Shown here in pieces: positions 1 through 64,000 of a stretch of DNA of 64,000 bases. A program made the translations under genes and the position numbers. Position 1 is the stretch's first letter, and each line of letters opens with the position of its first letter. The notes under the pieces are model-generated. The model searched no databases and was not told where the DNA came from. It saw only the letters and a list, made by a program, of their open reading frames with translations. The DNA lies in contig CP003083.1 of assembly GCA_000306725.1 (NCBI GenBank), positions 2,344,042 to 2,408,041 of the forward strand, in the 5' to 3' direction. The DNA comes from Methanolobus psychrophilus R15 (GTDB lineage Archaea; Halobacteriota; Methanosarcinia; Methanosarcinales; Methanosarcinaceae).

Positions 1-1
1 C

Positions 2-1279
2 ATAAGCCTGCGCGACTGCTGCCATCCCGATATCGACACGTTCAACGAGAACATTTACAGAAAGATAACCGCCTACGCAAAAGACCTGGTAAAGACCACC
101 GATGATGTGCAGAGCCTCTACGGCATCCCCATCATCAACAAAAGGATATCCGTAACTCCCATCGCCATCGTTGCGGAAAGCTGCAAAGAGCCGGACCTCA
201 CCTCCGTTGCCAGGACACTGGACAGGGCTGCCCACGACGTAGGCATAGACTTCATAGGCGGCTTCAGTGCCCTCGTGCAAAAAGGCATGACGCCAGGCGA
301 CCTGCGGCTCATCAACTCAGTCCCCCAATCCCTGGCAAGCACAAAGAAGGTCTGCTCGTCAATCAATGTCGCCACAACAAAGGCCGGCATAAACATGGAC
401 GCTGTGGCCCTCATGGGTAGGGTGATCAAGGAAACCGCCCACCTTACCCGCGACCAGGGAGGTATCGGCTGCGCTAAGTTCGTGGTCTTTGCAAACGCAC
501 CCGACGACAATCCCTTCATGGCAGGAGCCTTCCATGGCATAGGCGAGCCCGAGTGCAGCATCAATGTCGGCGTCAGCGGCCCCGGAGTTGTCAACTCGGC
601 CGTGCGCGCCCTGCAGAACCCTTCACTTGGCGACATCTCGGAGTGCATCAAAAAGACAGCATTCAAGATAACCCGTGTAGGAGAGGTCATCGGCAAAGAG
701 GTTGCAAAACGCTTGGACGCCCGGTTCGGTGTGCTTGACCTCTCTCTCGCCCCGACGCCAGCCATCGGTGACAGTGTCGCCGCAATACTTGAGGCCATGG
801 GTCTGGAGAGTTGCGGCACCCACGGCACAACTGCCGCACTCGCACTGCTCAATGACGCTGTTAAAAAAGGCGGTTCAATGGCATCCTCCTCCGTCGGGGG
901 CTTAAGCGGGGCCTTCATCCCGGTAAGCGAGGACGCAGGCATGATAGACGCAGTATTGTGTGGCTCCCTCAGCCTTGATAAGCTTGAGGCGATGACCAGC
1001 GTATGCTCGGTAGGGCTTGACATGATCGCTATCCCCGGTGACACCCCTGCATCCACGATATCTGCCATAATCGCAGATGAGATGGCCATTGGCATGATAA
1101 ACAAGAAAACAACGGCTGTAAGGCTCATCCCCGTTCCGGGAAAGACCGTGGGCGACATGGTCGAGTTCGGCGGACTGCTTGGCAGGGCACCTGTCATGCC
1201 TGTGAACAGGTACAGCTCCGAGAAATTCATCGCAAGGGGCGGCAGGATCCCCGCACCCATACAGGCGCTGACAAACTGA
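2..1279 (+). CDS. UPF0210 (PFL-family, DUF711) protein, 5' end outside window
   Basis: The frame is open from base 2, so the gene starts upstream of the window; about 425 residues are present and the family is usually about 450. The visible N-terminal part ([17 protein letters not shown], then [12 protein letters not shown]) matches the conserved beginning of UPF0210/PFL proteins. Glycine-rich segments such as [11 protein letters not shown] and [15 protein letters not shown] are also typical. The GTG at 107 is internal to the reading frame and should not be taken as the start. The biochemical role of the family is unknown; it is often encoded next to an ACT-domain protein, which cannot be checked here. 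The gene ends with TGA, 73 bases before the next kinase gene on the same strand. Confidence 0.9.
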
Positions 1280-1352
1280 TGGCAACTCTCTCACAGTTTC
1301 AGATAGCCATCAGTCAGGCAGAAGGCCGGACAAGACCCGTTCAGGAGTCTCC

Positions 1353-1862
1353 ATGATAATAACGCTGATAGGAATGCCGGGCGCCGGGAAAAGTTCTGTC
1401 GGTAAAAGGCTTGCACGTATCATGGGGTATGCCTTTATCGACACTGACGACCTGATCATCCATGCAGCCGGCACCCTGCTCCAGCAAATTGTGGATGAAC
1501 AGGGTGACATGGCACTCATAGGTGTTGAGGAGCAGAGCATCCTTGCCCTTCAGTTAAAGGACAACAGTGTCATTGCAACAGGTGGAAGTGTCGTCTACTC
1601 AGAAAAAGCAATGCAATTCCTCAAAGCAAACTCGGTCGTTGTTTACCTCGACGTACCCTTCGAGGCCATCGCTCGAAGGCTTTCCAATATTGATACAAGG
1701 GGCGTTGTAGGTCTCAAAGGCAAGGGCCTGCGGGAACTCTACCGGGAGCGCACAGGACTTTACATCGCTTATGCCGACGTTACCATCAAGGTCGGTGCCA
1801 GGGACAAGGTGCAGGATGTAGTGACTCGGATTGGGGAAAAATTACAGGATAGGGAACCCTGA
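1353..1862 (+). CDS. Shikimate-kinase-like P-loop kinase, substrate uncertain
   Basis: A 169-residue P-loop kinase of the bacterial AroK fold. It has a Walker A motif (GMPGAGKSS, residues 8-16), the DTDD motif near residue 32 that in AroK carries the shikimate-binding Asp, an ATGGS segment and a C-terminal RTGLY region. Key shikimate contacts look altered: the usual FR..E segment reads ALIGVEE, the GGG loop reads GGS, and the Arg expected after LY is Ile. Methanogens of this group normally make shikimate 3-phosphate with an unrelated GHMP-type kinase, so this enzyme may phosphorylate something else. It lies 73 bases behind the UPF0210 gene on the same strand and could be co-transcribed with it. 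Confidence 0.75.
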   Translation: MIITLIGMPGAGKSSVGKRLARIMGYAFIDTDDLIIHAAGTLLQQIVDEQGDMALIGVEEQSILALQLKDNSVIATGGSVVYSEKAMQFLKANSVVVYLDVPFEAIARRLSNIDTRGVVGLKGKGLRELYRERTGLYIAYADVTIKVGARDKVQDVVTRIGEKLQDREP

Positions 1863-2093
1863 GTCTCTTATGCCTGCATTTCACAATATTTATCTACAAA
1901 GATATACTGCCTGCAGATCGTCTCCCCTACTCTCTGTAGCCTTACGGATGTCTGGCATCTCTGGAAAAAAGGATTTGGACCTATTATGTTAAAAAAAAGC
2001 AGCAAGTCCTTTACACCCAACGCAAACAAGTTGTCTCTGTCAAAGAATGTACAATGATATTTCTTTTTATTCTTATTTTCCGTAAAAAATATA

Positions 2094-2501
2094 TCAGATA
2101 TTTTCTGTACCTTCTTTGGATGACATGTCAAAAGCAGGCACGTATGGCTTTATATCGATCACCGGTGTTTCATCCAGTGCATCAAGACCTTTGACCATCA
2201 GCTCTCTTCCTCTTCTTTCGATTAGCTCTGCAACGGTAACTCCGATAGGACTTGGCCTTCCCGGAGTCCTTGAGGCAAAGACACCTTTCACCCCTCCCAC
2301 TCTTCTTTCCGCTATTAGCTCATACCCTTGCGACCTGTCGAAATAGAAGATCACCTGGATATGTTTGTTTTCTTCAATTCTATACAGGCCGTCCTCATAC
2401 TCCTCGTTGACCACTATCACACTTATTGCCTTGCGCATCTCTTCCGGGTTTGCCGGCTCACTGAATGAGCTTTTTATCTTACCTATGCATTGTACTTCCA
2501 T
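2094..2501 (-). CDS. trmO: TrmO-family tRNA (N6-threonylcarbamoyladenosine-37) methyltransferase
   Basis: A 135-residue single-domain protein of the TsaA/TrmO (UPF0066) family, the usual archaeal length; bacterial TrmO has a longer C-terminus. The signature segment FASRTPGRPSPIGVT (about residues 75-89) is the S-adenosylmethionine-binding core of this family. Family knowledge says TrmO methylates the N6 of t6A37 in certain tRNAs. The gene stands alone on the minus strand, 179 bases downstream of the ABC transporter operon read in the same direction. Confidence 0.85.
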   Translation of the reverse strand: MEVQCIGKIKSSFSEPANPEEMRKAISVIVVNEEYEDGLYRIEENKHIQVIFYFDRSQGYELIAERRVGGVKGVFASRTPGRPSPIGVTVAELIERRGRELMVKGLDALDETPVIDIKPYVPAFDMSSKEGTENI

Positions 2502-2680
2502 TTTGCCTCTCCTATCATATTATATGTCACTCTTTTTTGGCAAAATCCATATTTGTCTGGGTCATGCCTGACATCCACAATGACCCCTTACACAGGCTAT
2601 ATTTTATAACTGTACTTTGCTGCGAGATTGAGCTTGTTGACCAACATTATCCTGGTAAGATTTCTGATCATTTCTTTTAG

Positions 2681-3433
2681 TCATACGGGTATTACTACTG
2701 ATACATCCATGTAGTTCTGTATGGTGACAGGTACCCCGTAAACCTCTTCGATAGTCTGTGGCGTGATCTCACCCATACTACCTGCCGCAAAGATAGTGCC
2801 GTTCTTCAGGAACAGGAACTTGTCAGCATACCTGAATGCAAGGTTAAGGTCATGCATGGTCATTACAGCCGAGACATTCTCCTTCCTGACAACATCCCTT
2901 ACGATGTTAAGTATCTCCAGCTGGTTCTTAAGGTCAAGGCTGCTTGTGGGCTCATCCAACAGAAGCAGTTTTGGGTTCTGGGCAATGGCGCGTGCAATCC
3001 CCACTTTCTGCAATTCTCCTCCGCTGAGCTCATCAATGTACCTCAGGGCAAGCTCCTCAAGATGCAGTTTCTTGATGGTTGCCTCCACCAGCATCACATC
3101 TTCAGTGGTGATGTTCCATTTTATATGTGGCATCCTGCCCAGCAGAATAGCATCAAAGGCTGTCAGCCTGGCACATTCACAACGCTGGGGAACGTACCCA
3201 AGGCGCCGGGCTATCTCGATCTGCTCAAGTTTCAACACGTCTTCCTTATCCACTAGTATGGTGCCACTCTTAGGTTTCAGGATAGCGTTCATACATTTGA
3301 GCAGTGTGGTCTTTCCCACTCCGTTCGGTCCCAGTATGGCTAATATCTCGTTCTTCTTCAGGTGAAATCTTATGTCCGTGAGCACCTCTTTGCTACGGTA
3401 CTGGAATTCCACTCCGTTGACTTCTAATATCAT
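2681..3433 (-). CDS. ABC transporter ATP-binding protein, iron-siderophore/cobalamin type
   Basis: A 250-residue cytoplasmic ATPase of the FepC/BtuD class that powers a FecCD-type permease. It has Walker A (GPNGVGKTT, about residues 35-43), the Q-loop region near RLGYVPQ, the signature ELSGGELQK (about 136-144), Walker B (LLLLDEPTSSLD) and the switch His in MTMHDLN. Its start overlaps the permease stop by four bases (ATGA), so the two are translationally coupled. It is the last gene of the three-gene importer operon. The sequence alone does not distinguish iron-siderophore from cobalamin or another metal chelate. Confidence 0.93.
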   Translation of the reverse strand: MILEVNGVEFQYRSKEVLTDIRFHLKKNEILAILGPNGVGKTTLLKCMNAILKPKSGTILVDKEDVLKLEQIEIARRLGYVPQRCECARLTAFDAILLGRMPHIKWNITTEDVMLVEATIKKLHLEELALRYIDELSGGELQKVGIARAIAQNPKLLLLDEPTSSLDLKNQLEILNIVRDVVRKENVSAVMTMHDLNLAFRYADKFLFLKNGTIFAAGSMGEITPQTIEEVYGVPVTIQNYMDVSVVIPV

Positions 3434-4527
3434 ATTCTTCTCCCCTTGAGTATAAGATAAATGAATGTAGGTGCTCCCAGAAACGATGTCAGTACGGCTA
3501 CCGGAAGCTGGTATGGCTGCATCATGACCCTTGCCACAGTATCTGCACAGAGCAGTAGCAGGGATCCCATAACAATGCTTCCTGCTATCAGGAAGCGATG
3601 GTCATCCCCGATGATGCGGCGCGCCATGTGGGGACATATCAATCCGATAAAGCCTATAACTCCCAGGAATGCCACAATGATAGCAGTTACAAGGGATGAC
3701 CATATCATCCCCCATAGACGGACTTGTTCTACGTTGATACCAAGGCCTTTGGCAGCCTCATCTCCGGCATCAATGGCATTGTACTTCCAGCGGTTAAAGA
3801 TGAAATAAACAATAGAAGCTGCCACTATGGCAGTGATAAGCCCCAATTCCTCCCAGCTTGCCCTGGCCGTATCTCCGAATGTCCAGAACACCATGGATGC
3901 CAGTTGCACATCGTCTGCAAAGTATTGGAGGAACATGGTCCCTGCTGTGAACAGTGAGCCCATCGCCACGCCCACAAGGATCATAACTTCAGGCGTTGTC
4001 CCCCGGATCCTGGCAAACATCAGTATGATTGCGGTCACAAGCATCGCGAACACGAATGCTGCTACGGTTGTCACATAAGGATTGTTGATGGTCACTGCGT
4101 CTCCGACCCGGCTGCTTGTGCTGCCTGCACCCAGTATGATGACAGAGAACGCAGCCCCGAAGGCCGCTGCATTGGATATTCCAAGTGTGAAAGGTGAACC
4201 CAAAGGATTGCGGAGTATGGATTGCATCACAACTCCTGATACTGCCAATCCGGCACCTGCAACAATGGCTGTCAGTACCTGAGGGAGGCGGACATTCCAT
4301 ATTATGCTGTCCCACGTTGCAGAAACACTGTGTCCTGCAAGTGTCCTTACAACATCCGTGGGTGGGATATCCACCGAGCCTGTGGCTATTGACAGGATGG
4401 AAGCCACAAACAGGAGCACAAGTCCTGCAAGGATATAGGTCCTTTTTCTGTCAGTGTGCTCCCTGTATCTTGCAGCTATGTCTCCTTCTTTACTGTTCAT
4501 CCTTTCACCGTGTCCTTGTATTCTCAC
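3430..4527 (-). CDS. ABC transporter permease, FecCD/BtuC family
   Basis: A 365-residue integral membrane protein of the FecCD family. After a charged cytoplasmic N-terminus of about 30 residues there are about ten hydrophobic segments. Family-typical sequences include the early SVSATWDSIIWNVRLPQ region, SGVVMQSILRNPLGSP, and GVIGFIGLICPHMARRI near the C-terminus, which contacts the ATPase. The start overlaps the substrate-binding-protein stop by four bases and the stop overlaps the ATPase start, so the operon is tightly coupled. The translocated compound is probably a chelated metal or corrinoid. Confidence 0.93.
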   Translation of the reverse strand: MRIQGHGERMNSKEGDIAARYREHTDRKRTYILAGLVLLFVASILSIATGSVDIPPTDVVRTLAGHSVSATWDSIIWNVRLPQVLTAIVAGAGLAVSGVVMQSILRNPLGSPFTLGISNAAAFGAAFSVIILGAGSTSSRVGDAVTINNPYVTTVAAFVFAMLVTAIILMFARIRGTTPEVMILVGVAMGSLFTAGTMFLQYFADDVQLASMVFWTFGDTARASWEELGLITAIVAASIVYFIFNRWKYNAIDAGDEAAKGLGINVEQVRLWGMIWSSLVTAIIVAFLGVIGFIGLICPHMARRIIGDDHRFLIAGSIVMGSLLLLCADTVARVMMQPYQLPVAVLTSFLGAPTFIYLILKGRRI

Positions 4528-5693
4528 ACGTCCAGCTTCGTGAATGCAGGAATAGTAAAGGCGTTCAGCATGTTGTCGTAGACATTCCTGCCTACATCCT
4601 CATCGCCCCTGCCAACAAGGAACGTGTATATCTCTGTTGCCTTATAATCGAGTACCACGTCCTCAAACCTGTCCGGGTACAGGAGCTTTCCAGCGAAATA
4701 GGCATCTACAAGCACAGAGCCCTGGTTCTGCGTGTACCAGTTATAAGGTAGCACCCCATATACTTCCCCGTTCTTCACTGAACTGAGTTGCCTGTAGGAG
4801 TTGTCGTTCTGAAGCTGGTACAGGGCGCTGGACTTGTCTTCGGACTGGGTTGTCGAGAGGTCGACAAATATTATTTGCGGATCCCAGCCAAGTATACTCT
4901 CTTTTGCAACCTCTGCTGTGCTGAGGTTCTTAGGATCGTATGCGACATTCTTTGCATTTATGAAATGGAATGGAGGATATGTAGGTTCTGTCGACTGGAA
5001 TCCATGCGGACCTGAGCGGGCTATGCCACCTACATAGCAGGTTATCTTATCTTCCTCGGGCACATCGGCTGTACGCTCGTTCAGATCTGCGATGGTCGCC
5101 TCAAAGAAGGATACGAGCTCCTCTGCCCTTTTCTCTTTCCCCATTACCTCTCCCATAATGCGCAGGGACTGGTACATGTCCGCCTTGTTATTGACCATGT
5201 CTCCGTAGTTGAGGGCTATCACGGGTATCCCTGTCTTTCTCTGCAGTTCGGCAGGGTCATAGGCGGAAGCGGAATACATTTTGAAGATAACCTGGGGCTG
5301 CGGGTCAAGCATCAGTATCTTCTCAGGGTCGTCATTTCCCCTGAACTCCCCGAACACAGGATAATCCTTGAACTGTGGATTTGCCAGGGCATACGGACGA
5401 GCATCGTATTTTGATTGCTGGGCCTCAATACTGTCCACAGCGACGATCCTGTCATGTGATTCAAGATAAGTCAGATATCTTAGGGCACCGGAACCGGAGC
5501 ATATGACGTGATCCGGGGATTTGGGTACTTCCACTGTCCTGCCAAGGGCGTCTGTCACAGTTATTGTTTCTCCGGTACTGGACTGTGCATTTATGGCGGT
5601 TGAAGATCTCTCCATACATCCTGCAGAGAATGTGATAAAGATTAGCATTGTGATAATCGATATGGCTAATATCATATGTCTCTTTTTTTGCAT
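4524..5693 (-). CDS. Substrate-binding lipoprotein of iron-siderophore/cobalamin-type ABC importer
   Basis: A 389-residue exported binding protein. A basic N-terminus and hydrophobic stretch end at FSAGCMERS, a lipobox-like site that would anchor the mature protein on the outer face of the membrane. The mature part begins with TVTDALGRTVEVP, typical of the class III (FecB/BtuF-like) fold. A central segment (YDPAELQRKTGIPVIALNYG) and a WYTQNQGS region follow. It is the first gene of the operon; the upstream region contains an AT-rich promoter with a 9-bp inverted repeat. The ligand cannot be decided from sequence; iron chelates and cobalamin are both possible. Confidence 0.88.
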   Translation of the reverse strand: MQKKRHMILAISIITMLIFITFSAGCMERSSTAINAQSSTGETITVTDALGRTVEVPKSPDHVICSGSGALRYLTYLESHDRIVAVDSIEAQQSKYDARPYALANPQFKDYPVFGEFRGNDDPEKILMLDPQPQVIFKMYSASAYDPAELQRKTGIPVIALNYGDMVNNKADMYQSLRIMGEVMGKEKRAEELVSFFEATIADLNERTADVPEEDKITCYVGGIARSGPHGFQSTEPTYPPFHFINAKNVAYDPKNLSTAEVAKESILGWDPQIIFVDLSTTQSEDKSSALYQLQNDNSYRQLSSVKNGEVYGVLPYNWYTQNQGSVLVDAYFAGKLLYPDRFEDVVLDYKATEIYTFLVGRGDEDVGRNVYDNMLNAFTIPAFTKLDV

Positions 5694-5718
5694 TTCATAT
5701 TCTCCTATGCTAAATTAT

Positions 5719-5749
5719 AATTTTAATTGCTACCTTTAGTATTAAAATT
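5719..5749 (-). promoter_or_regulatory. Inverted repeat in the ABC importer promoter
   Basis: AATTTTAAT at 5719-5727 and ATTAAAATT at 5741-5749 are perfect 9-bp inverted copies whose centres lie 22 bases apart, two helical turns. They sit 25-55 bases upstream of the importer start and overlap the TATA-like AATTATAATTT of the minus strand, so a dimeric repressor could bind here. The AT-rich composition makes chance occurrence possible. Confidence 0.35.
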
Positions 5750-5860
5750 TTGTCATTTATTCATATTTTATCTAACAATAAAGTTTAAATATGTTACTGC
5801 TATGCTTGTCTGATAACATTAATGTATACAATAATAACATCAAATAATATGAAATTAAAT

Positions 5861-5869
5861 ATTTATATG
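5861..5869 (+). promoter_or_regulatory. TATA-like element upstream of the S-layer-family gene
   Basis: ATTTATATG lies about 100 bases before the start codon at 5969, giving a predicted leader of about 75-80 bases with a strong ribosome site at its end. Placement is inferred from archaeal promoter geometry. Confidence 0.4.
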
Positions 5870-5968
5870 TTTTGTGGATCAAACTCCTCTTCACTGATCG
5901 TTTATCAGATTCCGGATGGTGCGTGCGTTTGTACAATGTTTATGGCTTTTCCCAAATGGAGGTATATA

Positions 5969-7245
5969 ATGCAAGAAAAAATGAAGGTATTAATAATAGC
6001 CCTATTCCTGCTGGTCTTTGCCCTGCCGGTAAATGCGGCAGATGTGACCTATGAGATAAGGAGTACCGTATACGACAACAGCAACCCTTCCATTGCTGCC
6101 GGAGATTTCTACTGGGAGGCCAATACATTCCCAGCATTCTGGTACCAGATAGGAGGAGGCCGCTCCAGCGAGGTCCTCTATATCCATAACACCTGGAACT
6201 CTTCAGCCAGGCTCCAGCTTGGAGACACCATTCCTGAAGGGAATCTCTATTATGTCAGCAAGCCCGCTATCCGCAGGTCAAAGATAGGCGGTTCGGACTC
6301 TGCAGGTAGTTTTATGGTCAACGGGGTTGACCTTGAAAGATATTACCTGATGGGACTTTTTGGAGCACAACATGTTGTCATGCCCGCAGACCCTGCCAGT
6401 CCTTCAGCAGGATGCAAGCCGAATGAGATCGCAAGGATACTCATAGACAGCGATGACAAGAAGACAATGACCACAGGCTAGGAATGGAAATTCTCAGGCG
6501 GCTGGTCCTTTGTGGTACAGCAGATAGATGTGAAAGGGAACAAGGTCTGGCTGGAGCTGAAAAAGGACGGGGAAGTTGTTGATACCGATGTCCTTTCAAC
6601 AGATGCCACCCTCACAAAGCAGGAAAGGACCTATCTCTACAAGGACAGTGATGACATCCCTGTATTCTACTGTTACGCTGCTTCCGCATTCAGGGGAGCA
6701 ACTACCGACCTTGTTGTGTTCGAGTATGTCTTCCTGAGAGGAGATATCATTGAGATCAATACTGATGATGCCTATGGGGCTTTCAAGGTACAGGGCTTCA
6801 CGGTCCCCGCAGTCCTGGACAATGTTACCTATACAGGCAACATCATGAACACCGGCGACGATGCCCTTGTAATGGCCAGCAGCAAGAGCATTTCCCTTAA
6901 GTCAGAACAGGGGACATCGATCTTCACGGCGGGATCAGTATCAAGACCGAGGACACAACTGCACCTGACCTGAAGTTCACCCTGAGAAAGAAGGTTACCA
7001 TCAAGGTGGACGACTGCCCGGAATGTCCGGAGTGCCCACAGGAAAATACAGGCTCCGTAAACAATGAGGTATCAAAACCCTCTGTTGCAGAGGTGCAGGC
7101 TGTTCCTGATACCACTGAAGCGGGATTCGCAGTAAAACGACCGGAAGCAGACACACAGGCTGCAGCAAGCTCTGTCGCAGCTCCGGGATTTGGGGTATTG
7201 CTCGATTTGCTGGGAACAATTATCGCAGCAAAGATAAAAAGATAA
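5969..7245 (+). pseudogene. S-layer-family surface protein interrupted by in-frame TAG and a 1-base frameshift
   Basis: The start at 5969 has a good ribosome site (GGAGGT five bases upstream) and is followed by a signal peptide (MKVLIIALFLLVFALPVNA). The product has one Methanosarcinales S-layer domain (PF07752-like: VNGVDLERYYLMGLFG, QQIDVKGNKVWLELKKDG, DTDVLSTD, FEYVFLRG). TAG at 6479-6481 interrupts the domain after 170 codons, where relatives carry an ordinary residue before EWKFSGGW. The frame then runs to a G4 run at 6910-6913, where one missing base shifts it. The other frame continues with TGDIDLHGGISIKTED, a CPECPECP motif, a low-complexity linker and a C-terminus (APGFGVLLDLLG...KIKR) resembling a PGF-CTERM archaeosortase signal. 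It is either a decaying gene, or pyrrolysine read-through plus a sequencing error. Confidence 0.75.
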
Positions 7246-7285
7246 GTGCAGGTTGAGGTCCGGCCTCAACCATATATTTTAAAGA

Positions 7286-7924
7286 TTACCAGCCTCTTGT
7301 GTACTCTTCAAAACAAGGGATGCATACGAATTCCCCATTCTGCACCCTGGTGCGGGACTCAGCCATCATCTCTCCGCATTTTGCACATTTCAGGGAATTG
7401 AATATCCGGGCCTTATGAGGTATCTCTGCATCCACGAACCTGATATCCAACATTTCCTCAACAGGGGTGTGTCTCATGGTGTGGGATATACCGTCCATGC
7501 GCCCTTTAAAGTCTTTTGCTTCTTCCTCAGTAGCCTTCCCTGACATTACCTTGGGGCGCAGCTTGTTCACTTCGGGATCGATGTTGTCTATGTTGAAACT
7601 TGCCTTCAGGGCAACCCTGACCGCCTTGCCGCTATCCCTGCATATGAATGTGAATACTTGCTTTGCATGGTCCCGGTAGATGAGATTGCCTTTGCCTATG
7701 GTACATCCTGTAAGCACCTGCACGGCGTCGACCCCGCATGCATCGTTCTCTACGATGGTGACGAGCTCTTCATCGATATCTCTCTCGGTATGAAGTTTTT
7801 CCAAGGCTGCCTTTGCGGCGATGTAGCCGATGGTGAGCCCGGGGCAGACATGGCCGTGGAACTTTGCTGCCTCATCGAAAGAGGGTATCAGCCAGGTTGT
7901 GGTTTCGGTTGAACTTTCCTGCAT
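7286..7924 (-). CDS. FmdE-like protein with C-terminal zinc ribbon
   Basis: A 212-residue protein of the FmdE (formylmethanofuran dehydrogenase subunit E-like) family. The N-terminal domain carries FHGHVCPGLTIGY (about residues 22-34) and a second conserved Cys region, ENDACGVDAVQVLTGCTIGKGN (split as ENDACGVD and TGCTIGKGN). The C-terminus has two CxxC pairs (CAKCG and CIPC) that would form a zinc ribbon. Family members occur beside molybdenum or tungsten enzymes and elsewhere; their biochemical role is not settled. Here no formylmethanofuran dehydrogenase genes are nearby, so the subunit E label should not be taken as proof of that complex. The DUF2284 gene lies upstream in the same direction, about 140 bases away. 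Confidence 0.85.
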   Translation of the reverse strand: MQESSTETTTWLIPSFDEAAKFHGHVCPGLTIGYIAAKAALEKLHTERDIDEELVTIVENDACGVDAVQVLTGCTIGKGNLIYRDHAKQVFTFICRDSGKAVRVALKASFNIDNIDPEVNKLRPKVMSGKATEEEAKDFKGRMDGISHTMRHTPVEEMLDIRFVDAEIPHKARIFNSLKCAKCGEMMAESRTRVQNGEFVCIPCFEEYTRGW

Positions 7925-8064
7925 ATTTATCAGGGGATGGAGGTCCGTAATACTTTTAATACTTTTCGTATTATCTGGTACTACTCCCCAGATGCTTTAT
8001 CAAATAACCATGCCTACTTTCCTGGTTCATTTACTAAGAACATGCGTCACTATCATATGCTATC

Positions 8065-8721
8065 TTACTCCAGCAAGATGATTGTGTACTGGGAAGGAAC
8101 TGCATCATTTAAGGGGAACTTTTGAAGAGGTGTCCCTAATTTATCCAACGTTTTGTCCAGCCGTATCCCAAGGCCCATAAGACATGGTCTGCGAATTGTC
8201 GGATGGTGGCATGGCCCCTTGGAGCCCGCACAGTTGACGTTGGAGTAGTCACTGGTGGCACACCATGTGCACATGCCCGGAAAAGTAGCAAGGGCAGTAT
8301 TGTATCCCAGTTCCCAGGCGAGTTTCTCAAGTTCGATACTTCCTGGCTGTATCCGTTCCTTACGCTCTCTCATCACGGTTTTTAAGGTGTCCTGGTACTT
8401 TTCTTTTGTAACCTTATCTTCAGGTGGAATGATGCTGTATTTTACAAAATTCTCACTGATCTCTCTTGAAAAACGGTTATCGGATTTCCAGTCTACAAGC
8501 AGCACCCATTCATACTCATTAAGCATTTTCCTGAATTCGTCCACCTGGGGTATGAAAGGCGGACAGACCTGGCTGCCATAACCATTGCAACCAAATTCGC
8601 ATTTCAGGATTGTTCTGTTCTCGACGATTAAATATTCAACAGGTATTAATCTGATACTGTTTGCTCCCTGCTCTTTGGCCTTCTCTTCCAGAAGCCTGTA
8701 ATTCTCTTCGGTTATTCTCAT
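8065..8721 (-). CDS. DUF2284 cysteine-rich, probable metal-binding protein
   Basis: A 218-residue soluble protein with a cysteine pattern typical of DUF2284. An N-terminal group CEFGCNGYGSQVCPP (about residues 40-54) is followed by a second group, CTWC...NCAGSKGPCHHP...RRPC (about 150-185). Such patterns suggest an iron-sulfur or other metal site, but no activity is established for the family. It reads in the same direction as the FmdE-like gene, separated by about 140 AT-rich bases, so co-transcription is possible but not shown. Confidence 0.8.
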   Translation of the reverse strand: MRITEENYRLLEEKAKEQGANSIRLIPVEYLIVENRTILKCEFGCNGYGSQVCPPFIPQVDEFRKMLNEYEWVLLVDWKSDNRFSREISENFVKYSIIPPEDKVTKEKYQDTLKTVMRERKERIQPGSIELEKLAWELGYNTALATFPGMCTWCATSDYSNVNCAGSKGPCHHPTIRRPCLMGLGIRLDKTLDKLGTPLQKFPLNDAVPSQYTIILLE

Positions 8722-8890
8722 CCTTTATGTATACTTACCTGGGCGCAGATTTAGTTTCTGCTCTCATACTCTGGAACTCTTTCATTGGAGCCGCTACAAA
8801 TATCTGGAAAACCTGGAAGGGTACACTTATTTGCAGCCCTGACAAAGAATAATCTATAAAACTGGTGAAATATAACAAAAAAGAGAGGGA

Positions 8891-8965
8891 TGCTCCGATC
8901 GGGATTCGAACCCGAGTCGCAGGAGTGAGAGTCCTGCATGATTGGCCGTGCTACACTATCGGAGC
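8891..8965 (-). tRNA. tRNA-Glu (anticodon CTC)
   Basis: The minus strand folds as a complete 75-nt tRNA. The 7-bp acceptor stem is GCTCCGA with TCGGAGC and the discriminator is A. The anticodon loop is CTCTCAC, giving anticodon CTC, and the T arm is CTCGGGTTCGAATCCCGAT-like with GGTTCGAATCC. CCA is not encoded. No intron is seen. Confidence 0.95.
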
Positions 8966-9058
8966 AAGATGTTTCTATTCGCTTTGGCTTAACAGCATCT
9001 CTGAAAGTAGTTTATAGAATATTAACCTTTCGTTAAATAATGGAAGGGTATGTTTGTT

Positions 9059-10297
9059 TCAGGCAAACATACCGTGGGGGATATTGTTCTCTTCTTCCGA
9101 GACTACCTTGTCGTAGGCATCAGTAAGATCCCTCATGGTTATCTCTGTACCACGTCTTCTAAGGACGAACATGCCGGCTTCCTTTGTGATCACCTTGATG
9201 TCGGCGCCACTAAGGCTGGCAGTCATTTTGGCGATACTCTCAATGTCTACGTCCGGGGCAAGTTTCATCTTGCGGGTGTGTATCTTGAATATCTCTGTGC
9301 GGCCTTTTTCATCGGGTAGCGGGACCTCTATCACTCGGTCAAAACGTCCCGGACGCAGCAATGCTGGATCAAGCAGGTCTATGCGGTTAGTTGCGGCAAT
9401 GATCTTCACGTTGTTTGTTGCATCAAAGCCATCCATCTCCGCAAGCAACTGCAGCATGGTACGGTTGACCTCTGCCGAGCCTGTCGTGCCATCATGTGTG
9501 CGCATGCCGCCTACTGCATCGATCTCGTCAATGAACAGGATGGTAGGTGCTTTGTCGCGGGCCATCTGGAACACGTCCTTGACAAGCCGCGCACCTTCTC
9601 CTACAAACTTCTGAATGAGGTCTGAACCGGACATGCGTATGAAGGTTGCCTGCGCGCGGGATGCAACAGCCTTTGCGATAAGTGTTTTACCTGTACCTGG
9701 GGCACCGTAGAGCAATACTCCTGTGGGTGGCTCGATACCTATGCGCTCAAAGAGCTCGGGTTCTGTCAGTGGTAATTCCACGGATTCAATTACCTCTTTA
9801 AGTACATCATCAAGCCCGCCTATCATATCATAATCTATTCCGGGTGATGTGATGAGCTCCATGACCTGCGCGCGAACATCGGCAGCCCTGCTTATTATAG
9901 ATACTATGGAAAATGCAGCATTGACACAGACTCTCATTCCTGCCTGTATCTCGCCCTGGAAATGAGTTGGGATCTTAGTCACAACTTCTTGGTTGTTCCC
10001 ATGCTGCCTTATGAGTGCCATGTCCTTTTCGACTTCCATGACACTCGCAATGAACAGGGGCGGCCTTGTCAGCTGCTCTATCTGTTTTTTGAGCTTACTG
10101 GATTCGTCGAGATAAGTGTTCGCCATCATGCTTGCCTCAAGGAGTTTTGCACGCATGTTCTCGTTATTGACCTTTAGTATCTCGATCTCCTGCAGTAATG
10201 ACTCTACATCCTTTTTGTTAACATCATCTGGCTCACACTGAGTAGCCAGCTTTGGATTCTTAGTGTCAGCCGGTGATTCGGCACTACTGTTAGACAT
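9059..10297 (-). CDS. pan: Proteasome-activating nucleotidase (PAN)
   Basis: A 412-residue AAA+ ATPase that unfolds proteins and feeds them to the 20S proteasome. An N-terminal coiled coil (about residues 25-75) is followed by the OB domain and the AAA module with Walker A (GAPGTGKT, near 205), Walker B (ILFIDEIDAVGG), sensor 1 (AATNRID) and the arginine-finger region (LLRPGRFDR). The C-terminus ends in MFA, a relaxed HbYX-type docking tail with Phe in place of Tyr. The gene stands alone, with a 550-base AT-rich region upstream. Confidence 0.95.
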   Translation of the reverse strand: MSNSSAESPADTKNPKLATQCEPDDVNKKDVESLLQEIEILKVNNENMRAKLLEASMMANTYLDESSKLKKQIEQLTRPPLFIASVMEVEKDMALIRQHGNNQEVVTKIPTHFQGEIQAGMRVCVNAAFSIVSIISRAADVRAQVMELITSPGIDYDMIGGLDDVLKEVIESVELPLTEPELFERIGIEPPTGVLLYGAPGTGKTLIAKAVASRAQATFIRMSGSDLIQKFVGEGARLVKDVFQMARDKAPTILFIDEIDAVGGMRTHDGTTGSAEVNRTMLQLLAEMDGFDATNNVKIIAATNRIDLLDPALLRPGRFDRVIEVPLPDEKGRTEIFKIHTRKMKLAPDVDIESIAKMTASLSGADIKVITKEAGMFVLRRRGTEITMRDLTDAYDKVVSEEENNIPHGMFA

Positions 10298-10734
10298 AGG
10301 GGCATACTATACGCACCATCTAATATAAACTCAACTATGGGTAACCTATAAACAAGGCCGCGTGGATTTGTAACAAATCGGGCACATGCAAAGAAAGCTC
10401 ATCAGAATCTGGGGGGATTGTAGCTCATCTTTATCAGATCTTGCTGTTCACTTGAAACACTGTTTTTGGCAGTATTTCTCTATTACACTGCATTTTAAAG
10501 TCCAATGGAGCTTTATTCTCAAAATAATAACTTGAATGCTGTATTTGCGTAGTTAACTCTCTCATTAATGCTCCTATTGGACAAAAAAGAAATATTTATC
10601 TAGCATGAATTGCAGTTATTATATTGTTGATAGAAGGATTTGGCTGTATTAATCTCTTCAATATATGAAAGAAGGAATAATATGCCTTTAATTCTCCTTA
10701 AAACAAATGAGCACTGAAATAAAAGAAAAGATTT

Positions 10735-10746
10735 ATATATTATTAC
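10735..10746 (+). promoter_or_regulatory. TATA-like element of the Q-rich gene
   Basis: TTTATATATTAT is the strongest TATA-like match upstream of the glutamine-rich protein gene. It would place transcription about 75-145 bases before the candidate starts, leaving a leader that contains the duplicated segment. Confidence 0.4.
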
Positions 10747-10830
10747 CGCCATTTAAGTAATTGCAAGGCACAACGCAACAAAGTGTTCCGGATGTGTTAA
10801 CGCAAAAACATATCAAGATTAAACGAGCAA

Positions 10831-10887
10831 CCATTATCTGAGGGGATAAATGGTTTGTGAATCCATTATATCTGAGGGGATGAATGG
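10831..10887 (+). repeat. Direct repeat containing a ribosome-site/start-like segment
   Basis: CCATTAT-CTGAGGGGAT-AAATGG at 10831-10853 recurs as CCATTATATCTGAGGGGATGAATGG at 10863-10887, with a two-base insertion. Each copy contains GAGGGG followed closely by an in-frame ATG (10850 and 10880). It looks like a short tandem duplication of a translation-initiation region. Confidence 0.55.
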
Positions 10888-10909
10888 ATCTGCAACAAGA
10901 GGCAAAAAG

Positions 10910-11782
10910 ATGAAGGTTCGGCTTGAGATCATCGATGAAGATGGCATTGAGAGCACAAATGTCGAGTTTGGCGGGAAGCACTGGAAACGGTGTCTTCTTG
11001 CATTCATTGACTCTATCGAGGACGCGAACCCAAAACACACCGAACCTTCGTCTGCTTACTCACACACTAATGTTACTTCTAATCCTGTTAATTACAATGG
11101 TGTTCCGGGCTCACAACCTACTAATGTTCATGATCATGCCCAGCAGCCTGTAATGGCACAGCCGTTTATGCAACAGCAACAGGCTATGCAGCAGCAGGCT
11201 TTCTTCCAGCAGCAAGCTCAGCAACAGGCCCAATACCAACAGCAGCAGCCATCGCCTTATCAGCAGCAGTCTCAATATTATCTACCTCCTGCGGTGGCCC
11301 CGTATTATTACTATGGACAGCCGGCTCAGAATATATCCTCTAGCAACCCCCAACAACCACTCCACTATCCACCAGTCCAGCCGGCTGCTCCGGAGGTAAT
11401 GCCTGTCAGGCAGCAGGACGCTCATAACAACAGTGTCCGGCAGCGTGTAGGGCGCACCGCAAGCTTGCAGGAACGTATGAACGATTCTTCTCTTACTATC
11501 AACGAGAGGCTTGAGCTTTTCCTGAAGTATGAGTATCCTCGTGTCTGGTTCTCCTCGCAGGACGTCCAGCAGCACTACGAGCAGATATACGGCACGATAA
11601 AACAGAGCACGGTTTCGACCTACCTCTCAAGGATGTTCCAGAAAAACATGCTGGAGCGTCGTGGCAACAGGACTCAGCGGGAATATAAATACCTCGGTGG
11701 CGAGATCAGCAGTCCGCGTCAGCCGGTTCCTGCTCAGGCAGGTGTTCCGCAGTTTCACAGGAACTCCATGGAATATGGTTAA
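10910..11782 (+). CDS. Glutamine-rich protein with C-terminal winged-helix-like domain
   Basis: Not a family I recognise. From the start at 10910 (AGAGG seven bases upstream) the product has 290 residues; in-frame ATGs at 10850 and 10880 would add 20 or 10. Three parts are visible. A compact N-terminal segment (about 40 residues, MKVRLEIIDEDG...) comes first. A central low-complexity linker rich in Gln, Pro and Tyr follows (about residues 75-185; dense QQQ runs at nucleotides 11160-11275). A basic C-terminal segment (about 205-270) contains SSQDVQQHYEQIYG, STVSTYLSRMFQKNMLERRG and REYKYLG, a plausible winged helix-turn-helix. DNA binding is inferred, not shown. The Q-rich tract resembles prion-like regions that drive assembly in eukaryotic regulators. 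Confidence 0.75.
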   Translation: MKVRLEIIDEDGIESTNVEFGGKHWKRCLLAFIDSIEDANPKHTEPSSAYSHTNVTSNPVNYNGVPGSQPTNVHDHAQQPVMAQPFMQQQQAMQQQAFFQQQAQQQAQYQQQQPSPYQQQSQYYLPPAVAPYYYYGQPAQNISSSNPQQPLHYPPVQPAAPEVMPVRQQDAHNNSVRQRVGRTASLQERMNDSSLTINERLELFLKYEYPRVWFSSQDVQQHYEQIYGTIKQSTVSTYLSRMFQKNMLERRGNRTQREYKYLGGEISSPRQPVPAQAGVPQFHRNSMEYG

Positions 11783-11807
11783 GTCCAACGGCAACGTATC
11801 CTGAACT

Positions 11808-12047
11808 ATGAGATTTTTTCAAAATGCCCTCAAAACCGGCATTATTTTACTATTCATCGGTTTTATACTTGTTTTCCTGGGCACACTATTCTCTTCAGGT
11901 GAAAGCAATAGTGGTTTCGGAGGCCTTATTCTTATTGGCCCGATACCGATAGCCTTTGGCTCCTCTCCCGCAATAACTTCTACTATGCTGTGGGCAGGTG
12001 TTGTGCTAGCATTTGTTTATCTCTTCATGTACAGGAGAGTTCGATAA
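11808..12047 (+). CDS. TIGR00304-type (DUF131) small membrane protein
   Basis: A 79-residue membrane protein with two hydrophobic helices (about residues 9-29 and 57-74) flanking a Gly-rich loop containing GGLILIGPIPIAFGS, the signature of the DUF131/TIGR00304 family found in many archaea. The function is unknown. Its TAA overlaps the ATG of the next gene by one base (TAATG), and that neighbour belongs to the same family, so this is a paralogous, translationally coupled pair. Confidence 0.75.
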   Translation: MRFFQNALKTGIILLFIGFILVFLGTLFSSGESNSGFGGLILIGPIPIAFGSSPAITSTMLWAGVVLAFVYLFMYRRVR

Positions 12048-12349
12048 TGTCTTTGCTTATCTATGCAGGTATATCCCTTATATTCCTGGGATTCTTTCTT
12101 ATTGTCATAGGAAGTATCGGCTCCTTTATGGGGGATATTTTTGGCAAAGGAAACCTTAAAACAGAAGAATCCGGGACAGATGGATCTAAAACCCATGTAA
12201 GGGGCGGTGGCATCATAATGATTGGCCCTGTCCCTATAATCGTAGGCTCTGACCGTGCAAGCGTAAAGACTCTCATAATGCTTGCCATAGTTCTGATAAC
12301 AATATATTTCGTGTTTTCTTCCCTGTTACCTTTCATGTCAACCAGATGA
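12047..12349 (+). CDS. TIGR00304-type (DUF131) small membrane protein, paralogue
   Basis: A 100-residue protein with two hydrophobic helices (about 4-29 and 78-95) around a hydrophilic loop that ends in GGGIIMIGPVPIIVGSD, the same signature as its upstream neighbour. The start at 12047 was chosen because it overlaps the upstream stop (TAATG); the frame stays open further upstream without a ribosome site. The function is unknown. The larger loop suggests a different partner from the shorter paralogue. Confidence 0.75.
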   Translation: MSLLIYAGISLIFLGFFLIVIGSIGSFMGDIFGKGNLKTEESGTDGSKTHVRGGGIIMIGPVPIIVGSDRASVKTLIMLAIVLITIYFVFSSLLPFMSTR

Positions 12350-12360
12350 TATGTTGTGGT

Positions 12361-12419
12361 GAGCATGTGATCGTGTTGGCCTGTTATATGTATGACAGGG
12401 AGGTGGAATAAACATGCTC
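12361..12419 (+). repeat. Nested inverted repeat upstream of uvrB
   Basis: GAGCATGT (12361-12368) pairs with ACATGCTC (12412-12419), and inside it CCTGT (12380-12384) pairs with ACAGG (12395-12399). The structure lies after the TIGR00304 pair and before the uvrB TATA element. It may be a 3' hairpin of the upstream transcript or an operator for uvrB. Confidence 0.35.
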
Positions 12420-12435
12420 TTCCTTTGTGAACATG

Positions 12436-12441
12436 TTTATA
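12436..12441 (+). promoter_or_regulatory. TATA element of uvrB, implying a leaderless transcript
   Basis: TTTATA lies 26-31 bases before the uvrB ATG at 12467. With normal archaeal spacing, transcription would start at or within a few bases of the ATG. No ribosome site is present, consistent with a leaderless mRNA. Confidence 0.5.
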
Positions 12442-12466
12442 CAGGTTCAGTCCAATATTACATTTA

Positions 12467-14449
12467 ATGCGCCAGTTCAAACTTGTGTCCGACTACGAAC
12501 CAAAGGGTGACCAGCCCAAAGCTATAGCCCAGCTGACAGAGGGTATCCGGAAAAACATGAGGCAACAGACCTTGCTGGGTGTTACGGGATCCGGCAAGAC
12601 CTTCACAGTGGCAAATGTTATCCAGAACGTGCAGATGCCTACACTTGTGATAGCACACAACAAGACGCTTGCAGCACAACTTTATTCCGAGTTCAGGGAG
12701 TTCTTTCCGGACAATGCTGTGGAGTATTTTGTGAGTTATTATGATTACTACCAGCCTGAGGCCTATATACCCACTACGGATACCTATATTGAAAAGGATG
12801 CTTCCATCAATGAGGAGATAGACAGGCTGCGCCTCTCAGCGACAAGATCACTGCTTGAGCGCCGTGATGTGATCGTTGTATCCAGTGTGTCCTGTATCTA
12901 CAACCTGGGTTCTCCCGAAGAATGGCGTAAGATGTCAGTCTTGCTGACCGTGGGAGATGAACTTGACAGGGCGTCCCTCTTTGAGGATCTAATCAACATA
13001 CAGTATGAGCGCAACGACATTGAATTCACGCAGGGTAAGTTCCGCTCCAGGGGGGACACTATTGAAGTATATCCCGCTCAGGAGCGCCAGGGTATCCGTA
13101 TCGAACTCTTTGGTGATGAGATTGACCGCATAGCTTACTTTGATCCTGTTAGCGGGAAAGTGCTCCATGAACTAAGGCCGGGCGAGAGTACCATGATTTA
13201 TCCTGCCAAGCACTTCGTCATGTCCGAGGAGCACATGGCCGGTGCGCTGGAATCAATCGAGGCTGAGCTTGAGGCTGAATTGCCCCGGCTCAAGTCCCAG
13301 AACAAGCTGCTTGAAGCACAAAGGCTTGAGCAGCGCACCAGGTTTGACCTGGAAATGATACGGGAACTCGGATACTGCAGTGGTATAGAGAACTACTCAC
13401 GTCACTTTGACGGAAGAAAACCCGGAGAGCCCCCTTCTTCCCTGTTGAATTTCTTCCCGGAAGATTACATGGTCGTCATTGATGAATCCCATGTCACCAT
13501 CCCGCAGGTAAGGGGTATGCACAACGGTGACCGCGCAAGGAAGGAGTCTCTCATTTCCTACGGCTTCCGTCTGCCTTCTGCGTATGATAACCGTCCCCTG
13601 CGATATGACGAGTTCGAAAGGCAGCTTAACTATGTCCTTTACGTATCCGCCACACCTGCCGAATATGAGATTCAGAGAAGCGGCGCCGTTGTGGAGCAGA
13701 TCATCCGTCCGACGGGCCTTGTTGATCCGGAAATCCTTGTACGGCCTGTTGAGAATCAGGTAGATGACCTTATAAGTGAGGTGCGCAAAGTGACTGCCGC
13801 AGGCTATCGGACACTTGTGACGACTCTCACGAAAAGGATGGCTGAAGACCTTACCGATTATCTTGTAGAACTGGGCATCAGGGTGCGGTACATGCATTCG
13901 GATATCGATACTCTCCAGAGGGCTGAAATAGTCCGTGACCTTCGAAAGGGTGAGTTCGATGTGCTTGTAGGCATAAACCTGTTGCGTGAGGGGCTGGATA
14001 TTCCGGAGGTGGCCTTCGTTGCAATTCTTGATGCCGATAAGGAAGGTTTCCTGCGCTCGGAACGCTCTCTTATTCAGACCATCGGGCGTGCATCAAGGAA
14101 CGTGAACGGCCATGTGATACTGTATGCCGACAAGATGACAGGTTCCATGGAGCGTGCAATAAGTGAGACCGACAGGCGCCGCAAGATCCAGGTGGCATTC
14201 AATGAGAAGCACGGTATCACGCCGAAATCCATTCAGAAGGCCCTGCAGAAAGAGCTGGTGGAGCACAGGGAATATCCCGAGGGTTCCGAACTCATGACGA
14301 TTGCAGAAGACCTATCTTCAGTGGAGCTCTCGGATATGATAATAGACCTTGAGTCCGAAATGCACCTGGCTGCCAGGAACCTTGAGTTCGAAAAAGCAGC
14401 CGAGCTTCGCGACAAGATAAAAGAACTGCGTGAGGGCTATGCGATATGA
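12467..14449 (+). CDS. uvrB: Excinuclease ABC subunit UvrB
   Basis: A 660-residue nucleotide excision repair helicase, full length for the family. UvrB receives damaged DNA from UvrA and positions UvrC. Visible features are Walker A ([10 protein letters not shown], residues 38-47), the beta-hairpin region with [12 protein letters not shown], the DEAD-like VIDESHVT, motif VI ([12 protein letters not shown]), and a C-terminal UvrC-binding UVR motif ([16 protein letters not shown]). uvrA and uvrC are not in the window. Bacterial-type Uvr proteins in methanogens are generally viewed as acquired from bacteria. The ATG follows a TATA element by about 26 bases. Confidence 0.97.
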
Positions 14450-14458
14450 TTGCCACTC

Positions 14459-15460
14459 TCATCTCCTGAGTATGCGCCGCATCCTGCCCTTTGGCTTGCC
14501 GGGAGTACCCTCATCGTCCCTGATACCTTTTCCGGTGTAATGCAGAAAGACATCATCAAGTGTTGGCTTGTGCAGGCTGACGGACTCTATCGTGAGACCA
14601 AGTTGTGCGGTGGTTCCCAGAATATCCGGTATCTCACGCTCTCCGTTGGCGGCGGTGATGCGCACCAGGTTTTCAGAGGTGGAGATGGTATTTACTCCGG
14701 GGCGAGTGCTGAACTGTTCAGCTAGTGCGCTTGCTTCAGATTCTGAAGTGAGGCCGAGTGTGATGATATCCCCGCCCAGGGATGACTTTAGCTCATACGG
14801 GGTGCCAATGGTTATTATCCTGCCATGGTCGATGATGGCTATCCTGTTGCAGAGCTTGTCGGCCTCTTCCATGTAGTGGGTGGTGAGCACCATGGTAATA
14901 TTCTTATCCCGGTTCAGCTCCCGGATGTACTCCCATATATGGTTCCTTGTCTGGGGGTCAAGCCCGATGGTCGGCTCGTCCAGGAAGAGCAAGTTTGGGT
15001 AATGCATCAGCCCCCGGGCTATCTCCAGGCGGCGCATCATCCCGCCTGAGTACTTCTGAACTATCTCATTTTCCCACTTTGACAGCTCCACCAGTTCCAG
15101 AACCTCTTTCATTCTTTCAGAGCGTTGTTTCTTATTGAGGCCGTAGAGCCTGCCATGCAGATCCAGATTCTCCCTGCCGGTCAGTTTCTGGTCAAGGGTC
15201 GTTTCCTGGAATACCACGCCTATGGACTGGCGGACCTTGGTGGGATTCCTGCTGATGTCATACCCCCACACAGTAGCTATGCCCGATGTGGGTCTGAGCA
15301 TTGTGGAGAGCATGGATATAAGGGTGGACTTGCCTGCCCCGTTGGGACCCAGAAGCCCGAAAAGCTCCCCCTTCTCGACAGTGATGTCGATATTGTTCAC
15401 TGCCGTCAGGTTATCATACTGCTTGGTTATTCTCTCTGTGTGGATTGCGGCGTCGCTCAT
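14459..15460 (-). CDS. ABC transporter ATP-binding protein, DrrA/CcmA-like export type, no permease nearby
   Basis: A 333-residue cytoplasmic ATPase of the daunorubicin-resistance (DrrA) class. It has Walker A (GPNGAGKST, about 38-46), the Q-loop in IGVVFQETTLDQ, signature YSGGMMRRLE (about 138-147), Walker B (LLFLDEPTIGLD), and a DUF4162-like C-terminal domain (about 225-310) typical of DrrA. Its permease partner would normally be the next gene, but the downstream neighbour is convergent uvrB, nine bases away, and upstream is tRNA-Gly. The permease must be elsewhere or lost. The substrate is unknown. Confidence 0.88.
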   Translation of the reverse strand: MSDAAIHTERITKQYDNLTAVNNIDITVEKGELFGLLGPNGAGKSTLISMLSTMLRPTSGIATVWGYDISRNPTKVRQSIGVVFQETTLDQKLTGRENLDLHGRLYGLNKKQRSERMKEVLELVELSKWENEIVQKYSGGMMRRLEIARGLMHYPNLLFLDEPTIGLDPQTRNHIWEYIRELNRDKNITMVLTTHYMEEADKLCNRIAIIDHGRIITIGTPYELKSSLGGDIITLGLTSESEASALAEQFSTRPGVNTISTSENLVRITAANGEREIPDILGTTAQLGLTIESVSLHKPTLDDVFLHYTGKGIRDDEGTPGKPKGRMRRILRR

Positions 15461-15560
15461 TCTTACCTCTGAAATAATGGCTTACCGTTCAAATATACTT
15501 ATGTATTCGGCGCTGGGCGAAAATGTTATATTCAAAAACCCCCTCTATGGGTTGCAATTT

Positions 15561-15632
15561 GCGCCGATGGTCTAGCGGCTATGACTGGGGCCTTCCAAGC
15601 CCTAAACCCGGGTTCGAATCCCGGTTGGCGCA
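15561..15632 (+). tRNA. tRNA-Gly (anticodon TCC)
   Basis: A 72-nt tRNA with a 7-bp acceptor stem (GCGCCGA with TTGGCGC, containing a G-T pair) and discriminator A. The anticodon loop is CTTCCAA, giving anticodon TCC, and the T loop is GGTTCGAATCC. CCA is not encoded. Confidence 0.95.
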
Positions 15633-16064
15633 TTTATCCATTCTTCTTTTCACTACTAAATTTTAATGCAGTCTTTGATATGGTTTTTCACTTAAAAATG
15701 CTCCCGCGTTTAGTCATACCTATGTATGGTTGGCATTGAAGCTCATGAAATGTAGCGGGGGCCGCCACCCCCACTACAGCCGCGCCCCGATAGGACGAGG
15801 TCAACAGGACAGGGGGTGTGGAGGGCTTGGGGTACGAATGCGCGAGGGCACAATCAGGCCATGTCCTGCGGACATGACCGGGTTAACATCAATACAGGCT
15901 GCAAACAAAGTCAGGCCACTTAACTTAAGCGCAATCCTGCAGGCCGGTTTAGATGAGATCCTGAAAAAAGAAGGGTATTAATTCACTCATGACGAGCGCG
16001 GAATAGAAACGATTAAATAATGTTAAATAGGTTTATTAAACATTAATTAATAGGAGTGAAACCA
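15633..16064. other. Intergenic region between tRNA-Gly and the toxin-antitoxin pair
   Basis: About 430 bases without a convincing intact gene. The middle (15751-15876) is strikingly GC-rich and hairpin-forming (listed separately). The part from about 15900 to 15981 keeps an open frame ending LNLSAILQAGLDEILKKEGY, which resembles the C-terminal helix of a ribbon-helix-helix antitoxin. It may be a relic of an older toxin-antitoxin gene. Confidence 0.5.
15751..15876. other. GC-rich segment with three predicted hairpins, candidate structured RNA
   Basis: Three helices can be drawn directly. TGTAGCGGGGG (15751-15761) pairs with CCCCCACTACA (15768-15778) around a six-base loop. CGCGCCCC (15781-15788) pairs with GGGGTGTG (15813-15820) using two G-U pairs. 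CATGTCC (15860-15866) pairs with GGACATG (15870-15876) around TGC. Composition is clearly more GC-rich than the flanks. It starts about 120 bases after tRNA-Gly. It matches no RNA family I recognise; a mobile palindromic element or the relic of a gene are alternatives. Strand is undetermined, though the G-U pairs favour a plus-strand RNA. Confidence 0.35.
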
Positions 16065-16283
16065 ATGGTATTAAAGACGTTTAATGTGGATGAAGAGACA
16101 TATAATGAATTCTCTGCCATGTGCAAATCCCATGGAATGAGTATGAGCAAACAGATACAGATGTTCATGGAGAGTATAATATCCCAGGAACCAAAAGCAA
16201 AGCAGAAATATCTAGAAAAACTCGACGAAATCAGAAAAGGAAAATTTGTCAATGTGAATGATTTTTCTGAAAGGTATGGGTAA
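16065..16283 (+). CDS. Ribbon-helix-helix-type antitoxin of a RelE-type pair
   Basis: A 72-residue protein. The start at 16065 follows AGGAG by about eight bases; the GTG nine bases earlier overlaps that ribosome site and is unlikely. The N-terminal MVLKTFNVDEETYNEFSAMC followed by SMSKQIQMFMESI fits a ribbon-helix-helix DNA-binding domain. The charged C-terminal half would wrap the toxin. The toxin gene begins five bases downstream. Antitoxins of this type neutralise the toxin and repress their own operon. Confidence 0.75.
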   Translation: MVLKTFNVDEETYNEFSAMCKSHGMSMSKQIQMFMESIISQEPKAKQKYLEKLDEIRKGKFVNVNDFSERYG

Positions 16284-16288
16284 AAACA

Positions 16289-16552
16289 ATGGAGTATGGT
16301 GTTGTTGTATCGGAAATTGCCGATAAAAAGTTTATAAAACTTGCTAAAAAGAATCCTAAACAGATGAGCATCATCGGCAAAAAGATTCAACAGGTCCTCC
16401 AGAACCCATATCATTTTAAGCCGTTACGTGGCGATTTGCACGGCGCAAGAAGAGTGCATATTGACTCTTCATTTGTACTGATCTATGAAATAGATGAGGA
16501 TAACAAAGCAATCAGAATACTTGACTATGATCACCACGACGTGATTTATTGA
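16289..16552 (+). CDS. RelE/YafQ-type mRNA interferase toxin
   Basis: An 87-residue basic protein with the RelE/ParE-superfamily pattern: helical N-terminus (DKKFIKLAKKNPKQMSIIGK), NPYHFKPLRGDLHGARRVHI, and a C-terminal strand ending LDYDHHDVIY. Members with this tail (YafQ/RelE-StbE group) cleave mRNA on the ribosome. The conserved Arg pair and the C-terminal His/Tyr positions look intact, so the toxin is probably functional. It is expressed from the antitoxin operon. Confidence 0.85.
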   Translation: MEYGVVVSEIADKKFIKLAKKNPKQMSIIGKKIQQVLQNPYHFKPLRGDLHGARRVHIDSSFVLIYEIDEDNKAIRILDYDHHDVIY

Positions 16553-16664
16553 CTGAATATTCTCTGGGAAACCATCACAAATCCGGGAACAATCCCCCCT
16601 TAACAAAGTGCTCGTTACCTCTGGCCTTATTCATATTCAGAAAATCCCGGATAATCATATTCAC

Positions 16665-17666
16665 TCAGGCATTGATCAGCCGTGATATCCTTGAAATCTG
16701 GGGCTGCTTTGAGAGCATGTACATCAAAGCAGGCAGGCCGGAGCCTGATATGTGGTGGAGAAGGTTTTTTGTTCCATTATTTATTAGGGGATTCCTTTCC
16801 AGCAAGTCGCTTCCCAGAAAGCGGAGAAGCCTGTCGAATGGTCTCATGCCTGTAGTAAAGCCGACTTCCTCTCTGATATCTTTTCCCATGCTGAAGGCAA
16901 GTTCTATCCAGGAGTCCAGTTCTCCTGTAATGTGCTTCAATACGGGCTGGTCTATCACCATACAGGAACGGCCTTTAGTGATGTTGGAAAAATAGTCGTG
17001 GAATGTATCGCCTTTGGCAAGGGTATATGCCTTGCCTATGCTTCCTGTATGGCTGTCAGTTGTAACAGCAATTCCTTTTCCGTACTTTTGTGCAAGCGCC
17101 ATCGTTAACAGGTTCTTCTGATCCAGGCTCTGCATATTGTATTCGATGACAGGGAAATTCCTGACAAGTTCAGGTATTGCAGGGACATTGGGTATATCGC
17201 CTCTCAGAAACCAGAAAGGATGATTGTAAATGTATGGCAGGTCATTGCTTTTGAAATAATCTATAAGGCTGTAAATATCATTTTTCTGATTCGCCATGGC
17301 CTGGAATTCTGAATATTGCCCCCTTTCGAATCCAAAGACGTTAATATGCACAGTGTGTCCCACGTTCAGCGGATCGGTGACGGACAGTTCCACTCCCGGT
17401 ATGAGGTTTTCCCGTTCCCACCCCATGATATCATGGGCTTTAACAGTATCATGGTCCGTGAAGGTTATAAAATCAAGGCCTCGGGCTCTTCCTTTTTGCA
17501 GGAGTTTTTCAGGATGCATAGATTCCGCAGACAGGACATCGTATGAGCAGCATGTATGGACATGAAGGTCTGCTTTATGCCATCCATTTTCCACAAGTTC
17601 AGCAACCTTATCGGAAGAAATTATTTCTTGTTTACTGGAATCTTTTCCATGTGGCAAGATCATCAC
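16665..17666 (-). CDS. PHP-domain phosphoesterase, paralogue 1
   Basis: A 333-residue protein with a PHP metallo-phosphoesterase domain over about residues 30-235. Metal-site motifs are ADLHVHT, FTDHDT, YNHPFW and TTDSHTG. A C-terminal extension of about 100 residues has no recognised domain and is basic and helical. The substrate is unknown; relatives include nucleoside monophosphate and polymerase-associated phosphoesterases. A close paralogue lies 234 bases upstream in the same orientation, suggesting a tandem duplication. Confidence 0.85.
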   Translation of the reverse strand: MMILPHGKDSSKQEIISSDKVAELVENGWHKADLHVHTCCSYDVLSAESMHPEKLLQKGRARGLDFITFTDHDTVKAHDIMGWERENLIPGVELSVTDPLNVGHTVHINVFGFERGQYSEFQAMANQKNDIYSLIDYFKSNDLPYIYNHPFWFLRGDIPNVPAIPELVRNFPVIEYNMQSLDQKNLLTMALAQKYGKGIAVTTDSHTGSIGKAYTLAKGDTFHDYFSNITKGRSCMVIDQPVLKHITGELDSWIELAFSMGKDIREEVGFTTGMRPFDRLLRFLGSDLLERNPLINNGTKNLLHHISGSGLPALMYMLSKQPQISRISRLINA

Positions 17667-17861
17667 ACTTGTTAAGTTGTCACCAGGATATCATGGCATA
17701 ATAATCAATAGTACACTTATCAATATAACAAGGGCGAAGTAAATACTTTGTGTACTTAACTTATAGTTATCAAATGAAATATATAAAAATAGCATGTGAT
17801 ATAATCCGGAATTATCGGATTCAAAAGCCCCACACGTTTAAGTTTCTCATTATCTTCGGAG

Positions 17862-17897
17862 CACCCTCCACCAGATACCCTGTCATTTAAGAGGGTG
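17862..17897 (-). terminator. Hairpin after the second PHP gene
   Basis: CACCCTC (17862-17868) and GAGGGTG (17891-17897) form a 7-bp stem just past the stop codon of the 17901-18890 gene on the minus strand. It may act as a 3' stabiliser or terminator. No strong T tract follows. Confidence 0.3.
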
Positions 17898-17900
17898 ATC

Positions 17901-18890
17901 TCAGGCGTTGACCATCCTTTCTATCCTGGTTACCTGTGACTTTTTGGAAATCATGTGCAGGAATACGGGTAAACGGGAGCCTGCTACCTGTCTTGCCAGA
18001 CTTGCTGTTGCTTTATTCAGTTTGTTGCTCCTGTCCGGCATGTCTCTTGCCAGAGCGCTCATCACCCTGTCGAAAGCACCAATTCCGGTGGAAAAACCAG
18101 TTTCCTCCCATATCCCTTTATCGATGCTGAACAACAGTTCGATAAGGCCTCCCAATTCTGCAGCAAAGTGTTTCCAAGCGGGCTCCTCCATGACCAGATA
18201 GGAACGCCCTTTGCTGATATTGGAAAAGTATTCGTGGAAAGTATCGCCCTGTGCGAGTGTATATACCTTTCCTATATTCCCGGTATGGCTGTCGGTGTTA
18301 ATTGCCATTCCCTTGTTATATCGCTGTGCGAGGACCATGGAGAAGAAATTCTTCTGCCGAAGGTCCTGAGCATTGTACTCCACCACAGGAAAATGCTTAA
18401 CGAGCTCGGGCACTGCAAGTATATTTGGCTTTTCACCAAACTTGAACCAGAAGGGGTGGTTATAGATATAAGGCAGGTCATTACTTTTAAGATAGTCAAT
18501 GACGCTGTAAATGTTCTTCTCCTTCCTTGCCAGAAGCTCTATCTCCTGATATTGCTCCCTGTCAAATGCAAAGGCGTTCATATGCACTGTGTGTCCTACG
18601 TTTTCGATGTCCTTTATGGATATCTCTACGCCCGGGGTCAGGTCCTCCCTGTTCCATCCCAGCATATCGTATGCCTTTATAGTATCATGGTCTGTGAACG
18701 TGACATAGTCAAGTCCCATACTTTTCGCTTTCTCAAAAAGGCGGGCGGGGTGGGTCTGCCAGGCAGGAGGGACATCGTGCGAGCAGCATGTATGTACATG
18801 CATGTCAGCTTTGCACCATCCGTCCTCCATAAGTTCGGCTGCCTTTTCTGAAGAAATAATCTTATCTTTTATTTCGGAGGTCTGAAACAA
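17901..18890 (-). CDS. PHP-domain phosphoesterase, paralogue 2
   Basis: A 329-residue paralogue of the protein encoded at 16665-17666, with the same motif set: ADMHVHT, FTDHDT, YNHPFW and NTDSHTG. The similar C-terminal extension ends TRIERMVNA, against SRISRLINA in the other copy. The two proteins align over their full lengths with many substitutions, so the duplication is not recent. Intact metal ligands in both copies suggest both are active. The substrate is unknown. The AT-rich upstream region would carry its own promoter. Confidence 0.85.
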   Translation of the reverse strand: MFQTSEIKDKIISSEKAAELMEDGWCKADMHVHTCCSHDVPPAWQTHPARLFEKAKSMGLDYVTFTDHDTIKAYDMLGWNREDLTPGVEISIKDIENVGHTVHMNAFAFDREQYQEIELLARKEKNIYSVIDYLKSNDLPYIYNHPFWFKFGEKPNILAVPELVKHFPVVEYNAQDLRQKNFFSMVLAQRYNKGMAINTDSHTGNIGKVYTLAQGDTFHEYFSNISKGRSYLVMEEPAWKHFAAELGGLIELLFSIDKGIWEETGFSTGIGAFDRVMSALARDMPDRSNKLNKATASLARQVAGSRLPVFLHMISKKSQVTRIERMVNA

Positions 18891-19264
18891 TTTATCACAG
18901 CGCGGTTTGTGGGTGGTGGTATTATAGAGTACAATCTTTGAAACGGGATGATATATAACTATATTTATTAATTACGTATTTTAAGTACTAAATATATATC
19001 TGCGCATGCAGCTATTTACTATTTATTTTTATGTTATTAATGAAATAATATCTGATCGTCATCTATCCCTGTCTGTTCGATTTTCATAGTTTGATCAGCT
19101 GTAATTATTCCTGTGTTTTGTTCCTGGTCTTTTTTTGCTAAAACCTTTAACTTCGCAGCTCTATTATCTCTTATGGAGAGATCAGGGGTCTTTTTGGAAT
19201 GCTGGTTGCAGTTGTCATGTCCGGGGTGTGTCAGAATGCAGAAGCAGGTAACTAATGAGGTTGA
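18891..19264. other. AT-rich intergenic region, divergent promoters
   Basis: About 370 AT-rich bases between a minus-strand PHP gene and plus-strand photolyase. TATA-like stretches (for example 18957-18995) are abundant. No reading frame or RNA gene is recognisable. Confidence 0.5.
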
Positions 19265-20644
19265 ATGATGGCGGATATCAACAGATCTATCTTCGTTTTC
19301 AGAAGGGACCTGCGCATTGACGACAATCTGGGTCTCAGGGCAGCCGTGGAGTCTTCAGATGAAGTAATCCCTTGCTTCATATTCGACCCAAGGCTCGCAA
19401 GCTCTAAAAGGCTTGGTTTCAATCCCAACGCCTTCCAGTTCCTGCTTGAGTCGCTGGAAGATCTTCAGAGGCAGTTCAAGGCAAAAGGCGGCAGACTGTA
19501 TCTCTTCTCCGGGATAGCCGAGGATATTATCGGTCAGCTTGCGGGTAAGCTAGGTGCGGATGCAGTCTTTGTCAATGAGGATTATACTCCTTTCAGCAGG
19601 CGACGGGATGAGGCAACAAGGAATACATGTAAAGGCCTGGATGTTAAGTTCACACAAGTCCATGACTGTCTTCTCAATGAGCAGGGAACGGTTCTCACCC
19701 AGCAAGGACGGCCCTACGTTGTTTTCTCCCAGTTCTTTCGTGCTGGCTCAAAAAGGAATATTTCCATACCTTCGATGCTCGCAGAAGGCAAGTTCTATAC
19801 CGGTGAACCGGGCATTGAAGAAACACCGGCTTCTGAAAAGCTGCTGCCGCTGAAGAACGAAAAGCTGTTCTCCCGCGGCGGGAGGACACAGGCCCTTCAG
19901 GTACTGGAAGACCTGTCGCGATTTGAGAACTATGCCGCAGAGCATGACTATCCTTCGCTTCAGGGCACAACAGGGCTTTCAGCGCATAACAAACTTGGGA
20001 CCATATCCATAAGAGAGTTTTACCATTATGTTCGAAATGAACTGGGGGAAGACCACCCTCTGATCAGGCAGTTATACTGGCGTGACTTCTTCACTCATAT
20101 CGCACATCACTTTCCTTCTGTGTTTGGGCAATCTTTCAAGGAAAAGTTCCGGAACATCCAGTGGGGTTACAACAATTCCTTTTTCCATGCATGGTGTTCG
20201 GGAAGCACCGGCTTTCCTATAGTTGACGCAGGCATGAGGCAGTTGAATGCGACTGGATTCATGCACAACAGGGTGAGGATGATAGTGGCATCTTTCCTTG
20301 TAAAGGACCTGCATATCGACTGGTATCTGGGGGAGAGATATTTCGCAAGCAAACTCGTGGACTATGACCCGTGTGTAAATAATGGTAATTGGCAGTGGTC
20401 AGCTTCTACTGGTGCGGATTCACAGCCGTATTTCCGAATCTTCAATCCCTGGCTTCAGCAGAGAAAGTATGATCCTGACTGTGAGTATATCCGGAAATGG
20501 GTGCCGGAGCTCAGAGAAATGGATGCTGCCGGGATACACGGTCTTGAAAGGAGCAAGCCTCCGGTTTCTACCGGATATCCGTCTGCAATAGTTGACCATA
20601 AAGAAGAAAGGGACAGAACATTGGCAGTGTTTGGCTCTCTGTAA
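19265..20644 (+). CDS. phrB: Class I deoxyribodipyrimidine photolyase
   Basis: A 459-residue flavoprotein of the cryptochrome/photolyase family that splits UV-induced cyclobutane pyrimidine dimers with light. The N-terminal antenna domain begins FVFRRDLRIDDNLGL. The FAD domain contains GMRQLNATGFMHNRVRM, DWYLGERYFASKLVDYDP and NNGNWQWSASTGAD, the conserved FAD and DNA-contact region with NWQW. That pattern and length support a class I CPD photolyase rather than a cryptochrome. ATG codons at 19265 and 19268 are both possible starts, with GAGG upstream. Confidence 0.92.
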   Translation: MMADINRSIFVFRRDLRIDDNLGLRAAVESSDEVIPCFIFDPRLASSKRLGFNPNAFQFLLESLEDLQRQFKAKGGRLYLFSGIAEDIIGQLAGKLGADAVFVNEDYTPFSRRRDEATRNTCKGLDVKFTQVHDCLLNEQGTVLTQQGRPYVVFSQFFRAGSKRNISIPSMLAEGKFYTGEPGIEETPASEKLLPLKNEKLFSRGGRTQALQVLEDLSRFENYAAEHDYPSLQGTTGLSAHNKLGTISIREFYHYVRNELGEDHPLIRQLYWRDFFTHIAHHFPSVFGQSFKEKFRNIQWGYNNSFFHAWCSGSTGFPIVDAGMRQLNATGFMHNRVRMIVASFLVKDLHIDWYLGERYFASKLVDYDPCVNNGNWQWSASTGADSQPYFRIFNPWLQQRKYDPDCEYIRKWVPELREMDAAGIHGLERSKPPVSTGYPSAIVDHKEERDRTLAVFGSL

Positions 20645-20779
20645 TTTCTCAAGACTGCATTCTTATTGAGAAGATATATTTATTGTCAGTTCTATTGTCA
20701 GAGGTCAAGCTGATTGGAGCAGGCTTAAATAGTCACCTTGACTAATCAGAGACTTTCACTTAAGATGCCGGGGAAATAA

Positions 20780-22135
20780 ATGGTAAGCGATGAAGAAATG
20801 CTGTCGGATAGTGTGTGGAGTCTCTTTCGCAGGTTCACTTTCCCTGCCATGGCCGGTATATTAGTGGCCGGTATCCAGACCATTATTGACGGTGTTTTCA
20901 TCGGTAACGGCGTGGGAAGCGATGGACTTGCCGGAGTGACACTTGCCTTCCCCTTTGTGATGTTCATTGTAGCTGCCGGCATAATGATCGGCATGGGGTC
21001 CGCCAGCCTTGTGGCTCTTGAGCTGGGCAGGTCGCACCGGGACCGAGCCAGGGTGATAATGTCCAATGTCTTTCCTCTTGTGTTTGCAGCAGGCCTGGTT
21101 ATCACGGCGATGGGCCTGTTTCTGGGACCATCGCTGATTGGCATGTTCGATACTAGCGATACTGTAAGGTCAATGTCGGAAGACTACATGAATGTGATAT
21201 TCATTGGATCGGTATTCATCCTTCTTGCCCTGACCCTTGACCCGCTTGTAAGGAACGACGGATATCCTTTGCTGGCAATGAGGGCCATGATCCTTGCTGT
21301 ACTGATCAACATAGTGCTGGACTACGTTTTCGTCATAAGGCTGGACATGCAGCTCTTCGGGGCGGCCCTTGCTACAGTTCTTGCCTTTGGGTTGAGTGCA
21401 AGCATCCTTTCAATGCACTTTTTCAGCCAGAAGACCGGCCTTCGGGTGAGCTTTGGCACAATGAGATTCCATCCCCGTGAAGTGCTGAGAATAGTTGAGA
21501 GCGGCCTTCCGTCATTTGCGATGCAGCTCTCCGTGGCTGTGCTGTTCCTGGCTCACAATTTCGTACTGTTGCAGTACGGAGACGAAGGGGTCATTTCTGC
21601 ATACGGGATAATCGGCTATTCTTTTGCTATATTCTATATGATGTTTGAGGGTGTTGCTGTAGGTGTGCAGCCAATAGTGGGCTTCAATTATGGTGCAGGC
21701 CGGTACGACCGTGTGCGTGAGACCCTGAAGCTTGCCATGGCTGCATGCGTGGCCATCGGAAGCATCGGTGTCATTATCGTCTATCTGGTACCGGAAATGG
21801 TGGTCGGTATATTTAATCCGGATACGGAGGAGATCCTTGAAACGACTGTAATCGGCATGAAGATCATAGTGGCATCGTTGCTCGTTCAGGGTATCGTGGT
21901 GGTGAACGCCACTTACTACCAGTCCATAAACCGTGTCGGATATGCCCTGTTCATTCACCTGGGCAAGATATTCGTGTTCATGCTTCCCCTGCTGCTGGCA
22001 CTGCCAATGTTCTTCGGTCTGCATGGCGTGTGGTTCGCAACTCCCGTAGCCGATTACCTGATGTTTGCGGTAGTGATGGTCATGCTCTACGAGGAATTGA
22101 AGGTGCTAAAAGGAGAAAAGCGCAGGAATCCCTGA
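20780..22135 (+). CDS. MATE-family multidrug/cation antiporter
   Basis: A 451-residue membrane protein with about twelve hydrophobic segments in the two-fold arrangement of the MATE family. The first half carries IIDGVFIGNGVGSDGLAGV and GMGSASLVALELGR; the second half carries VAVGVQPIVGFNYGAGRYDRVRE, a characteristic repeat-2 signature. Family members export drugs or metabolites in exchange for H+ or Na+. The gene stands alone, about 135 bases after photolyase, with TAAG/TATA-like sequence before it. The substrate is unknown. Confidence 0.92.
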   Translation: MVSDEEMLSDSVWSLFRRFTFPAMAGILVAGIQTIIDGVFIGNGVGSDGLAGVTLAFPFVMFIVAAGIMIGMGSASLVALELGRSHRDRARVIMSNVFPLVFAAGLVITAMGLFLGPSLIGMFDTSDTVRSMSEDYMNVIFIGSVFILLALTLDPLVRNDGYPLLAMRAMILAVLINIVLDYVFVIRLDMQLFGAALATVLAFGLSASILSMHFFSQKTGLRVSFGTMRFHPREVLRIVESGLPSFAMQLSVAVLFLAHNFVLLQYGDEGVISAYGIIGYSFAIFYMMFEGVAVGVQPIVGFNYGAGRYDRVRETLKLAMAACVAIGSIGVIIVYLVPEMVVGIFNPDTEEILETTVIGMKIIVASLLVQGIVVVNATYYQSINRVGYALFIHLGKIFVFMLPLLLALPMFFGLHGVWFATPVADYLMFAVVMVMLYEELKVLKGEKRRNP

Positions 22136-22235
22136 TACCGCAGGCCTGCACCTGCAACTAAAAGCAGCTATCTATTTAAGCAAGCCTCCGCAATATTAAT
22201 ATGTAAAGCATCTGTTTACATCATGCTCCTTTTGT

Positions 22236-22320
22236 GCGGGGGTTGCCCAGCCAGGTCAAAGGCGATGGGCTTAGGACCCATTTTCGTAGGAATTCGTGCG
22301 TTCGAATCGCACCCCCCGCA
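22236..22320 (+). tRNA. tRNA-Leu (anticodon TAG)
   Basis: An 85-nt tRNA with the long variable arm of class II tRNAs. The 7-bp acceptor stem is GCGGGGG with CCCCCGC and the discriminator is A. The anticodon loop is CTTAGGA, giving anticodon TAG, which reads CUN leucine codons. The T loop is GTTCGAATC. CCA is not encoded. A TATA-like AATATTAATATG lies about 40 bases upstream. Confidence 0.95.
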
Positions 22321-22432
22321 TGCGATTTTTGAACATTTGCAACTGAAATTATGGCAACGCTTCTGTAGGGACAACGTGCAAAAATTTATAGAACCTACCT
22401 ACATTCAATAAAAAGGCAAAAAGGGATGCTAA

Positions 22433-23218
22433 TTAAATTTCAGTTATAAGACTTGACTTTTTTAAATAATGTTCGCAGATTTCTTTTGCCCATTCAAGTG
22501 CTTCAGGAGTGGAACATAGAAGATGCCTGTTATCATAATTTTCGTTGCTATCCAGTAGACTCATCATGAGTTGATAATCATTGTAAGCAAAGGACATAAA
22601 ATTCATTTTTTCAGGATAAACATAAATATGGATTAACTTGTTTCTAAAAACAGTTTCTGAATGTATGTTCGAATGCATTAACAATTTGTCATGTAATTCT
22701 TTTGAAATAATGATGTTCATAGTTACATTATTGTCTATCAATTCAGAGAATATTTCAGGAAAGTTGGGATAGAGAAAAGCAGTAATTATAAATGTAGAAT
22801 TAGACCTCTTAGACGTTTCTTGGAATTCTCTATTGATTTCGTACATTTCGGTAATAGGAGGAGTTATGGATTTACAGTGTCCTAATTCATTTATTCTTTC
22901 CAGAAGATGAGGCGGGATGAAATCAATATTATGTGTTCCCCAGTAATCAATATTAGCGTCCAGGACTTCAATAGTCTCTAAAAAAGGAGCCATCTTATCG
23001 ACTAGAAGTTTTCCGATGATGGTTAATTGATAAGTGTCTTTATGTTGATCAACAAGATAATGATCCTCCAGTGTTCTTATCTGAGGAAGCAAAGCCTGCC
23101 TTGTTGTATTAAGGGATGTAAGGAGATATTCCATTTCCAGTGGGCCATCCTGTAGCAACTGTAGGACGCTTTTCCTCTTCCCGGATGCAAATATCACATC
23201 AAGCAATGCTTTTGTCAT
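22433..23218 (-). CDS. FilR1-type winged-helix transcriptional regulator, copy A
   Basis: A 261-residue regulator with an N-terminal winged helix (about residues 10-75; LLTSLNTTRQALLPQIRTLE is the likely recognition region). The C-terminal domain is of the DUF1724/FilR1 type (FIPPHLLERINELGHCK, EFQETSKRSNSTFIITAFLYP). The start ATG at 23218 is chosen because GAGTGA precedes it; a GTG three codons upstream is the alternative. FilR1-type regulators are abundant in Methanosarcinales and thought to tie gene expression to methanogenic growth state; the ligand is unknown. An equally long paralogue lies at 26323-27108. Confidence 0.85.
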   Translation of the reverse strand: MTKALLDVIFASGKRKSVLQLLQDGPLEMEYLLTSLNTTRQALLPQIRTLEDHYLVDQHKDTYQLTIIGKLLVDKMAPFLETIEVLDANIDYWGTHNIDFIPPHLLERINELGHCKSITPPITEMYEINREFQETSKRSNSTFIITAFLYPNFPEIFSELIDNNVTMNIIISKELHDKLLMHSNIHSETVFRNKLIHIYVYPEKMNFMSFAYNDYQLMMSLLDSNENYDNRHLLCSTPEALEWAKEICEHYLKKSSLITEI

Positions 23219-23363
23219 CTCTGTCACACTCTATCAAAGTGATTATAATTCCGAAGAGTATTACTTTAAATAAAGAAGTTATTGCTATTTATAGTAAATT
23301 AAATATACTTCTTGCAATTTATATGATGTTTTAACAGAGTGAATCTCGCAGATTCATAATGAT

Positions 23364-24194
23364 TTAATATCGTGTCAATTTCAACAGCTTTTGTGAGATA
23401 TCAAATACAGTTACTCCACTTATTGCAACCCATAAAGGAAAAGTTGCAGCAATGGCAGTCAGTCCTTCAGGTACTGCCAGCAATCCTGCAATAAGAGCAA
23501 CAATGGAGGTAGCAACAATCCTTTTGTCTGATAACCGGTCTCCTCTGTCTGATACGGAATGGGATTTTCCGGCCAGCACTATCCTGAAAATGAAAAAAAG
23601 GGCCAAAAGCGACAAGGCAATGATATAATATCCGGATATAGGGCCAATCTCAATACTCCTCCTGTAAAAACCAAAAAGACCGGCTATCAGTGAAATGAAG
23701 GCAAATAGGAAATGCCGTTTGACGGGCTTAGTTAATATAGCATCCATAAAAAAAGCAATAGACATTACTATCCCGTACATCCACTTTCCAGTGTAAACGA
23801 GATATATTCCAGTAATTACTATCAGGATACTGTCATACAAGGTCAAAGGCATGCCTACTGTCCGGTTCACCATCCTGAAAAGGAATACCAGCAACAAAGC
23901 AATTAATAAACTTGTATAATTGAACAGGAAAAGGCCTGAAATTCCTATTCCGGCGGCAATGATTGCAGATTCCGGGTGATCCGGGTCGATCTCCTTTGTG
24001 AGCGCCCATGCAAAAAACACTGACAGAGCAGCTCTTATGCTCCAGATGATTCCCGGAAGAAGATTGTCTCCTGACAGCATCCTGAACAAAACGGATGCAA
24101 TGAATATCATGGCACAAAGAAGGACAATTAACCGGTTATCCGGATAGTCCATGTCAAGGGGTCTTGAAAGCGATGATATCTTCTTCGTGTCCAT
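23364..24194 (-). CDS. Unknown polytopic membrane protein
   Basis: Not recognised. A 276-residue protein with about nine hydrophobic helices covering nearly the whole length after a 25-residue N-terminus (MDTKKISSLSRPLDMDYPD...). No catalytic or transport signature is visible. The ATG at 24194 is preferred over a TTG nine codons upstream, although neither has a strong ribosome site. It lies 100 bases downstream of the SIMPL gene in the same direction and upstream of a FilR1-type regulator. Confidence 0.7.
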   Translation of the reverse strand: MDTKKISSLSRPLDMDYPDNRLIVLLCAMIFIASVLFRMLSGDNLLPGIIWSIRAALSVFFAWALTKEIDPDHPESAIIAAGIGISGLFLFNYTSLLIALLLVFLFRMVNRTVGMPLTLYDSILIVITGIYLVYTGKWMYGIVMSIAFFMDAILTKPVKRHFLFAFISLIAGLFGFYRRSIEIGPISGYYIIALSLLALFFIFRIVLAGKSHSVSDRGDRLSDKRIVATSIVALIAGLLAVPEGLTAIAATFPLWVAISGVTVFDISQKLLKLTRY

Positions 24195-24294
24195 GATTAA
24201 CCGGCCAAAGTTCCCTCTCAAATTCCAGAGTGGTAGCTCTGTGTTTTACACATTCCGCCTGGATATGTTTTTAATCTACAGAGCCTAAAACCTT

Positions 24295-25038
24295 TCACTC
24301 AATAATATATGTTACCTGGACTGACATTGAAACAGTGGACTCTCCCGGCTGGATGGGGGTGGAAACTGCAGCTTCATCTCTTGCTTCCTGTGGTGTTGAG
24401 TAATATATCCTTGAATCGGTGCTGTCGCTTATGGATGCTGTCTGCACACCCACTATCTCAACACCCAGGCTTCCGGCAAGCATATTGGCTTTTGATGCAG
24501 CATCAGCAACTGCTGCATTTACAAGCTCCTCACGAAGATCCTTTTGCATCTCAGTGGATACTGAAAAGGAAATACCCCCGATCTGGTTGGCTCCGGCTGC
24601 TGTGGATCTGTCAATGATGTCGCTAAGCTTATCGAGCATAGTGGTCGTGACCTGCACATTATTGGAAGCTGAATAAGCTATAATTGTCGGCCTTCCATCA
24701 TAGCTGTACACGGGATACACGGAAACATAGGACGTCTGGATCTCCTTTTCCGGCAACCCGAGGGCCTTGAGCTCTGCGACCACAGCACTCATCAGGGCCG
24801 CATTCTCATCGGCAGCTCCCTTTGCTGTTGAGTTCTGGACCACAACACCAATACTCAATGTTGCAGTATCAGGCACAGCTTTTTTCTCAGCGTACCCGTT
24901 CATGTAAATAGTATTCTCCATATTCCTGTCCGATACAGTCTGTGAACTAGCAAATAGCGCTGCTGCCATCAATACCAGGGCAATTGAAAGAGCAAGGACA
25001 AGATCGTATGATCTATCGCTCGAATTTCCTTGTGACAA
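24295..25038 (-). CDS. SIMPL-domain (DUF541) secreted or membrane-anchored protein
   Basis: A 247-residue protein with one N-terminal hydrophobic helix (about residues 14-32) that serves as signal or anchor. A SIMPL domain (DUF541) follows, with the hallmark sequence YMNGYAEKKAVPDTATLSIGV. The later part contains ASNNVQVTT and RSTAAGANQIGGISFSV, also typical. The TTG at 25038 is favoured because GGAG lies about eight bases upstream; the GTG at 25047 directly abuts the ribosome site. Bacterial relatives include periplasmic proteins linked to oxidative stress; the archaeal role is unknown. Confidence 0.85.
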   Translation of the reverse strand: MSQGNSSDRSYDLVLALSIALVLMAAALFASSQTVSDRNMENTIYMNGYAEKKAVPDTATLSIGVVVQNSTAKGAADENAALMSAVVAELKALGLPEKEIQTSYVSVYPVYSYDGRPTIIAYSASNNVQVTTTMLDKLSDIIDRSTAAGANQIGGISFSVSTEMQKDLREELVNAAVADAASKANMLAGSLGVEIVGVQTASISDSTDSRIYYSTPQEARDEAAVSTPIQPGESTVSMSVQVTYIIE

Positions 25039-25347
25039 ATTGTGCACTCCATTTTTGGTTCATTTTATAGTACATTTAATGGGTGTAATATTCATTTGTA
25101 TTGCTATCCGTGTTTATAGTCTTATCCCGGCTCCGCAGGAAATTCTTGAAACAGGCGCACTTGCCTGGATATTTCTTGGATATAGTATCTATGCACAATC
25201 TGAATGGAAGCATATTATCGTACCTTTTTCAGATTATCATGTCTATTGAATATTATCATGGGTATTGATTATTGCATTGGCTTTGTTTTATATACAGCAA
25301 GTTAACTCTGTTAATACGCAGGTAAAAAGCTCTGCAGGAGACAAACG
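25039..25347. other. Intergenic region, divergent promoters
   Basis: About 310 bases between the minus-strand SIMPL gene and the plus-strand Fe-S protein. A hydrophobic open frame (25040-25249) lacks a ribosome site and is judged accidental. TATA-like TTTTATATAC occurs at about 25286-25296, about 55 bases before the downstream start. Confidence 0.45.
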
Positions 25348-26130
25348 TTGGATCTAAAAGAGGAGATAAGAGCCAAAGTTATGGAAAAAGGATTCCAGCT
25401 TTTTGGTGTATCGGACATAAAAAAGCTTGAGGATGTAGATTTCCCGCCAGGCCGCGGACTTGTAAAGCCATCTGAATTTATGGCTGATGCAAAATCCCTT
25501 GTCGTTATGGGAATGGTTATCTGGGACGAGGGCATGAACTCTGCGATAAGCACGCCCGGAACGGGTGATTTCAGCGGAGGGGAAGCCGAATATTATAACC
25601 TCTACTACGAAACTGTGGAAACCCGTGCATGGAGGCTGGCCCAATGGCTTTGGGATGACAAGGATATCAAAGCGATCCCAACTCATTCAGTGCATGTGAA
25701 AGTTGCAGCGCATCTTGCAGGGCTTGGATTCATAGGTCATAACACCCAAGTGATAACGCCTGAATATGGTCCAAGGGTACGCTGGATTGCTTTGCTCACC
25801 ACGGCTGAGCTAACACCGGACGAGCCTTTCCCAAGGGATCTGTGTGCGGAGCAGCCTCTGTGCCAGAAAGAGTCCTTATGCGTGAAATCATGTCCTTATG
25901 GTGCTATTATTCCGGGCCCGTCACAGGGAGTGACTCCCGGTGAAAAAGTGATATACGACAAATGTGTGGTGGCCCATGAACTCGAAAGAGACATAGATGC
26001 TAAATGGGAGAAACACATCCGCAGAATAACAGACCGTGGATTCATGGAATGCACCATTTGCAATCTTGCCTGTCCCTATGGCAAAGTCCTAGATGAGGAA
26101 ATCATTCCCAGAAAACGGGGCCTTGCTTGA
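25348..26130 (+). CDS. 4Fe-4S protein related to epoxyqueuosine reductase (QueG-like)
   Basis: A 260-residue protein starting with TTG, supported by CAGGAG about 10 bases upstream. The middle carries HVKVAAHLAGLGFIGHN, a QueG-like segment, followed by ferredoxin-type cysteine clusters (CAEQPLCQKESLCVKSCPYGAI and CTICNLACPYG, given here in part). It lacks the HEAT-repeat tail of true QueG and is shorter. Queuosine is not known in archaeal tRNA, so a general reductase role is more likely. The gene is monocistronic. Confidence 0.8.
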   Translation: MDLKEEIRAKVMEKGFQLFGVSDIKKLEDVDFPPGRGLVKPSEFMADAKSLVVMGMVIWDEGMNSAISTPGTGDFSGGEAEYYNLYYETVETRAWRLAQWLWDDKDIKAIPTHSVHVKVAAHLAGLGFIGHNTQVITPEYGPRVRWIALLTTAELTPDEPFPRDLCAEQPLCQKESLCVKSCPYGAIIPGPSQGVTPGEKVIYDKCVVAHELERDIDAKWEKHIRRITDRGFMECTICNLACPYGKVLDEEIIPRKRGLA

Positions 26131-26322
26131 AGCAGTAGCAGTCCTTCGCTTCAAGCGTATCAAAATCTGGTCCTATTACGTGATTTAAGGTTCTGTAGGA
26201 TTCCATCTTAAAGTGATCATCATCCGGATTCAAGAATCTCTGCAGGACCAAAATCGCTTTTATCATTCAACCGGAATCACGATTCGCATCAGAAGTTGTG
26301 ACACGATTGTAATGTATGCTGC

Positions 26323-27108
26323 TTATATTTCTGTAATTGGTGTCGAAGACTTCATATAGTGCTCAAATAGGTCTTTTCCCCAGTCAATTGCACTCGGGTT
26401 GCAGGAGAGTATGTGTTTACTGTCGAATTCCATGTTATCTTTTAACGCATTGAGAAGTAGATTCGTGTCATTGTATGCAAAGGTAAGGAAATTCATTTTG
26501 TCGGGGTAAACGAAAAGATGAAGCAGCCCGCTTTGAGTCAGCTGCTTAAAATCATTATCCTCGTCAGCTCTTATCTTTTCAAACAGGTCTTTGGAAACGA
26601 TGAGATGTATATTAACATTGTTTGATATCAATTCTGAGAAAAGCATGGAATAGTTCGGGTAAAGGAATGTAGTGACATGAAAAAGATAGGGTGACCTCCT
26701 GGAAGTTTCATGAAAATTGCTATTGATTTCAAAAATCTCTGTGATCAAAGGGTTTACTACTTCACATTCTCCGATTTCATTAATTCTTTTTAAAAGGTGA
26801 GGTGGGATAAAATCAAGGCTATGGGTTCCCCAATATTCTACATTCTTGCCCAGAACATCAATAGTAGCTAATAATGGTTCAATTTCACTGACAATCAGTT
26901 CTCCGATCTTTGTAAGGCCATAGGTATCATCGTAATGAATGACAAGATAATTCTCTTCAAGAACTTTCATCTGAGGAAGTAATGCAATCCTTGTTGTTTT
27001 CAGGTGGTCCAGGATAATTTGTGTTTCCTTTAGTCCATCCTGCAATAAAAGAAGAACATTTTTCCTCTTCTCGGACATGAACAGAACATCAAGCAATGCC
27101 TTTCTCAT
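26323..27108 (-). CDS. FilR1-type winged-helix transcriptional regulator, copy B
   Basis: A 261-residue paralogue of the regulator at 22433-23218, equal in length and collinear throughout: MRKALLDVLFMSEKRK against MTKALLDVIFASGKRK, YWGTHSLDFIPPHLLKRINEIGE, and a tail ending STPITEI against SSLITEI. It has an N-terminal winged helix and a C-terminal DUF1724/FilR1 domain. The start at 27108 is supported by AGGATG upstream; an in-frame ATG 15 codons earlier is less likely. Two intact paralogues in one neighbourhood suggest duplication followed by functional divergence. Confidence 0.85.
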   Translation of the reverse strand: MRKALLDVLFMSEKRKNVLLLLQDGLKETQIILDHLKTTRIALLPQMKVLEENYLVIHYDDTYGLTKIGELIVSEIEPLLATIDVLGKNVEYWGTHSLDFIPPHLLKRINEIGECEVVNPLITEIFEINSNFHETSRRSPYLFHVTTFLYPNYSMLFSELISNNVNIHLIVSKDLFEKIRADEDNDFKQLTQSGLLHLFVYPDKMNFLTFAYNDTNLLLNALKDNMEFDSKHILSCNPSAIDWGKDLFEHYMKSSTPITEI

Positions 27109-27543
27109 CAGTGACACATCCTTTAAATTTGGAGTAAAACTATGTATTATCACTCCAATGGTACAAAGAATATGAATACTGATATTTATAGTAAATTAAA
27201 TAATTTGATTATTATTCATTTAAAATTACTTGAGTTTTGTCCTTTTTCGCTGCTTCAGTTACCATGGCATCAAAGGAGCAACTTCCCAGGCAGGTCGATT
27301 AAGAATTTGATTCAGATGCTTACTCTGGAAAGTTTAAAAAAGATGGTTTGGCAGGCTCTGTAGAAAACCTGTATCTTAATCTGGATCACAAGAGTTCCCA
27401 GAGAGCACAGGGAGTCAAAAGCTCAAAAAGAAAATACAAGCGGTCCTCTGTGAACTCCATGTCCTCTCTGGCTGTTGCTGCTATATAATTCACATGAGTA
27501 TTTCTACAGAGCAGCTTCGCGATATCTGCATCACCAGCAGAAT
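27109..27543. other. Intergenic region with an inverted repeat
   Basis: About 435 bases without a convincing gene. The first 100 bases are AT-rich and would hold the promoter of the FilR1-type regulator. The rest contains an imperfect palindrome (listed separately). Confidence 0.5.
27398..27471. repeat. Imperfect palindromic element
   Basis: CCAGAGAGCACAGGGAGT (27398-27415) and ACTCCATGTCCTCTCTGG (27454-27471) are inverted copies matching at 16 of 18 positions around a 38-base AT-rich loop. Sequences of the AGAG-CACAG-GGAG kind recur between genes in many prokaryotic genomes, so this may be a small non-autonomous repeat. Confidence 0.45.
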
Positions 27544-28176
27544 TTACATTTCCCAGAATATCCTTGTGCCTTTGACCGTGCCGATACTTTTAAAGAATCC
27601 TTTCAGCCGCTTGTCCTTTCTCAGTTCATAGAACTCATACTCAGGTGTATCAGTATAATAAATAGACACCGATCCATACTCTTTATCAGGCACGATATAG
27701 GCGATCTTGTCGTTACTGTCCAGCTCTCCCAGTGGATTCTCCGCGCCTGTGCAATCGACGAACACCAGTCCCTTATCGATGGTCTCGAAGGCATTTATGG
27801 CATGCCCGTTCTGCCTGTCATGAAAACTTACAGAGACATAAGCTGCACGGATGCCCCTACTCTCTGCATTATTGTGTAATCTCTCTGCAAAGTCGATGCA
27901 ATTGAAACTGTCTAGCTGATACAGTATCCGGTCGGTGTCATCATCTTTAAGGAACTGCATAAGCTCATCCCAGGTAGGATCACGGGCTAACGGATTATCG
28001 ATGAGGATTGCAGGGGAACCTGATATCTTGTACACGCTGAATTTAGGTTTAATGTTTGCTGGATCATTTTCTCTGGACTCGGCAGAATATACGAGACTTA
28101 TGCAAAGTACAACTAACGATAATAATAAAAGAATACAAAAAATCTTACTGCGTGTACTTTTAAATTTTTTTATCAA
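27544..28176 (-). CDS. Exported transglutaminase-like (papain-fold) protein
   Basis: A 210-residue protein from a TTG start at 28176 (AGGTGA four bases upstream), which begins directly with a signal peptide: a KKFK basic stretch, a Leu/Val-rich helix and SAES. The mature domain has a transglutaminase-like triad: Cys in FNCIDFAERLHN, His in NGHAINAF, Asp in VFVDCTG. Such proteins can be cysteine proteases or amidases; no substrate is evident. It probably acts outside the cytoplasm. The frame extends 38 codons further upstream through another hydrophobic stretch but without a ribosome site. Confidence 0.65.
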   Translation of the reverse strand: MIKKFKSTRSKIFCILLLLSLVVLCISLVYSAESRENDPANIKPKFSVYKISGSPAILIDNPLARDPTWDELMQFLKDDDTDRILYQLDSFNCIDFAERLHNNAESRGIRAAYVSVSFHDRQNGHAINAFETIDKGLVFVDCTGAENPLGELDSNDKIAYIVPDKEYGSVSIYYTDTPEYEFYELRKDKRLKGFFKSIGTVKGTRIFWEM

Positions 28177-28460
28177 GCTATCACCTGTAGCTTTAACCGC
28201 AGTAAAATAATAGACTTCCCAATATATAATGCTTATTATTTTAAAAAATATTACTCCTGAAAGTAATACTAACTGCGTCGTACCTAGCAAGAATTCCTGT
28301 AATGCCTTTATCCATGTTGTCGCATGGAATTCGGTTTGTAAGAATCAAAAAAACTCATTGTTCTAAGTGAGCGCTCTTGGTTGCAGAAAGCATTCTTATG
28401 AACCCAAAAAAAATGTAAGCACGGAAAACTTGCTTACCTGCCAGAATACCTGATGCCTCT

Positions 28461-28886
28461 TTATTTACTTTGCTCCTGCTTGAATTCCATGTACTTGCTT
28501 CCAATCTCCTCTGCCTGGGAATCACTCAGTACTTTGCGGGATTTCTCAAATATCTCAGACTCTTCCTCTTTTACATGGTGCTGAACCGTCTCTTTTAAGA
28601 CCTTCATTTTAGCAATCCATCTTTTATCGTCTACAGGTGTATTCTCTATCTCCGAAAGCAGTAATTTGGCAACATGGTGCTCCTCATAGCCTTCAAGAGT
28701 AACCTCTGTAGCTTCCTTTTTGTTCTCAAGCTGCGGGTAATATAATTTTTCCTCCCCTGCCATGTGTATATCCAGTTCTGATTTAAGCTGCATGAAAACG
28801 TCTTTTGATTCCTTGCTGATCGCTTCATCGAACAATTTCATGACTTTTACATGCTCTTGTTTCAGTATCTTGTATATCTTGTCCAT
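28461..28886 (-). CDS. Hemerythrin-like (HHE) di-iron protein
   Basis: A 141-residue all-helical protein with the HHE pattern: His in LKQEHVKVMKLFDE, His and Glu in DIHMAGEEKLYYPQL, HH in EGYEEHHVAKLLL and HH plus Glu in VQHHVKEEESEIF. These ligands would bind two irons and could bind oxygen or nitric oxide, or serve in iron storage. The ATG at 28886 follows GGGGG by six bases; a TTG immediately upstream is the alternative. In an anaerobe a role in oxygen or NO defence is plausible, in line with FprA and ferredoxin a few kilobases away. Confidence 0.88.
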   Translation of the reverse strand: MDKIYKILKQEHVKVMKLFDEAISKESKDVFMQLKSELDIHMAGEEKLYYPQLENKKEATEVTLEGYEEHHVAKLLLSEIENTPVDDKRWIAKMKVLKETVQHHVKEEESEIFEKSRKVLSDSQAEEIGSKYMEFKQEQSK

Positions 28887-29086
28887 CAAATTCCCCCTTT
28901 ACTAATTAACAGAGTAGGAACTGGACAGTTCCAACTCTTATACGCACTTTTGGTTAGCCGGGCAAATTGTGCCAATATATGGCCTGCGCATAGGCCTGTC
29001 CCCTTCCCGGTACTAAGTTTATGTATGTTCGTATTTATCTCTATTCATTTGGCCCAATATGTATATTTCATTTGAAATTAGAAAGT

Positions 29087-30148
29087 TCACATGAGCTGCC
29101 GTTGCAAATATACACGCCTGTATCTGTCATAGAGTGTTACATTAAGCGTCAGCAACAGTATAAAAAACAGCGTATAGGTAAGGTTGATGGAACCTTCGTA
29201 CCTGCTCAGCAGTAAGAAATATATAAGGACAGTTATCAGATTGGCAACTGACATAAACGCGAATTCCCTGAAAAGAGAACTCCATTTTGTTCCACGCCGG
29301 ACCAGCCATTGGCTCAGTGCGGTGTTCACGATGATGATAAAGGCCACAGCGATGGCTATCTGGAGGCTGGTGGCACGCACCCCGGGAAGCATGCTTGCAA
29401 AAATGATGCCCAGCAGGGATACGAATACGATCTTCTCTCGAAGAGTACTATCAAAAAACCTCTTTTCTCTTACTCCGGCTTCTTTCTTATCAAGGTTCTG
29501 TGGAATGGGGTCTGCGGCAAGGGCAAATCCATCTCTTGCAGGAGGCAGTCCTTTCAATATCCAAAATGCTGCTACCACAACAAGTGCAGCCCATGCGACC
29601 AGTATCAGTGCGAATGGAGGGTATGCCTTTATCAGGTCGGTAGTGTCCAGCTGGGCCACGTGTATCCAGTATTCCTGAGGTAGTTTGATTAATATCCATA
29701 TCAAAGCGGTAGCAGTCAGCACCTGCTTCTTTGTCAATGATGCCGGATTCCACTTAAGGCGCACCGCTTCGTAGAAGATGAAGAAATATTCAAACGTGTT
29801 GGGAAAAATAAGCAACAATGTTCGCACCTGTGTTAATTCGAACAAAACCACGCCCGCAAGCCGGTAATAGAAAAGGAACCGGCTTATTTCAAAGGCATAG
29901 CCGTTGGTCCAGTTGCGCATTGTGGAAAGGTATGTGATGGTCAGGTAATATATGTCAAGAGCCTTGTCATAGCTCTGGTATCCTTCAAGTGGCAATGAGG
30001 TGAATAGCTGGAAAATTGTCTGGTCAACAGTGTCCAGTATCAAGGAGCCCACCACTCCCGGAAGAGGGTACCGCGGAATAGCAAGCGGCAGCAAGAAACG
30101 GGCCATAACGACGGCCCAGAATATGACCATATCATAAGTGTCAGGCAA
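29087..30148 (-). CDS. Unknown polytopic membrane protein
   Basis: Not recognised. A 353-residue protein with about nine to ten hydrophobic segments and a hydrophilic insert at about residues 205-235 (PPARDGFALAADPIPQ...). It contains FPNTFEYFFIFYEAVRLKW and WILIKLPQEYWIHVAQLD, rich in aromatic residues, but no known transporter or enzyme motif. The TTG start has only a weak ribosome site (AGGGA); the ATG at residue 7 is an alternative. It is followed by hemerythrin and preceded by the GerW-type gene, all on the minus strand. Confidence 0.7.
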   Translation of the reverse strand: MPDTYDMVIFWAVVMARFLLPLAIPRYPLPGVVGSLILDTVDQTIFQLFTSLPLEGYQSYDKALDIYYLTITYLSTMRNWTNGYAFEISRFLFYYRLAGVVLFELTQVRTLLLIFPNTFEYFFIFYEAVRLKWNPASLTKKQVLTATALIWILIKLPQEYWIHVAQLDTTDLIKAYPPFALILVAWAALVVVAAFWILKGLPPARDGFALAADPIPQNLDKKEAGVREKRFFDSTLREKIVFVSLLGIIFASMLPGVRATSLQIAIAVAFIIIVNTALSQWLVRRGTKWSSLFREFAFMSVANLITVLIYFLLLSRYEGSINLTYTLFFILLLTLNVTLYDRYRRVYLQRQLM

Positions 30149-30283
30149 TTATGTCCCTTACCCAGATTCTAATCCATTCGAAAATGCAAATATCAATAAC
30201 ACATCTTGTCTTCGCTATGTACTGTCTGCAGTATACAGCCTTTCTTTCGTGAGGCCAGTACAGGACTGGCCGCATCCGGTCGA

Positions 30284-30982
30284 TTATTGGGACTCTTCGT
30301 CAGGCACAGGACCTTTCTTTCTGGAGCGGGACGGTTCAGCTCCTGCCCTGCCTGCCGTGGCCTGGCTGCCTCCTCCTGCTCCTCCTTCCGGCAAGGACCT
30401 GCTGCTGAATTCTCTGTGACTCTCTTCAGGAAATGTTTTCTCAGAAGCGGAACTTTCTCTGGAATGAGCTTCAGCCCCTACCCTTCCTGCTGTGGCCTGG
30501 CTGCCTCCCCCGGCTCCTCCTTCCGGCAAGGACCTGCTGCTGAATTCTCTGTGACTTTCATCGGAAAACCTTTCCTTCTCTTCGGATGTCTGTTCACTCC
30601 TGCCGGAGCTTTCACTTTCCTCTTTTTCCCTCTCTAATACTTCACTGCCTTCTTTTACCCTGCTTATTACCTCTGGTACCAAATCCACTATGCGGCTGAA
30701 TGTGTGCCTTCCTGTCACGGTCAGCAGGCGGACGTCGTCTTTGGATATAACAACAAAGCCAATAGGCTCCATATTGACGCCTGCATAGCCTCCGGCCACA
30801 AATCCCATCTGGCCTGTATGCTTGTCACGTTCCCCTCCGGCGCTTCCAAAGCCGGCAGAAACTCTGATTATTGGCATCACGGTTTTCCCGGCTGAAGTTA
30901 CAGGATCTCCCACAAGCGTTTTCGTGTCTACGATACTTTCAGTCTCTCTGGCAATCTCTTTCATGATGTCTTCTAATCCCAT
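30284..30982 (-). CDS. GerW/YtfJ-family protein with duplicated 45-residue tail
   Basis: A 232-residue protein. Residues 1-115 form the GerW (YtfJ) domain: a TLVGDPVTSAGKTVMPIIRV segment and GFGSAGGER, then AGGYAGVNMEPIGFVVI. The family is named from spore formers but is common in archaea and other non-sporulating cells; the function is unknown. The C-terminal third is hydrophilic and contains two copies of a 45-residue unit built on ESHREFSSRSLPEGGAGG. The ATG has GGGGAG seven bases upstream. Confidence 0.85.
   Translation of the reverse strand: MGLEDIMKEIARETESIVDTKTLVGDPVTSAGKTVMPIIRVSAGFGSAGGERDKHTGQMGFVAGGYAGVNMEPIGFVVISKDDVRLLTVTGRHTFSRIVDLVPEVISRVKEGSEVLEREKEESESSGRSEQTSEEKERFSDESHREFSSRSLPEGGAGGGSQATAGRVGAEAHSRESSASEKTFPEESHREFSSRSLPEGGAGGGSQATAGRAGAEPSRSRKKGPVPDEESQ
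30365..30570 (-). repeat. Two 135-bp direct repeats inside the GerW-type gene
   Basis: The segment from about 30354 recurs from about 30489 (period 135 bases, 45 codons) with few differences. A core of more than 40 bases around CTTCCGGCAAGGACCTGCTG is identical in both copies. Near-identity at DNA level points to a recent duplication. Confidence 0.75.
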
Positions 30983-31107
30983 TTAATACTCCCCTTTATG
31001 TTACACTTTTTGTGTATACTTGATATATGTGGTTTCTACTTTAAAAGTGAATCTGAATTGTAGAATTTTATTTATAATGCTTCATTAATACGGAGTTTTT
31101 TCCTGCC

Positions 31108-31275
31108 TTAGATAAAAGATTGGATAGCACAAAGCAGATAGATCGTATGCATGTAAACAAAACCAAGAAGGACTCCGGGTAGCTTGATAATGATATAGTC
31201 GGCTGCTGCCCGGGATCCCAGCGGGAATCTTGCAGGCTTTGGAGAGGGTGGAAAAGAGCATGGAATATCATACAT
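31108..31275 (-). CDS. Possible small membrane protein
   Basis: A 55-codon frame starting MYDIPCSFPP and ending in a hydrophobic segment (DYIIIKLPGVLLGF, then HTIYLLCAI). Codon choice looks like that of real genes in the region, but the only ribosome-site candidate (GAGGAG) is about 16 bases upstream. No relative is recognised. It could equally be an accidental frame; a partly overlapping frame on the same strand is less gene-like. Confidence 0.3.
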   Translation of the reverse strand: MYDIPCSFPPSPKPARFPLGSRAAADYIIIKLPGVLLGFVYMHTIYLLCAIQSFI

Positions 31276-31518
31276 TCTGGCAGATATCTCTCCTCTCAAT
31301 GACGGAAGCATTCGCTTTCACTTAAAACATGGCTTCATGCAGTGCGGCAGATTCCGGAATGCAGGAAAAATGAATGAAAGTTTTTTGATATTGTCTGGAT
31401 GCAAAAGGATATGTAAAGACGACTAAATCAAAACCAAATCAAACCTAAAAGTTCTCTCTGTAACATTGCCAGTTACCAGGATCAATAAATTGAAAGGGGG
31501 ATCACAGTCTCTGTTCAA

Positions 31519-31665
31519 CTAAGGTGTTCTCAACTCGAAATGGCTCACATCAGGAAAATCATGCTGGAATATACTCTTAGCTTCGTTTGTTGTTTCTGCA
31601 TGCACAGGTACTTCCCTCAATACCTTATTGTTTTCATCTTCCCAGAATCTAACCCAAAAACACAT
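31519..31665 (-). CDS. Small conserved-looking protein, 48 residues
   Basis: A short frame starting MCFWVRFWEDENN and ending SHFELRTP, with GGAGGGG eight bases before the ATG and TATA-like sequence (revcomp of 31741-31754) about 80 bases further upstream. The composition looks like a compact alpha/beta domain. The stop is TAG, rare in this window, and the frame continues beyond it. An ATG eight codons upstream overlaps the ribosome site and is less likely. The function is unknown. Confidence 0.5.
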   Translation of the reverse strand: MCFWVRFWEDENNKVLREVPVHAETTNEAKSIFQHDFPDVSHFELRTP

Positions 31666-31955
31666 AGTGTTGTCCCCTCCCTTCTTCATTAGGTGTTTAA
31701 GTCCAAAAAGAGTCGCATCAGAAGTTAATGCTCTCTACATCTTCGTTTATATAGTCTCTATTGCTAGAGAATCCTATTCTTAAGATAGATCGAGCTCCCC
31801 CGCGCTTAGACCTATGTGGAATACTATAAAATGATTTTATTTAAATATTTCCTTGTTGAAATTCACCGCTGCTTTTAATTTATGGCTGTCTGCAAATCAA
31901 TACAGGAGTAGTAATAACTTTACTCAGGAACATCGTATTTAGTGGTTGAGGACAC

Positions 31956-32135
31956 ATGCAGGATATAACCGAACCTGTAAGTTACTCAATAATGGCTCCT
32001 CCCGGGCATAATGTGCAGCCCTGGAAATTCCAGGGGATGTTGTCTGAAAGCAGCAGCCATCCTTAGATTTTGCTGCGCATGGGATATGCCTCTCCCGGCG
32101 TCTCCAGGAAGGCATGTGTCCGACTTATAATCTGA
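31956..32135 (+). pseudogene. Nitroreductase-family relic with internal deletion
   Basis: The frame from 31956 reads MQDITEPVSYSIMAPPGHNV then QPWKFQG, matching the FMN-binding N-terminal motif of nitroreductases (APSGHNTQPW-like). After a TAG at 32064 the same frame continues ILLRMGYASPGVSRK and stops at 32133. The latter matches the C-terminal LLRxGYAxP motif. About 150 central residues are missing, so only the two ends of the gene survive. Confidence 0.6.
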
Positions 32136-32282
32136 TGGTCCGGTACCTCTGCAAATCACTTAAGTATCCTTCACTCTAATGTTATATGGGGAACGGGACC
32201 GTATGCAATGAGCACATGCAGTGCCAGGACACAGCAAAGAAGGGCCTTGTTCTACGCAATTTTACGTATGGGGTGAAAGATA

Positions 32283-33464
32283 ATGGATTACTACACACCG
32301 GAAATCTCTGATAGGATATTCTGGGTCGGCTCAAAGGACTGGAACAGGCGCATGTTCGACGCTTTGATACCGCTGCCTGATGGCACAAGCTATAATGCTT
32401 ATTTGGTCAAGGGAGACAGGGGGACTGCTCTTATAGACAGTGTAAACCCTGGTTTTGAAGGTGAACTCATGGAAAAACTGCACAGCCTGATCGATGTGAA
32501 AGCGCTGGATTTTGTGATTATGAATCATGCAGAGCCTGACCATGCCAATGCCATAAAGACTGTAATGGATATTTCCAGCGAGGCCAAGCTTGTAACCACA
32601 CAGAAAGGAGCCAAAATGGCTCAGGTGTTCTATAAAATACCCGAGCAAAGGCTTATGATTGTAAAAAATGGTGACACGCTGGAGCTTGGCGGCAAAACAC
32701 TGCGCTTCATAGAAGCTCCATGGCTGCACTGGCCGGAAACGATGTTCACCTATGTGCAGGAGAACAGGATACTGTTCTCATGTGATTACTTTGGCGCGCA
32801 CACAGCAGCCGGATTCTATGATGATGAGGTAGAAGGCCTTATATCTGTGGCTAAAAGATATTTCGGGGAAATAATGATGCCCTTTAAAGCAAAAGGCGCA
32901 CAAGCTCTGGAAAAGATCAAAGACATGGATATTGCTATCATAGCTCCAAGCCATGGGCCCATCTACAGGTATCCGGAAAGGATACTTGAAATGTACCATA
33001 TATGGACTGCAGGGAAAACTCAGGAAAAGGCTATTCTGGTGTATGTAAGCATGTGGGGTGCCACGGAAGCAATGGTCAAGTCAATGGCTGAAACCCTGAT
33101 GTCCGAAGGGATACAGATAAGTTACTTCAACCTGCTTAATGCTGATATAGGTGACATCGCCCGTGAGCTTGTGGATTCCAGGGCAATCGTGCTTGGTACA
33201 CCCACTGTCCTGGGAGAAATGCATCCGCTTGCAGTCTATGCCGCTCATCTGGTGAAGATCCTCAAGCCACCTCTGAAATATGGGGTAGCACTCAGCTCTT
33301 ACGGCTGGGGAGGAGGCGCTGTCAGGCAGCTCTCTGAAATGCTCAAGCCCACAAAGATTGAAGTTGTAGGCGCAATAGAAATAAACGGCCCCGCTTCGGA
33401 TGAGGACTTTGCAAACATAGCCCGGCTTGGGAAAGAGCTTGCATCTAGGATAAGATCTTCTTAA
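32283..33464 (+). CDS. fprA: FprA-type F420H2 oxidase (A-type flavoprotein)
   Basis: A 393-residue cytoplasmic di-iron flavoprotein that reduces oxygen to water with F420H2 in methanogens. The N-terminal metallo-beta-lactamase domain carries the di-iron ligands in NHAEPDHANA (HxExDH), then LHWPETM, SCDYFGAH and APSHGPIYR. The C-terminal flavodoxin domain begins at VYVSMWGATEAMV (about residue 250) and includes LGTPTVLGEMHP and SSYGWGGGAV. GGGGTGA lies five bases before the ATG. It protects this strict anaerobe from oxygen. Confidence 0.93.
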   Translation: MDYYTPEISDRIFWVGSKDWNRRMFDALIPLPDGTSYNAYLVKGDRGTALIDSVNPGFEGELMEKLHSLIDVKALDFVIMNHAEPDHANAIKTVMDISSEAKLVTTQKGAKMAQVFYKIPEQRLMIVKNGDTLELGGKTLRFIEAPWLHWPETMFTYVQENRILFSCDYFGAHTAAGFYDDEVEGLISVAKRYFGEIMMPFKAKGAQALEKIKDMDIAIIAPSHGPIYRYPERILEMYHIWTAGKTQEKAILVYVSMWGATEAMVKSMAETLMSEGIQISYFNLLNADIGDIARELVDSRAIVLGTPTVLGEMHPLAVYAAHLVKILKPPLKYGVALSSYGWGGGAVRQLSEMLKPTKIEVVGAIEINGPASDEDFANIARLGKELASRIRSS

Positions 33465-33594
33465 TAAAACACTAATAAACCACTAAAAACAATCTTTTTT
33501 TAAGAGTTTGCGCAGTTTGGCTAAAATATAATCTTTAAAAGAGCAAATAAGATAATAGGAGGCATAACCTCCCCATCTATTAAGTTCTTACAAC

Positions 33595-34236
33595 TCAGAG
33601 AGTATCGTTGTCTTCCTCATCCGGTGTAATGGTTGTATTAGTAACTGGCTGTTCGCTCTCTACTATTATATCTCCCTCTCCAGTGGTTTCAAAACCTCTG
33701 TCTTCAGCAGTTATGTTGGTTTCATTGTCTGCTGGGATAGTTGTTTGAGTGACTGTCTGATTATCAGTTCCTGTGCCATCTTCCATTCCAGGCTCCACTA
33801 TTACCGTACCTGATGTCATGAAATCTTCCTCGGAACTGTAATCAAAGGTTCCTGCTACATCGAATGTGTAACTGAATGACTCTCCAGGACCGAGCATGCC
33901 AGAATTGAAGAAATCATCATCCGATGTAATCGTGGCATCCTCCTGACCAGTGTTTGTCCATGTTACGGTGTCTCCTAGCATGACTCTTATGGTTTCCGGA
34001 TCGAATCCATCTTCATTAATCATTATCTCTGTAGTGTCAACGACATCGTCATCAGTCTGTTGATCATCTGTAGTAGGCTCTGTAGGCTCAGTTATTTCAT
34101 CGTCTATAGGTTCATCGTCTGTAGGAGGAACAACCACTGTGTCATCTGTTCCATCGTCGGTACCTGTATCTGTACATCCGATTGCGAAAAACACAACCAG
34201 TAGCACAGCAAATGATATTATTAATCCTTTTCTCAT
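33595..34236 (-). CDS. Lipoprotein with cupredoxin-like domain lacking copper ligands
   Basis: A 213-residue exported protein. A signal sequence ends at FFAIGCTD (lipobox Cys about residue 21), followed by an acidic Thr/Asp/Pro-rich linker (about 22-67). A plastocyanin-like domain follows (about 68-148): INEDGFDPETIRVMLGDTVTW, then GMLGPGESFSYTFDVAGTFDYS (both shown in part). Positions normally occupied by the copper ligands His, Cys and His read Ala, Ser and Glu/Asp (EDATIT and YSSEEDFM); only the Met remains. A second acidic tail ends the protein. It probably acts at the cell surface, not as a classical blue copper protein. Confidence 0.75.
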   Translation of the reverse strand: MRKGLIISFAVLLVVFFAIGCTDTGTDDGTDDTVVVPPTDDEPIDDEITEPTEPTTDDQQTDDDVVDTTEIMINEDGFDPETIRVMLGDTVTWTNTGQEDATITSDDDFFNSGMLGPGESFSYTFDVAGTFDYSSEEDFMTSGTVIVEPGMEDGTGTDNQTVTQTTIPADNETNITAEDRGFETTGEGDIIVESEQPVTNTTITPDEEDNDTL

Positions 34237-34771
34237 AAATTAACCCCCAGTTTATATATTGTGTAACTTTTTCATCTTTCACCCCGATCTCCTATCGCAG
34301 ATGAACTGAATAGGTATCTGTTCAGTTGAAAGTAGTATACATGGAATGAGCCTTTATCGGACCGTGTTCACAAGCGATGCGCAGCTCCTTTATCATCAGT
34401 AATCTACTCCCATGTTATATTCATTTACATTATTGCCCCCCATCCGTGCATCCGAAGGCAAATAGAATACCTATCAGTGTTGCACATCTTTCTAATGCTT
34501 TTAGCATTAGTACCCCCTTATCATAGTTGTATGGTAATTGTAAGTTATAAGTCTTTTTATTCGCATGTTGTACATTTTGGTATCAATATTTCTAATTTTA
34601 ATGGTTATATGCTAAATATATTCCTCATCAGGAAACTTAAAAGTCTGCACGGTACGTACACCCTAAATTCATCTTTAGGTTCCATCAATCTTTAAGAAAA
34701 CATTGTTATCGAAAAAGACTTATCCAATTGGGTTACAACTATTTTTGACGTTCTTACATGGGAGTAAAATA
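34237..34771. other. AT-rich intergenic region
   Basis: About 535 AT-rich bases between the divergent lipoprotein and ferredoxin genes. A 72-codon hydrophobic frame at 34477-34695 has no ribosome site and biased AT-rich codons, so it is not called. The region is a likely pair of promoters with long leaders. Confidence 0.5.
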
Positions 34772-35002
34772 ATGGCTGATAAGACCAATAAAGTGCCCGA
34801 AACTATGCCGGGCCCGTATTATGTGGATGAGGAATGCATTGCCTGCGAACTATGCGTGGACGCTGCTCCTGGAAATTTTATGATGACAGATGACGGCACA
34901 CATGCCTACGTTTACAAGCAGCCGGAAAACGATGAGGAAATAGCAGCTAGCGACGATGCGATGGCCAGCTGCCCGGTAGATGCAATCGGAAAAGATGGTT
35001 AA
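34772..35002 (+). CDS. Ferredoxin with one iron-sulfur cluster
   Basis: A 76-residue ferredoxin. The start at 34772 is supported by GGGAG about eight bases upstream; the frame extends further without one. Cysteines in CIACELC (about residues 21-27) and in SCPVDAI near the C-terminus can ligate a single [4Fe-4S] cluster. The second CxxC set of two-cluster ferredoxins is missing. The acidic composition is typical of electron carriers. It likely serves redox enzymes in the cytoplasm; the partner is unknown. Confidence 0.88.
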   Translation: MADKTNKVPETMPGPYYVDEECIACELCVDAAPGNFMMTDDGTHAYVYKQPENDEEIAASDDAMASCPVDAIGKDG

Positions 35003-35142
35003 TTTATTCCTTGTCTGTTATTTTTTGCTTTTTAAATGAAAAATTGTCCCACAAAATAGGGGATGTTCTTCCATTTTAATTATTTCATAAAATGTTTCGT
35101 TACTATTTTTATCTGCTTGCAGGGAGCAGCAGAAATTATCCG

Positions 35143-35394
35143 TTATGCGATTATATGACCCTGCTTGATCTTATAAAACAGCAAAGCGGATGCAAGAGTC
35201 ACTGAAATACTGTTAGCTGCAATAAGTGCAGGGTCGTTGATCATCAATCCATGTATCAGCCAGAATGTCATGCCCGTGGTGGAGCATAGAAGCATCATCA
35301 AGGATATGTCCTTGGTAGACTTTGTCTTAATTGCTTTGATGAGTTGAGGAGCAAAAGCTATTGTCGTGAGTGTCCCTGCGATATAACCTATCAT
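35143..35394 (-). CDS. SemiSWEET-type (PQ-loop) small transporter
   Basis: An 83-residue protein with three transmembrane helices, the half-size form of SWEET sugar transporters that works as a homodimer. The PQ-loop signature FAPQLIKAIKTKSTKDIS is at residues 14-31, followed by FWLIHGLMINDPALIAANSISV. Substrates of archaeal SemiSWEETs are not established. The gene is monocistronic between ferredoxin and an unknown membrane protein. Confidence 0.88.
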   Translation of the reverse strand: MIGYIAGTLTTIAFAPQLIKAIKTKSTKDISLMMLLCSTTGMTFWLIHGLMINDPALIAANSISVTLASALLFYKIKQGHIIA

Positions 35395-35549
35395 AGTATC
35401 CTGTCGGTATTGTTTTTTATTGGTTATCGGCTGTATATTGCCTGTGATGATTAATACCTATGTATGGGAGTATCAGGCACACAACGGTCCATTTATATGG
35501 CCTGCTTTGAAGATCTTCGTCCAGGCGCTAACATGATAAAAAGGCTTAA

Positions 35550-35963
35550 ATGATAACTGGGCCAGTGCTATACATGGTCCTTTTATTCATGGTTGCGTCA
35601 GTCGCAGTGATCTTTCTATTTATGGGCACGGTTATTGCCTTTGTATTCAGGCAACAGGCAAAAGTAAATGGCAGGTTCCCTCCGGGGCGCTGGAGGGGAA
35701 TCTGGATAGGTATCGGGCTCATTTTCGGTGTGCTCATGGGAATGGTCCTTGCAGTTGCTTTTGATAGCAGGGTCCTTGTCGGTATGGGTCCGGCCATTGG
35801 CGCAGGCCTTGGGCTGGCAGCAGGTCATATATTTGAGAAAATGTATGGTGTGGATGCTACACCACTGACACCGGAGGAAGCAAGGCATAGGAAAATATCT
35901 TTCATTATAGTATCATTGTTCGTGCTCATCGGACTTTTGCTTGCATTGCTGTCTGTCCTTTAG
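35550..35963 (+). CDS. Unknown small membrane protein ending in TAG
   Basis: A 137-residue protein with about four hydrophobic helices (about 5-32, 47-70, 75-92 and 117-136) and a short soluble loop (YGVDATPLTPEEARHRK). No family is recognised. It ends with TAG, otherwise almost unused here. If TAG were read as pyrrolysine, translation would run on antisense into the next gene, so termination is more likely. No good ribosome site is visible. Confidence 0.6.
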   Translation: MITGPVLYMVLLFMVASVAVIFLFMGTVIAFVFRQQAKVNGRFPPGRWRGIWIGIGLIFGVLMGMVLAVAFDSRVLVGMGPAIGAGLGLAAGHIFEKMYGVDATPLTPEEARHRKISFIIVSLFVLIGLLLALLSVL

Positions 35964-35976
35964 AAGGGTGTATTCT

Positions 35977-37101
35977 TTAAGAGATGCTCACATCGATGGA
36001 TGTTGAGCCAATCCTCTTCATGTCGCTGTCCAGCAGGGTCACTACAATAGAATAAGTGCCGGCAGATATAGTTCCAAGATGATTGGAGTAATTAACGCCT
36101 TTTGAGACATCACTATGTGCAGGGACCGTTATCTCTATGGGGAAACGGAAGCATTCCATTTTGTCCCCTGTGTCCTTTCCAAGGACCTCGCTTAGAACTA
36201 TGTAATCCTTTTCTTCCGGTGAAGGATTTGCCACGGTGAAATAAACCGACATCGTGTCATTTGGAGTTGGTTCACGCTCTTCTATCAGGTCTGATCCCCG
36301 GGCTATGTAGTATCCTTTTCCGTACTTACCGTCAAACCGCAGCAAACCGATATCCTTCATGTTGGTCCTGTTCACAAAAGTGAGGCAACTATATCCATGA
36401 TTGCTGTAATCTGTCATATATATTGACCCCAAGGGAGTGCTGGCGGGCGCATCTTCAAGCATCTCAATAGTAAATGCCATGTTTGTGGGCATTATATTGC
36501 CAGCCAGCTTTTCGTTGAAATCTTCCCATAGTATGGGTACGGCGATATATCCTTCCGCTATTCCAAAGAGGCCTTCAGTGATAGCTCCGCTTGGATCAGT
36601 GAGATATATGAATTCTTCATTGTATCCAACTGCCAGGAGAGCATGACCCTTCTTTGCGTATCCGGGAGTAGAATACTGAAAAGCCATTAGTACTGGCTGT
36701 CCTCTGTCTATGTTGCTTCTTACCATTGAATCGAATCGCTCAATATCGATGGATTTCAGGTTATTGCCCCATACCGTCTTTTTTATCTCAAGGAACTGAT
36801 TCTTCCTTAAGTATTCCTCAAGCGCATGGTCAAAAGGATTGTACTGACCCGCAAAAGTCTCATTATTACCCGAATTGAAATGAGATGCGATCTCCCAGGG
36901 GTCCAGGTGACGGTTATTGTAATCGGACATCATGGCAAGACAATAGTAGAGGCACCAGCTGGTATCTCCCTGGTTATAGTAAGGCACAGTCAGGACAGTC
37001 CCGTTCATTCCATCATATATGGGACCGCTCTGGGTGGAAGCATCTGTGACCGGTCCACTGGAAGTATATCCAGTTGAAGCGACATTGAATGACACTATCA
37101 A
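35977..37101 (-). CDS. C39-like papain-fold cysteine peptidase, exported; true start unclear
   Basis: At least 374 residues. The catalytic Cys is in QGDTSWCLYYCLAMM, with His in KKGHALLAVGY and Asp in YLTDPSG, a papain/C39-like triad. The C-terminal part (about 260-374) looks like a beta-rich surface domain. TTG at 37101 is the last usual start, but the frame stays open upstream to a stop at 37174. It encodes IIRRKYLQLIAKAVCIILIV, which completes a signal peptide. No ATG, GTG or usable TTG exists there, so initiation at ATT (37150-37155) after GGGGGG is possible. Secretion is inferred. Confidence 0.7.
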   Translation of the reverse strand: MIVSFNVASTGYTSSGPVTDASTQSGPIYDGMNGTVLTVPYYNQGDTSWCLYYCLAMMSDYNNRHLDPWEIASHFNSGNNETFAGQYNPFDHALEEYLRKNQFLEIKKTVWGNNLKSIDIERFDSMVRSNIDRGQPVLMAFQYSTPGYAKKGHALLAVGYNEEFIYLTDPSGAITEGLFGIAEGYIAVPILWEDFNEKLAGNIMPTNMAFTIEMLEDAPASTPLGSIYMTDYSNHGYSCLTFVNRTNMKDIGLLRFDGKYGKGYYIARGSDLIEEREPTPNDTMSVYFTVANPSPEEKDYIVLSEVLGKDTGDKMECFRFPIEITVPAHSDVSKGVNYSNHLGTISAGTYSIVVTLLDSDMKRIGSTSIDVSIS

Positions 37102-37155
37102 TATAATGCAGACAGCTTTCGCTATTAGTTGCAGATATTTTCTTCGAATAATGAC

Positions 37156-37554
37156 AGGGACCCCCCGGTCCGCTCATACTCCGTTACCTGTTAGCCTTCA
37201 CCCAGTGCTGATGACAGGTCCTGTCCGGATTGCAATTGTACACGACCCCGGTTTGTACAGCATGGATGAATATTGCAGAATTCTCTCCCCTATATATAAA
37301 CATGTCTGAGCATAGCGATATCATCATTCTTATGATGATGAGTGACTTAGGTTATTCATGTCCTGTAAAGCATTATTCCATTATCAACACGAGGGATTTG
37401 CGAGTACGTGGCTTCTTCATTTAAATATTTATTTTAACATTTCTAGATCATTATGCAGATATCTATAATTACTATAAAGTTATATACAGTTCCTGTTATC
37501 CAGTTACCGTTGAGTGTCCGATTTGAACCTGCGGATGCTTTAAATAATTAAGAT
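37156..37554. other. AT-rich intergenic region, divergent promoters
   Basis: About 400 bases between the peptidase and sensor kinase genes. TATA-like elements occur at 37423-37438 and 37480-37490. The latter would give the kinase mRNA a leader of about 40 bases. No gene is recognisable. Confidence 0.45.
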
Positions 37555-39387
37555 ATGTCTCCATCTTCCAGACCCCGGATACTCGTAGTAGACGATGAGC
37601 CAATGAACGTAGAGTTACTCCAGGCTTATCTTATTGCCGACTATGAAATAATTCCTGCATACTGTGGTTCTGACGCCCTGGAGCTAGTTTTGAGGGAAAG
37701 GCCTGACCTTGTTCTCCTGGATGTGATGATGCCTGGCCTGAATGGTTATCAGGTCTGCGAACAGATCAAAAGGTTCTCTGAAACACGTTTCATTCCCGTC
37801 GTCCTGGTGACAGCCCTTTCTTCCAGAGAGGACCGTTTGAAAGGTATCGAGTCCCATGCAGATGATTTTCTTACCAAACCGGTTGACAGGCTGGAGCTGA
37901 AGATGAGGGTGATGTCCCTCCTAAGGATCAAATCCCTTCACGATAAGGTGATATTTGAGCGTGATCAGGCCCAGAACTATCTTGATATTGCGGGTGTCAT
38001 GATGCTTGTACTTGACAGGGACCAGAAAGTGATCCTTGTAAATAAGAGAGCGACTGATATACTTGCCTGCGAAGAGGCAGATATTCTGGGCAGTACCTGG
38101 TTTGACACTTTTGTACCGGAGTCTTCAAGACTGGAAGCAAAGCAACATTACTTCAAAGCACTGGATATGAAGAACGAGTCAATACTGTACTATGAGGGCC
38201 CTCTGGTTGCAAAGAACGGGGAAGAGAAGATTGTATCCTGGTACAGCAAAGCTATCAAGGACTCTCATGGTTGTCATGTCGGTGTCCTGAGTTCCGGGGA
38301 GGACATAACTCTGAGAAAAAAGGCAGAGGAAGGCCTTCAGGAAAGGACGGCAGCAGTCGAATCTTCTATAGACGGTATCGCCATTCTGGATGAGAATGGA
38401 AAATATGCTTACTTTAACCGTGCCTATGCCGGCATCTGGGGCTACGGCCACCCGCAGGAACTCGCTGGCAGGTCGTGGCAAGATCTCTATGATGAACATG
38501 AGGTAATGAGATTTAAAAATGAGATAGTTCCGGAGCTAACCACTAAAGGTGTCTGGAGGGGAGAAGCACTCGGGTTAAAGAAAGATGGCATCACTTTCTT
38601 CCAAGAAATATCCCTGACCCGCCTCGAGAAGGGATGTATATGTGTCGTAAGGGATACGACCAACCGTAAGGAAGCAGAAAAACAGTTGCAACAATATGCT
38701 CAAAGTCTCAAATATTCAAATGACCTGAAAGATCTATTTATAGATATAATGGGGCATGACCTCATGAATCCTGCAGGAATTGCCAAAGGTTTTGCAGGGA
38801 TGCTTTTGCAGGCTGAGGCCGATGCTGATAAATCCCGCAGGCTCAGGATCGTAGACGATAACCTGTCACGCCTTATCAATATGATAGATTCTGCTGCCCA
38901 GTTCGCCAAGCTCGAGGATACAAACGATCTTGAGTTCCGTAAGATGGACCTTGGAGCTATACTGCGTGATTCGGCAGATAATTTTGGGATACAGCTGGCT
39001 GAAAAGAACATAATGATGGATATAAGGTTCAAAGGTCACTATCCTGCAAGGGTCAACCCTATTGTTGAAGGGGTCTTTGCTAATTACATTTCAAATGCCA
39101 TCAAGTATGGCCCCTCTAATAGCAGTATAATCCTTGAGATCGGAGATAATGGCAGCGAATGGAAAGTGAATGTAAGGGATTTCGGGGATGGGATACCCGA
39201 TGCTGACAAAGAGCTTGTTTTTGATCGCTTTAAGAGACTGGCGCAAAAGAAGAAAGGGGTAAAAGGTACAGGTCTTGGTCTTGCTATCGCCAAGAGGATA
39301 GTTGACCTTCATGGTGGCAGGGCTGGCGTGGAAACTGGTCCGGCTGGAATTGGCAGTGTATTCTGGGCTACATTCAAAAAGGCTTGA
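37555..39387 (+). CDS. Hybrid sensor protein: receiver, two PAS domains, histidine kinase
   Basis: A 610-residue soluble signalling protein. The receiver domain is at about 9-125 (DDEPMN, phosphoacceptor Asp in LVLLDVMMPG, LTKPVDRLELK). PAS 1 is at about 145-255 (LVLDRDQKVILVNKRA). PAS 2 is at about 265-375 (IDGIAILDENGKYAYFNRAY). The kinase core follows: His in MGHDLMNP, N box NYISNAIKYGP, DFGDGIPD and GTGLGLAIAKRI. The lack of membrane helices suggests cytoplasmic sensing through the PAS domains. No separate response regulator is adjacent. Confidence 0.93.
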   Translation: MSPSSRPRILVVDDEPMNVELLQAYLIADYEIIPAYCGSDALELVLRERPDLVLLDVMMPGLNGYQVCEQIKRFSETRFIPVVLVTALSSREDRLKGIESHADDFLTKPVDRLELKMRVMSLLRIKSLHDKVIFERDQAQNYLDIAGVMMLVLDRDQKVILVNKRATDILACEEADILGSTWFDTFVPESSRLEAKQHYFKALDMKNESILYYEGPLVAKNGEEKIVSWYSKAIKDSHGCHVGVLSSGEDITLRKKAEEGLQERTAAVESSIDGIAILDENGKYAYFNRAYAGIWGYGHPQELAGRSWQDLYDEHEVMRFKNEIVPELTTKGVWRGEALGLKKDGITFFQEISLTRLEKGCICVVRDTTNRKEAEKQLQQYAQSLKYSNDLKDLFIDIMGHDLMNPAGIAKGFAGMLLQAEADADKSRRLRIVDDNLSRLINMIDSAAQFAKLEDTNDLEFRKMDLGAILRDSADNFGIQLAEKNIMMDIRFKGHYPARVNPIVEGVFANYISNAIKYGPSNSSIILEIGDNGSEWKVNVRDFGDGIPDADKELVFDRFKRLAQKKKGVKGTGLGLAIAKRIVDLHGGRAGVETGPAGIGSVFWATFKKA

Positions 39388-39413
39388 ACCCGTATCCGGG
39401 CCATCTCTCACCT

Positions 39414-39845
39414 TCATTTGCCTATGTCCTCATACCAGAGATCCGGCTTGTTCTTTATGAATTGTTTCATAATTTCCTTGCACTCGGCAAGATCGAGGTT
39501 TATTACCTCTATCCCATGCTCTTTCATGAAATCAGGGGCTCCCTGGAAATTCTCTGCTTCTCCGACAATGACCTTCCTGATGCCAAATTGCACGGCTGCG
39601 CCCGCACAAAGGTAGCAGGGCATCAACGTTGAGTAAAGGACCGTGTCATTGTACTTGCCAATCCTCCCCGCGTTTCTGAGGCAAGCGATCTCAGCGTGTG
39701 CCAGAGGGTCGTTTTCCTGCACCCTCATATTATGTCCACGGCCGACGATCTCTCCGTTCCTTACAAGGACTGACCCTATGGGAATGCCTCCTTCAGCAAG
39801 CCCTTTTTTTGCTTCATCAATTGCGCATTGCATAAACCTGTCCAT
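39414..39845 (-). CDS. Zinc nucleoside/cytosine deaminase
   Basis: A 143-residue enzyme of the cytidine-deaminase-like fold. The zinc site is HAEI (residues 50-53; His ligand and proton-shuttling Glu) and PCYLC (76-80). The overall sequence, including GGIPIGSVLV, and the C-terminal WYEDIGK strongly resemble yeast-type cytosine deaminase, with guanine deaminase as the alternative. CAGGAGGAG precedes the ATG. It probably works in pyrimidine salvage; the pyrimidine genes pyrD and pyrK lie a few kilobases away in another operon. Confidence 0.88.
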   Translation of the reverse strand: MDRFMQCAIDEAKKGLAEGGIPIGSVLVRNGEIVGRGHNMRVQENDPLAHAEIACLRNAGRIGKYNDTVLYSTLMPCYLCAGAAVQFGIRKVIVGEAENFQGAPDFMKEHGIEVINLDLAECKEIMKQFIKNKPDLWYEDIGK

Positions 39846-39980
39846 AATCTGCTCCTCCTGATTAAGTGCTCATGTATACATTTATTACATAGTAGCATAT
39901 ATATTTAAATAGTTTTTTCAAGTTGGTATCTGAAGCGCAATGGTAAAAAGTTTAGCATAAAGCTGCCATCAGAATCTGCC

Positions 39981-41207
39981 TTAAGGCTGCACCTTCTTCT
40001 CAAGCCTGAAAACCTTGTCATTCTTCCTGGCCACACCATCAATTGCCAGCCCTACATCCCACCCTTTCTCTGCAACAGTGATGCTTTCCCCGTTTGCAAC
40101 CAAAGAACATACTTCCTGTTCAATATAGGTCGTACTGCCTTCGATAACTATCCTGTCGCCAAGTCCTATTCCATCTTCTGTGAGCTTGATTGATGCCGCT
40201 CCCATTTTCGGAAAATAGTTAATCACTATGCCGACAGCCTGCTTCTGCACTGGCGAGACATTCATGGCCCGATCACAGGCCAGACCCTCAGGACCAGGAT
40301 TGCCAAAATAGAATCCGGTGGAAAAACCGCGGTTATATTGCCGTCCCAACTCTTCTTTCAGCAGACCGGCAGTTTCGCGAGTATAAGTGCCTTTTATGAA
40401 GTCATCTATGGCTTTCCTGTAGCATTTCGAGACATTATGTGTGTATCCGGTGTCACGCAGCCGGCCTTCTACTTTAAAAGCATCGATCCCGGCTTCCATA
40501 AGCTCCGGAATATGTTCTATCATGCAGAGGTCCTTGGCATTAAGGAGGTACTTTCCTTCAAGTCCGACCTTTTCACCCCTATCGGAATAAAGAGACCATT
40601 CCCAACGGCAGGGCTGGCTGCATTCACCACAGTTCCCGGATTTCCCCAGCAGGTGTGCGGAAAGGTAGCATCTGCCTGATATTGCCTGGCACATGGCCCC
40701 GTGGACGAATATTTCGAGTTCCATGTCTGTGTGCGCCCTGATAACTTTTATCTGTGCAAGGCTTAACTCTCTTGCAAGCACGACCCTGCTTGCTCCCAGG
40801 GACCTGTAGAATTCGGCACTCTGCTGGTTCGATACATTGGCCTGGGTAGAGATGTGTATCCTCAGGTCGTGCTCATGCGCCTGCATTATGGTTGCAGGGT
40901 CCCAGGCGATGACAGCATCAACCCCTGCAGATGCTGCGGTTTCCAGCACACCGCCAAGCTCATGCATATCATGCGGATAAATCACGGAATTGATTGCAAG
41001 ATACCCCTTCATACCATATCCATGTACCTGTTCCACAAATCCTGGAAGGTCTTTGGATGTGATCTCTCTTGCTCTTGACCGCAGACTGAGCCTGTCTATA
41101 GAAAAATAAGCTGCATCCGCATGATCCTTGCAGGCTCCAAGGGATGCCAGGTTACGCACTCCCATCACCAGTTCTGGAATTTTTTGTTGTTCTTTGGACT
41201 CAGGCAT
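39981..41207 (-). CDS. Peptidase U32-family protein (probable RNA-hydroxylation type)
   Basis: A 408-residue protein of the U32 family. Landmarks are DAVIAWDPATI, the cysteine-rich core CYLSAHLLGKSGNCGECSQPC (shown in part, about 190-210), and DAFKVEGRLRDTGY, the diagnostic ExR segment. Several family members (RlhA, TrhP) hydroxylate RNA with prephenate-derived factors and bind iron-sulfur clusters through such cysteines, so true peptidase activity is doubtful. The gene is monocistronic. Confidence 0.88.
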   Translation of the reverse strand: MPESKEQQKIPELVMGVRNLASLGACKDHADAAYFSIDRLSLRSRAREITSKDLPGFVEQVHGYGMKGYLAINSVIYPHDMHELGGVLETAASAGVDAVIAWDPATIMQAHEHDLRIHISTQANVSNQQSAEFYRSLGASRVVLARELSLAQIKVIRAHTDMELEIFVHGAMCQAISGRCYLSAHLLGKSGNCGECSQPCRWEWSLYSDRGEKVGLEGKYLLNAKDLCMIEHIPELMEAGIDAFKVEGRLRDTGYTHNVSKCYRKAIDDFIKGTYTRETAGLLKEELGRQYNRGFSTGFYFGNPGPEGLACDRAMNVSPVQKQAVGIVINYFPKMGAASIKLTEDGIGLGDRIVIEGSTTYIEQEVCSLVANGESITVAEKGWDVGLAIDGVARKNDKVFRLEKKVQP

Positions 41208-41296
41208 ATTTGTTAAGCGGAGCTATGGCTTAAATTACTTGTGTCATCTGTCAACTGAATTTGTTATGTTGTCAAGTTATCTTTGATGCAGGCAAC

Positions 41297-41305
41297 TTAT
41301 ATATA
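41297..41305 (+). promoter_or_regulatory. TATA element of feoA
   Basis: TTATATATA would place transcription start near 41330, just before the palindrome at 41337-41354, leaving a leader of about 65 bases. Confidence 0.5.
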
Positions 41306-41336
41306 CAATTAAACACTATATCGCAATATCGACTAA

Positions 41337-41354
41337 TATTAGGCACGCCTAATA
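41337..41354 (+). promoter_or_regulatory. DtxR/IdeR-like iron-box palindrome upstream of feoA
   Basis: TATTAGGC-AC-GCCTAATA is a perfect 8+2+8 palindrome. Its TTAGG...CCTAA arms resemble the operators of DtxR-family iron-dependent repressors. It lies a few bases downstream of the predicted transcription start of feoA, the right place to block transcription when iron is plentiful. Confidence 0.65.
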
Positions 41355-41395
41355 GACGGATGAGACCCACGCATGGAATAACAAGAGGTAAATAA

Positions 41396-41632
41396 ATGGC
41401 TCCAATAATGCCACTGGCAATGATGCAGGAAGGCAAGGTCAGTAAGATCATATCGATCAACGCAGGCCGTTCACTTGTGAATCGCCTGAAATCAATGGGT
41501 TTTATAGAGAATTCCTTTCTCAAAATAAAGAAGGATAATATGGGCGCCATCATTGTGGATCTGAATGGGTGCAACTATGCACTTGGTAAAGGTATGGCTT
41601 CAAAGATCATGGTGCAGGAATGCGCGGCTTGA
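41396..41632 (+). CDS. feoA: FeoA-domain protein
   Basis: A 78-residue SH3-like FeoA protein: GRSLVNRLKSMGFIENSFL and VDLNGCNYALGKGMASKIMV are typical. FeoA proteins assist the ferrous iron transporter FeoB or act as regulators. No feoB follows; a small unknown gene comes next after 190 bases. AGAGGT lies seven bases before the ATG. The upstream palindrome indicates iron control. Confidence 0.88.
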   Translation: MAPIMPLAMMQEGKVSKIISINAGRSLVNRLKSMGFIENSFLKIKKDNMGAIIVDLNGCNYALGKGMASKIMVQECAA

Positions 41633-41819
41633 TCTGACATATTTTCTCTTTGTTGTCTTTTCTTTGTTGTCTTTTGACACTGTTTCCATCGATCAGTAGT
41701 GTCCATTTTCAATGATCGCTGCCAAGTTACGCTCTATTCTATTTTACCCTCCCGGGTAACATCTATACCCAATAACTATAAATGTTTATAATCGTCTAAG
41801 GGATACTGGTGATTCATAC

Positions 41820-42014
41820 ATGATATGGGGATTCTCTGCACTTAACAGTGAACAGGTAAAAGCTATCAAAGAACTTGAAGATAAAATGGGTATAACCTTA
41901 CTGGCATTCTCTGATTCCAATCTCAAATATGCCGATCTCTCTGCAGAGGACTTGGAAGAAGTGCACCAACTAGAGAAAAAGTTAAATCTCTCTCTGGTTG
42001 CCGTCAAGGTTTAA
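41820..42014 (+). CDS. Small acidic helical protein of unknown function
   Basis: A 64-residue protein made of two similar halves: SEQVKAIKELEDKMGITLLAF and AEDLEEVHQLEKKLNLSLVAV (shown in part). Each half is an amphipathic helix followed by a short strand, suggesting an internal duplication. GGTGAT lies six bases before the ATG and TATA-like AACTATAAATG about 40 bases upstream. No function is known. Confidence 0.7.
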   Translation: MIWGFSALNSEQVKAIKELEDKMGITLLAFSDSNLKYADLSAEDLEEVHQLEKKLNLSLVAVKV

Positions 42015-42133
42015 TTTGAAGAGGTTTCTACCAATAACTTTCATATTCTTTTTTAAATAATCCGGTTTTCGTTTCTGAATTTATGGTCGGCGACACCACA
42101 AGCTAATCCTACTACGTTGTGAGGTGGAACCGC

Positions 42134-42916
42134 TCACAACATCTTTTTGTTCCCGCTGGCCCCTCTCATATATTTCCCAAATTCAGAGCCAACGAGTTGC
42201 ATCCCGTTGAACACAGGCCCGTCCCTGCATACCCGCAAACCGTCGTTATCCATGCAACAGGCACCGCAAACTCCGATGCCGCACTTGAAATACCTGTGCA
42301 GGCTGAACTCGGTTTTAGCAAGGGCACCCTGCTTTTCTAGAATGTCAAAGACGTGCTTCATCATCATCTCAGGTCCGCAGGTGTATACCCTGTCATACTC
42401 CGAAGCATCTATCTCGCAGAGCACGTCTGTGACAAAGCCGCAACGATGTGCCGAGCCATCGTCAGTGGTCATGTGGAGCCCTTTGCAGGGTGTGAATCTG
42501 TCCAAGAACAGTAGTTCGTCCGCATTCCTTGCACCCATGATAGTAGTCACACAGGTGTCCTGGGACATAGCATGTTCTGCTAGCATGGCTATTGCTGCAG
42601 TTCCCACGCCTCCGGCCACGATAAGTATGTTCTCGTCTTTGCCGGGAAGTGTGAATCCCTTGCCAAAGGGTCCTCGTATGCCCAGGTGGTCTCCTTCCTT
42701 CATCTCAAAGAGCTTTGCAGTGGCGTCTCCTACCTTCTGGACTGTGATGGCGTTCCTGTATGACAGGGTCATGGGTATTTCATCGGTACCCCTGATCCAG
42801 ACCATGACGAACTGGCCCGGAAGAGCCTCATCAAAACTCCTGTCAAAAAAGAATGACTTGTTTGAAGGTGATTCCTGTACTATCTTCGTTATCTTCACAT
42901 CTATGGGGTACATCAT
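42134..42916 (-). CDS. pyrK: Dihydroorotate dehydrogenase electron-transfer subunit
   Basis: A 260-residue ferredoxin-reductase-like subunit that passes electrons from dihydroorotate oxidation through FAD and a [2Fe-2S] cluster. The FAD/NAD fold includes [23 protein letters not shown] and [13 protein letters not shown]. The cluster cysteines are in [20 protein letters not shown] (near 220-240). Its start overlaps the pyrD stop by four bases. It is the last gene of the long heme/pyrimidine operon on the minus strand. Confidence 0.93.
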
Positions 42917-43815
42917 GCTCTCCTGTGGGCAAGCCCGACAATATCGCTGGTATCCCTGTATCCGCCGGAGGACATGAAACTCTCAATACCATCCGCAACC
43001 GTCTGGAATATTCCGGGTCCGTCATGTACCGCAGAGCCTATCTGCACGGCAGACGCGCCAGCCATCATCATCTCCACGGCATCTTCCCATGTTGAGATCC
43101 CACCAACGCCGATAATTGGGATGTCAAGGGCTGCGTAAAGATCGTATACACACTTGATGGCTACGGGCTTTATAGCCCGGCCAGACAGTCCGCCAAACCT
43201 GTTACCTAATACGGGATATCCACTGTGGATATCTATAGCCATCCCGCGCACAGTGTTTATGGCAACTACGGCATCAGCGCCTCCTCTCTGCGCCGCCTTG
43301 CCTATGGATACAATGTCAGTTACATTGGGAGTGAGTTTGACCCATACAGGAAGCTCAGTAATATCGCAGACCGCAGCCGTTATCTCTTCCACGGCACATG
43401 CATCGCAACCTATGGAAGCACCATAGCCCTGTGCATGGGGGCAGCTCACGTTGAGCTCAAAGGCGTCAGGGCCTGCATCAACAAGGCCGTCTGCGACTAT
43501 GGCGAACTCCTGCGCATTCCCTCCGAAAATGCTGGCTATTACCGGGACATCCGCTTCTTTCTTTGCAATCTCGATCTCTCCTGAAAAATCAGGGTATGAT
43601 GGGTTTGGGAGCCCCATGGCGTTAAGGAAGCCGTATCCCAGATCGATCATGCTGGGGTTGCTGTGTCCTCCCTTTGGCTCCGGTCCGATAGATTTTGTAA
43701 CCACTGCGCCGGCTCCTTCCCACGCGATTCTTGCAAGGGATGCGCCTGTAGTGCCCATGACACCCGCAGCCAGTATTGTCGGATTATTCAGCCTTATTCC
43801 TGTGATTTCTATCAT
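42913..43815 (-). CDS. pyrD: Dihydroorotate dehydrogenase, class 1B catalytic subunit
   Basis: A 300-residue FMN enzyme of de novo pyrimidine synthesis. [21 protein letters not shown] is the N-terminus (start at 43815); the frame is open further but overlaps hemC. Typical segments are [15 protein letters not shown] (catalytic Cys in the 1B class), [18 protein letters not shown] and [15 protein letters not shown]. It works with PyrK, encoded next. It begins 13 bases after hemC, in a row of heme genes, an unusual but possibly economical arrangement. Confidence 0.94.
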
Positions 43816-43828
43816 ATTATCGCTATTT

Positions 43829-44749
43829 TCAGATTTGCGAGTTAAGCTGACAGACTGCTTGCTGCACAAGCTCCTTCCCGCCCAGCTCTACCATTCTCAT
43901 TCCGAGTTCCCTGGCGTAACTTTCGTAACCCTCCACAGGGATCACTTCATCAATACGCACCTGCTCGGAACCGTCAAGAGAAAGCACCTCTGCCAGTACA
44001 TGCAGCTCGTTATCATTGATGAAATGTGTGAACGAACCAACCGGCGCCGTGCATCCTCCCTCCACGTAGGCGACAACTATACGCTCAATGGAAGTCTCTA
44101 TCCTGGTCTTTTGGTGGTCCAGCTTTGAGGTTACTTTTTCTGCCTCGCTCCCGGCTACGGTGACCACTGCTATAGTGCCCTGGTTAGCCGAAGGGCAGAA
44201 ATGGTGCGGGTCAAGGCGTTGCACATCCAGGTCCCAGTTCATGCGCTGCAATCCAGCCTCAGCCAGAAGGATGCCGTCATACTGGCCTTCTTCAAGCTTC
44301 CTTATCCTCGTGTTGATATTGCCCCGCAGGTCATGGACCGCAAGGTCCGGGCGGTATCGCAGTATCTGTGCGCGTCTGCGCATGGAGGTTGTCCCGATTA
44401 TGGCATTCTCCGGGAGCTCTTCCAGTTTGGAGCCGTCTGTTGTCAGGAGCACATCGCAGGGTGAATCCCGCTTGATGACCGCTGACGTTGAGAGCCTCTC
44501 CGGTCTGACGGTGGGCATATCTTTCATTGAGTGGACTGCAATATCCACATCCCCTTCCAGCATCCTGTCGTCAAGCTCCCTCACAAAGGCGCCCACCCCG
44601 GCAACCTCGTGCAGGGGGCGGTCCGTAAAGGTGTCGCCGGTGGTCTTTATGATCTTCCTGGTGGTCTGCACGCCCAGTTCCGCCAGTTTGCGCTCGATGC
44701 TTGTAGCCTGTGCAAGGGCAAGGTCACTTCCGCGGGTTCCTATTATCAT
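43829..44749 (-). CDS. hemC: Porphobilinogen deaminase (hydroxymethylbilane synthase)
   Basis: A 306-residue enzyme joining four porphobilinogens. MIIGTRGSDLALAQA is the true N-terminus (start at 44749, GGAG seven bases upstream); the longer open frame is spurious. SMKDMPT, TTSMRRRAQILRYRPDL and NINTRIRKLEEGQYDGILLA (substrate/cofactor-arginine regions) are conserved. The dipyrromethane-binding Cys lies in EGGCTAPVG. Thirteen bases separate it from hemL upstream. Confidence 0.95.
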   Translation of the reverse strand: MIIGTRGSDLALAQATSIERKLAELGVQTTRKIIKTTGDTFTDRPLHEVAGVGAFVRELDDRMLEGDVDIAVHSMKDMPTVRPERLSTSAVIKRDSPCDVLLTTDGSKLEELPENAIIGTTSMRRRAQILRYRPDLAVHDLRGNINTRIRKLEEGQYDGILLAEAGLQRMNWDLDVQRLDPHHFCPSANQGTIAVVTVAGSEAEKVTSKLDHQKTRIETSIERIVVAYVEGGCTAPVGSFTHFINDNELHVLAEVLSLDGSEQVRIDEVIPVEGYESYARELGMRMVELGGKELVQQAVCQLNSQI

Positions 44750-44762
44750 TGCATTCTCCGGT

Positions 44763-46028
44763 TCACCTGAGGTTTGCCTCGTATGCAGTAAGGGTTCTCT
44801 CGATATCTTCTTCCGTGTGGGCCGTGGACAGGAAATTAGTCTCGAACTGAGAGGGTGGCAGGAATACGCCACTATCCAGCATCCTGAAGAAGAATGCCAG
44901 GTATCCTTCCTTGTCGCACTTAAGCACTTCCTGGTAGTTCAGTGGTTTATCACCAAAGAATATCTTGAACATAGAGGATATGCCGCATACATTGTAATTA
45001 AGCCCAAGGTCCGCAACTATCTCTGTCAGCCTGGCTCTGAACATGTCGCCGGTAGCGTTAAGTTTCTTGTGAACATCTTCCTTCTCAAGCACATCCAGTA
45101 CTGCCAGTCCTGTGGCAACCGAGGCCGGGCATCCGCTATAGGTACCTGCCTGGTACACGCCTCCGGAGGGTGCGATCATCTCTATGATCTCTTTCTTTCC
45201 TCCGAACACTCCTATTGGCAGGCCGCCGCCAATTATCTTCCCAAGGGTGGTCATGTCGGGTGTGACCCCATAGTATTCCTGGGCGCCTCCCATGGCAAGC
45301 CTGAAACCAGTGATGACCTCGTCGAAGATGAGGACAACATCGTTCTCTTCCGTGACCTTGCGCACGTCACTTAGGTAATTTCCTTCTGGAAGTACGGGTC
45401 CGATGTTCCCCAGCACCGGTTCTATTATCAGTGCTGCCACATCCTCCCTGTTCCTTTCAATCACATCTGTCAGTGCCTCAATATCATTGAATGGCACCTG
45501 TAGGGTGTGCTTGGTGAAGTCGGCCGGAACTCCAAGCGAGTCGGGCTTGCCCAGCGTTGTGGCGCCTGACCCTGCCTGTACAAGGGCTGCATCATGGGCT
45601 CCGTGGAAGCCGCCTTCTATCTTGATGAATTTGTCCCTGCCTGTGAACCCCCTGGCTGCACGCAGTGCACTCATGGTGGCTTCGGTACCAGTGGACACGA
45701 ACCTGAGCATATCGATGCTCGGATACATGCCAGCGATCCTTTCCGCGAGGTTCACCTCAAGCTCTGTGGGTGTGCCGTACAGCCAGCCTTTATCGAGCTG
45801 AGCTATGATGGCCGCTTTTATCCCGGGATGGGCATGTCCCAGGATATTCGGGCCGTATGCGAGACAGTAATCGATATACTCATTCCCGTCGATATCCCTT
45901 ATCTTTGAGCCGGAAGCGGATTCGGTATAGAATGGGTACGGCTTGATAGCCCTGACCGGACTGCTGACTCCTCCGGGAAGGAGGGTCCTTGCTTTCTTGT
46001 ATAATTCTCTTGACTTATCTAAGGACAT
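44763..46028 (-). CDS. hemL: Glutamate-1-semialdehyde 2,1-aminomutase
   Basis: A 421-residue PLP enzyme of the C5 pathway converting glutamate-1-semialdehyde to 5-aminolevulinate. [12 protein letters not shown] begins the protein; the PLP lysine is in [12 protein letters not shown], and [11 protein letters not shown] and [11 protein letters not shown] are conserved. It is preceded by hemB (15 bases) and followed by hemC, and works directly after HemA, encoded two genes upstream. Confidence 0.95.
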
Positions 46029-46043
46029 AGGATCACCATTGGT

Positions 46044-47018
46044 TCATTTAAGTATCCGTGCCATATCTTTTGCGAAATAGGTCAGTATCATGTCCGCACC
46101 AGCTCGCTTTATCGAAAGCAGGGACTCGTACATAACTTTCTTCTCATCCAGCCAGCCGTTCTGAGCAGCCGCCTTGATCATGGCGTATTCTCCGCTGACG
46201 TTGTATGCAGCTGTGGGCATCCTGAACTCGGTCTTGACGCGGTAGATGATGTCAAGGTAGGGAAGTGCCGGTTTTACCATTATTATATCAGCGCCTTCCA
46301 TGATGTCCAGTTCAACCTCCCGCATCGCCTCGTCGGAATTGGCAGGGTCCATCTGGTAGGTCGAGCGGTCACCGAAGCAACATCCGGATTCGGCAACATC
46401 CCTGAACGGACCGTAGAATGACGAAGAGTATTTTGCAGCGTAGGACATTATGGGTATGTCCGTGAAATTATTTTCATCAAGAGATGACCTTATGGCGCCT
46501 ATCATTCCATCCATCATGCCTGAAGGTGCCACCATATCAGCGCCGGCCTTCGCGTGGCTGACTGCCGTTTCCCCAAGCAGTGGAAGGGTGAGATCGTTAA
46601 GTACTTCTTCCTTTTCAAAATCGACCATGCCACAGTGGCCGTGATCGGTATATTCGCAGAGGCATACATCGGTGATCACTACCATGTCCTTGCCAAGCTC
46701 GCTCTTGATCTCACGGACTGCCTTCTGGACAATATCCTCGTCTCCCCAGGCAGAACTCCCATGCTCATCCTTATGCGATGGTATCCCAAAAAGTATAATT
46801 GCGGGTATCCCCAGATCGGCAGCTTCCTTTGCATCATCGGCTACTTTGCTGAGGGGAAGTCTCTCCACCCCTGGCATTGAGGCAGTTTTCTGGATGGTGC
46901 TTATAGTCTCATCCACGAACATGGGGTAAATGAGGTTATCGGCTGAAAGTGAGTTCTCCCTCACAAGGTCTCTCATCTTTCCGTTTCTTAGTCTTCTCAT
47001 TCTTGTTTCCGGGAACAT
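46044..47018 (-). CDS. hemB: 5-aminolevulinate dehydratase (porphobilinogen synthase)
   Basis: A 324-residue enzyme condensing two 5-aminolevulinates. Landmarks are the metal site [14 protein letters not shown], the Schiff-base lysines in [17 protein letters not shown] and [11 protein letters not shown], and the C-terminal YNVSGEYAM. The ATG at 47018 overlaps the end of hemA by 22 bases and has GGAGAT in front of it. The Cys-rich metal site suggests a zinc-dependent enzyme. Confidence 0.95.
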
Positions 47019-48295
47019 GGCGGCAAATCTCCTTTGATACTGCGTTTCTCATTGCATTTATCTATGCTGAAAAGGCGAAAGGCCATGTCCAGCATCTCGT
47101 CATCGCATACTTCCGCTGCATTCCTCAGGACCTTTGTAGGTTCTGCAAGTATCTTATTTACAATGGAGTGCGTCAGATCGTCAATTATCTTCTGTTCTAT
47201 ATCCCCTATGGTGTGATAGGCGCTCAGTTTAGTGAGCGCACGTTCCTTTTCCATAGTGCGGACCTTATAGAACTGGGCATACATCTCGGATACGATATAA
47301 TCAGCTCTCTGCTGTTTGTATTGCTTTATAAGAAGATCATATTCCTCGTCGATGATAGCCTGCGCCTTCTTTGCTTCTTCCATTCGCAGTTCCAGGTTCT
47401 TTTCGTTTATGACACGCAGGTTATCTATATTATAGAGGGTAACGAGAGGGATTGTGCCAATAGTGGGCTCGATGTCGCGGGGATTTGCGATATCGATAAG
47501 AAGAAGCGCCTTTTTCCTTGATTCCATTGCCTTGAGCACCTGGGGATGCCTGAGCACAAAGTGGGGTGCCCCCGTGGCGCAGATGACGACGTCGGCTTTC
47601 TTGAGATTCTCTTCTATCTGGTCAAAATGGACCGCATGACCTCCCATGTCATCAGCGAGCTTCTTTGCTGCGGCATAGGTGCGGTTAGCAATGTACATGA
47701 GTTCTATCTCCCTGTGGGAGAGTGCCCTGGTCACAAGAGTGCCCATTTCCCCTGTGCCGATGACAAGCACCATTTTATTCTTGAGATCTCCGACAGTCTC
47801 CTCTGCCAGGTCTACAGCAGCAGAAGCAATCGAAAGGGCTCCCCTGTTTATCTCGGTTTCTGTCCTGACCCTCTTTCCCACCTGGATTGCTTTGCTGAAT
47901 GCTGTATCAAGCATCCTTCCGGTCGTACCGAGGTTCTTAGCCACCTGGTAGAGGTCTTTGATCTGTCCCAGGATCTGGTCTTCGCCGATTATCATGGATT
48001 CAAGGCCTGAAGAAAGCCTCAGCAGATGCATGATGGATTCATCGTGGTCATAGAAATCGATGATATTGGAAGAGAGCCCCAGTTTCTTTGCGAACTGGAA
48101 CATCACACTGCTGCCCTTATGGGAAACAACGTACATTTCTATCCGGTTACAGGTCTTAAGGACTGCACACTCATGTACCAGTTCATTAGCGTAGAGTTCC
48201 CTGAGGAAGTTATCCAGATCTCCGTCCCATACTTCTTCCATCTCTTCCACGGTTGCCCTGGAATGAGTGATGACCATGCTGGATATCTCAGTCAT
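46997..48295 (-). CDS. hemA: Glutamyl-tRNA reductase
   Basis: A 432-residue NADPH enzyme that reduces glutamyl-tRNA(Glu), the first step of tetrapyrrole synthesis. The catalytic Cys is in [14 protein letters not shown] (about 43-56). Also visible are [23 protein letters not shown]-binding VIGTGEMG and a helical dimerisation tail. tRNA-Glu is encoded elsewhere in the window (8891-8965). Some 57 bases separate it from sirC; its 3' end overlaps hemB. Confidence 0.95.
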
Positions 48296-48352
48296 TGGGA
48301 TACCCCTGACGGACTTTTTCTCAATGCTGAAAACGTGTTATGACCAGACATG

Positions 48353-49027
48353 TTATCGGACTTTCCCGTTTATTTTTTCAGTTACTATACCAAGTGCTAC
48401 ATTATACCCTTTTTCGTAGGATACTTCAAGACCTTCCCATACCTCGCGGCTCTTGAGCACCTGCCAGAGTATGTCTTTCCTGCCATTTTGTTCGGGAACC
48501 TTCTCTTTAAGGTATGTCCTCAGGCTTTCCTGGATACGTATCATATCCTCAAACTGCGGTGTTATGACCTCCTCGATCCTCTGCCTGGCAAACCTGGAAA
48601 AAGCAGGGCTTGAACCGGAGGTTGATATGCTGATAGTGAGGTCGCCTCTTTTGATGACCGAAGGAACGGTGACATCTCCAATGAAATCCACCGGGTTTGA
48701 GAGTATATTCTTTGTCTTTGCTGCAGATACTAACCTCTCATTGACTGACCTGTCATTAGTTGCAGGTATGACGAGGAATGCACCATCTAAAAAGATATCT
48801 GCCTGCTCATTGGTAAGATCACTGATATCTGCTTCCACAATTTTTATCTTATTCTCTTCATGCAGCTGCCGGATACAAGGAGTGAAACCCTTACTGATAA
48901 CAGTTACATCCGCATACCGGGAGAAGAGCAATGCTTTGCGTTCACTCACGGAACCGCCACCGAAGATGACTATCTTCCGGCCGGACATGTCTATCAGTAG
49001 TGGTAGGAAGCAGTTTTCTTGTGCCAT
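48353..49027 (-). CDS. sirC: Precorrin-2 dehydrogenase / siroheme synthase domain (SirC/Met8-like)
   Basis: A 224-residue NAD-dependent enzyme with the Rossmann motif VIFGGGSVSERKALLF and the conserved NDRSVNERLVSAAK, NPVDFIGDVTVPSVIKRGDL and ISTSGSSPAFSRF of CysG-N/Met8 proteins (each shown in part). It oxidises precorrin-2 to sirohydrochlorin and in some members inserts iron. Start at 49027 (MAQENCFLPLL) rather than eight codons earlier. In this operon it supplies siroheme to the Ahb pathway. The upstream methyltransferase and HemD are not in the window. Confidence 0.9.
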   Translation of the reverse strand: MAQENCFLPLLIDMSGRKIVIFGGGSVSERKALLFSRYADVTVISKGFTPCIRQLHEENKIKIVEADISDLTNEQADIFLDGAFLVIPATNDRSVNERLVSAAKTKNILSNPVDFIGDVTVPSVIKRGDLTISISTSGSSPAFSRFARQRIEEVITPQFEDMIRIQESLRTYLKEKVPEQNGRKDILWQVLKSREVWEGLEVSYEKGYNVALGIVTEKINGKVR

Positions 49028-49089
49028 GCAGTGTACTCCGGTAATGTCCATTTGCCTTGAACCGGAACTTAGTTAAACGTTACGACAGT

Positions 49090-49548
49090 TCAGAGGCGGA
49101 CCCCGGTCTTCTTGAACTCACGTTCACTGAACAGGAGCCTGTAGTCTTTGATCCCTGTGGACTCAGATATCCTTGCAGCCACTTGCTCACAGTCCTCTCT
49201 TGTGTATGAGTGGACCATTGTAAAAAGGTTGTACTCCCAGCCCGGACGCCGGGGTCTTTCATAGCAGTGAGTGACCTCCGGAAAAGATGCCATTATCCTG
49301 CCGACATCTTCTACCCTCTCCCCAGGAACGTTCCATATGCACATTGCATTGGCGAGAATACCTATGTCCCTATGGCCTATGGATGCGCCAAACCGTCGGA
49401 TCATGCCTTTTTCTTTCATCAGCCGTATTCTTTCCACGACCTCTTCTTCTGAAAGACCAAGGCGTCGTGCTATGTTCCTGAAGGGTGACCCGGTGAGCGG
49501 GATACCGTCCTGGGTAGCTATTAATATCTGTTCATCGATCGCATCCAT
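49090..49548 (-). CDS. ahbB: Siroheme decarboxylase subunit AhbB
   Basis: A 152-residue protein with an Lrp/AsnC-like fold: N-terminal helix-turn-helix (NIARRLGLSEEEVVERI), then RRFGASIGHRDIG and the active-site-type segment RPGWEYNLFTMVHS. With AhbA it forms the heterodimer that removes two acetate-derived carboxyls from siroheme to give 12,18-didecarboxysiroheme. The DNA-binding-like domain is ancestral and not needed for catalysis. It lies 48 bases after ahbA. Confidence 0.88.
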   Translation of the reverse strand: MDAIDEQILIATQDGIPLTGSPFRNIARRLGLSEEEVVERIRLMKEKGMIRRFGASIGHRDIGILANAMCIWNVPGERVEDVGRIMASFPEVTHCYERPRRPGWEYNLFTMVHSYTREDCEQVAARISESTGIKDYRLLFSEREFKKTGVRL

Positions 49549-49596
49549 ATCTTACTTCACCTTCTATCCCTTACCCGACAGTTCAACATTTTTATT

Positions 49597-50052
49597 TTAC
49601 TTGATATTGAACCTGACCCCAATCTTGAACAGTCTTACCGTGGGCAGATTGATAAATTCAAGCCCTGTCTTCTGGTTAAGCTCTTTGAGGATCTCATTTA
49701 TCCTTTCCTCTCCTGAAGCTGATAGTGTGAACCATACATTGTATTTGTCAGGGCGAAGATAGTTATGGGAAACTTCGGGGTATTCGTCGATCCAGTCTGC
49801 GACCTCGTCGATCATATCCTCCGGAACATTTACGGCTACAAGCGTACTGGAACCACCTACTCTGTTACGGTTGATGACCGGGCCGATCTTCCTGACCGCT
49901 CCCTCTTTCCGGAGTCTTTCAAGGCGCGTGATTATCTCTTCCTCACTGATGCCCAGTTCCTCGCCAAGTTTTTGAAAAGGATGGATGTCAAGTGGAAAAT
50001 CGTGCTGTATTGTGTTCAGGATATTTTTATCCATATCATCAAGGTATATCAT
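49597..50052 (-). CDS. ahbA: Siroheme decarboxylase subunit AhbA
   Basis: A 151-residue partner of AhbB from the ATG at 50052; the open frame extends 41 codons into ahbD and is not used. It has the same Lrp-like organisation: FQKLGEELGISEEEIITRLERL, RKIGPVINRNRVGGSST and SHNYLRPDKYNVWFTLSA (shown in part). It starts five bases after the ahbD stop, so the two are likely translationally coupled. Assignment as A rather than B rests on the YNVWFTL form of the active-site region. Confidence 0.86.
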   Translation of the reverse strand: MIYLDDMDKNILNTIQHDFPLDIHPFQKLGEELGISEEEIITRLERLRKEGAVRKIGPVINRNRVGGSSTLVAVNVPEDMIDEVADWIDEYPEVSHNYLRPDKYNVWFTLSASGEERINEILKELNQKTGLEFINLPTVRLFKIGVRFNIK

Positions 50053-50057
50053 TCGAA

Positions 50058-51113
50058 TCACTGCTTTCTGGGAGTGTATATGCAGTAAGGCTCCTCGGCC
50101 AGGTAGTCTCCGGTTGCCGCATAGGCACGTGCCCGGCATCCTGCGCATACTTTGTTGTATTCGCAGTCCCCACACTTTCCTTTGAGTCTTGATGGATCTC
50201 TCAGGTCATTGAATACCTGCGAGTTCTCCCATATATCTTTGAAGTTTTGTTCCTTTATGCTCCCGGCGAGGGCAGGAAGGTATCCACAGGGGTATACTTC
50301 TCCAGTGCTTGATACAAAGCAGAAGCCTGTGCCTCCAAGACATCCTTTTGTCATGGCTTCATAACCATGGGTCTTTACTGTTATCTCGATGCCTTCCTTC
50401 TTTGCCCGCTGGCGCATTATCCTGAAATAATGAGGTGCGCAGGTTGCTTTTAGCTGTATCTTTGCTGTCTTCTGCTGGTCATAGAACCAGTTCAGCACCC
50501 TCTCATATTCAACAGGAGGTATCTCCTCCTCTTCCAGTTCCTTGCCCCTGCCAGTGGGCACGAGCAGGAATATGTGCAGGGCCTCAGCTCCAATCTCAGT
50601 TGCCATTTCAAGGATGGCAGGTATTTCAGTAAGGTTACGTTTTGTGATGGTGGTATTGATCTGGAAGCCGATGCCTGCATCCTTGATGGCATCTATGCCG
50701 CACATAGCTCCGTCAAAGGCTCCGGGCATGCACCTGAAATCATCATGGGTCTGCGGGCTTGCTCCGTCAAGGCTCACACTTATCCTTCTTACCCCTACAT
50801 CCTTCAGATGTGAGGCGACCTCAGGAGTTACAAGGGTGCCGTTGGTTGCAAGGGCTACTGAGAGACCTTTACCAACCGCGTAGCTGGCAAGGTCATAGAT
50901 GTCCTCCCTTACGAGCGGCTCACCGCCGCTGAGTATTAGTATAGGGTTTCCTATCTGCGCAATCTCATCGATAAAGCGCATGGCTTCTTCGGTCGTAAGC
51001 TCGCCGGCTGGCTTCCTGGAAGTCGATGATCCCCGGCAATGTCTGCAGGAAAGGTTGCAGCCTGCTGTTGTTTCCCATGCTATGAGTCTTGGAGGTTTGG
51101 CCATGTTGATCAT
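50058..51113 (-). CDS. ahbD: Radical SAM heme b synthase AhbD
   Basis: A 351-residue radical SAM/SPASM enzyme. The N-terminus APPRLIAWETT-like (PPRLIAWETTAGCNLSCRHC, with CxxxCxxC at about 19-26) is characteristic of AhbD, which converts iron-coproporphyrin III to heme b by two oxidative decarboxylations. GGEPLVREDI and a SPASM-type C-terminus (CGYLPAL, CGDCEYNKVCAGC) hold auxiliary Fe-S cysteines. It is the first gene of the operon; its ATG lies about 35 bases from a TATA element, with no ribosome site, suggesting a leaderless mRNA. The deacetylase AhbC is not in the window. Confidence 0.88.
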   Translation of the reverse strand: MINMAKPPRLIAWETTAGCNLSCRHCRGSSTSRKPAGELTTEEAMRFIDEIAQIGNPILILSGGEPLVREDIYDLASYAVGKGLSVALATNGTLVTPEVASHLKDVGVRRISVSLDGASPQTHDDFRCMPGAFDGAMCGIDAIKDAGIGFQINTTITKRNLTEIPAILEMATEIGAEALHIFLLVPTGRGKELEEEEIPPVEYERVLNWFYDQQKTAKIQLKATCAPHYFRIMRQRAKKEGIEITVKTHGYEAMTKGCLGGTGFCFVSSTGEVYPCGYLPALAGSIKEQNFKDIWENSQVFNDLRDPSRLKGKCGDCEYNKVCAGCRARAYAATGDYLAEEPYCIYTPRKQ

Positions 51114-51140
51114 TTTGGATTTTTAAGTGAAAGTTCCACT

Positions 51141-51169
51141 CTAGTATAAATAGGATGGGGCTATACTAG
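51141..51169 (-). promoter_or_regulatory. Heme-operon promoter with inverted repeat over the TATA box
   Basis: CTAGTATA (51141-51148) and TATACTAG (51162-51169) are perfect inverted copies around 13 bases. The minus-strand TATA sequence TATTTATAC (51144-51152) lies inside the first arm, so a bound protein would block TBP. It is placed about 35-55 bases upstream of the ahbD start. Confidence 0.5.
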
Positions 51170-51307
51170 TCCACACCCATATTAATAATTAGTCATCGGT
51201 ATATGGTCAGGTCCTTTTTGGAAGAGCTGCTATTACTTGTTTATTCTCACTGGTTATTAATTTGGTGTAATAACCTGCTATCAAAAGTGATATAGGGGTG
51301 AATATGT

Positions 51308-51424
51308 ATTAACGCCTTAAACCTTGCATTTGCATGTACGTGGGTGGTCCTGGCAGTATATGCCTTTCACCTTGTGCGTACTCGCATCTCTCTTAACAGG
51401 GAGCTTAGGAATATTGACAGATAA
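51308..51424 (+). CDS. CcmD-like small membrane protein with possible ATT start
   Basis: A 38-codon frame with one hydrophobic helix (ALNLAFACTWVVLAVYAF) followed by a basic tail (HLVRTRISLNRELRNIDR), the layout of CcmD, which in system I cytochrome c maturation links the CcmABC complex to CcmE. ccmE follows 25 bases later. The frame opens just after a TGA, and the only initiator with good spacing from GGGGTGA is ATT at 51308. An ATG at 51304 is out of frame by one base. A one-base error is the alternative. Confidence 0.5.
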   Translation: MNALNLAFACTWVVLAVYAFHLVRTRISLNRELRNIDR

Positions 51425-51449
51425 TCGGATATCTTTCATGGGTGTTTAG

Positions 51450-51830
51450 ATGGATAAGAAACACAAAAGTGTCCTTGCAGTCGCTTTTATTGTTATCGTG
51501 GGTATTGTAGGTCTGTGGAATGTGGACCTTTCACAGGGATATCTGCTGGTCTCCGAATTGCAGGAAGACCCGGATAAGTACGTAGGGCAGAATGTCAATA
51601 CTATGGGTAATATCAAGAATGGCACTCTCAATGTTTCGACATCGGGGATCTCGTTTTTGCTGGAGGACCCTGAGGACGAGGCCTACGAGCTGGAAGTAGT
51701 ATATACAGGATCCCTCCCGGCAAACCTTGTCGAAGGCACGGGCCTGAGTCTCAGCGGCAGGATGGTCTCTGAGAACAAGATAGAGGCTAATAAAATAGTT
51801 ATGGGATGTCCTTCAAAGTATAGTGAGTGA
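51450..51830 (+). CDS. ccmE: Cytochrome c maturation heme chaperone CcmE, archaeal CxxxY type
   Basis: A 126-residue membrane-anchored protein with an N-terminal helix (residues 8-25) and an OB-fold domain: YLLVSELQEDPDKYVGQNV, SGISFLLEDPEDEAYELEVVY and LPANLVEGTGLSLSGRM (shown in part). Bacterial CcmE binds heme through a His in HxxxY; here the motif reads CPSKY, the CxxxY variant known from archaea and some bacteria. It receives heme for transfer to c-type cytochromes outside the membrane. Its stop overlaps the next start by four bases. Confidence 0.9.
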   Translation: MDKKHKSVLAVAFIVIVGIVGLWNVDLSQGYLLVSELQEDPDKYVGQNVNTMGNIKNGTLNVSTSGISFLLEDPEDEAYELEVVYTGSLPANLVEGTGLSLSGRMVSENKIEANKIVMGCPSKYSE

Positions 51831-52726
51831 ACCGAAAACAGGACGGTATGATGGAAATAGAGAACCTTGAAGAATACCAGTTAATAAAGGCTTCAATGGA
51901 CGGGCTTGTCGCTTCGATGGAGGACAGCTCGAAGATGAAAAAAATGCTGCTACATGTTTGCAGTTCCGGTGGCAAGAGCATCCGGCCTATCATACTGTTG
52001 CTGTGCACTGAAATATGCGGAGGGGAACGTGATAAGAGCGTTAATGCAGCCCTTGCTATCGAACTTATCCATTCTGCGTCTCTGATACATGATGATGTAC
52101 TTGATGATGGTATTATACGCAGGGGTGTTGAGTCAGCCCCTAAGAAATATGGTGTTCCGGCTGCTATATTATGCGGGGATTTCCTGATTTCCAAAGCCGT
52201 CTCCCTAATTTCTTCCTATGGCACGGATTCAGTGCTTGAGTTCGGGAGGGCCGGAATGTATATGGCTGAAGGTGAGACCATTGATATCTCAAGTTCCTGT
52301 CCGGACTTTGGCAGGAAGAACTATTTCGAATGCATAAGCAAAAAGACGGCCTCTCTTTTCGCGGCAAGTGCTGTCATAGGTGCCTATGTTGCAGGCGCTG
52401 ACCGGGAAACGGCAATGAAATTCAGGTCCTTTGGTGAAAACGTGGGCAACGCATACCAGATAGTCGATGACCTGCTGGAATATCTCAATAGGCTTGAGGA
52501 TAAGCAGTCAACTTATGAGTCAGTGACCCTGCCGCTTCTCTACAGGAAGAGCATGGGGCACGAGGAAGCGGTGAGCCTGACAGTGAAGGAAGTGCTCCAG
52601 CACGTAAAAAAAGCAAAAGATGTCCTGCAGGGCTTTGGAGATTCAGTTGCAAAGGATAAGCTTCTCCTGATCACCAACCTGATCACAATTGATATGCTTC
52701 CAGCCAGCGTCCTTGAAATGAGCTGA
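51827..52726 (+). CDS. Trans-polyprenyl diphosphate synthase, possibly for methanophenazine side chain
   Basis: A 299-residue isoprenyl diphosphate synthase. GGKSIRPIILLLC begins the core; the first Asp-rich motif is HDDVLDD, and the second reads DDLLEY, with Glu for the last Asp of DDxxD. Internal ATGs at 51848 and 51851 are possible starts, but the ATGA overlap with ccmE favours 51827. Small residues before the first motif suggest a medium or long chain. A related Methanosarcina mazei enzyme makes geranylfarnesyl diphosphate for methanophenazine; that role is inferred here. Confidence 0.85.
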   Translation: MNRKQDGMMEIENLEEYQLIKASMDGLVASMEDSSKMKKMLLHVCSSGGKSIRPIILLLCTEICGGERDKSVNAALAIELIHSASLIHDDVLDDGIIRRGVESAPKKYGVPAAILCGDFLISKAVSLISSYGTDSVLEFGRAGMYMAEGETIDISSSCPDFGRKNYFECISKKTASLFAASAVIGAYVAGADRETAMKFRSFGENVGNAYQIVDDLLEYLNRLEDKQSTYESVTLPLLYRKSMGHEEAVSLTVKEVLQHVKKAKDVLQGFGDSVAKDKLLLITNLITIDMLPASVLEMS

Positions 52727-52771
52727 GTACTTGTTCTTAACCAATTTATACATTTATTATCAGGTGTTTTC

Positions 52772-53962
52772 ATGAAAGTTTATGATAAGTCCGTAATAAA
52801 GGTAAATGCGAGCACAGAAGATGGAAAAGTTGTGCTTGATACCCAAGGGCCATTGTCTGCGGTGGCAAAGCCTATAGTAAAGCGCATAAATAGTATTTTC
52901 CAGGAAGAAAAACCAATTCTTTCCGATGATGAGAGCATAATCTTTTCCACATGGGTCCCGCCCATGCCGGGAGAGGTGTTCAACAGGATGATCAATGCGC
53001 AGGTGGCCTCTATTCTTAAGAAGAGGGTTCCTGACCAGTTCTCTATCGGCATTACAGGCAGATGTCCCAATAACTGCATACACTGCGGTGCTGCGGGAAT
53101 AGTTGCTGACCCGGAGTTGACCCTTGATGAGATCGATCGGACAGTTGACCGGGCGCTTGACCTTGGTAGTTATTATATCTCCTTTGACGGTGGAGAAACA
53201 ATGCTTCGCAAAGACCTTTCCCAGATGGTTGCTGCTGTTGACAAGAGCCGTGCTGTAGCTACCTGCTTCACATCAGGTTTCGCTATGAATGAGCAGAAGG
53301 CCGGGGAACTTAAAGAGGCAGGCCTTTTTGCTGCACACATGAGCCTTGACAGTCCGGAAGAAAAGGAACATGACCGGGTCAGGGGACGTGAAGGAGCTTA
53401 CAGGGACACTGTCAACGGCGTGAAAAATGTGCTGGATGCTGGCATCTTGGCCGATCTTTTCGTAGTTGTGTCGCCCCACAATATCGATCATCTTGACGGT
53501 TTCTACCAGTTTGCGGCTGATATGGGCATGCATGAGATGTCCGTGTACGAGATCGTGGCTGTGGGACGCTGGCTTGAACATGAGGATGAAGTGATAACTG
53601 AGAAAGATGTAAAGCGCCTGGCGGACTTCCAGAAGTCTGCAAACAGGAAGCCGGAGGGGCCAAGGGTGACCGCTTTACCCTATTTCATGGGGCCGGACCA
53701 GTTCGGGTGTTTTGCAGGCAGGCGCTGGATGCATGCAACTGCAGGAGGGGACGTACTTCCCTGCGCTTATACGCCTCTTTCCTTTGGGAACATCCGCGAG
53801 GAAGACCTTGGAGTAATCTGGGAGCGTATGGGCAGGCATGCTGCATACAAGTCCTCTGCAGATTACTGCATGATGCGTAATCCTCAGTTCAGGGAAAGGT
53901 ACATCCATACTATTCCGGAAGGTGAAAAGCTTCCCTTAAGGCTGGACCTTCTCAAGGAATAA
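52772..53962 (+). CDS. Radical SAM protein with SPASM-like C-terminus, function unknown
   Basis: A 396-residue protein. The radical SAM cysteines are in GRCPNNCIHCG (CxxxCxxC, about residues 95-102), followed by SFDGGETMLRKDL. The C-terminus has GCFAGRRWMHATAGGDVLPC and ADYCMMRN (shown in part), consistent with an auxiliary cluster. About 90 residues before the core (KVYDKSVIKVNAST...) are unusual. It starts 45 bases after the polyprenyl synthase on the same strand, so it probably belongs to the same pathway. Its sequence does not match AhbC. Confidence 0.8.
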   Translation: MKVYDKSVIKVNASTEDGKVVLDTQGPLSAVAKPIVKRINSIFQEEKPILSDDESIIFSTWVPPMPGEVFNRMINAQVASILKKRVPDQFSIGITGRCPNNCIHCGAAGIVADPELTLDEIDRTVDRALDLGSYYISFDGGETMLRKDLSQMVAAVDKSRAVATCFTSGFAMNEQKAGELKEAGLFAAHMSLDSPEEKEHDRVRGREGAYRDTVNGVKNVLDAGILADLFVVVSPHNIDHLDGFYQFAADMGMHEMSVYEIVAVGRWLEHEDEVITEKDVKRLADFQKSANRKPEGPRVTALPYFMGPDQFGCFAGRRWMHATAGGDVLPCAYTPLSFGNIREEDLGVIWERMGRHAAYKSSADYCMMRNPQFRERYIHTIPEGEKLPLRLDLLKE

Positions 53963-54046
53963 TATCTTCGGGCCAGGATATTAAGTAATGTAGTATGTGC
54001 CTTTCATTTTTTCTTCTTTTTACGAATCTCGGGGTGTAGGGGTAGA

Positions 54047-54080
54047 GAAAGTCCATTGCTTTAGCTGTGGGATGAATCGT
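54047..54080 (+). mobile_element. Relic resembling the 3' end of an IS605-type tnpB element
   Basis: GAAAGTCCATTGCTTTAGCTGTGGGATG here parallels the tnpB 3' end and right end at 55255-55289 (GAAGTCCGCGCACTTTAGTCGTGGGAG, each given in part). It suggests a remnant of a second element upstream of the intact tnpB, or shared sequence between left and right ends. Confidence 0.4.
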
Positions 54081-54147
54081 ACCTCACCTCTTATCAAAAC
54101 AAAATTTATCATAAGTTTTTTAAGCTAATAACACATTATGCCGTATA

Positions 54148-55272
54148 ATGCGTAAAACATACAAGTTCCGTATTTATCCTAATAGATCACAACAAAAACA
54201 GATGGAGCGGAGTTTGGAAATATGCAGGCAAGTATATAATCGTACACTATCGGAACGAAAAGTCGCTTATGAAATGTCAGGAGAAATATTATCTAAATAT
54301 ACCCTCAACAAACTACTTCCGGAATGGAAAAAAGAGAATCCCGAATATAAAGAAGTGTTCTCCCAAACCCTTCAGGAAGTACAGGAAAGGGTAGACATTG
54401 CATTCAAGCACTTTTTCAGGCGTGTTAGGAACGGAGAAAAGCCCGGTTATCCCCGGTTTAAAGGCAAAGGATGGTATGACAGTTTCACATATCCTCAAAT
54501 GGGATTTAAACTAGAGGGAAATCTTTTATATCTCTCTAAAATCGGGAAAGTCCGTGTAAAAGTGCATCGTGAAGTTGAAGGCGATATTAAAAGAATAATT
54601 GTAAGACGTTCAGCATGTAAAAAATGGTATGTTTCAATAACCACGGAAGCAGAGGATATTCCTATTCTCAATAAATATATTGAGCATGTTGTGGGCATCG
54701 ATGTAGGATTATCTAATTTTGCTACATTGTCCGATGGTACAACAATACCTAACCCTCGTTTTTTCCGTCTGGAAGAAAAAGAACTCGCAAAGGCCCAACG
54801 CAAGTTATCCAAAGCTGCAAAGGGTTCTCCTGAACGTAAAAAAGCAATAAAAGTAGTACAAAGAGTACATGAAAGAATAGCAAACAAGCGTTATGATTTC
54901 ATTCATCAATTAAGCAGACAACTAGTAGATGATTATTCCTTCATTGCTTTTGAAGATCTGAACATCAAAAACATGCTTAAAAATCATTGTCTCGCAAAAA
55001 GCATATCAGATGCCGCATGGAACATGCTGATCTCTACAACAAAGTACAAGGCTGAAAGTGCTGGTTCTTTAGTTGTATCAGTTAATCCTGCGAACACTTC
55101 TAAGATGTGCTCAAGATGTGGTCTGTTGGTGGATAAGACATTAGCAGATAGAACACACAAATGTAATAGCTGTGGTCTTATCTTAGGCCGGGACCACAAT
55201 GCGGCTATCAACATTCTCAGATTGGGATTGCAATCTGTCGGCATAGAAACCGTAGAAGTCCGCGCACTTTAG
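54148..55272 (+). CDS. tnpB: IS200/IS605-family TnpB, RNA-guided nuclease type, no TnpA
   Basis: A 374-residue TnpB with an intact catalytic set: RuvC Asp185 in VVGIDVGLSN, Glu269 in IAFEDLNIKN and Asp349 in LGRDHNAAIN. A zinc ribbon has Cys321, Cys324, Cys339 and Cys342. The N-terminal KFRIYPN and the helical region are typical. TnpB proteins are RNA-guided DNA endonucleases, ancestors of Cas12, using an RNA from the element's right end. No tnpA transposase lies nearby, so the element is non-autonomous or was moved in trans. It ends with TAG, rare among host genes here, and codons are more AT-rich than in neighbours. Confidence 0.92.
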   Translation: MRKTYKFRIYPNRSQQKQMERSLEICRQVYNRTLSERKVAYEMSGEILSKYTLNKLLPEWKKENPEYKEVFSQTLQEVQERVDIAFKHFFRRVRNGEKPGYPRFKGKGWYDSFTYPQMGFKLEGNLLYLSKIGKVRVKVHREVEGDIKRIIVRRSACKKWYVSITTEAEDIPILNKYIEHVVGIDVGLSNFATLSDGTTIPNPRFFRLEEKELAKAQRKLSKAAKGSPERKKAIKVVQRVHERIANKRYDFIHQLSRQLVDDYSFIAFEDLNIKNMLKNHCLAKSISDAAWNMLISTTKYKAESAGSLVVSVNPANTSKMCSRCGLLVDKTLADRTHKCNSCGLILGRDHNAAINILRLGLQSVGIETVEVRAL

Positions 55273-55292
55273 TCGTGGGAGCAGTCACGAAA

Positions 55293-55301
55293 CCTTTATA
55301 T
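55293..55301 (+). promoter_or_regulatory. Probable TATA element of the ATP synthase operon
   Basis: TTTATATCT preceded by GAAAC looks like a BRE/TATA pair. It would start transcription near 55325, giving a leader of about 40 bases that contains the GAGGA ribosome site at 55356. A second TATA-like TTTATAATC at 55341-55349 is too close to the ATG for that ribosome site to be transcribed. Confidence 0.45.
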
Positions 55302-55366
55302 CTGATTTAACACTAGAGGGAATGAATTATTCGGGATATTTATAATCAATCATCACGAGGATTAGC

Positions 55367-55693
55367 ATGGCCAAAGATAAAATCTTGTCTGAAATAAAAG
55401 ACGCAGAAGGCAATGCACGAAAAATAGTTGAAAACGGTATAAAGAGCAAACATGACCGTATCAACAACGCACGTGCAGAAGCCCGGGAGATCATAAAGCA
55501 GGCTGAAGCCGATGCTCATAGGTCTGCACAGAATGCGATCAAATCTTCTGAAGAGGCAGTTGCTTTGGAAAGGGAGGAGATCATCAGGGCAGGTAAAAAT
55601 GACGCAGAGGCAATAGCAATAAAATCATCTTCCAAAGTGGATAAAGCAGTTGACATGTTACTGACTGAGTTTGAGAGGGCAGTACATGCTTAA
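55367..55693 (+). CDS. ahaH: A1AO ATP synthase subunit H
   Basis: A 108-residue, highly charged protein predicted to be one long coiled coil (repeated Glu/Lys/Ala heptads such as [16 protein letters not shown]). Subunit H pairs with subunit E to form the peripheral stalk holding the A1 head against AO. It is the first gene of the operon; GAGGA lies before the ATG. Its stop overlaps the start of ahaI by eight bases. Confidence 0.92.
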
Positions 55694-57620
55694 GCCAAAA
55701 CAGATGAGTCGAGCCGTTATAGTTGGCCATAAGAACATCCTTGAAGAAACGGTCGATGCACTGCATAAAGCTAATCTTTTCCATATCGAAGATTTTAATG
55801 AAGACGGTTCTGATCTTAAGATAGGCAAGCCATTCGAAAGCGGAAGTGAAGTATCAAAGAAACTTGTCAAGATACGGTCCATTGCCAGCCTTCTTGGTGT
55901 AAAGGACGTTGCAGTTGAGAAACAGAGTCCTTCTGAAGTTTGTTCTCAGCTTGACAGTTCTCTTGACAAGCTTGATAATGAACTGGAAGTACTTGCTGAG
56001 AAAAAGCACGTTTTGGAAAACGAACTTAAGGAAATCGGTTCTTCCAAGAAAGATCTTCTTCCATTCATTAACATTGATCTTGATCTTGATCTTTATCGCG
56101 GGTATGCGAACCTGGCTGTTTTTGCAGGGCATGTTAAAGAGAATGTTGAACCTTCCATATCAAAGATCACTTCTTCTTATGAGCTTTATCATGATCAGCA
56201 CTCAGGTGTTGTAGTACTTTTTGTTGCAAAGGACAAAGCGTCAGATGTTGCTGAAGTGCTTGCAGGTGCTTCGTTCAAGGAATTAAGGGTGCCTGTTCTC
56301 AGTGGTGTTCCTTCCAGGCTTCTGGCAGATATCGAACAGAAAGAAGTTGATGTCACCCGGAAGATAGAGGCAATAAACACTGAGATAGAAGCCCTGAAAC
56401 TCAAGTACGCTGACTTCATACTTGCAAGTAATGAGTTATTGTCCATAGAGGTCCAGAAATCGGAGGCACCTCTGAGGATAGCGACAACTGAAAGTTCATT
56501 CCTTATAGATGGATGGCTTCCTACTGAGCAGTATGCCGAACTGGAGCGGACTGTCAATGCAGCTACAAACGGGCGTGCCTTTGTTTCCGACCAGGAGATA
56601 ACAAAGCCTGATATAAAGAAAGTTCCGATCGAGTACAATAACCCCAAGGTCGTATCCCCTCTCCAGGAGATCATGGACCTTTACGGGCGTCCGACTTACA
56701 AGGAACTTGATCCTTCAGCTTTGATATTTATCACTTTCCCGCTTTTATACGGGATGATCCTTGGTGATATAGGATATGCTCTTATCCTGCTTGTGCTTGC
56801 ACTTGCTATTAAAAAGATCGTCTCGTCGGATGCGATCAAGCCTTTGATGAACATCCTGATCTATTGTCAGGTATCTACATTATTTTTCGGTATATTATAC
56901 GGTGAATTCCTGGGATTCCCTCTGGCAGGCTATCATGGCAACCCTGGATTGATTCCTGGTTTTGAGACAATTGACCTGTTAGCAACTCCGTTTCCAGGTG
57001 AAGTTATTGGTTTCCCATTGCATAGAACTCACCTTGTAATGACATTCATCGTTGCGACCGTCATTGTTGGTCTGCTCCACCTGAACCTTGGTTATGCGGT
57101 GGGCTTCATCAATGAGAAGAGGAAGCACGGTATATCTGCAGCTATTTTCGAGAAGGGCAGCTGGTTTGTTGTACAATTCGGTATCCTCCTTACAGTGCTT
57201 GGTTACCTCGGGATGCTACCTCCCGTAGCGGGAATCGTTGTGTTCCTCATCGGTGTGGTCATGCTTGTAAAAGGGGAAGGAGTAAAGGGTCCTATAGAAT
57301 TGCCTTCACTCCTGAGCAATTCATTGTCCTATACTCGTATAATAGCTGTGGGATTGTCATCCATCTCTATTGCGTCAACTGTCAACCTGATCGCCTTTGG
57401 CATGATCTGGCCACCAGGGTCGCCAATTGGTGGAATGACTATCTTTGCGATTGTAGTGTTCTTATTCGGACACGCTTTGAACACTGCCCTGAGTATAATA
57501 GCCCCCGGTTTGCATGCGCTCAGGTTACAGTATGTAGAATTCTTCGGTAAATTCTACGAAGGCGGGGGGCGCAAATACGATCCATTCGGATATATTAGAA
57601 AGTACACGGAGGAAAAATAA
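55686..57620 (+). CDS. ahaI: A1AO ATP synthase subunit I (a-type membrane subunit)
   Basis: A 644-residue protein. The first half is a soluble, coiled-coil-rich arm that binds the peripheral stalks. The second half (from about 350) has about seven to eight membrane helices forming the ion half-channels, including [15 protein letters not shown] with the essential Arg, and [34 protein letters not shown] (shown whole only for its family value in two parts: [20 protein letters not shown] and [14 protein letters not shown]). The ATG at 55686 lies inside ahaH. Confidence 0.94.
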
Positions 57621-57621
57621 A

Positions 57622-57855
57622 ATGGTAACAGAAACAGTAACAATGATGGACCCTGCAGGATTGAAAGCAATCGGAGCAGCACTCGCAGTCGGACTTACAG
57701 GTTTTGCATCAGCATATGCTGAGAAAGAGATTGGTACCGCAGCAATAGGCGCAATGGCTGAGAATGAGAGTCTTTTCGGTAAGGGTTTGATCCTGACTGT
57801 AATTCCAGAAACGATCGTTATCTTCGGCCTGGTAGTTGCATTATTGATGCTATAA
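57622..57855 (+). CDS. ahaK: A1AO ATP synthase subunit K (c-type rotor ring subunit)
   Basis: A 77-residue proteolipid with two helices: KAIGAALAVGLTGFASAYA and GLILTVIPETIVIFGLVVAL. The ion-carrying Glu is in PETIVIF of helix 2. Only one binding site per two-helix hairpin is present, the ordinary form for this group. Ion specificity (Na+ or H+) cannot be read with confidence. It starts directly after ahaI. Confidence 0.95.
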   Translation: MVTETVTMMDPAGLKAIGAALAVGLTGFASAYAEKEIGTAAIGAMAENESLFGKGLILTVIPETIVIFGLVVALLML

Positions 57856-57907
57856 GTTGATTTAAGAGCATTTTTTGCTCTTAAATTCATTTTAAAGGTG
57901 AGTGAGC

Positions 57908-58459
57908 ATGGGACTTGAAATTGTTGTTAAAGATATCATGGATGCTGCGCAGGCGGAAGTGACCCGGTTGGATCGCGAGGCTGATGCAGAGGCTTCCCTA
58001 ATTCTGGAGGATGCCAGGCAGAACGCGAAAAAGATCATAGGTGAACGTCTTGCAAAGGCAGAGGATGATATCCGGAAAATGAGACAGCAAGAAATATCCA
58101 GCGCAAATCTTGAAGTAAAGCGCACACTGCTCAATGCACGTAAGGAATTACTAGAGGATGTATATACCCGGGCTGAAAGATCCATTTCCGCATTTTCCCC
58201 TGAAAAGAATAAAGAGCTTCTGAAATCCCTCATTGAGAATAATGAAGCAAGCGGCAAAAGGATATATTCCAATGCAGCATCAGAAGAGATTGTAAGGAAA
58301 CTGACTTCTCTTGAATATGCCGGCAATATTGAATGTCTTGGTGGCATTGTCATTGAGAATGAAGATGGGACTGTAAGGCTGGATTATACCTACGATGTCA
58401 TCCTTAAAAGTGTGAGTGAGCAGTTGTTGAAGCAAACATCTGATATCTTATTCGGGTGA
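57908..58459 (+). CDS. ahaE: A1AO ATP synthase subunit E
   Basis: A 183-residue peripheral stalk subunit with a long N-terminal coiled coil (about 1-90; AQAEVTRLDREADAEASLIL) and a globular C-terminal domain (GNIECLGGIVIENEDGTVRL) that binds the B subunit. The ATG at 57908 has GGTGA seven bases upstream; the GTG six bases earlier overlaps that site. It pairs with subunit H. Confidence 0.93.
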   Translation: MGLEIVVKDIMDAAQAEVTRLDREADAEASLILEDARQNAKKIIGERLAKAEDDIRKMRQQEISSANLEVKRTLLNARKELLEDVYTRAERSISAFSPEKNKELLKSLIENNEASGKRIYSNAASEEIVRKLTSLEYAGNIECLGGIVIENEDGTVRLDYTYDVILKSVSEQLLKQTSDILFG

Positions 58460-58466
58460 TTTCTAA

Positions 58467-59534
58467 ATGCGGCTGTTGCAGAAATTTAAGCGTGGCTACG
58501 GTTCAGGTTCAAAAGGTCACACTAACTACGCATACACGATACCACGTGTTCGTGCAATGAAAAGTAAGCTCTTGCCAAAAGAGACTTACCCACGACTCAT
58601 GAATATGAGTATTGATGAGATAACGAGGTTCATTGGCGAATCCGGGTACAAGGAAGATGTCGATGAGCTGGCTCTAACCTACGAAGGTGTAGACCTTATT
58701 GAACACTCCCTGAACAGGAACCTATCTGTTACCTTTAGGAAACTCCTGAACATCTCCGAGGGAGAGGTCAATTTCCTTATTTCGGAATATGTCAAGGAAT
58801 ACGACATCTGGAACATAAAGACGATCCTCCGAGGAAAGTATTGCAGGGCTTCAACAAAGGAAATCCTGGAATCTCTCGTCGCTGGAGGAACTCTTACCTA
58901 TACTTTCCTGTCCAGCCTGGCTGGGAAGGAGGTCGAGGATGTTATATCCGAGTTTGAAGGTACTGAATATTATCCGATACTCAAGAACTATAACGGCACA
59001 AATCTCTCCGATGTTGAGAATCAGCTTGACAAGTTGTACTACGCTGGTCTTTTTGCCGTGGCAGGTGGCTCTAAATCAAAAGATCGTAAGCTGTTTGCCA
59101 AGTTCATAAGAGCGGGAATTGATATAAAGAACCTGATGATTCTTTTCCGCCTGAAAAGGGCAGGGATCACTGACCCCCAGATGATGGGTATCATGATCGA
59201 GGGCGGCCTTGAGATAGAACCCAAGGACATACAAAAACTGATGCCACTTTCCTTTGAAGAGTTCATAGAAGAGCTTGACAATTACTCTTACTGGAAAGAG
59301 ATATCTGATCTGGTGAATCCGGGTATGCAATCACTGATCGATGTTGAAACACGACTAAAGAAATACAGGCTTAAATCTGCAGCAAGTTTTTCACATGTTT
59401 ATCCCCTCTCAATAGTACCAATCATGGACTACATGCTAACCAAGCAGAATGAGGTAAACAACCTGCGGATAATAGTGCGTGGCAAAGCCGCCAACCTCAG
59501 TGATGAAGTAATCAGGGAACAGTTGGTGATCTGA
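58467..59534 (+). CDS. ahaC: A1AO ATP synthase subunit C
   Basis: A 355-residue helical, funnel-shaped subunit that connects the central axle (D/F) to the membrane rotor ring. The three-fold repeated helical organisation and segments [21 protein letters not shown] (in part) and [19 protein letters not shown] near the end are typical. It follows ahaE by seven bases; its stop overlaps the ahaF start. Confidence 0.93.
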
Positions 59535-59833
59535 TGGAATTAGCAGTAGTTGGACGCAGCGAGTTCGTTACAGGATTCAGACTCGCAGGTGTCAGAAAAA
59601 TATTTGAAGTTAATGATGGCGAACTTGAACCTATCGTGCATAAGATACTTGAGGATCGGGAAGTCGGTATTCTTGTAATGCACGGCGATGATCTCAATAA
59701 ACTACCGGAGACGCTGAGGAACACTATCAATGACTCTGTTGAGCCAACTGTTGTGACTCTTGGAGGTAGTGGTCAAAGTTCGAACCTAAGGGAAAAAATA
59801 AAACAATCGGTAGGTGTTGATCTGTGGAAATGA
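59534..59833 (+). CDS. ahaF: A1AO ATP synthase subunit F
   Basis: A 99-residue Rossmann-like subunit of the central stalk: [20 protein letters not shown] and [20 protein letters not shown] are typical. It regulates or couples rotation with subunit D. The start overlaps the ahaC stop by one base and the end overlaps the ahaA start by ten bases. Confidence 0.94.
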
Positions 59834-61560
59834 AAGGTGAAATTTATCGAGTGGCAGGCCCTGTCGTTACTATTAGAGGTATCAGGCCAAAAATGTACGA
59901 CGTGGTCCATGTTGGTCACGAAGGATTAATGGGTGAAGTTATCAGGATACAGGGAGACAAAGCCACTGTTCAGGTATACGAGGACACATCCGGCATCAGG
60001 CCGGGAGAGCCCGTAGTGAACACTGGGATGTCACTCTCCGTGGAACTTGGCCCGGGTTTATTGGAAAGCATTTATGATGGTATCCAGAGACCTTTGATGG
60101 TCCTGCAGGAAAAGATGGGTGACTTCATTCAGAGAGGAGTCACAGCTAACGGACTTGACCGTGAGAGAGTATGGGAATTCAAACCCCTTGTCAGGAACGG
60201 CGACTCCGTAAAGGGCGGCGATGTGCTAGGTCTTGTGCAGGAAACTGAGAATATCGAACATAAGATCATGGTTCCGCCTGCAGTGTCAGGAACTATTTCT
60301 GAGATCAAGTCCGGTAGTTTCAAAGTTGACGAGACTATATGTGTACTCTCAAGCGGCACAGAAATATCAATGATGCAGAAGTGGCCTGTAAGAAAGCCAC
60401 GTCCGGTGGGCAAGAAGCTCATGCCAAACAGGCCCCTTATCACCGGCCAGAGGATCCTTGATGGTCTGTTCCCGGTTGCAAAAGGCGGTACAGCGGCTAT
60501 CCCCGGTCCATTCGGCTCCGGAAAGACCGTTACCCAGCAGCAGCTTGCAAAGTGGAGTGACACTGACATTGTGGTCTACATAGGATGCGGCGAACGTGGG
60601 AATGAGATGGCCGATGTGCTTAACGAGTTCCCCGAACTCCAGGACCCCAAGACAGGACGCCCGCTCATGGAGCGCACAGTGCTTATCGCTAACACTTCAA
60701 ACATGCCTGTGGCAGCCCGTGAGGCTTCCGTTTACACAGGTATCACCATTGCGGAATACTACCGTGACATGGGATACGATGTATCACTGATGGCTGACTC
60801 AACCTCAAGATGGGCAGAAGCAATGAGGGAAATCTCCTCAAGACTTGAAGAGATGCCTGGTGAGGAAGGGTATCCTGCATACCTTTCAGCAAGACTCTCC
60901 GAGTTCTATGAGAGGGCAGGATATGTACGTACTCTTGAAGGTCAGGAAGGCTCTATCACTGTTATCGGTGCAGTATCACCTCCTGGTGGCGACTTCTCCG
61001 AGCCGGTCACACAGAACACCCTGCGTATTGTGAAGGTATTCTGGGCACTGGATGCAAAACTCGCACAGAGGAGACACTTCCCGTCAATTAACTGGCTGAC
61101 TAGCTACAGTCTGTACACACAGGGACTTGCCGACTGGTTCAGTGAGAACGTGGCACCTGACTGGGTAACTCTCAGGGACCATGCAATGGATCTCCTCCAG
61201 CAGGAAGCAGAACTCCAGGAGATCGTTCAGCTGGTTGGTTCCGATGCCCTGCCAGAGGACCAGCAGATCGTGCTCGAGATATCCCGTATGATAAGGGAAT
61301 ATTTCCTGCAGCAGAATGCTTTCCACCCGGTGGACACATACTGCCCGTTCGACAAGCAGTACAAATTACTGAAGGCAATCTCCAAGTACGGTGAGATGGC
61401 AACAGCAGCACTGGAATCAGGAATTCCGATGAAGGATATCCTGTCCGTGGAGTCAAAGGATGAGCTTGCAAAGGTCAAGTTCGAAGAGGACTTCCAGAGT
61501 GCACTGGACGCTGTCATGACCAAGATGGATAAGGAATTCGCACAGCTTGGGGGTAAGTAA
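59824..61560 (+). CDS. ahaA: A1AO ATP synthase catalytic subunit A
   Basis: A 578-residue catalytic ATPase subunit of the A3B3 hexamer. The P-loop is [12 protein letters not shown] (about 219-230); the non-homologous insert at about 110-190, the [13 protein letters not shown] segment, and [17 protein letters not shown] with the catalytic region are conserved. It synthesises ATP on rotation driven by the membrane ring. The start overlaps ahaF. Confidence 0.97.
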
Positions 61561-61562
61561 AA

Positions 61563-62942
61563 ATGACCAAGGAATATAAGACAATCACAGAGATCTCAGG
61601 ACCACTGGTGTTCCTTGAGAAGACTGAGCCGGTTGGTTACGGTGAACTTGTTCTCATCAACCTTCCGGACGGGACCACCAAAAGAGGACAAGTCCTTGAT
61701 ACTTCCGCTGACCTGGTAGCAGTCCAGGTCTTTGAAGGTACGGGCGGACTCAATGAAGAGTCCGGTGTGGTCTTCACAGGCGAGACGATCAAGCTCCCAG
61801 TATCCAAGGACATGCTTGGCCGTATCCTCTCCGGTTCCGGTGAGCCACTGGACGGCGGACCGCGCATCATTCCCGAAGACAGGGTGGATGTTAACGGTGC
61901 ATCAATGAATCCATATTCAAGGATGCCTCCGGAGGATTTCATCCAGACCGGTATATCAACCATTGACGGTACAAACACCCTTGTACGTGGCCAGAAGCTC
62001 CCTATCTTCTCAGGATCAGGTCTTCCCCACAATGAGATCGCACTGCAGATAGCACGTCAGGCAAAGGTTCCCGGTTCCACCGAGGAATTCGCAGTAGTGT
62101 TCGCTGCAATGGGTATTACAAGTGAGGAAGCACAGTACTTCATGGAGGACTTCGAGAAGACCGGTGCCCTTGAGAGAGCGGTGGTTTTCCTTAATCTTGC
62201 AGACGACCCTGCAGTCGAGCGCCTGATCACACCAAGGATGGCCCTTACAGCAGCCGAATACCTTGCATACGAGCATGACATGCACGTACTGGTTATCCTT
62301 ACGGATATCACCAACTACTGTGAGGCACTCCGTCAGATGGGTGCAGCCCGTGAAGAGGTTCCGGGAAGGCGTGGTTACCCAGGTTATATGTACACTGACC
62401 TTGCATCACTCTACGAGCGTGCAGGTGTTATCAAGGGAAGAAAGGGTTCAGTCACACAGTTCTCAATCCTTACCATGCCCGGTGACGATATCACCCACCC
62501 GATCCCTGACCTTTCAGGCTACATCACCGAAGGACAGATCGTGGTTTCAAGGGAACTGCACAGAAAAGGTATCTATCCCCCTATAAACGTACTGCCTTCA
62601 CTCTCCCGTCTGATGAACTCGGGCATTGGTGCAGGCAAGACCAGGGATGACCACAAGGCAGTCTCTGACCAGATGTATGCAGCCTACGCAGAAGGCCGTG
62701 ACCTCAGGGGTCTCGTTGCAATCGTAGGTAAGGAAGCACTCTCCGAGAGGGACCAGAGGATCCTTGAGTTCGCAGACCTTTTCGAGGACAGGTTCGTCCG
62801 CCAGGGAAGGGACGAGGACAGGACAATCGAGGATACCCTGAACGTCTCCTGGAGCATCCTTGCAGAACTTCCGGAAGCCCTGCTTACAAGAGTGGACAAC
62901 AAGTACATCGAGAAGTACCACCCTGCTCATAAGAGCAAGTAA
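61563..62942 (+). CDS. ahaB: A1AO ATP synthase regulatory subunit B
   Basis: A 459-residue non-catalytic partner of subunit A. The P-loop position is degenerate ([10 protein letters not shown]), as in all B subunits. [21 protein letters not shown] and [21 protein letters not shown] are typical (in part). It starts two bases after ahaA. It also provides the binding surface for the E/H stalks. Confidence 0.97.
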
Positions 62943-62959
62943 CTGAAAGGTGATCCTAC

Positions 62960-63577
62960 ATGGGCGTAAAAGATGTAAAACCAACACGGTCCGAGCTCAT
63001 TGAGCTCAAGAAGAAGATCAAGCTCTCCCAGGGCGGCCACAAGCTGCTTAAGATGAAGAGGGACGGACTTATCCTTGAGTTCTTCGAGATACTCGGCAAG
63101 GCCAAGGATGTCAGGACCGAGCTGGATGCCGCCTATGAAGTCGCTTCCCGGAGGATATCCATTGCAAATGCTGTTGACGGTACTATTACCGTCAAATCCA
63201 CTTCTTTTGCCCTCCAGGGCAAACCGGAGATAGAGCTGGAAAGCCGCAATATCATGGGTGTCGTTGTTCCCAAGATCGAGTCATCAAGTGTCCACAAAAC
63301 ACTTGATGAGCGTGGTTACGGTATTGTCGGTACCAGTTCCTATACGGATGAAGCAGCAGATTCCTATGAGATTCTTGTCGAGAAGATCATCCTTGCAGCA
63401 GAGATCGAGACCACCATAAAGAAACTTCTCGAGGATATCGAGAAGACTAAAAGGCGTGTCAATGCTCTCGAGTTCAAGGTGATCCCCGAACTTCAGGAAG
63501 CAATGAACTTCATCAGGCTCCGTCTCGAAGAGATGGAAAGGGAAAACACTTTCAGGCTGAAGAGGATCAAAGGTTAA
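62960..63577 (+). CDS. ahaD: A1AO ATP synthase subunit D (central axle)
   Basis: A 205-residue protein forming the antiparallel coiled-coil rotor shaft. The N-terminal PTRSELIELKKKIKLSQGGHK and the C-terminal KRRVNALEFKVIPELQEAM region are the family signature. It lies 17 bases after ahaB, with AAAGGTGAT before the ATG. Confidence 0.96.
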   Translation: MGVKDVKPTRSELIELKKKIKLSQGGHKLLKMKRDGLILEFFEILGKAKDVRTELDAAYEVASRRISIANAVDGTITVKSTSFALQGKPEIELESRNIMGVVVPKIESSSVHKTLDERGYGIVGTSSYTDEAADSYEILVEKIILAAEIETTIKKLLEDIEKTKRRVNALEFKVIPELQEAMNFIRLRLEEMERENTFRLKRIKG

Positions 63578-63583
63578 CTCCTT

Positions 63584-63754
63584 ATGAGCACTCCCAATGG
63601 TCGCCCAAACCTGGTCGACCGCTTTTTTATAAGACTATCCCGACCTGAGAACTTAGCTAGGATACTTAGGTGGGCCTGGTTCATTTCCCTAGTCATGCTT
63701 GTATTAGGTTATATCATCATTTATACTAAGATCAGGCATATAATCCCGATCTGA
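63584..63754 (+). CDS. ahaG: A1AO ATP synthase subunit G, small membrane protein
   Basis: A 56-residue protein, MSTPNGRPNLVDRFF... with one membrane helix (about 30-47, WAWFISLVMLVLGYIIIY). It starts six bases after ahaD. Its position as the last gene of a Methanosarcina-type aha operon and its size match AhaG, a gene known only from this group, whose role in the enzyme is unclear. The rest of the window after it is AT-rich with no gene. Confidence 0.85.
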   Translation: MSTPNGRPNLVDRFFIRLSRPENLARILRWAWFISLVMLVLGYIIIYTKIRHIIPI

Positions 63755-64000
63755 GTTTTCTATTTCTTCATAGTTCATTTTATAATTATTTGTCTTTCGT
63801 TATGTTGTAGTATTTATAGTTTCGAAATGAGCTTAATCATGTAGCTATTATTATATTAACTGCTAACTGGTTTCTCCCAAAAACAAAACCTTAAGCCAAA
63901 GAAAAAGAGAACCTGAATAGATCTTAGTTATTCGGGGCATATCAACCAATTGATGATATTATTGTTTAAATGCATGTTTAGATATGATGATAATTGCTTA

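Follow-up and report, generated by a model that had tools for sequence, protein, structure and literature searches.

A probable decaying pseudogene of the S-layer protein family, with an in-frame TAG, in the pyrrolysine-using methanogen Methanolobus psychrophilus R15

An S-layer family gene interrupted by an in-frame TAG in Methanolobus psychrophilus R15 is very probably (roughly 0.93 by our estimate) a decaying pseudogene of a single-domain surface protein. It occupies positions 5969 to 7245, on the plus strand, of the 64,000-nucleotide stretch of DNA that was analysed, referred to here as the window. The PF07752 domain is matched on either side of the TAG, a frameshift follows further downstream, and the 3′ part of the gene, the only part shared with the sister species, gives a dN/dS of 0.91, against 0.09–0.14 for neighbouring genes. 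The gene thus combines disabling lesions with lost constraint. The original prediction had posed pyrrolysine read-through and pseudogene as the two possibilities. The pseudogene is favoured because the relatives carry glutamate at the TAG site, the downstream frameshift breaks the gene whatever the TAG does, the sister gene is mostly lost, and what remains of it is near-neutral; functional read-through is not supported.

Architecture of the interrupted gene

The reading frame opens with an ATG at 5969, just 3′ of a GGAGG motif, and runs for 170 codons before reaching the TAG at 6479–6481 (plus strand). This first open piece (5969–6478, plus strand) encodes a signal-peptide-like N-terminus and the first half of the S-layer domain, and matches PF07752 profile positions 8–117 (E = 3e-11, 43.2 bits). 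The second open piece (6482–6973, plus strand) continues in the same frame as far as a TGA at 6971–6973 and matches profile positions 120–226 (E = 3e-23, 82.7 bits). The profile order is continuous across the TAG, and both scores exceed the curated cut-off of 30, which makes both pieces members of the domain family. The suggestions that the TAG falls inside an S-layer domain and that the same frame goes on with family sequence are therefore borne out. Furthermore, coding-like codon usage persists for 163 codons past the TAG. A 464-kb genome sample of 20 stretches was surveyed for TAG-ended open reading frames, and this was the sole one of 32 such frames whose extension rose above the coding-score cut-off, indicating that the coding-like continuation is beyond chance. 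Long open extensions also follow two other TAG-ended frames in the sample, namely mtmB and a peroxiredoxin; for the latter, a family match past the TAG was not found.

Past about position 6911, the second open piece leaves the family frame. Alignment to the closest relative (G016, the sister species used for the comparisons of lesions and dN/dS), in which the spacing is that of the intact family, reveals a net gain of two bases at about 6911–6916 (plus strand), the exact site being ambiguous within this stretch. The C-terminal piece (6922–7245, plus strand), identified by homologue alignment, is read one base back and ends with a TAA at 7243–7245. It encodes a hydrophobic end following a PGF motif, a possible sorting or anchor signal; the PGF-CTERM model gives only sub-threshold matches to the intact relatives, and a role of this C-terminus in anchoring is putative. 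The original prediction had noted a later frameshift, which is indeed present, but the zero-frame TSIFTAGSV that follows EQG is already out of frame, the family-like DLHGGISIKTEDT being carried by the other frame. Because of this frameshift and the TGA at 6971, reading through the TAG would not give a full-length family protein.

The pyrrolysine system and the use of TAG

The genome is a single contig of 3,072,769 bases and encodes pylS, with pylB, pylC, and pylD directly after it. A search with a 68-base Methanosarcina tRNAPyl sequence located a 91% match about 24 kb from the pylS-pylBCD genes. With pylT, pylS, and pylBCD all matched, the objection that the genome might lack pyl genes, which would have told against the original prediction, falls away. 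This agrees with published work on M. psychrophilus R15, which describes an expressed tRNAPyl gene distant from the synthetase gene as well as six re-annotated methyltransferase genes (PMC5378194). Genes for mtmB with an in-frame TAG are also present. Since the pyl system is in place, read-through of TAG is biochemically possible and the TAG in the S-layer gene need not be a stop.

The TAG-containing mtmB sequences (L079, L080, L082, and L083, at about 1647000–1651000 and 1680000–1682500 of the genome contig, G000:C1) are broken, partly duplicated tandem pieces with shifting frames, which may reflect either misassembly of near-identical copies or a real duplication. Possible misassembly in the same genome sequence lends some colour to the idea that the S-layer gene is intact and merely misread through sequencing or assembly errors. 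Two independent errors would be needed, however, of which one would have to be a net two-base gain instead of a single homopolymer miscall, and such errors would explain neither why constraint is relaxed throughout the gene nor why the sister copy is degraded. We regard this explanation as highly improbable.

Archaea are known that read every TAG as pyrrolysine. Genome-wide recoding of this kind was considered for M. psychrophilus and rejected for the 464-kb sample, in which many ordinary genes end in TAG: it terminates 32 of the 304 genes called, and a more stringent selection gave 16 of 168, these being mechanical calls of which some will be wrong.

One alternative holds that the gene still encodes a surface protein that works, with the TAG read as pyrrolysine and the frameshift explained either by a sequencing error or by programmed −1 shifting. 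The pyl genes, the tRNAPyl match, and the TAG-containing mtmB speak for it, as does the continuation of the PF07752 domain past the TAG. In addition, the RNA just 3′ of the TAG is more stably folded than 199 of 200 shuffled sequences. Yet the segment that follows the TAG is equalled or outdone in folding by 15 of 118 segments taken along the S-layer gene, and a downstream RNA element is not required for pyrrolysine insertion according to a review (PMC8211752). On these two grounds a downstream RNA signal for pyrrolysine was rejected; the aligned regions of intact homologues fold less stably. The alternative is further weakened by the frameshift, with no canonical slippery heptamer found between positions 6600 and 6925, by the glutamate that all homologues carry where none has TAG, and by the near-neutral remnant and deleted copy in the sister species. 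It is thus very unlikely that such a protein is at work, and equally so that a pyrrolysine-containing surface protein is still made and useful, whether without its C-terminal segment or by way of a programmed frameshift.

The TAG site and constraint among relatives

At the TAG site, each of the 15 homologues aligned, all from the genus, encodes glutamate (GAA or GAG), and TAG occurs in the source genome only. The original prediction had offered Lys, Glu, or Gln as the residue in relatives, and the second of these guesses was right; a change from GAG to TAG takes a single base. Several of the aligned homologues are flanked by the same btuF-like and FmdE-like genes, which identifies them as positional counterparts of the interrupted gene. 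Neither a conserved TAG nor a frame kept open around it by selection was found among the relatives: the homologues have glutamate, and the sister species, which may once have shared the TAG, has lost the site.

Some homologues have peculiarities of their own. One (L034, in G015:C4, at about 1400–1560) seems to shift frame near its N-terminus, possibly an independent loss of the same gene. In two others (L032 and L033, from G007 and G001), a single open frame of 761–778 codons contains two copies of the domain, which suggests tandem duplication and fusion.

The window copy has departed from columns that are otherwise invariant in the alignment, and to about the same degree on both sides of the TAG (9 of 47 columns before it and 8 of 50 after), whereas the other homologues depart from at most 4 of 42 before the site and 3 of 45 after. 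Its identity to the homologue in G011 is 57%, while the adjacent btuF shares 88% identity with its G011 counterpart, and the window copy is about equidistant (55–58%) from the nine homologues compared. Such a long branch would fit decay, but it could also point to an ancient paralogue or to a copy acquired by transfer.

These departures bear on whether a truncated product of 170 residues, cut off by the TAG, remains in use. The first open piece does keep its start codon, its GGAGG motif, and its signal-peptide-like N-terminus; the product would nevertheless break off midway through the PF07752 domain, it has diverged at the 9 of 47 conserved columns just mentioned, and the sister species has lost the corresponding part. 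There is little reason to credit it, and we give it hardly any weight.

The locus in the sister species

The neighbours of the S-layer locus are conserved in G016 at 92–93% DNA identity. Between them, the segment matching about 5799–6842 of the window is missing from G016, so that the 5′ three quarters of the S-layer gene are deleted, and the 400 bases left carry a further one-base deletion, and hence a frameshift, of their own. Comparison of the window copy with this remnant over 128 codons, all of them past the TAG, gives a dN/dS of 0.91 (bootstrap 0.47–2.20), and differences are spread evenly over the codon positions (14, 14, and 12 at the first, second, and third). For three neighbouring genes the same comparison gives ratios of 0.14, 0.09, and 0.10, with differences mostly at third positions. 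The remnant common to both species thus evolves at about the neutral ratio. As part of this divergence accrued on the G016 branch, dN/dS alone does not tell when the loss occurred in the lineage of the window copy.

A proposed history of the gene

Taken together, the evidence favours an ordinary pseudogene. In a lineage that no longer needed this S-layer protein, the glutamate codon would have become TAG, and two bases would have been gained further on; this order of lesions, and the lack of function in the source genome, are what we infer. Intact S-layer proteins, one part of a refuting condition set for the original prediction, are present: the genome encodes other PF07752 proteins without internal stops. 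Today any product of the interrupted gene would terminate at the TAG. Should the gene be transcribed, chance reading of the TAG by tRNAPyl would extend the product to the out-of-frame TGA at 6971, without the hydrophobic C-terminus, and low-level pyrrolysine insertion of this sort is possible, but nothing seen in the sequence points to a functional role.

Beyond annotation, the consequence of this result is slight. It does show that, where an archaeon carries pyl genes, an in-frame TAG should be called pyrrolysine only if there is conservation, and that comparison with a sister species can settle most cases of this type.

Comparison with known systems

The frames of the methylamine methyltransferase genes run through a TAG, and the pyrrolysine inserted there is catalytic. 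Like the S-layer pseudogene, MtmB, MtbB, and MttB are encoded with an in-frame TAG alongside pylS, pylBCD, and tRNAPyl in the genome; they differ from it in that its TAG site is glutamate in relatives and its frame breaks again. That pyrrolysine in a protein outside these methyltransferases would be new, as had been claimed, is too strong, as some transposases and the tRNAHis guanylyltransferase Thg1 are listed among pyrrolysine-containing proteins (PMC8211752). By that listing, they are like the S-layer pseudogene in having a TAG outside the methyltransferases, but the pseudogene is also frameshifted. The pseudogene also compares closely with the single-domain S-layer proteins of the Methanosarcinales (PF07752/TIGR01567) from the same genus, which have about 430 residues and share its domain. 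These relatives lie in the same neighbourhood in several species and have the same hydrophobic PGF-type C-terminus, which in the window copy is in a shifted frame. The relatives compared are open through the glutamate codon, where the window copy has a TAG and, further on, a frameshift.

Follow-up and report, generated by a model that had tools for sequence, protein, structure and literature searches.

Background

Methanophenazine is described in the literature as the membrane electron carrier of Methanosarcina-type methanogens and, by inference, of the marine ANME-2 archaea. Published accounts assign it to the Methanosarcinales and ANME-2a-c, and menaquinone to the Methanoperedenaceae and ANME-1 (PMC7327174, PMC9012536); methanophenazine has also been suggested for the Methylarchaeales (PMC9478090). 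In 2018 the pathway of its synthesis was referred to as unidentified, in a paper that proposed UbiA-type genes, as a general class, for the synthesis (PMC6315138); a 2021 paper, which names geranylfarnesyl diphosphate as the precursor, described it as still not deciphered (PMC8546582). In M. acetivorans, ccmE has been placed in a putative operon with a geranylfarnesyl-type synthase (PMC9084895), and the pairing of these two genes was thus already known; a term search for "radical SAM" in the text of that paper gave no hit. Our literature search, with preprints and most subscription journals outside its reach, found no paper that proposes the genes discussed here.

The ccmE locus

The window is the whole stretch of DNA that was analysed, 64,000 nucleotides of the Methanolobus psychrophilus R15 genome (3.07 Mb, a single contig). 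On its plus strand, a CcmD-like ORF, ccmE, a polyprenyl diphosphate synthase gene and a radical SAM/SPASM gene, here called A, follow one another in this order. The cytochrome c maturation heme chaperone gene ccmE (51450..51830) is the sole PF03100 match in the genome (51.8 bits, cut-off 24.6), and its product ends in C-P-S-K-Y, the archaeal CXXXY form, so that profile and motif both identify it as a CcmE. The synthase (51851..52726) is predicted to be of the geranylfarnesyl (C25) type (NF040627 GFPS_Meth, 355.5 bits; PF00348, 169.6 bits), and A (52772..53962) encodes 396 residues that are 98% identical to the A protein of a named Methanolobus MAG. Profile matches thus bear out the preliminary description in that ccmE, the polyprenyl synthase and the radical SAM gene are real and all on the plus strand, and the 45 bases it had counted between the latter two were found as well. 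The ATGA overlap it had reported between ccmE and the synthase was not. The ccmE stop codon is TGA at 51828-51830, and the only synthase start overlapping it is GTG at 51827, which gives GTGA. The open frame does extend to this GTG. Synthase homologues, however, begin at an in-frame ATG (M-E-I-E / M-N-I-E), which here is at 51851, and the NCBIfam model match likewise begins at residue 9; since this start is conserved, we place the synthase 20 bases past ccmE, without overlap.

The three genes had been taken as one unit. Their common direction and a linkage above chance agree with this, but the unit is longer, as the CcmD-like ORF precedes ccmE. This ORF (51308..51424) would encode a 38-residue membrane protein and scores 46.9 bits with the CcmD model TIGR04391 of NCBIfam (cut-off 24), which is also passed by 9 of 10 relatives, the exception being L047 with 21.3 bits. 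It has no ATG, GTG or TTG start; the frame opens with ATA TGT ATT, and translation likely starts at AUU or AUA. An ATG is lacking in Methanolobus and present in many relatives. A CcmD-like frame lies directly upstream of ccmE in 58 of 58 ccmE loci; six of these are copies of the window's own gene, and in three the match has E > 0.1. In each of five groups, differences are most frequent at codon position 3, with amino-acid changes also common, and the frame is likely coding. PMC9084895 states that archaeal genomes seem to lack ccmD throughout; the ORF described here is contrary to this, and our literature search on archaeal ccmD returned nothing besides that paper.

Upstream of the unit, the opposite strand carries heme genes, including the heme b synthase gene ahbD (600.5 bits with the AhbD model, cut-off 500). 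This gene (50058-51113) diverges from the ccmE unit, an arrangement also seen in at least 25 of 68 named A loci (L042-L109), many of the other contigs ending early. Downstream of A, a TnpB-type transposase gene (54148-55272; OrfB_IS605, Cas12f1-like TNB) is followed by genes that by eye resemble an A-type ATPase operon.

Radical SAM protein A

Protein A belongs to the radical SAM superfamily by its profile score (PF04055, 77.1 bits against a cut-off of 29.5), by cysteines C98, C102 and C105, and by its structural model, which matches solved radical SAM enzymes. The three cysteines make up the CX3CX2C motif of the SAM-binding [4Fe-4S] cluster (53063..53086, plus strand), present in all A-type sequences compared. 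The SPASM domain profile is matched as well (PF13186, 31.2 bits against 21.5, over 46 of 67 positions). The seven-cysteine motif of SPASM domains serves two auxiliary clusters. It was not found in A, where past the barrel only C313, C331 and C366 (53708..53869, plus strand) are conserved, in at least 90% of 48 aligned members; these probably bind one auxiliary Fe-S cluster. The protein consists of an N-terminal beta-beta-beta-alpha segment (about residues 1-65), an STWxPPxP linker, the radical SAM barrel and a short SPASM-like end. About 90 residues lie outside Pfam coverage, so the N-terminal segment is indeed unusual, as had been noted. Predicted alone, residues 1-88 form three strands and two helices (pLDDT 83.7), for which no PDB match with E <= 0.001 was obtained (136 with E <= 10).

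The AlphaFold2 model of A (pLDDT 92.2) has its best PDB match in SkfB (Z 26.4, rmsd 3.5, 291 residues aligned). Further matches are SuiB (Z 24.5, rmsd 3.3, 299 aligned), BlsE (Z 23.1, rmsd 3.5, 269 aligned), PqqE (Z 23.0, rmsd 2.8, 252 aligned), MoaA (Z 21.7, rmsd 3.5, 273 aligned) and GDGT-MAS (Z 19.9, rmsd 3.6, 249 aligned). Most of these matches cover residues 65-379 only, and they do not point to a particular substrate. SkfB and SuiB are peptide modifiers, as would be expected if A and its paralogs B and C (see below) were peptide (RiPP) maturases with incidental gene linkages. However, the Z scores of BlsE, PqqE, viperin and MoaA are only slightly lower (21.6-23.1), the partners of A-C are prenyl enzymes, and the N-terminal segment alone is without a significant PDB match; we regard a RiPP maturase as a weak reading of A and give it very little credence.

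Conservation of the neighbourhood

In all, 86 distinct A genes were fetched, of which 82 had enough upstream DNA to be judged and four were too short. Both ccmE and the synthase lie upstream of A in 49 of the 82 loci, the synthase alone in 10, ccmE alone in 13 and neither in 10, which gives 59 loci with the synthase and 62 with ccmE. Synthase-only loci come from Methanothrix, Methanimicrococcus, Methanofrustulum, one Methanosarcina and relatives, and ccmE-only loci are ANME-2-type. As A is joined now to ccmE and now to the synthase, it is the constant member of the locus, and its link to ccmE is secondary. A specific role for ccmE found no support.

With ccmE upstream in 62 of 82 loci and ahbD close by on the other strand, A might be a heme or cytochrome maturation enzyme like these neighbours, and it does weakly resemble AhbD and NirJ2 (111.6 and 114.3 bits, cut-offs 500). 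Yet A is kept beside the synthase without ccmE in 10 of the 82 loci, and A-C are missing from the menaquinone-gene (mqn) families of the same order, although the Methanoperedenaceae, the likely identity of one of them, bear multiheme cytochromes according to PMC7327174. For these two reasons, a heme role was rejected as the main reading of A and appears highly unlikely.

The best NCBIfam model for the synthase, that of the Methanosarcina geranylfarnesyl diphosphate synthase (NF040627), is matched over 282 of 285 positions, with a score below the curated cut-off of 600 bits. A Methanosarcina-type genome (G185) likewise has a synthase gene between ccmE and A; its product is 53% identical to the window synthase and exceeds this cut-off with 614.8 bits. 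With a threshold of E 1e-60, relatives of the synthase were found in 86 of 236 genomes of the phylum, including the mqn-bearing family f9. Because GFPS_Meth-related synthases are thus also found in mqn-bearing families, the linkage of synthase and A indicates carrier side chains generally.

Paralogs and the compact cluster

A belongs to an unnamed family of three paralogs; in the window's genome, B is 41% and C 35% identical to A. There, B is the last gene of an operon that also contains a UbiA gene and a gene for a geranylgeranyl-reductase-like flavoprotein, in the order UbiA-reductase-B. Of 12 named B loci fetched, 11 have the same operon and one has reductase-B; the operon was also found in two Methanosarcina-type genomes. 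In the B locus of family f2, B is not beside UbiA and the reductase, and in two Methanothrix-type loci the operon is broken up (in L143, UbiA is at a distance of about 7 kb). The f3 locus begins too near B to be judged.

The reductase reaches 120.3 bits with the GG-reductase subfamily, below the cut-off of 158.8, and resembles archaeal lipid reductases. One could therefore suppose that the set modifies membrane lipids, at the ether lipid tail or headgroup, and not a redox carrier: UbiA and the reductase belong to the lipid enzymes of archaea, whose lipids are also substrates of radical SAM enzymes, and one structural match of A is GDGT-MAS. This would leave both the exclusion of mqn genes reported below and the linkage of A to a C25-type synthase unexplained, and for hydroxyarchaeol, a lipid with a similar distribution, a different enzyme has been assigned. 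We consider a lipid-modifying set unlikely.

In a phylogenetic tree, A groups with B in the Methanosarcinia (support 98), and the C clade (support 99) includes genes of the outer families; this tree was built quickly, was rooted at the midpoint and drew a long-branch warning, which limits what it says on whether the A/B duplication came before the outer families. The CX3CX2C motif was looked for in sequences assigned to A, B or C by their best hit: all 102 A-type and all 20 B-type sequences have it, and so do 17 of 19 C sequences. The two exceptions are from G185 and G203, both of the Methanosarcina-type genomes examined. Here C (L155:8133-9347 and L158:7745-8998) is without the motif, yet the protein is retained; the copy in L155, from G185, has lost all six conserved cysteines. 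By these sequences, C is a probable pseudoenzyme in Methanosarcina-type genomes and may act as a non-catalytic partner.

Eight genomes were fetched from families f11, f17 and f21 (G064, G073, G082, G091, G098, G106, G112 and G117). Each of them has two A/B-like genes, C, the reductase and a fourth radical SAM gene, D, close together, with other genes interspersed in the f17 members G073, G091 and G098. Genes for a UbiA-type and an NMT1/THI5-fold protein adjoin this cluster in seven; in the eighth, the contig ends there. Membership in the UbiA and NMT1/THI5 families was tested in G106 and G091 and judged by eye from sequence likeness in the others. The UbiA protein of G106 scores 45 bits (cut-off 34.2), and that of G091 has a weak NCBIfam match only and none in Pfam. 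In two f15 genomes, C and D are found together with a single A/B-like gene and a weaker reductase match. The window's genome contains one D ortholog, 54% identical, at G000:C1:1488763; for the NMT1-fold protein, the search there gave only a match with 23% identity and no ortholog.

The NMT1/THI5-fold protein (about 293 residues; L127:14281-15162, L128:7588-8481 and similar) heads the cluster in families without McrA. By eye it has no obvious signal peptide, and it may be an enzyme, not a transporter part. Genes that by eye are CbiMNQO-like cobalt transporter genes (L140, L142, L152) were seen a few kb from D (own genome) or C (Methanothrix-type and ANME-2-type), and ThiC is also near D. The A-like gene of G195 is divergent (branch 1.36), and its neighbour encodes a B12-binding radical SAM protein.

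Distribution across the phylum

The 236 genomes of the phylum were surveyed for strong matches to A-C (best E <= 1e-99) and D (E <= 1e-80). For A-C, 28 of 85 matching genomes were dropped, with best E values of about 1e-45 to 1e-50 that we took as another radical SAM family; for D, G085 (9.5e-49) and G268 (2.0e-41) were dropped from 57. With these thresholds, A-C are present in 57 genomes, D in 55 and both in 54. A-C occur without D in G133, G134 (63% complete) and G195, and D without A-C in G234, an mqn-bearing f9 genome with a D homologue at 47% identity.

MqnA/MqnD (PF02621) were found in 72 of the 236 genomes and overlap with A-C in 1 of 57, G133. The latter has a single B gene on a 12.3 kb contig that groups with an f3 gene of the window's order, and we suspect contamination. 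Within this order, all 42 genomes of families f1-f3 carry A-C and none carries mqnA/D, whereas none of the 18 genomes of families f4-f5 carries A-C and 17 carry mqnA/D, the missing one being 61% complete. From its place and its mqn genes, f5 appears to be the Methanoperedenaceae. The window's genome (G000) gave no PF02621 match. Fisher values are tiny but overstated, as they treat related genomes as independent and few independent events lie behind the counts.

McrA is present in 127 of the 236 genomes, and 44 of these carry A-C (42 in the window's class, G077 and G133). A wide occurrence in methanogens without cytochromes or methanophenazine, which the preliminary description had named as evidence against its idea, was not seen. 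A-C are absent from 83 McrA-bearing genomes, 25 with mqnA/D and 58 with neither, as expected of cytochrome-less methanogens, with mqnA/D and McrA scored in place of cytochromes. Its expectation of co-occurrence with methanophenazine-containing species only holds in part: A-C track the non-mqn families of the order, but 13 of 57 carriers have no McrA match. Among the best 80 of 268 matches in a scan of named relatives, two are labelled Euryarchaeota only (L073, L115), and the others are Methanosarcinales or Methanothrix/Methanosaeta.

The 13 McrA-less carriers could mean that the product is a prenylated carrier other than methanophenazine, at least in the McrA-less families with the compact cluster. 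Their A/B copies branch apart from the Methanosarcinia copies, and by analogy the NMT1 fold recalls the fold used by MqnA/MqnD. Orthologs of C and D are nevertheless common to the Methanosarcinia, where methanophenazine is the known carrier, and we regard a different product as quite improbable.

Proposed role in methanophenazine biosynthesis

The synthase upstream of A, the UbiA-reductase-B operon, the compact cluster, the co-occurrence of A-C with D, the exclusion of mqn genes and the carrier assignments in the literature lead us to favour a role in methanophenazine synthesis. The distribution is as expected of genes of a carrier pathway, and the C25-type synthase, UbiA and the reductase match methanophenazine, which makes these proteins candidate enzymes. 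On balance, we think that A is probably one enzyme of a set whose product is a prenylated membrane electron carrier, in the Methanosarcinia most likely methanophenazine. The set would comprise radical SAM proteins A, B and D, C as their partner, a UbiA prenyltransferase and the geranylgeranyl-reductase-like flavoprotein. The idea that a radical SAM enzyme acts in its synthesis thus gains from the distribution, the operon and the cluster elsewhere, with A a candidate from sequence, and is weakened by the McrA-less carriers.

Starting from the observed linkage, co-occurrence, near-exclusion of mqn genes and intact Fe-S ligands of A and B, we infer product, substrate and order of steps as follows. 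The synthase beside A would make the C25 diphosphate, and radical SAM steps would build or modify an aromatic head; ring building or tailoring by A, B and D is a natural guess. UbiA would join chain and head with formation of an ether, as other archaeal UbiA enzymes form ethers, and the reductase would saturate one double bond to give the dihydro side chain that methanophenazine carries.

Several observations count against this proposal. The nearest folds of A include peptide modifiers, 10 of 82 A loci have neither neighbour, and 13 carriers are without McrA. B stands apart from UbiA and the reductase in some loci, G133 and G234 are exceptions to the distribution, and no NMT1-fold ortholog was found in the window's genome. 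More tentatively, and with less than even confidence, we suggest that the core of the methanophenazine pathway consists of A, B and D, partnered by C, together with UbiA and the reductase, that the ring might arise by anaerobic radical chemistry unrelated to the phz genes, and that the cluster in McrA-less families might point to methanophenazine-type carriers outside methane metabolism. The short gene list obtained from linkage and mqn exclusion makes the pathway testable in M. acetivorans, and the gene set would serve as a genomic marker for archaea making the carrier.

Comparison with known systems

With AhbD, NirJ2 and PqqE, A has the SAM-cluster motif in common, and with PqqE also the barrel fold. 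It differs from them in scores far under the equivalog cut-offs (for PqqE, 97.9 against 381.35 bits), in the extra N-terminal segment and in having only three conserved cysteines past the barrel. The synthase is like the Methanosarcina geranylfarnesyl diphosphate synthase in its full-length match and its place beside A, and unlike it in scoring 355.5 bits against a cut-off of 600, its chain length being predicted by sequence. The bacterial phenazine (phz) pathway, compared by its chemistry alone, would give the same kind of ring by non-radical reactions, unlike the proposed set. To the futalosine menaquinone pathway (MqnA-E and a prenyltransferase), the set is alike by analogy: both have radical SAM enzymes, a UbiA-family enzyme, a substrate-binding-fold protein (here in the compact cluster) and a carrier as product. 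A-D match no Mqn model among the matches listed, and in contrast to genomes with that pathway, the window's genome has no mqnA/D, the two gene sets being nearly exclusive.
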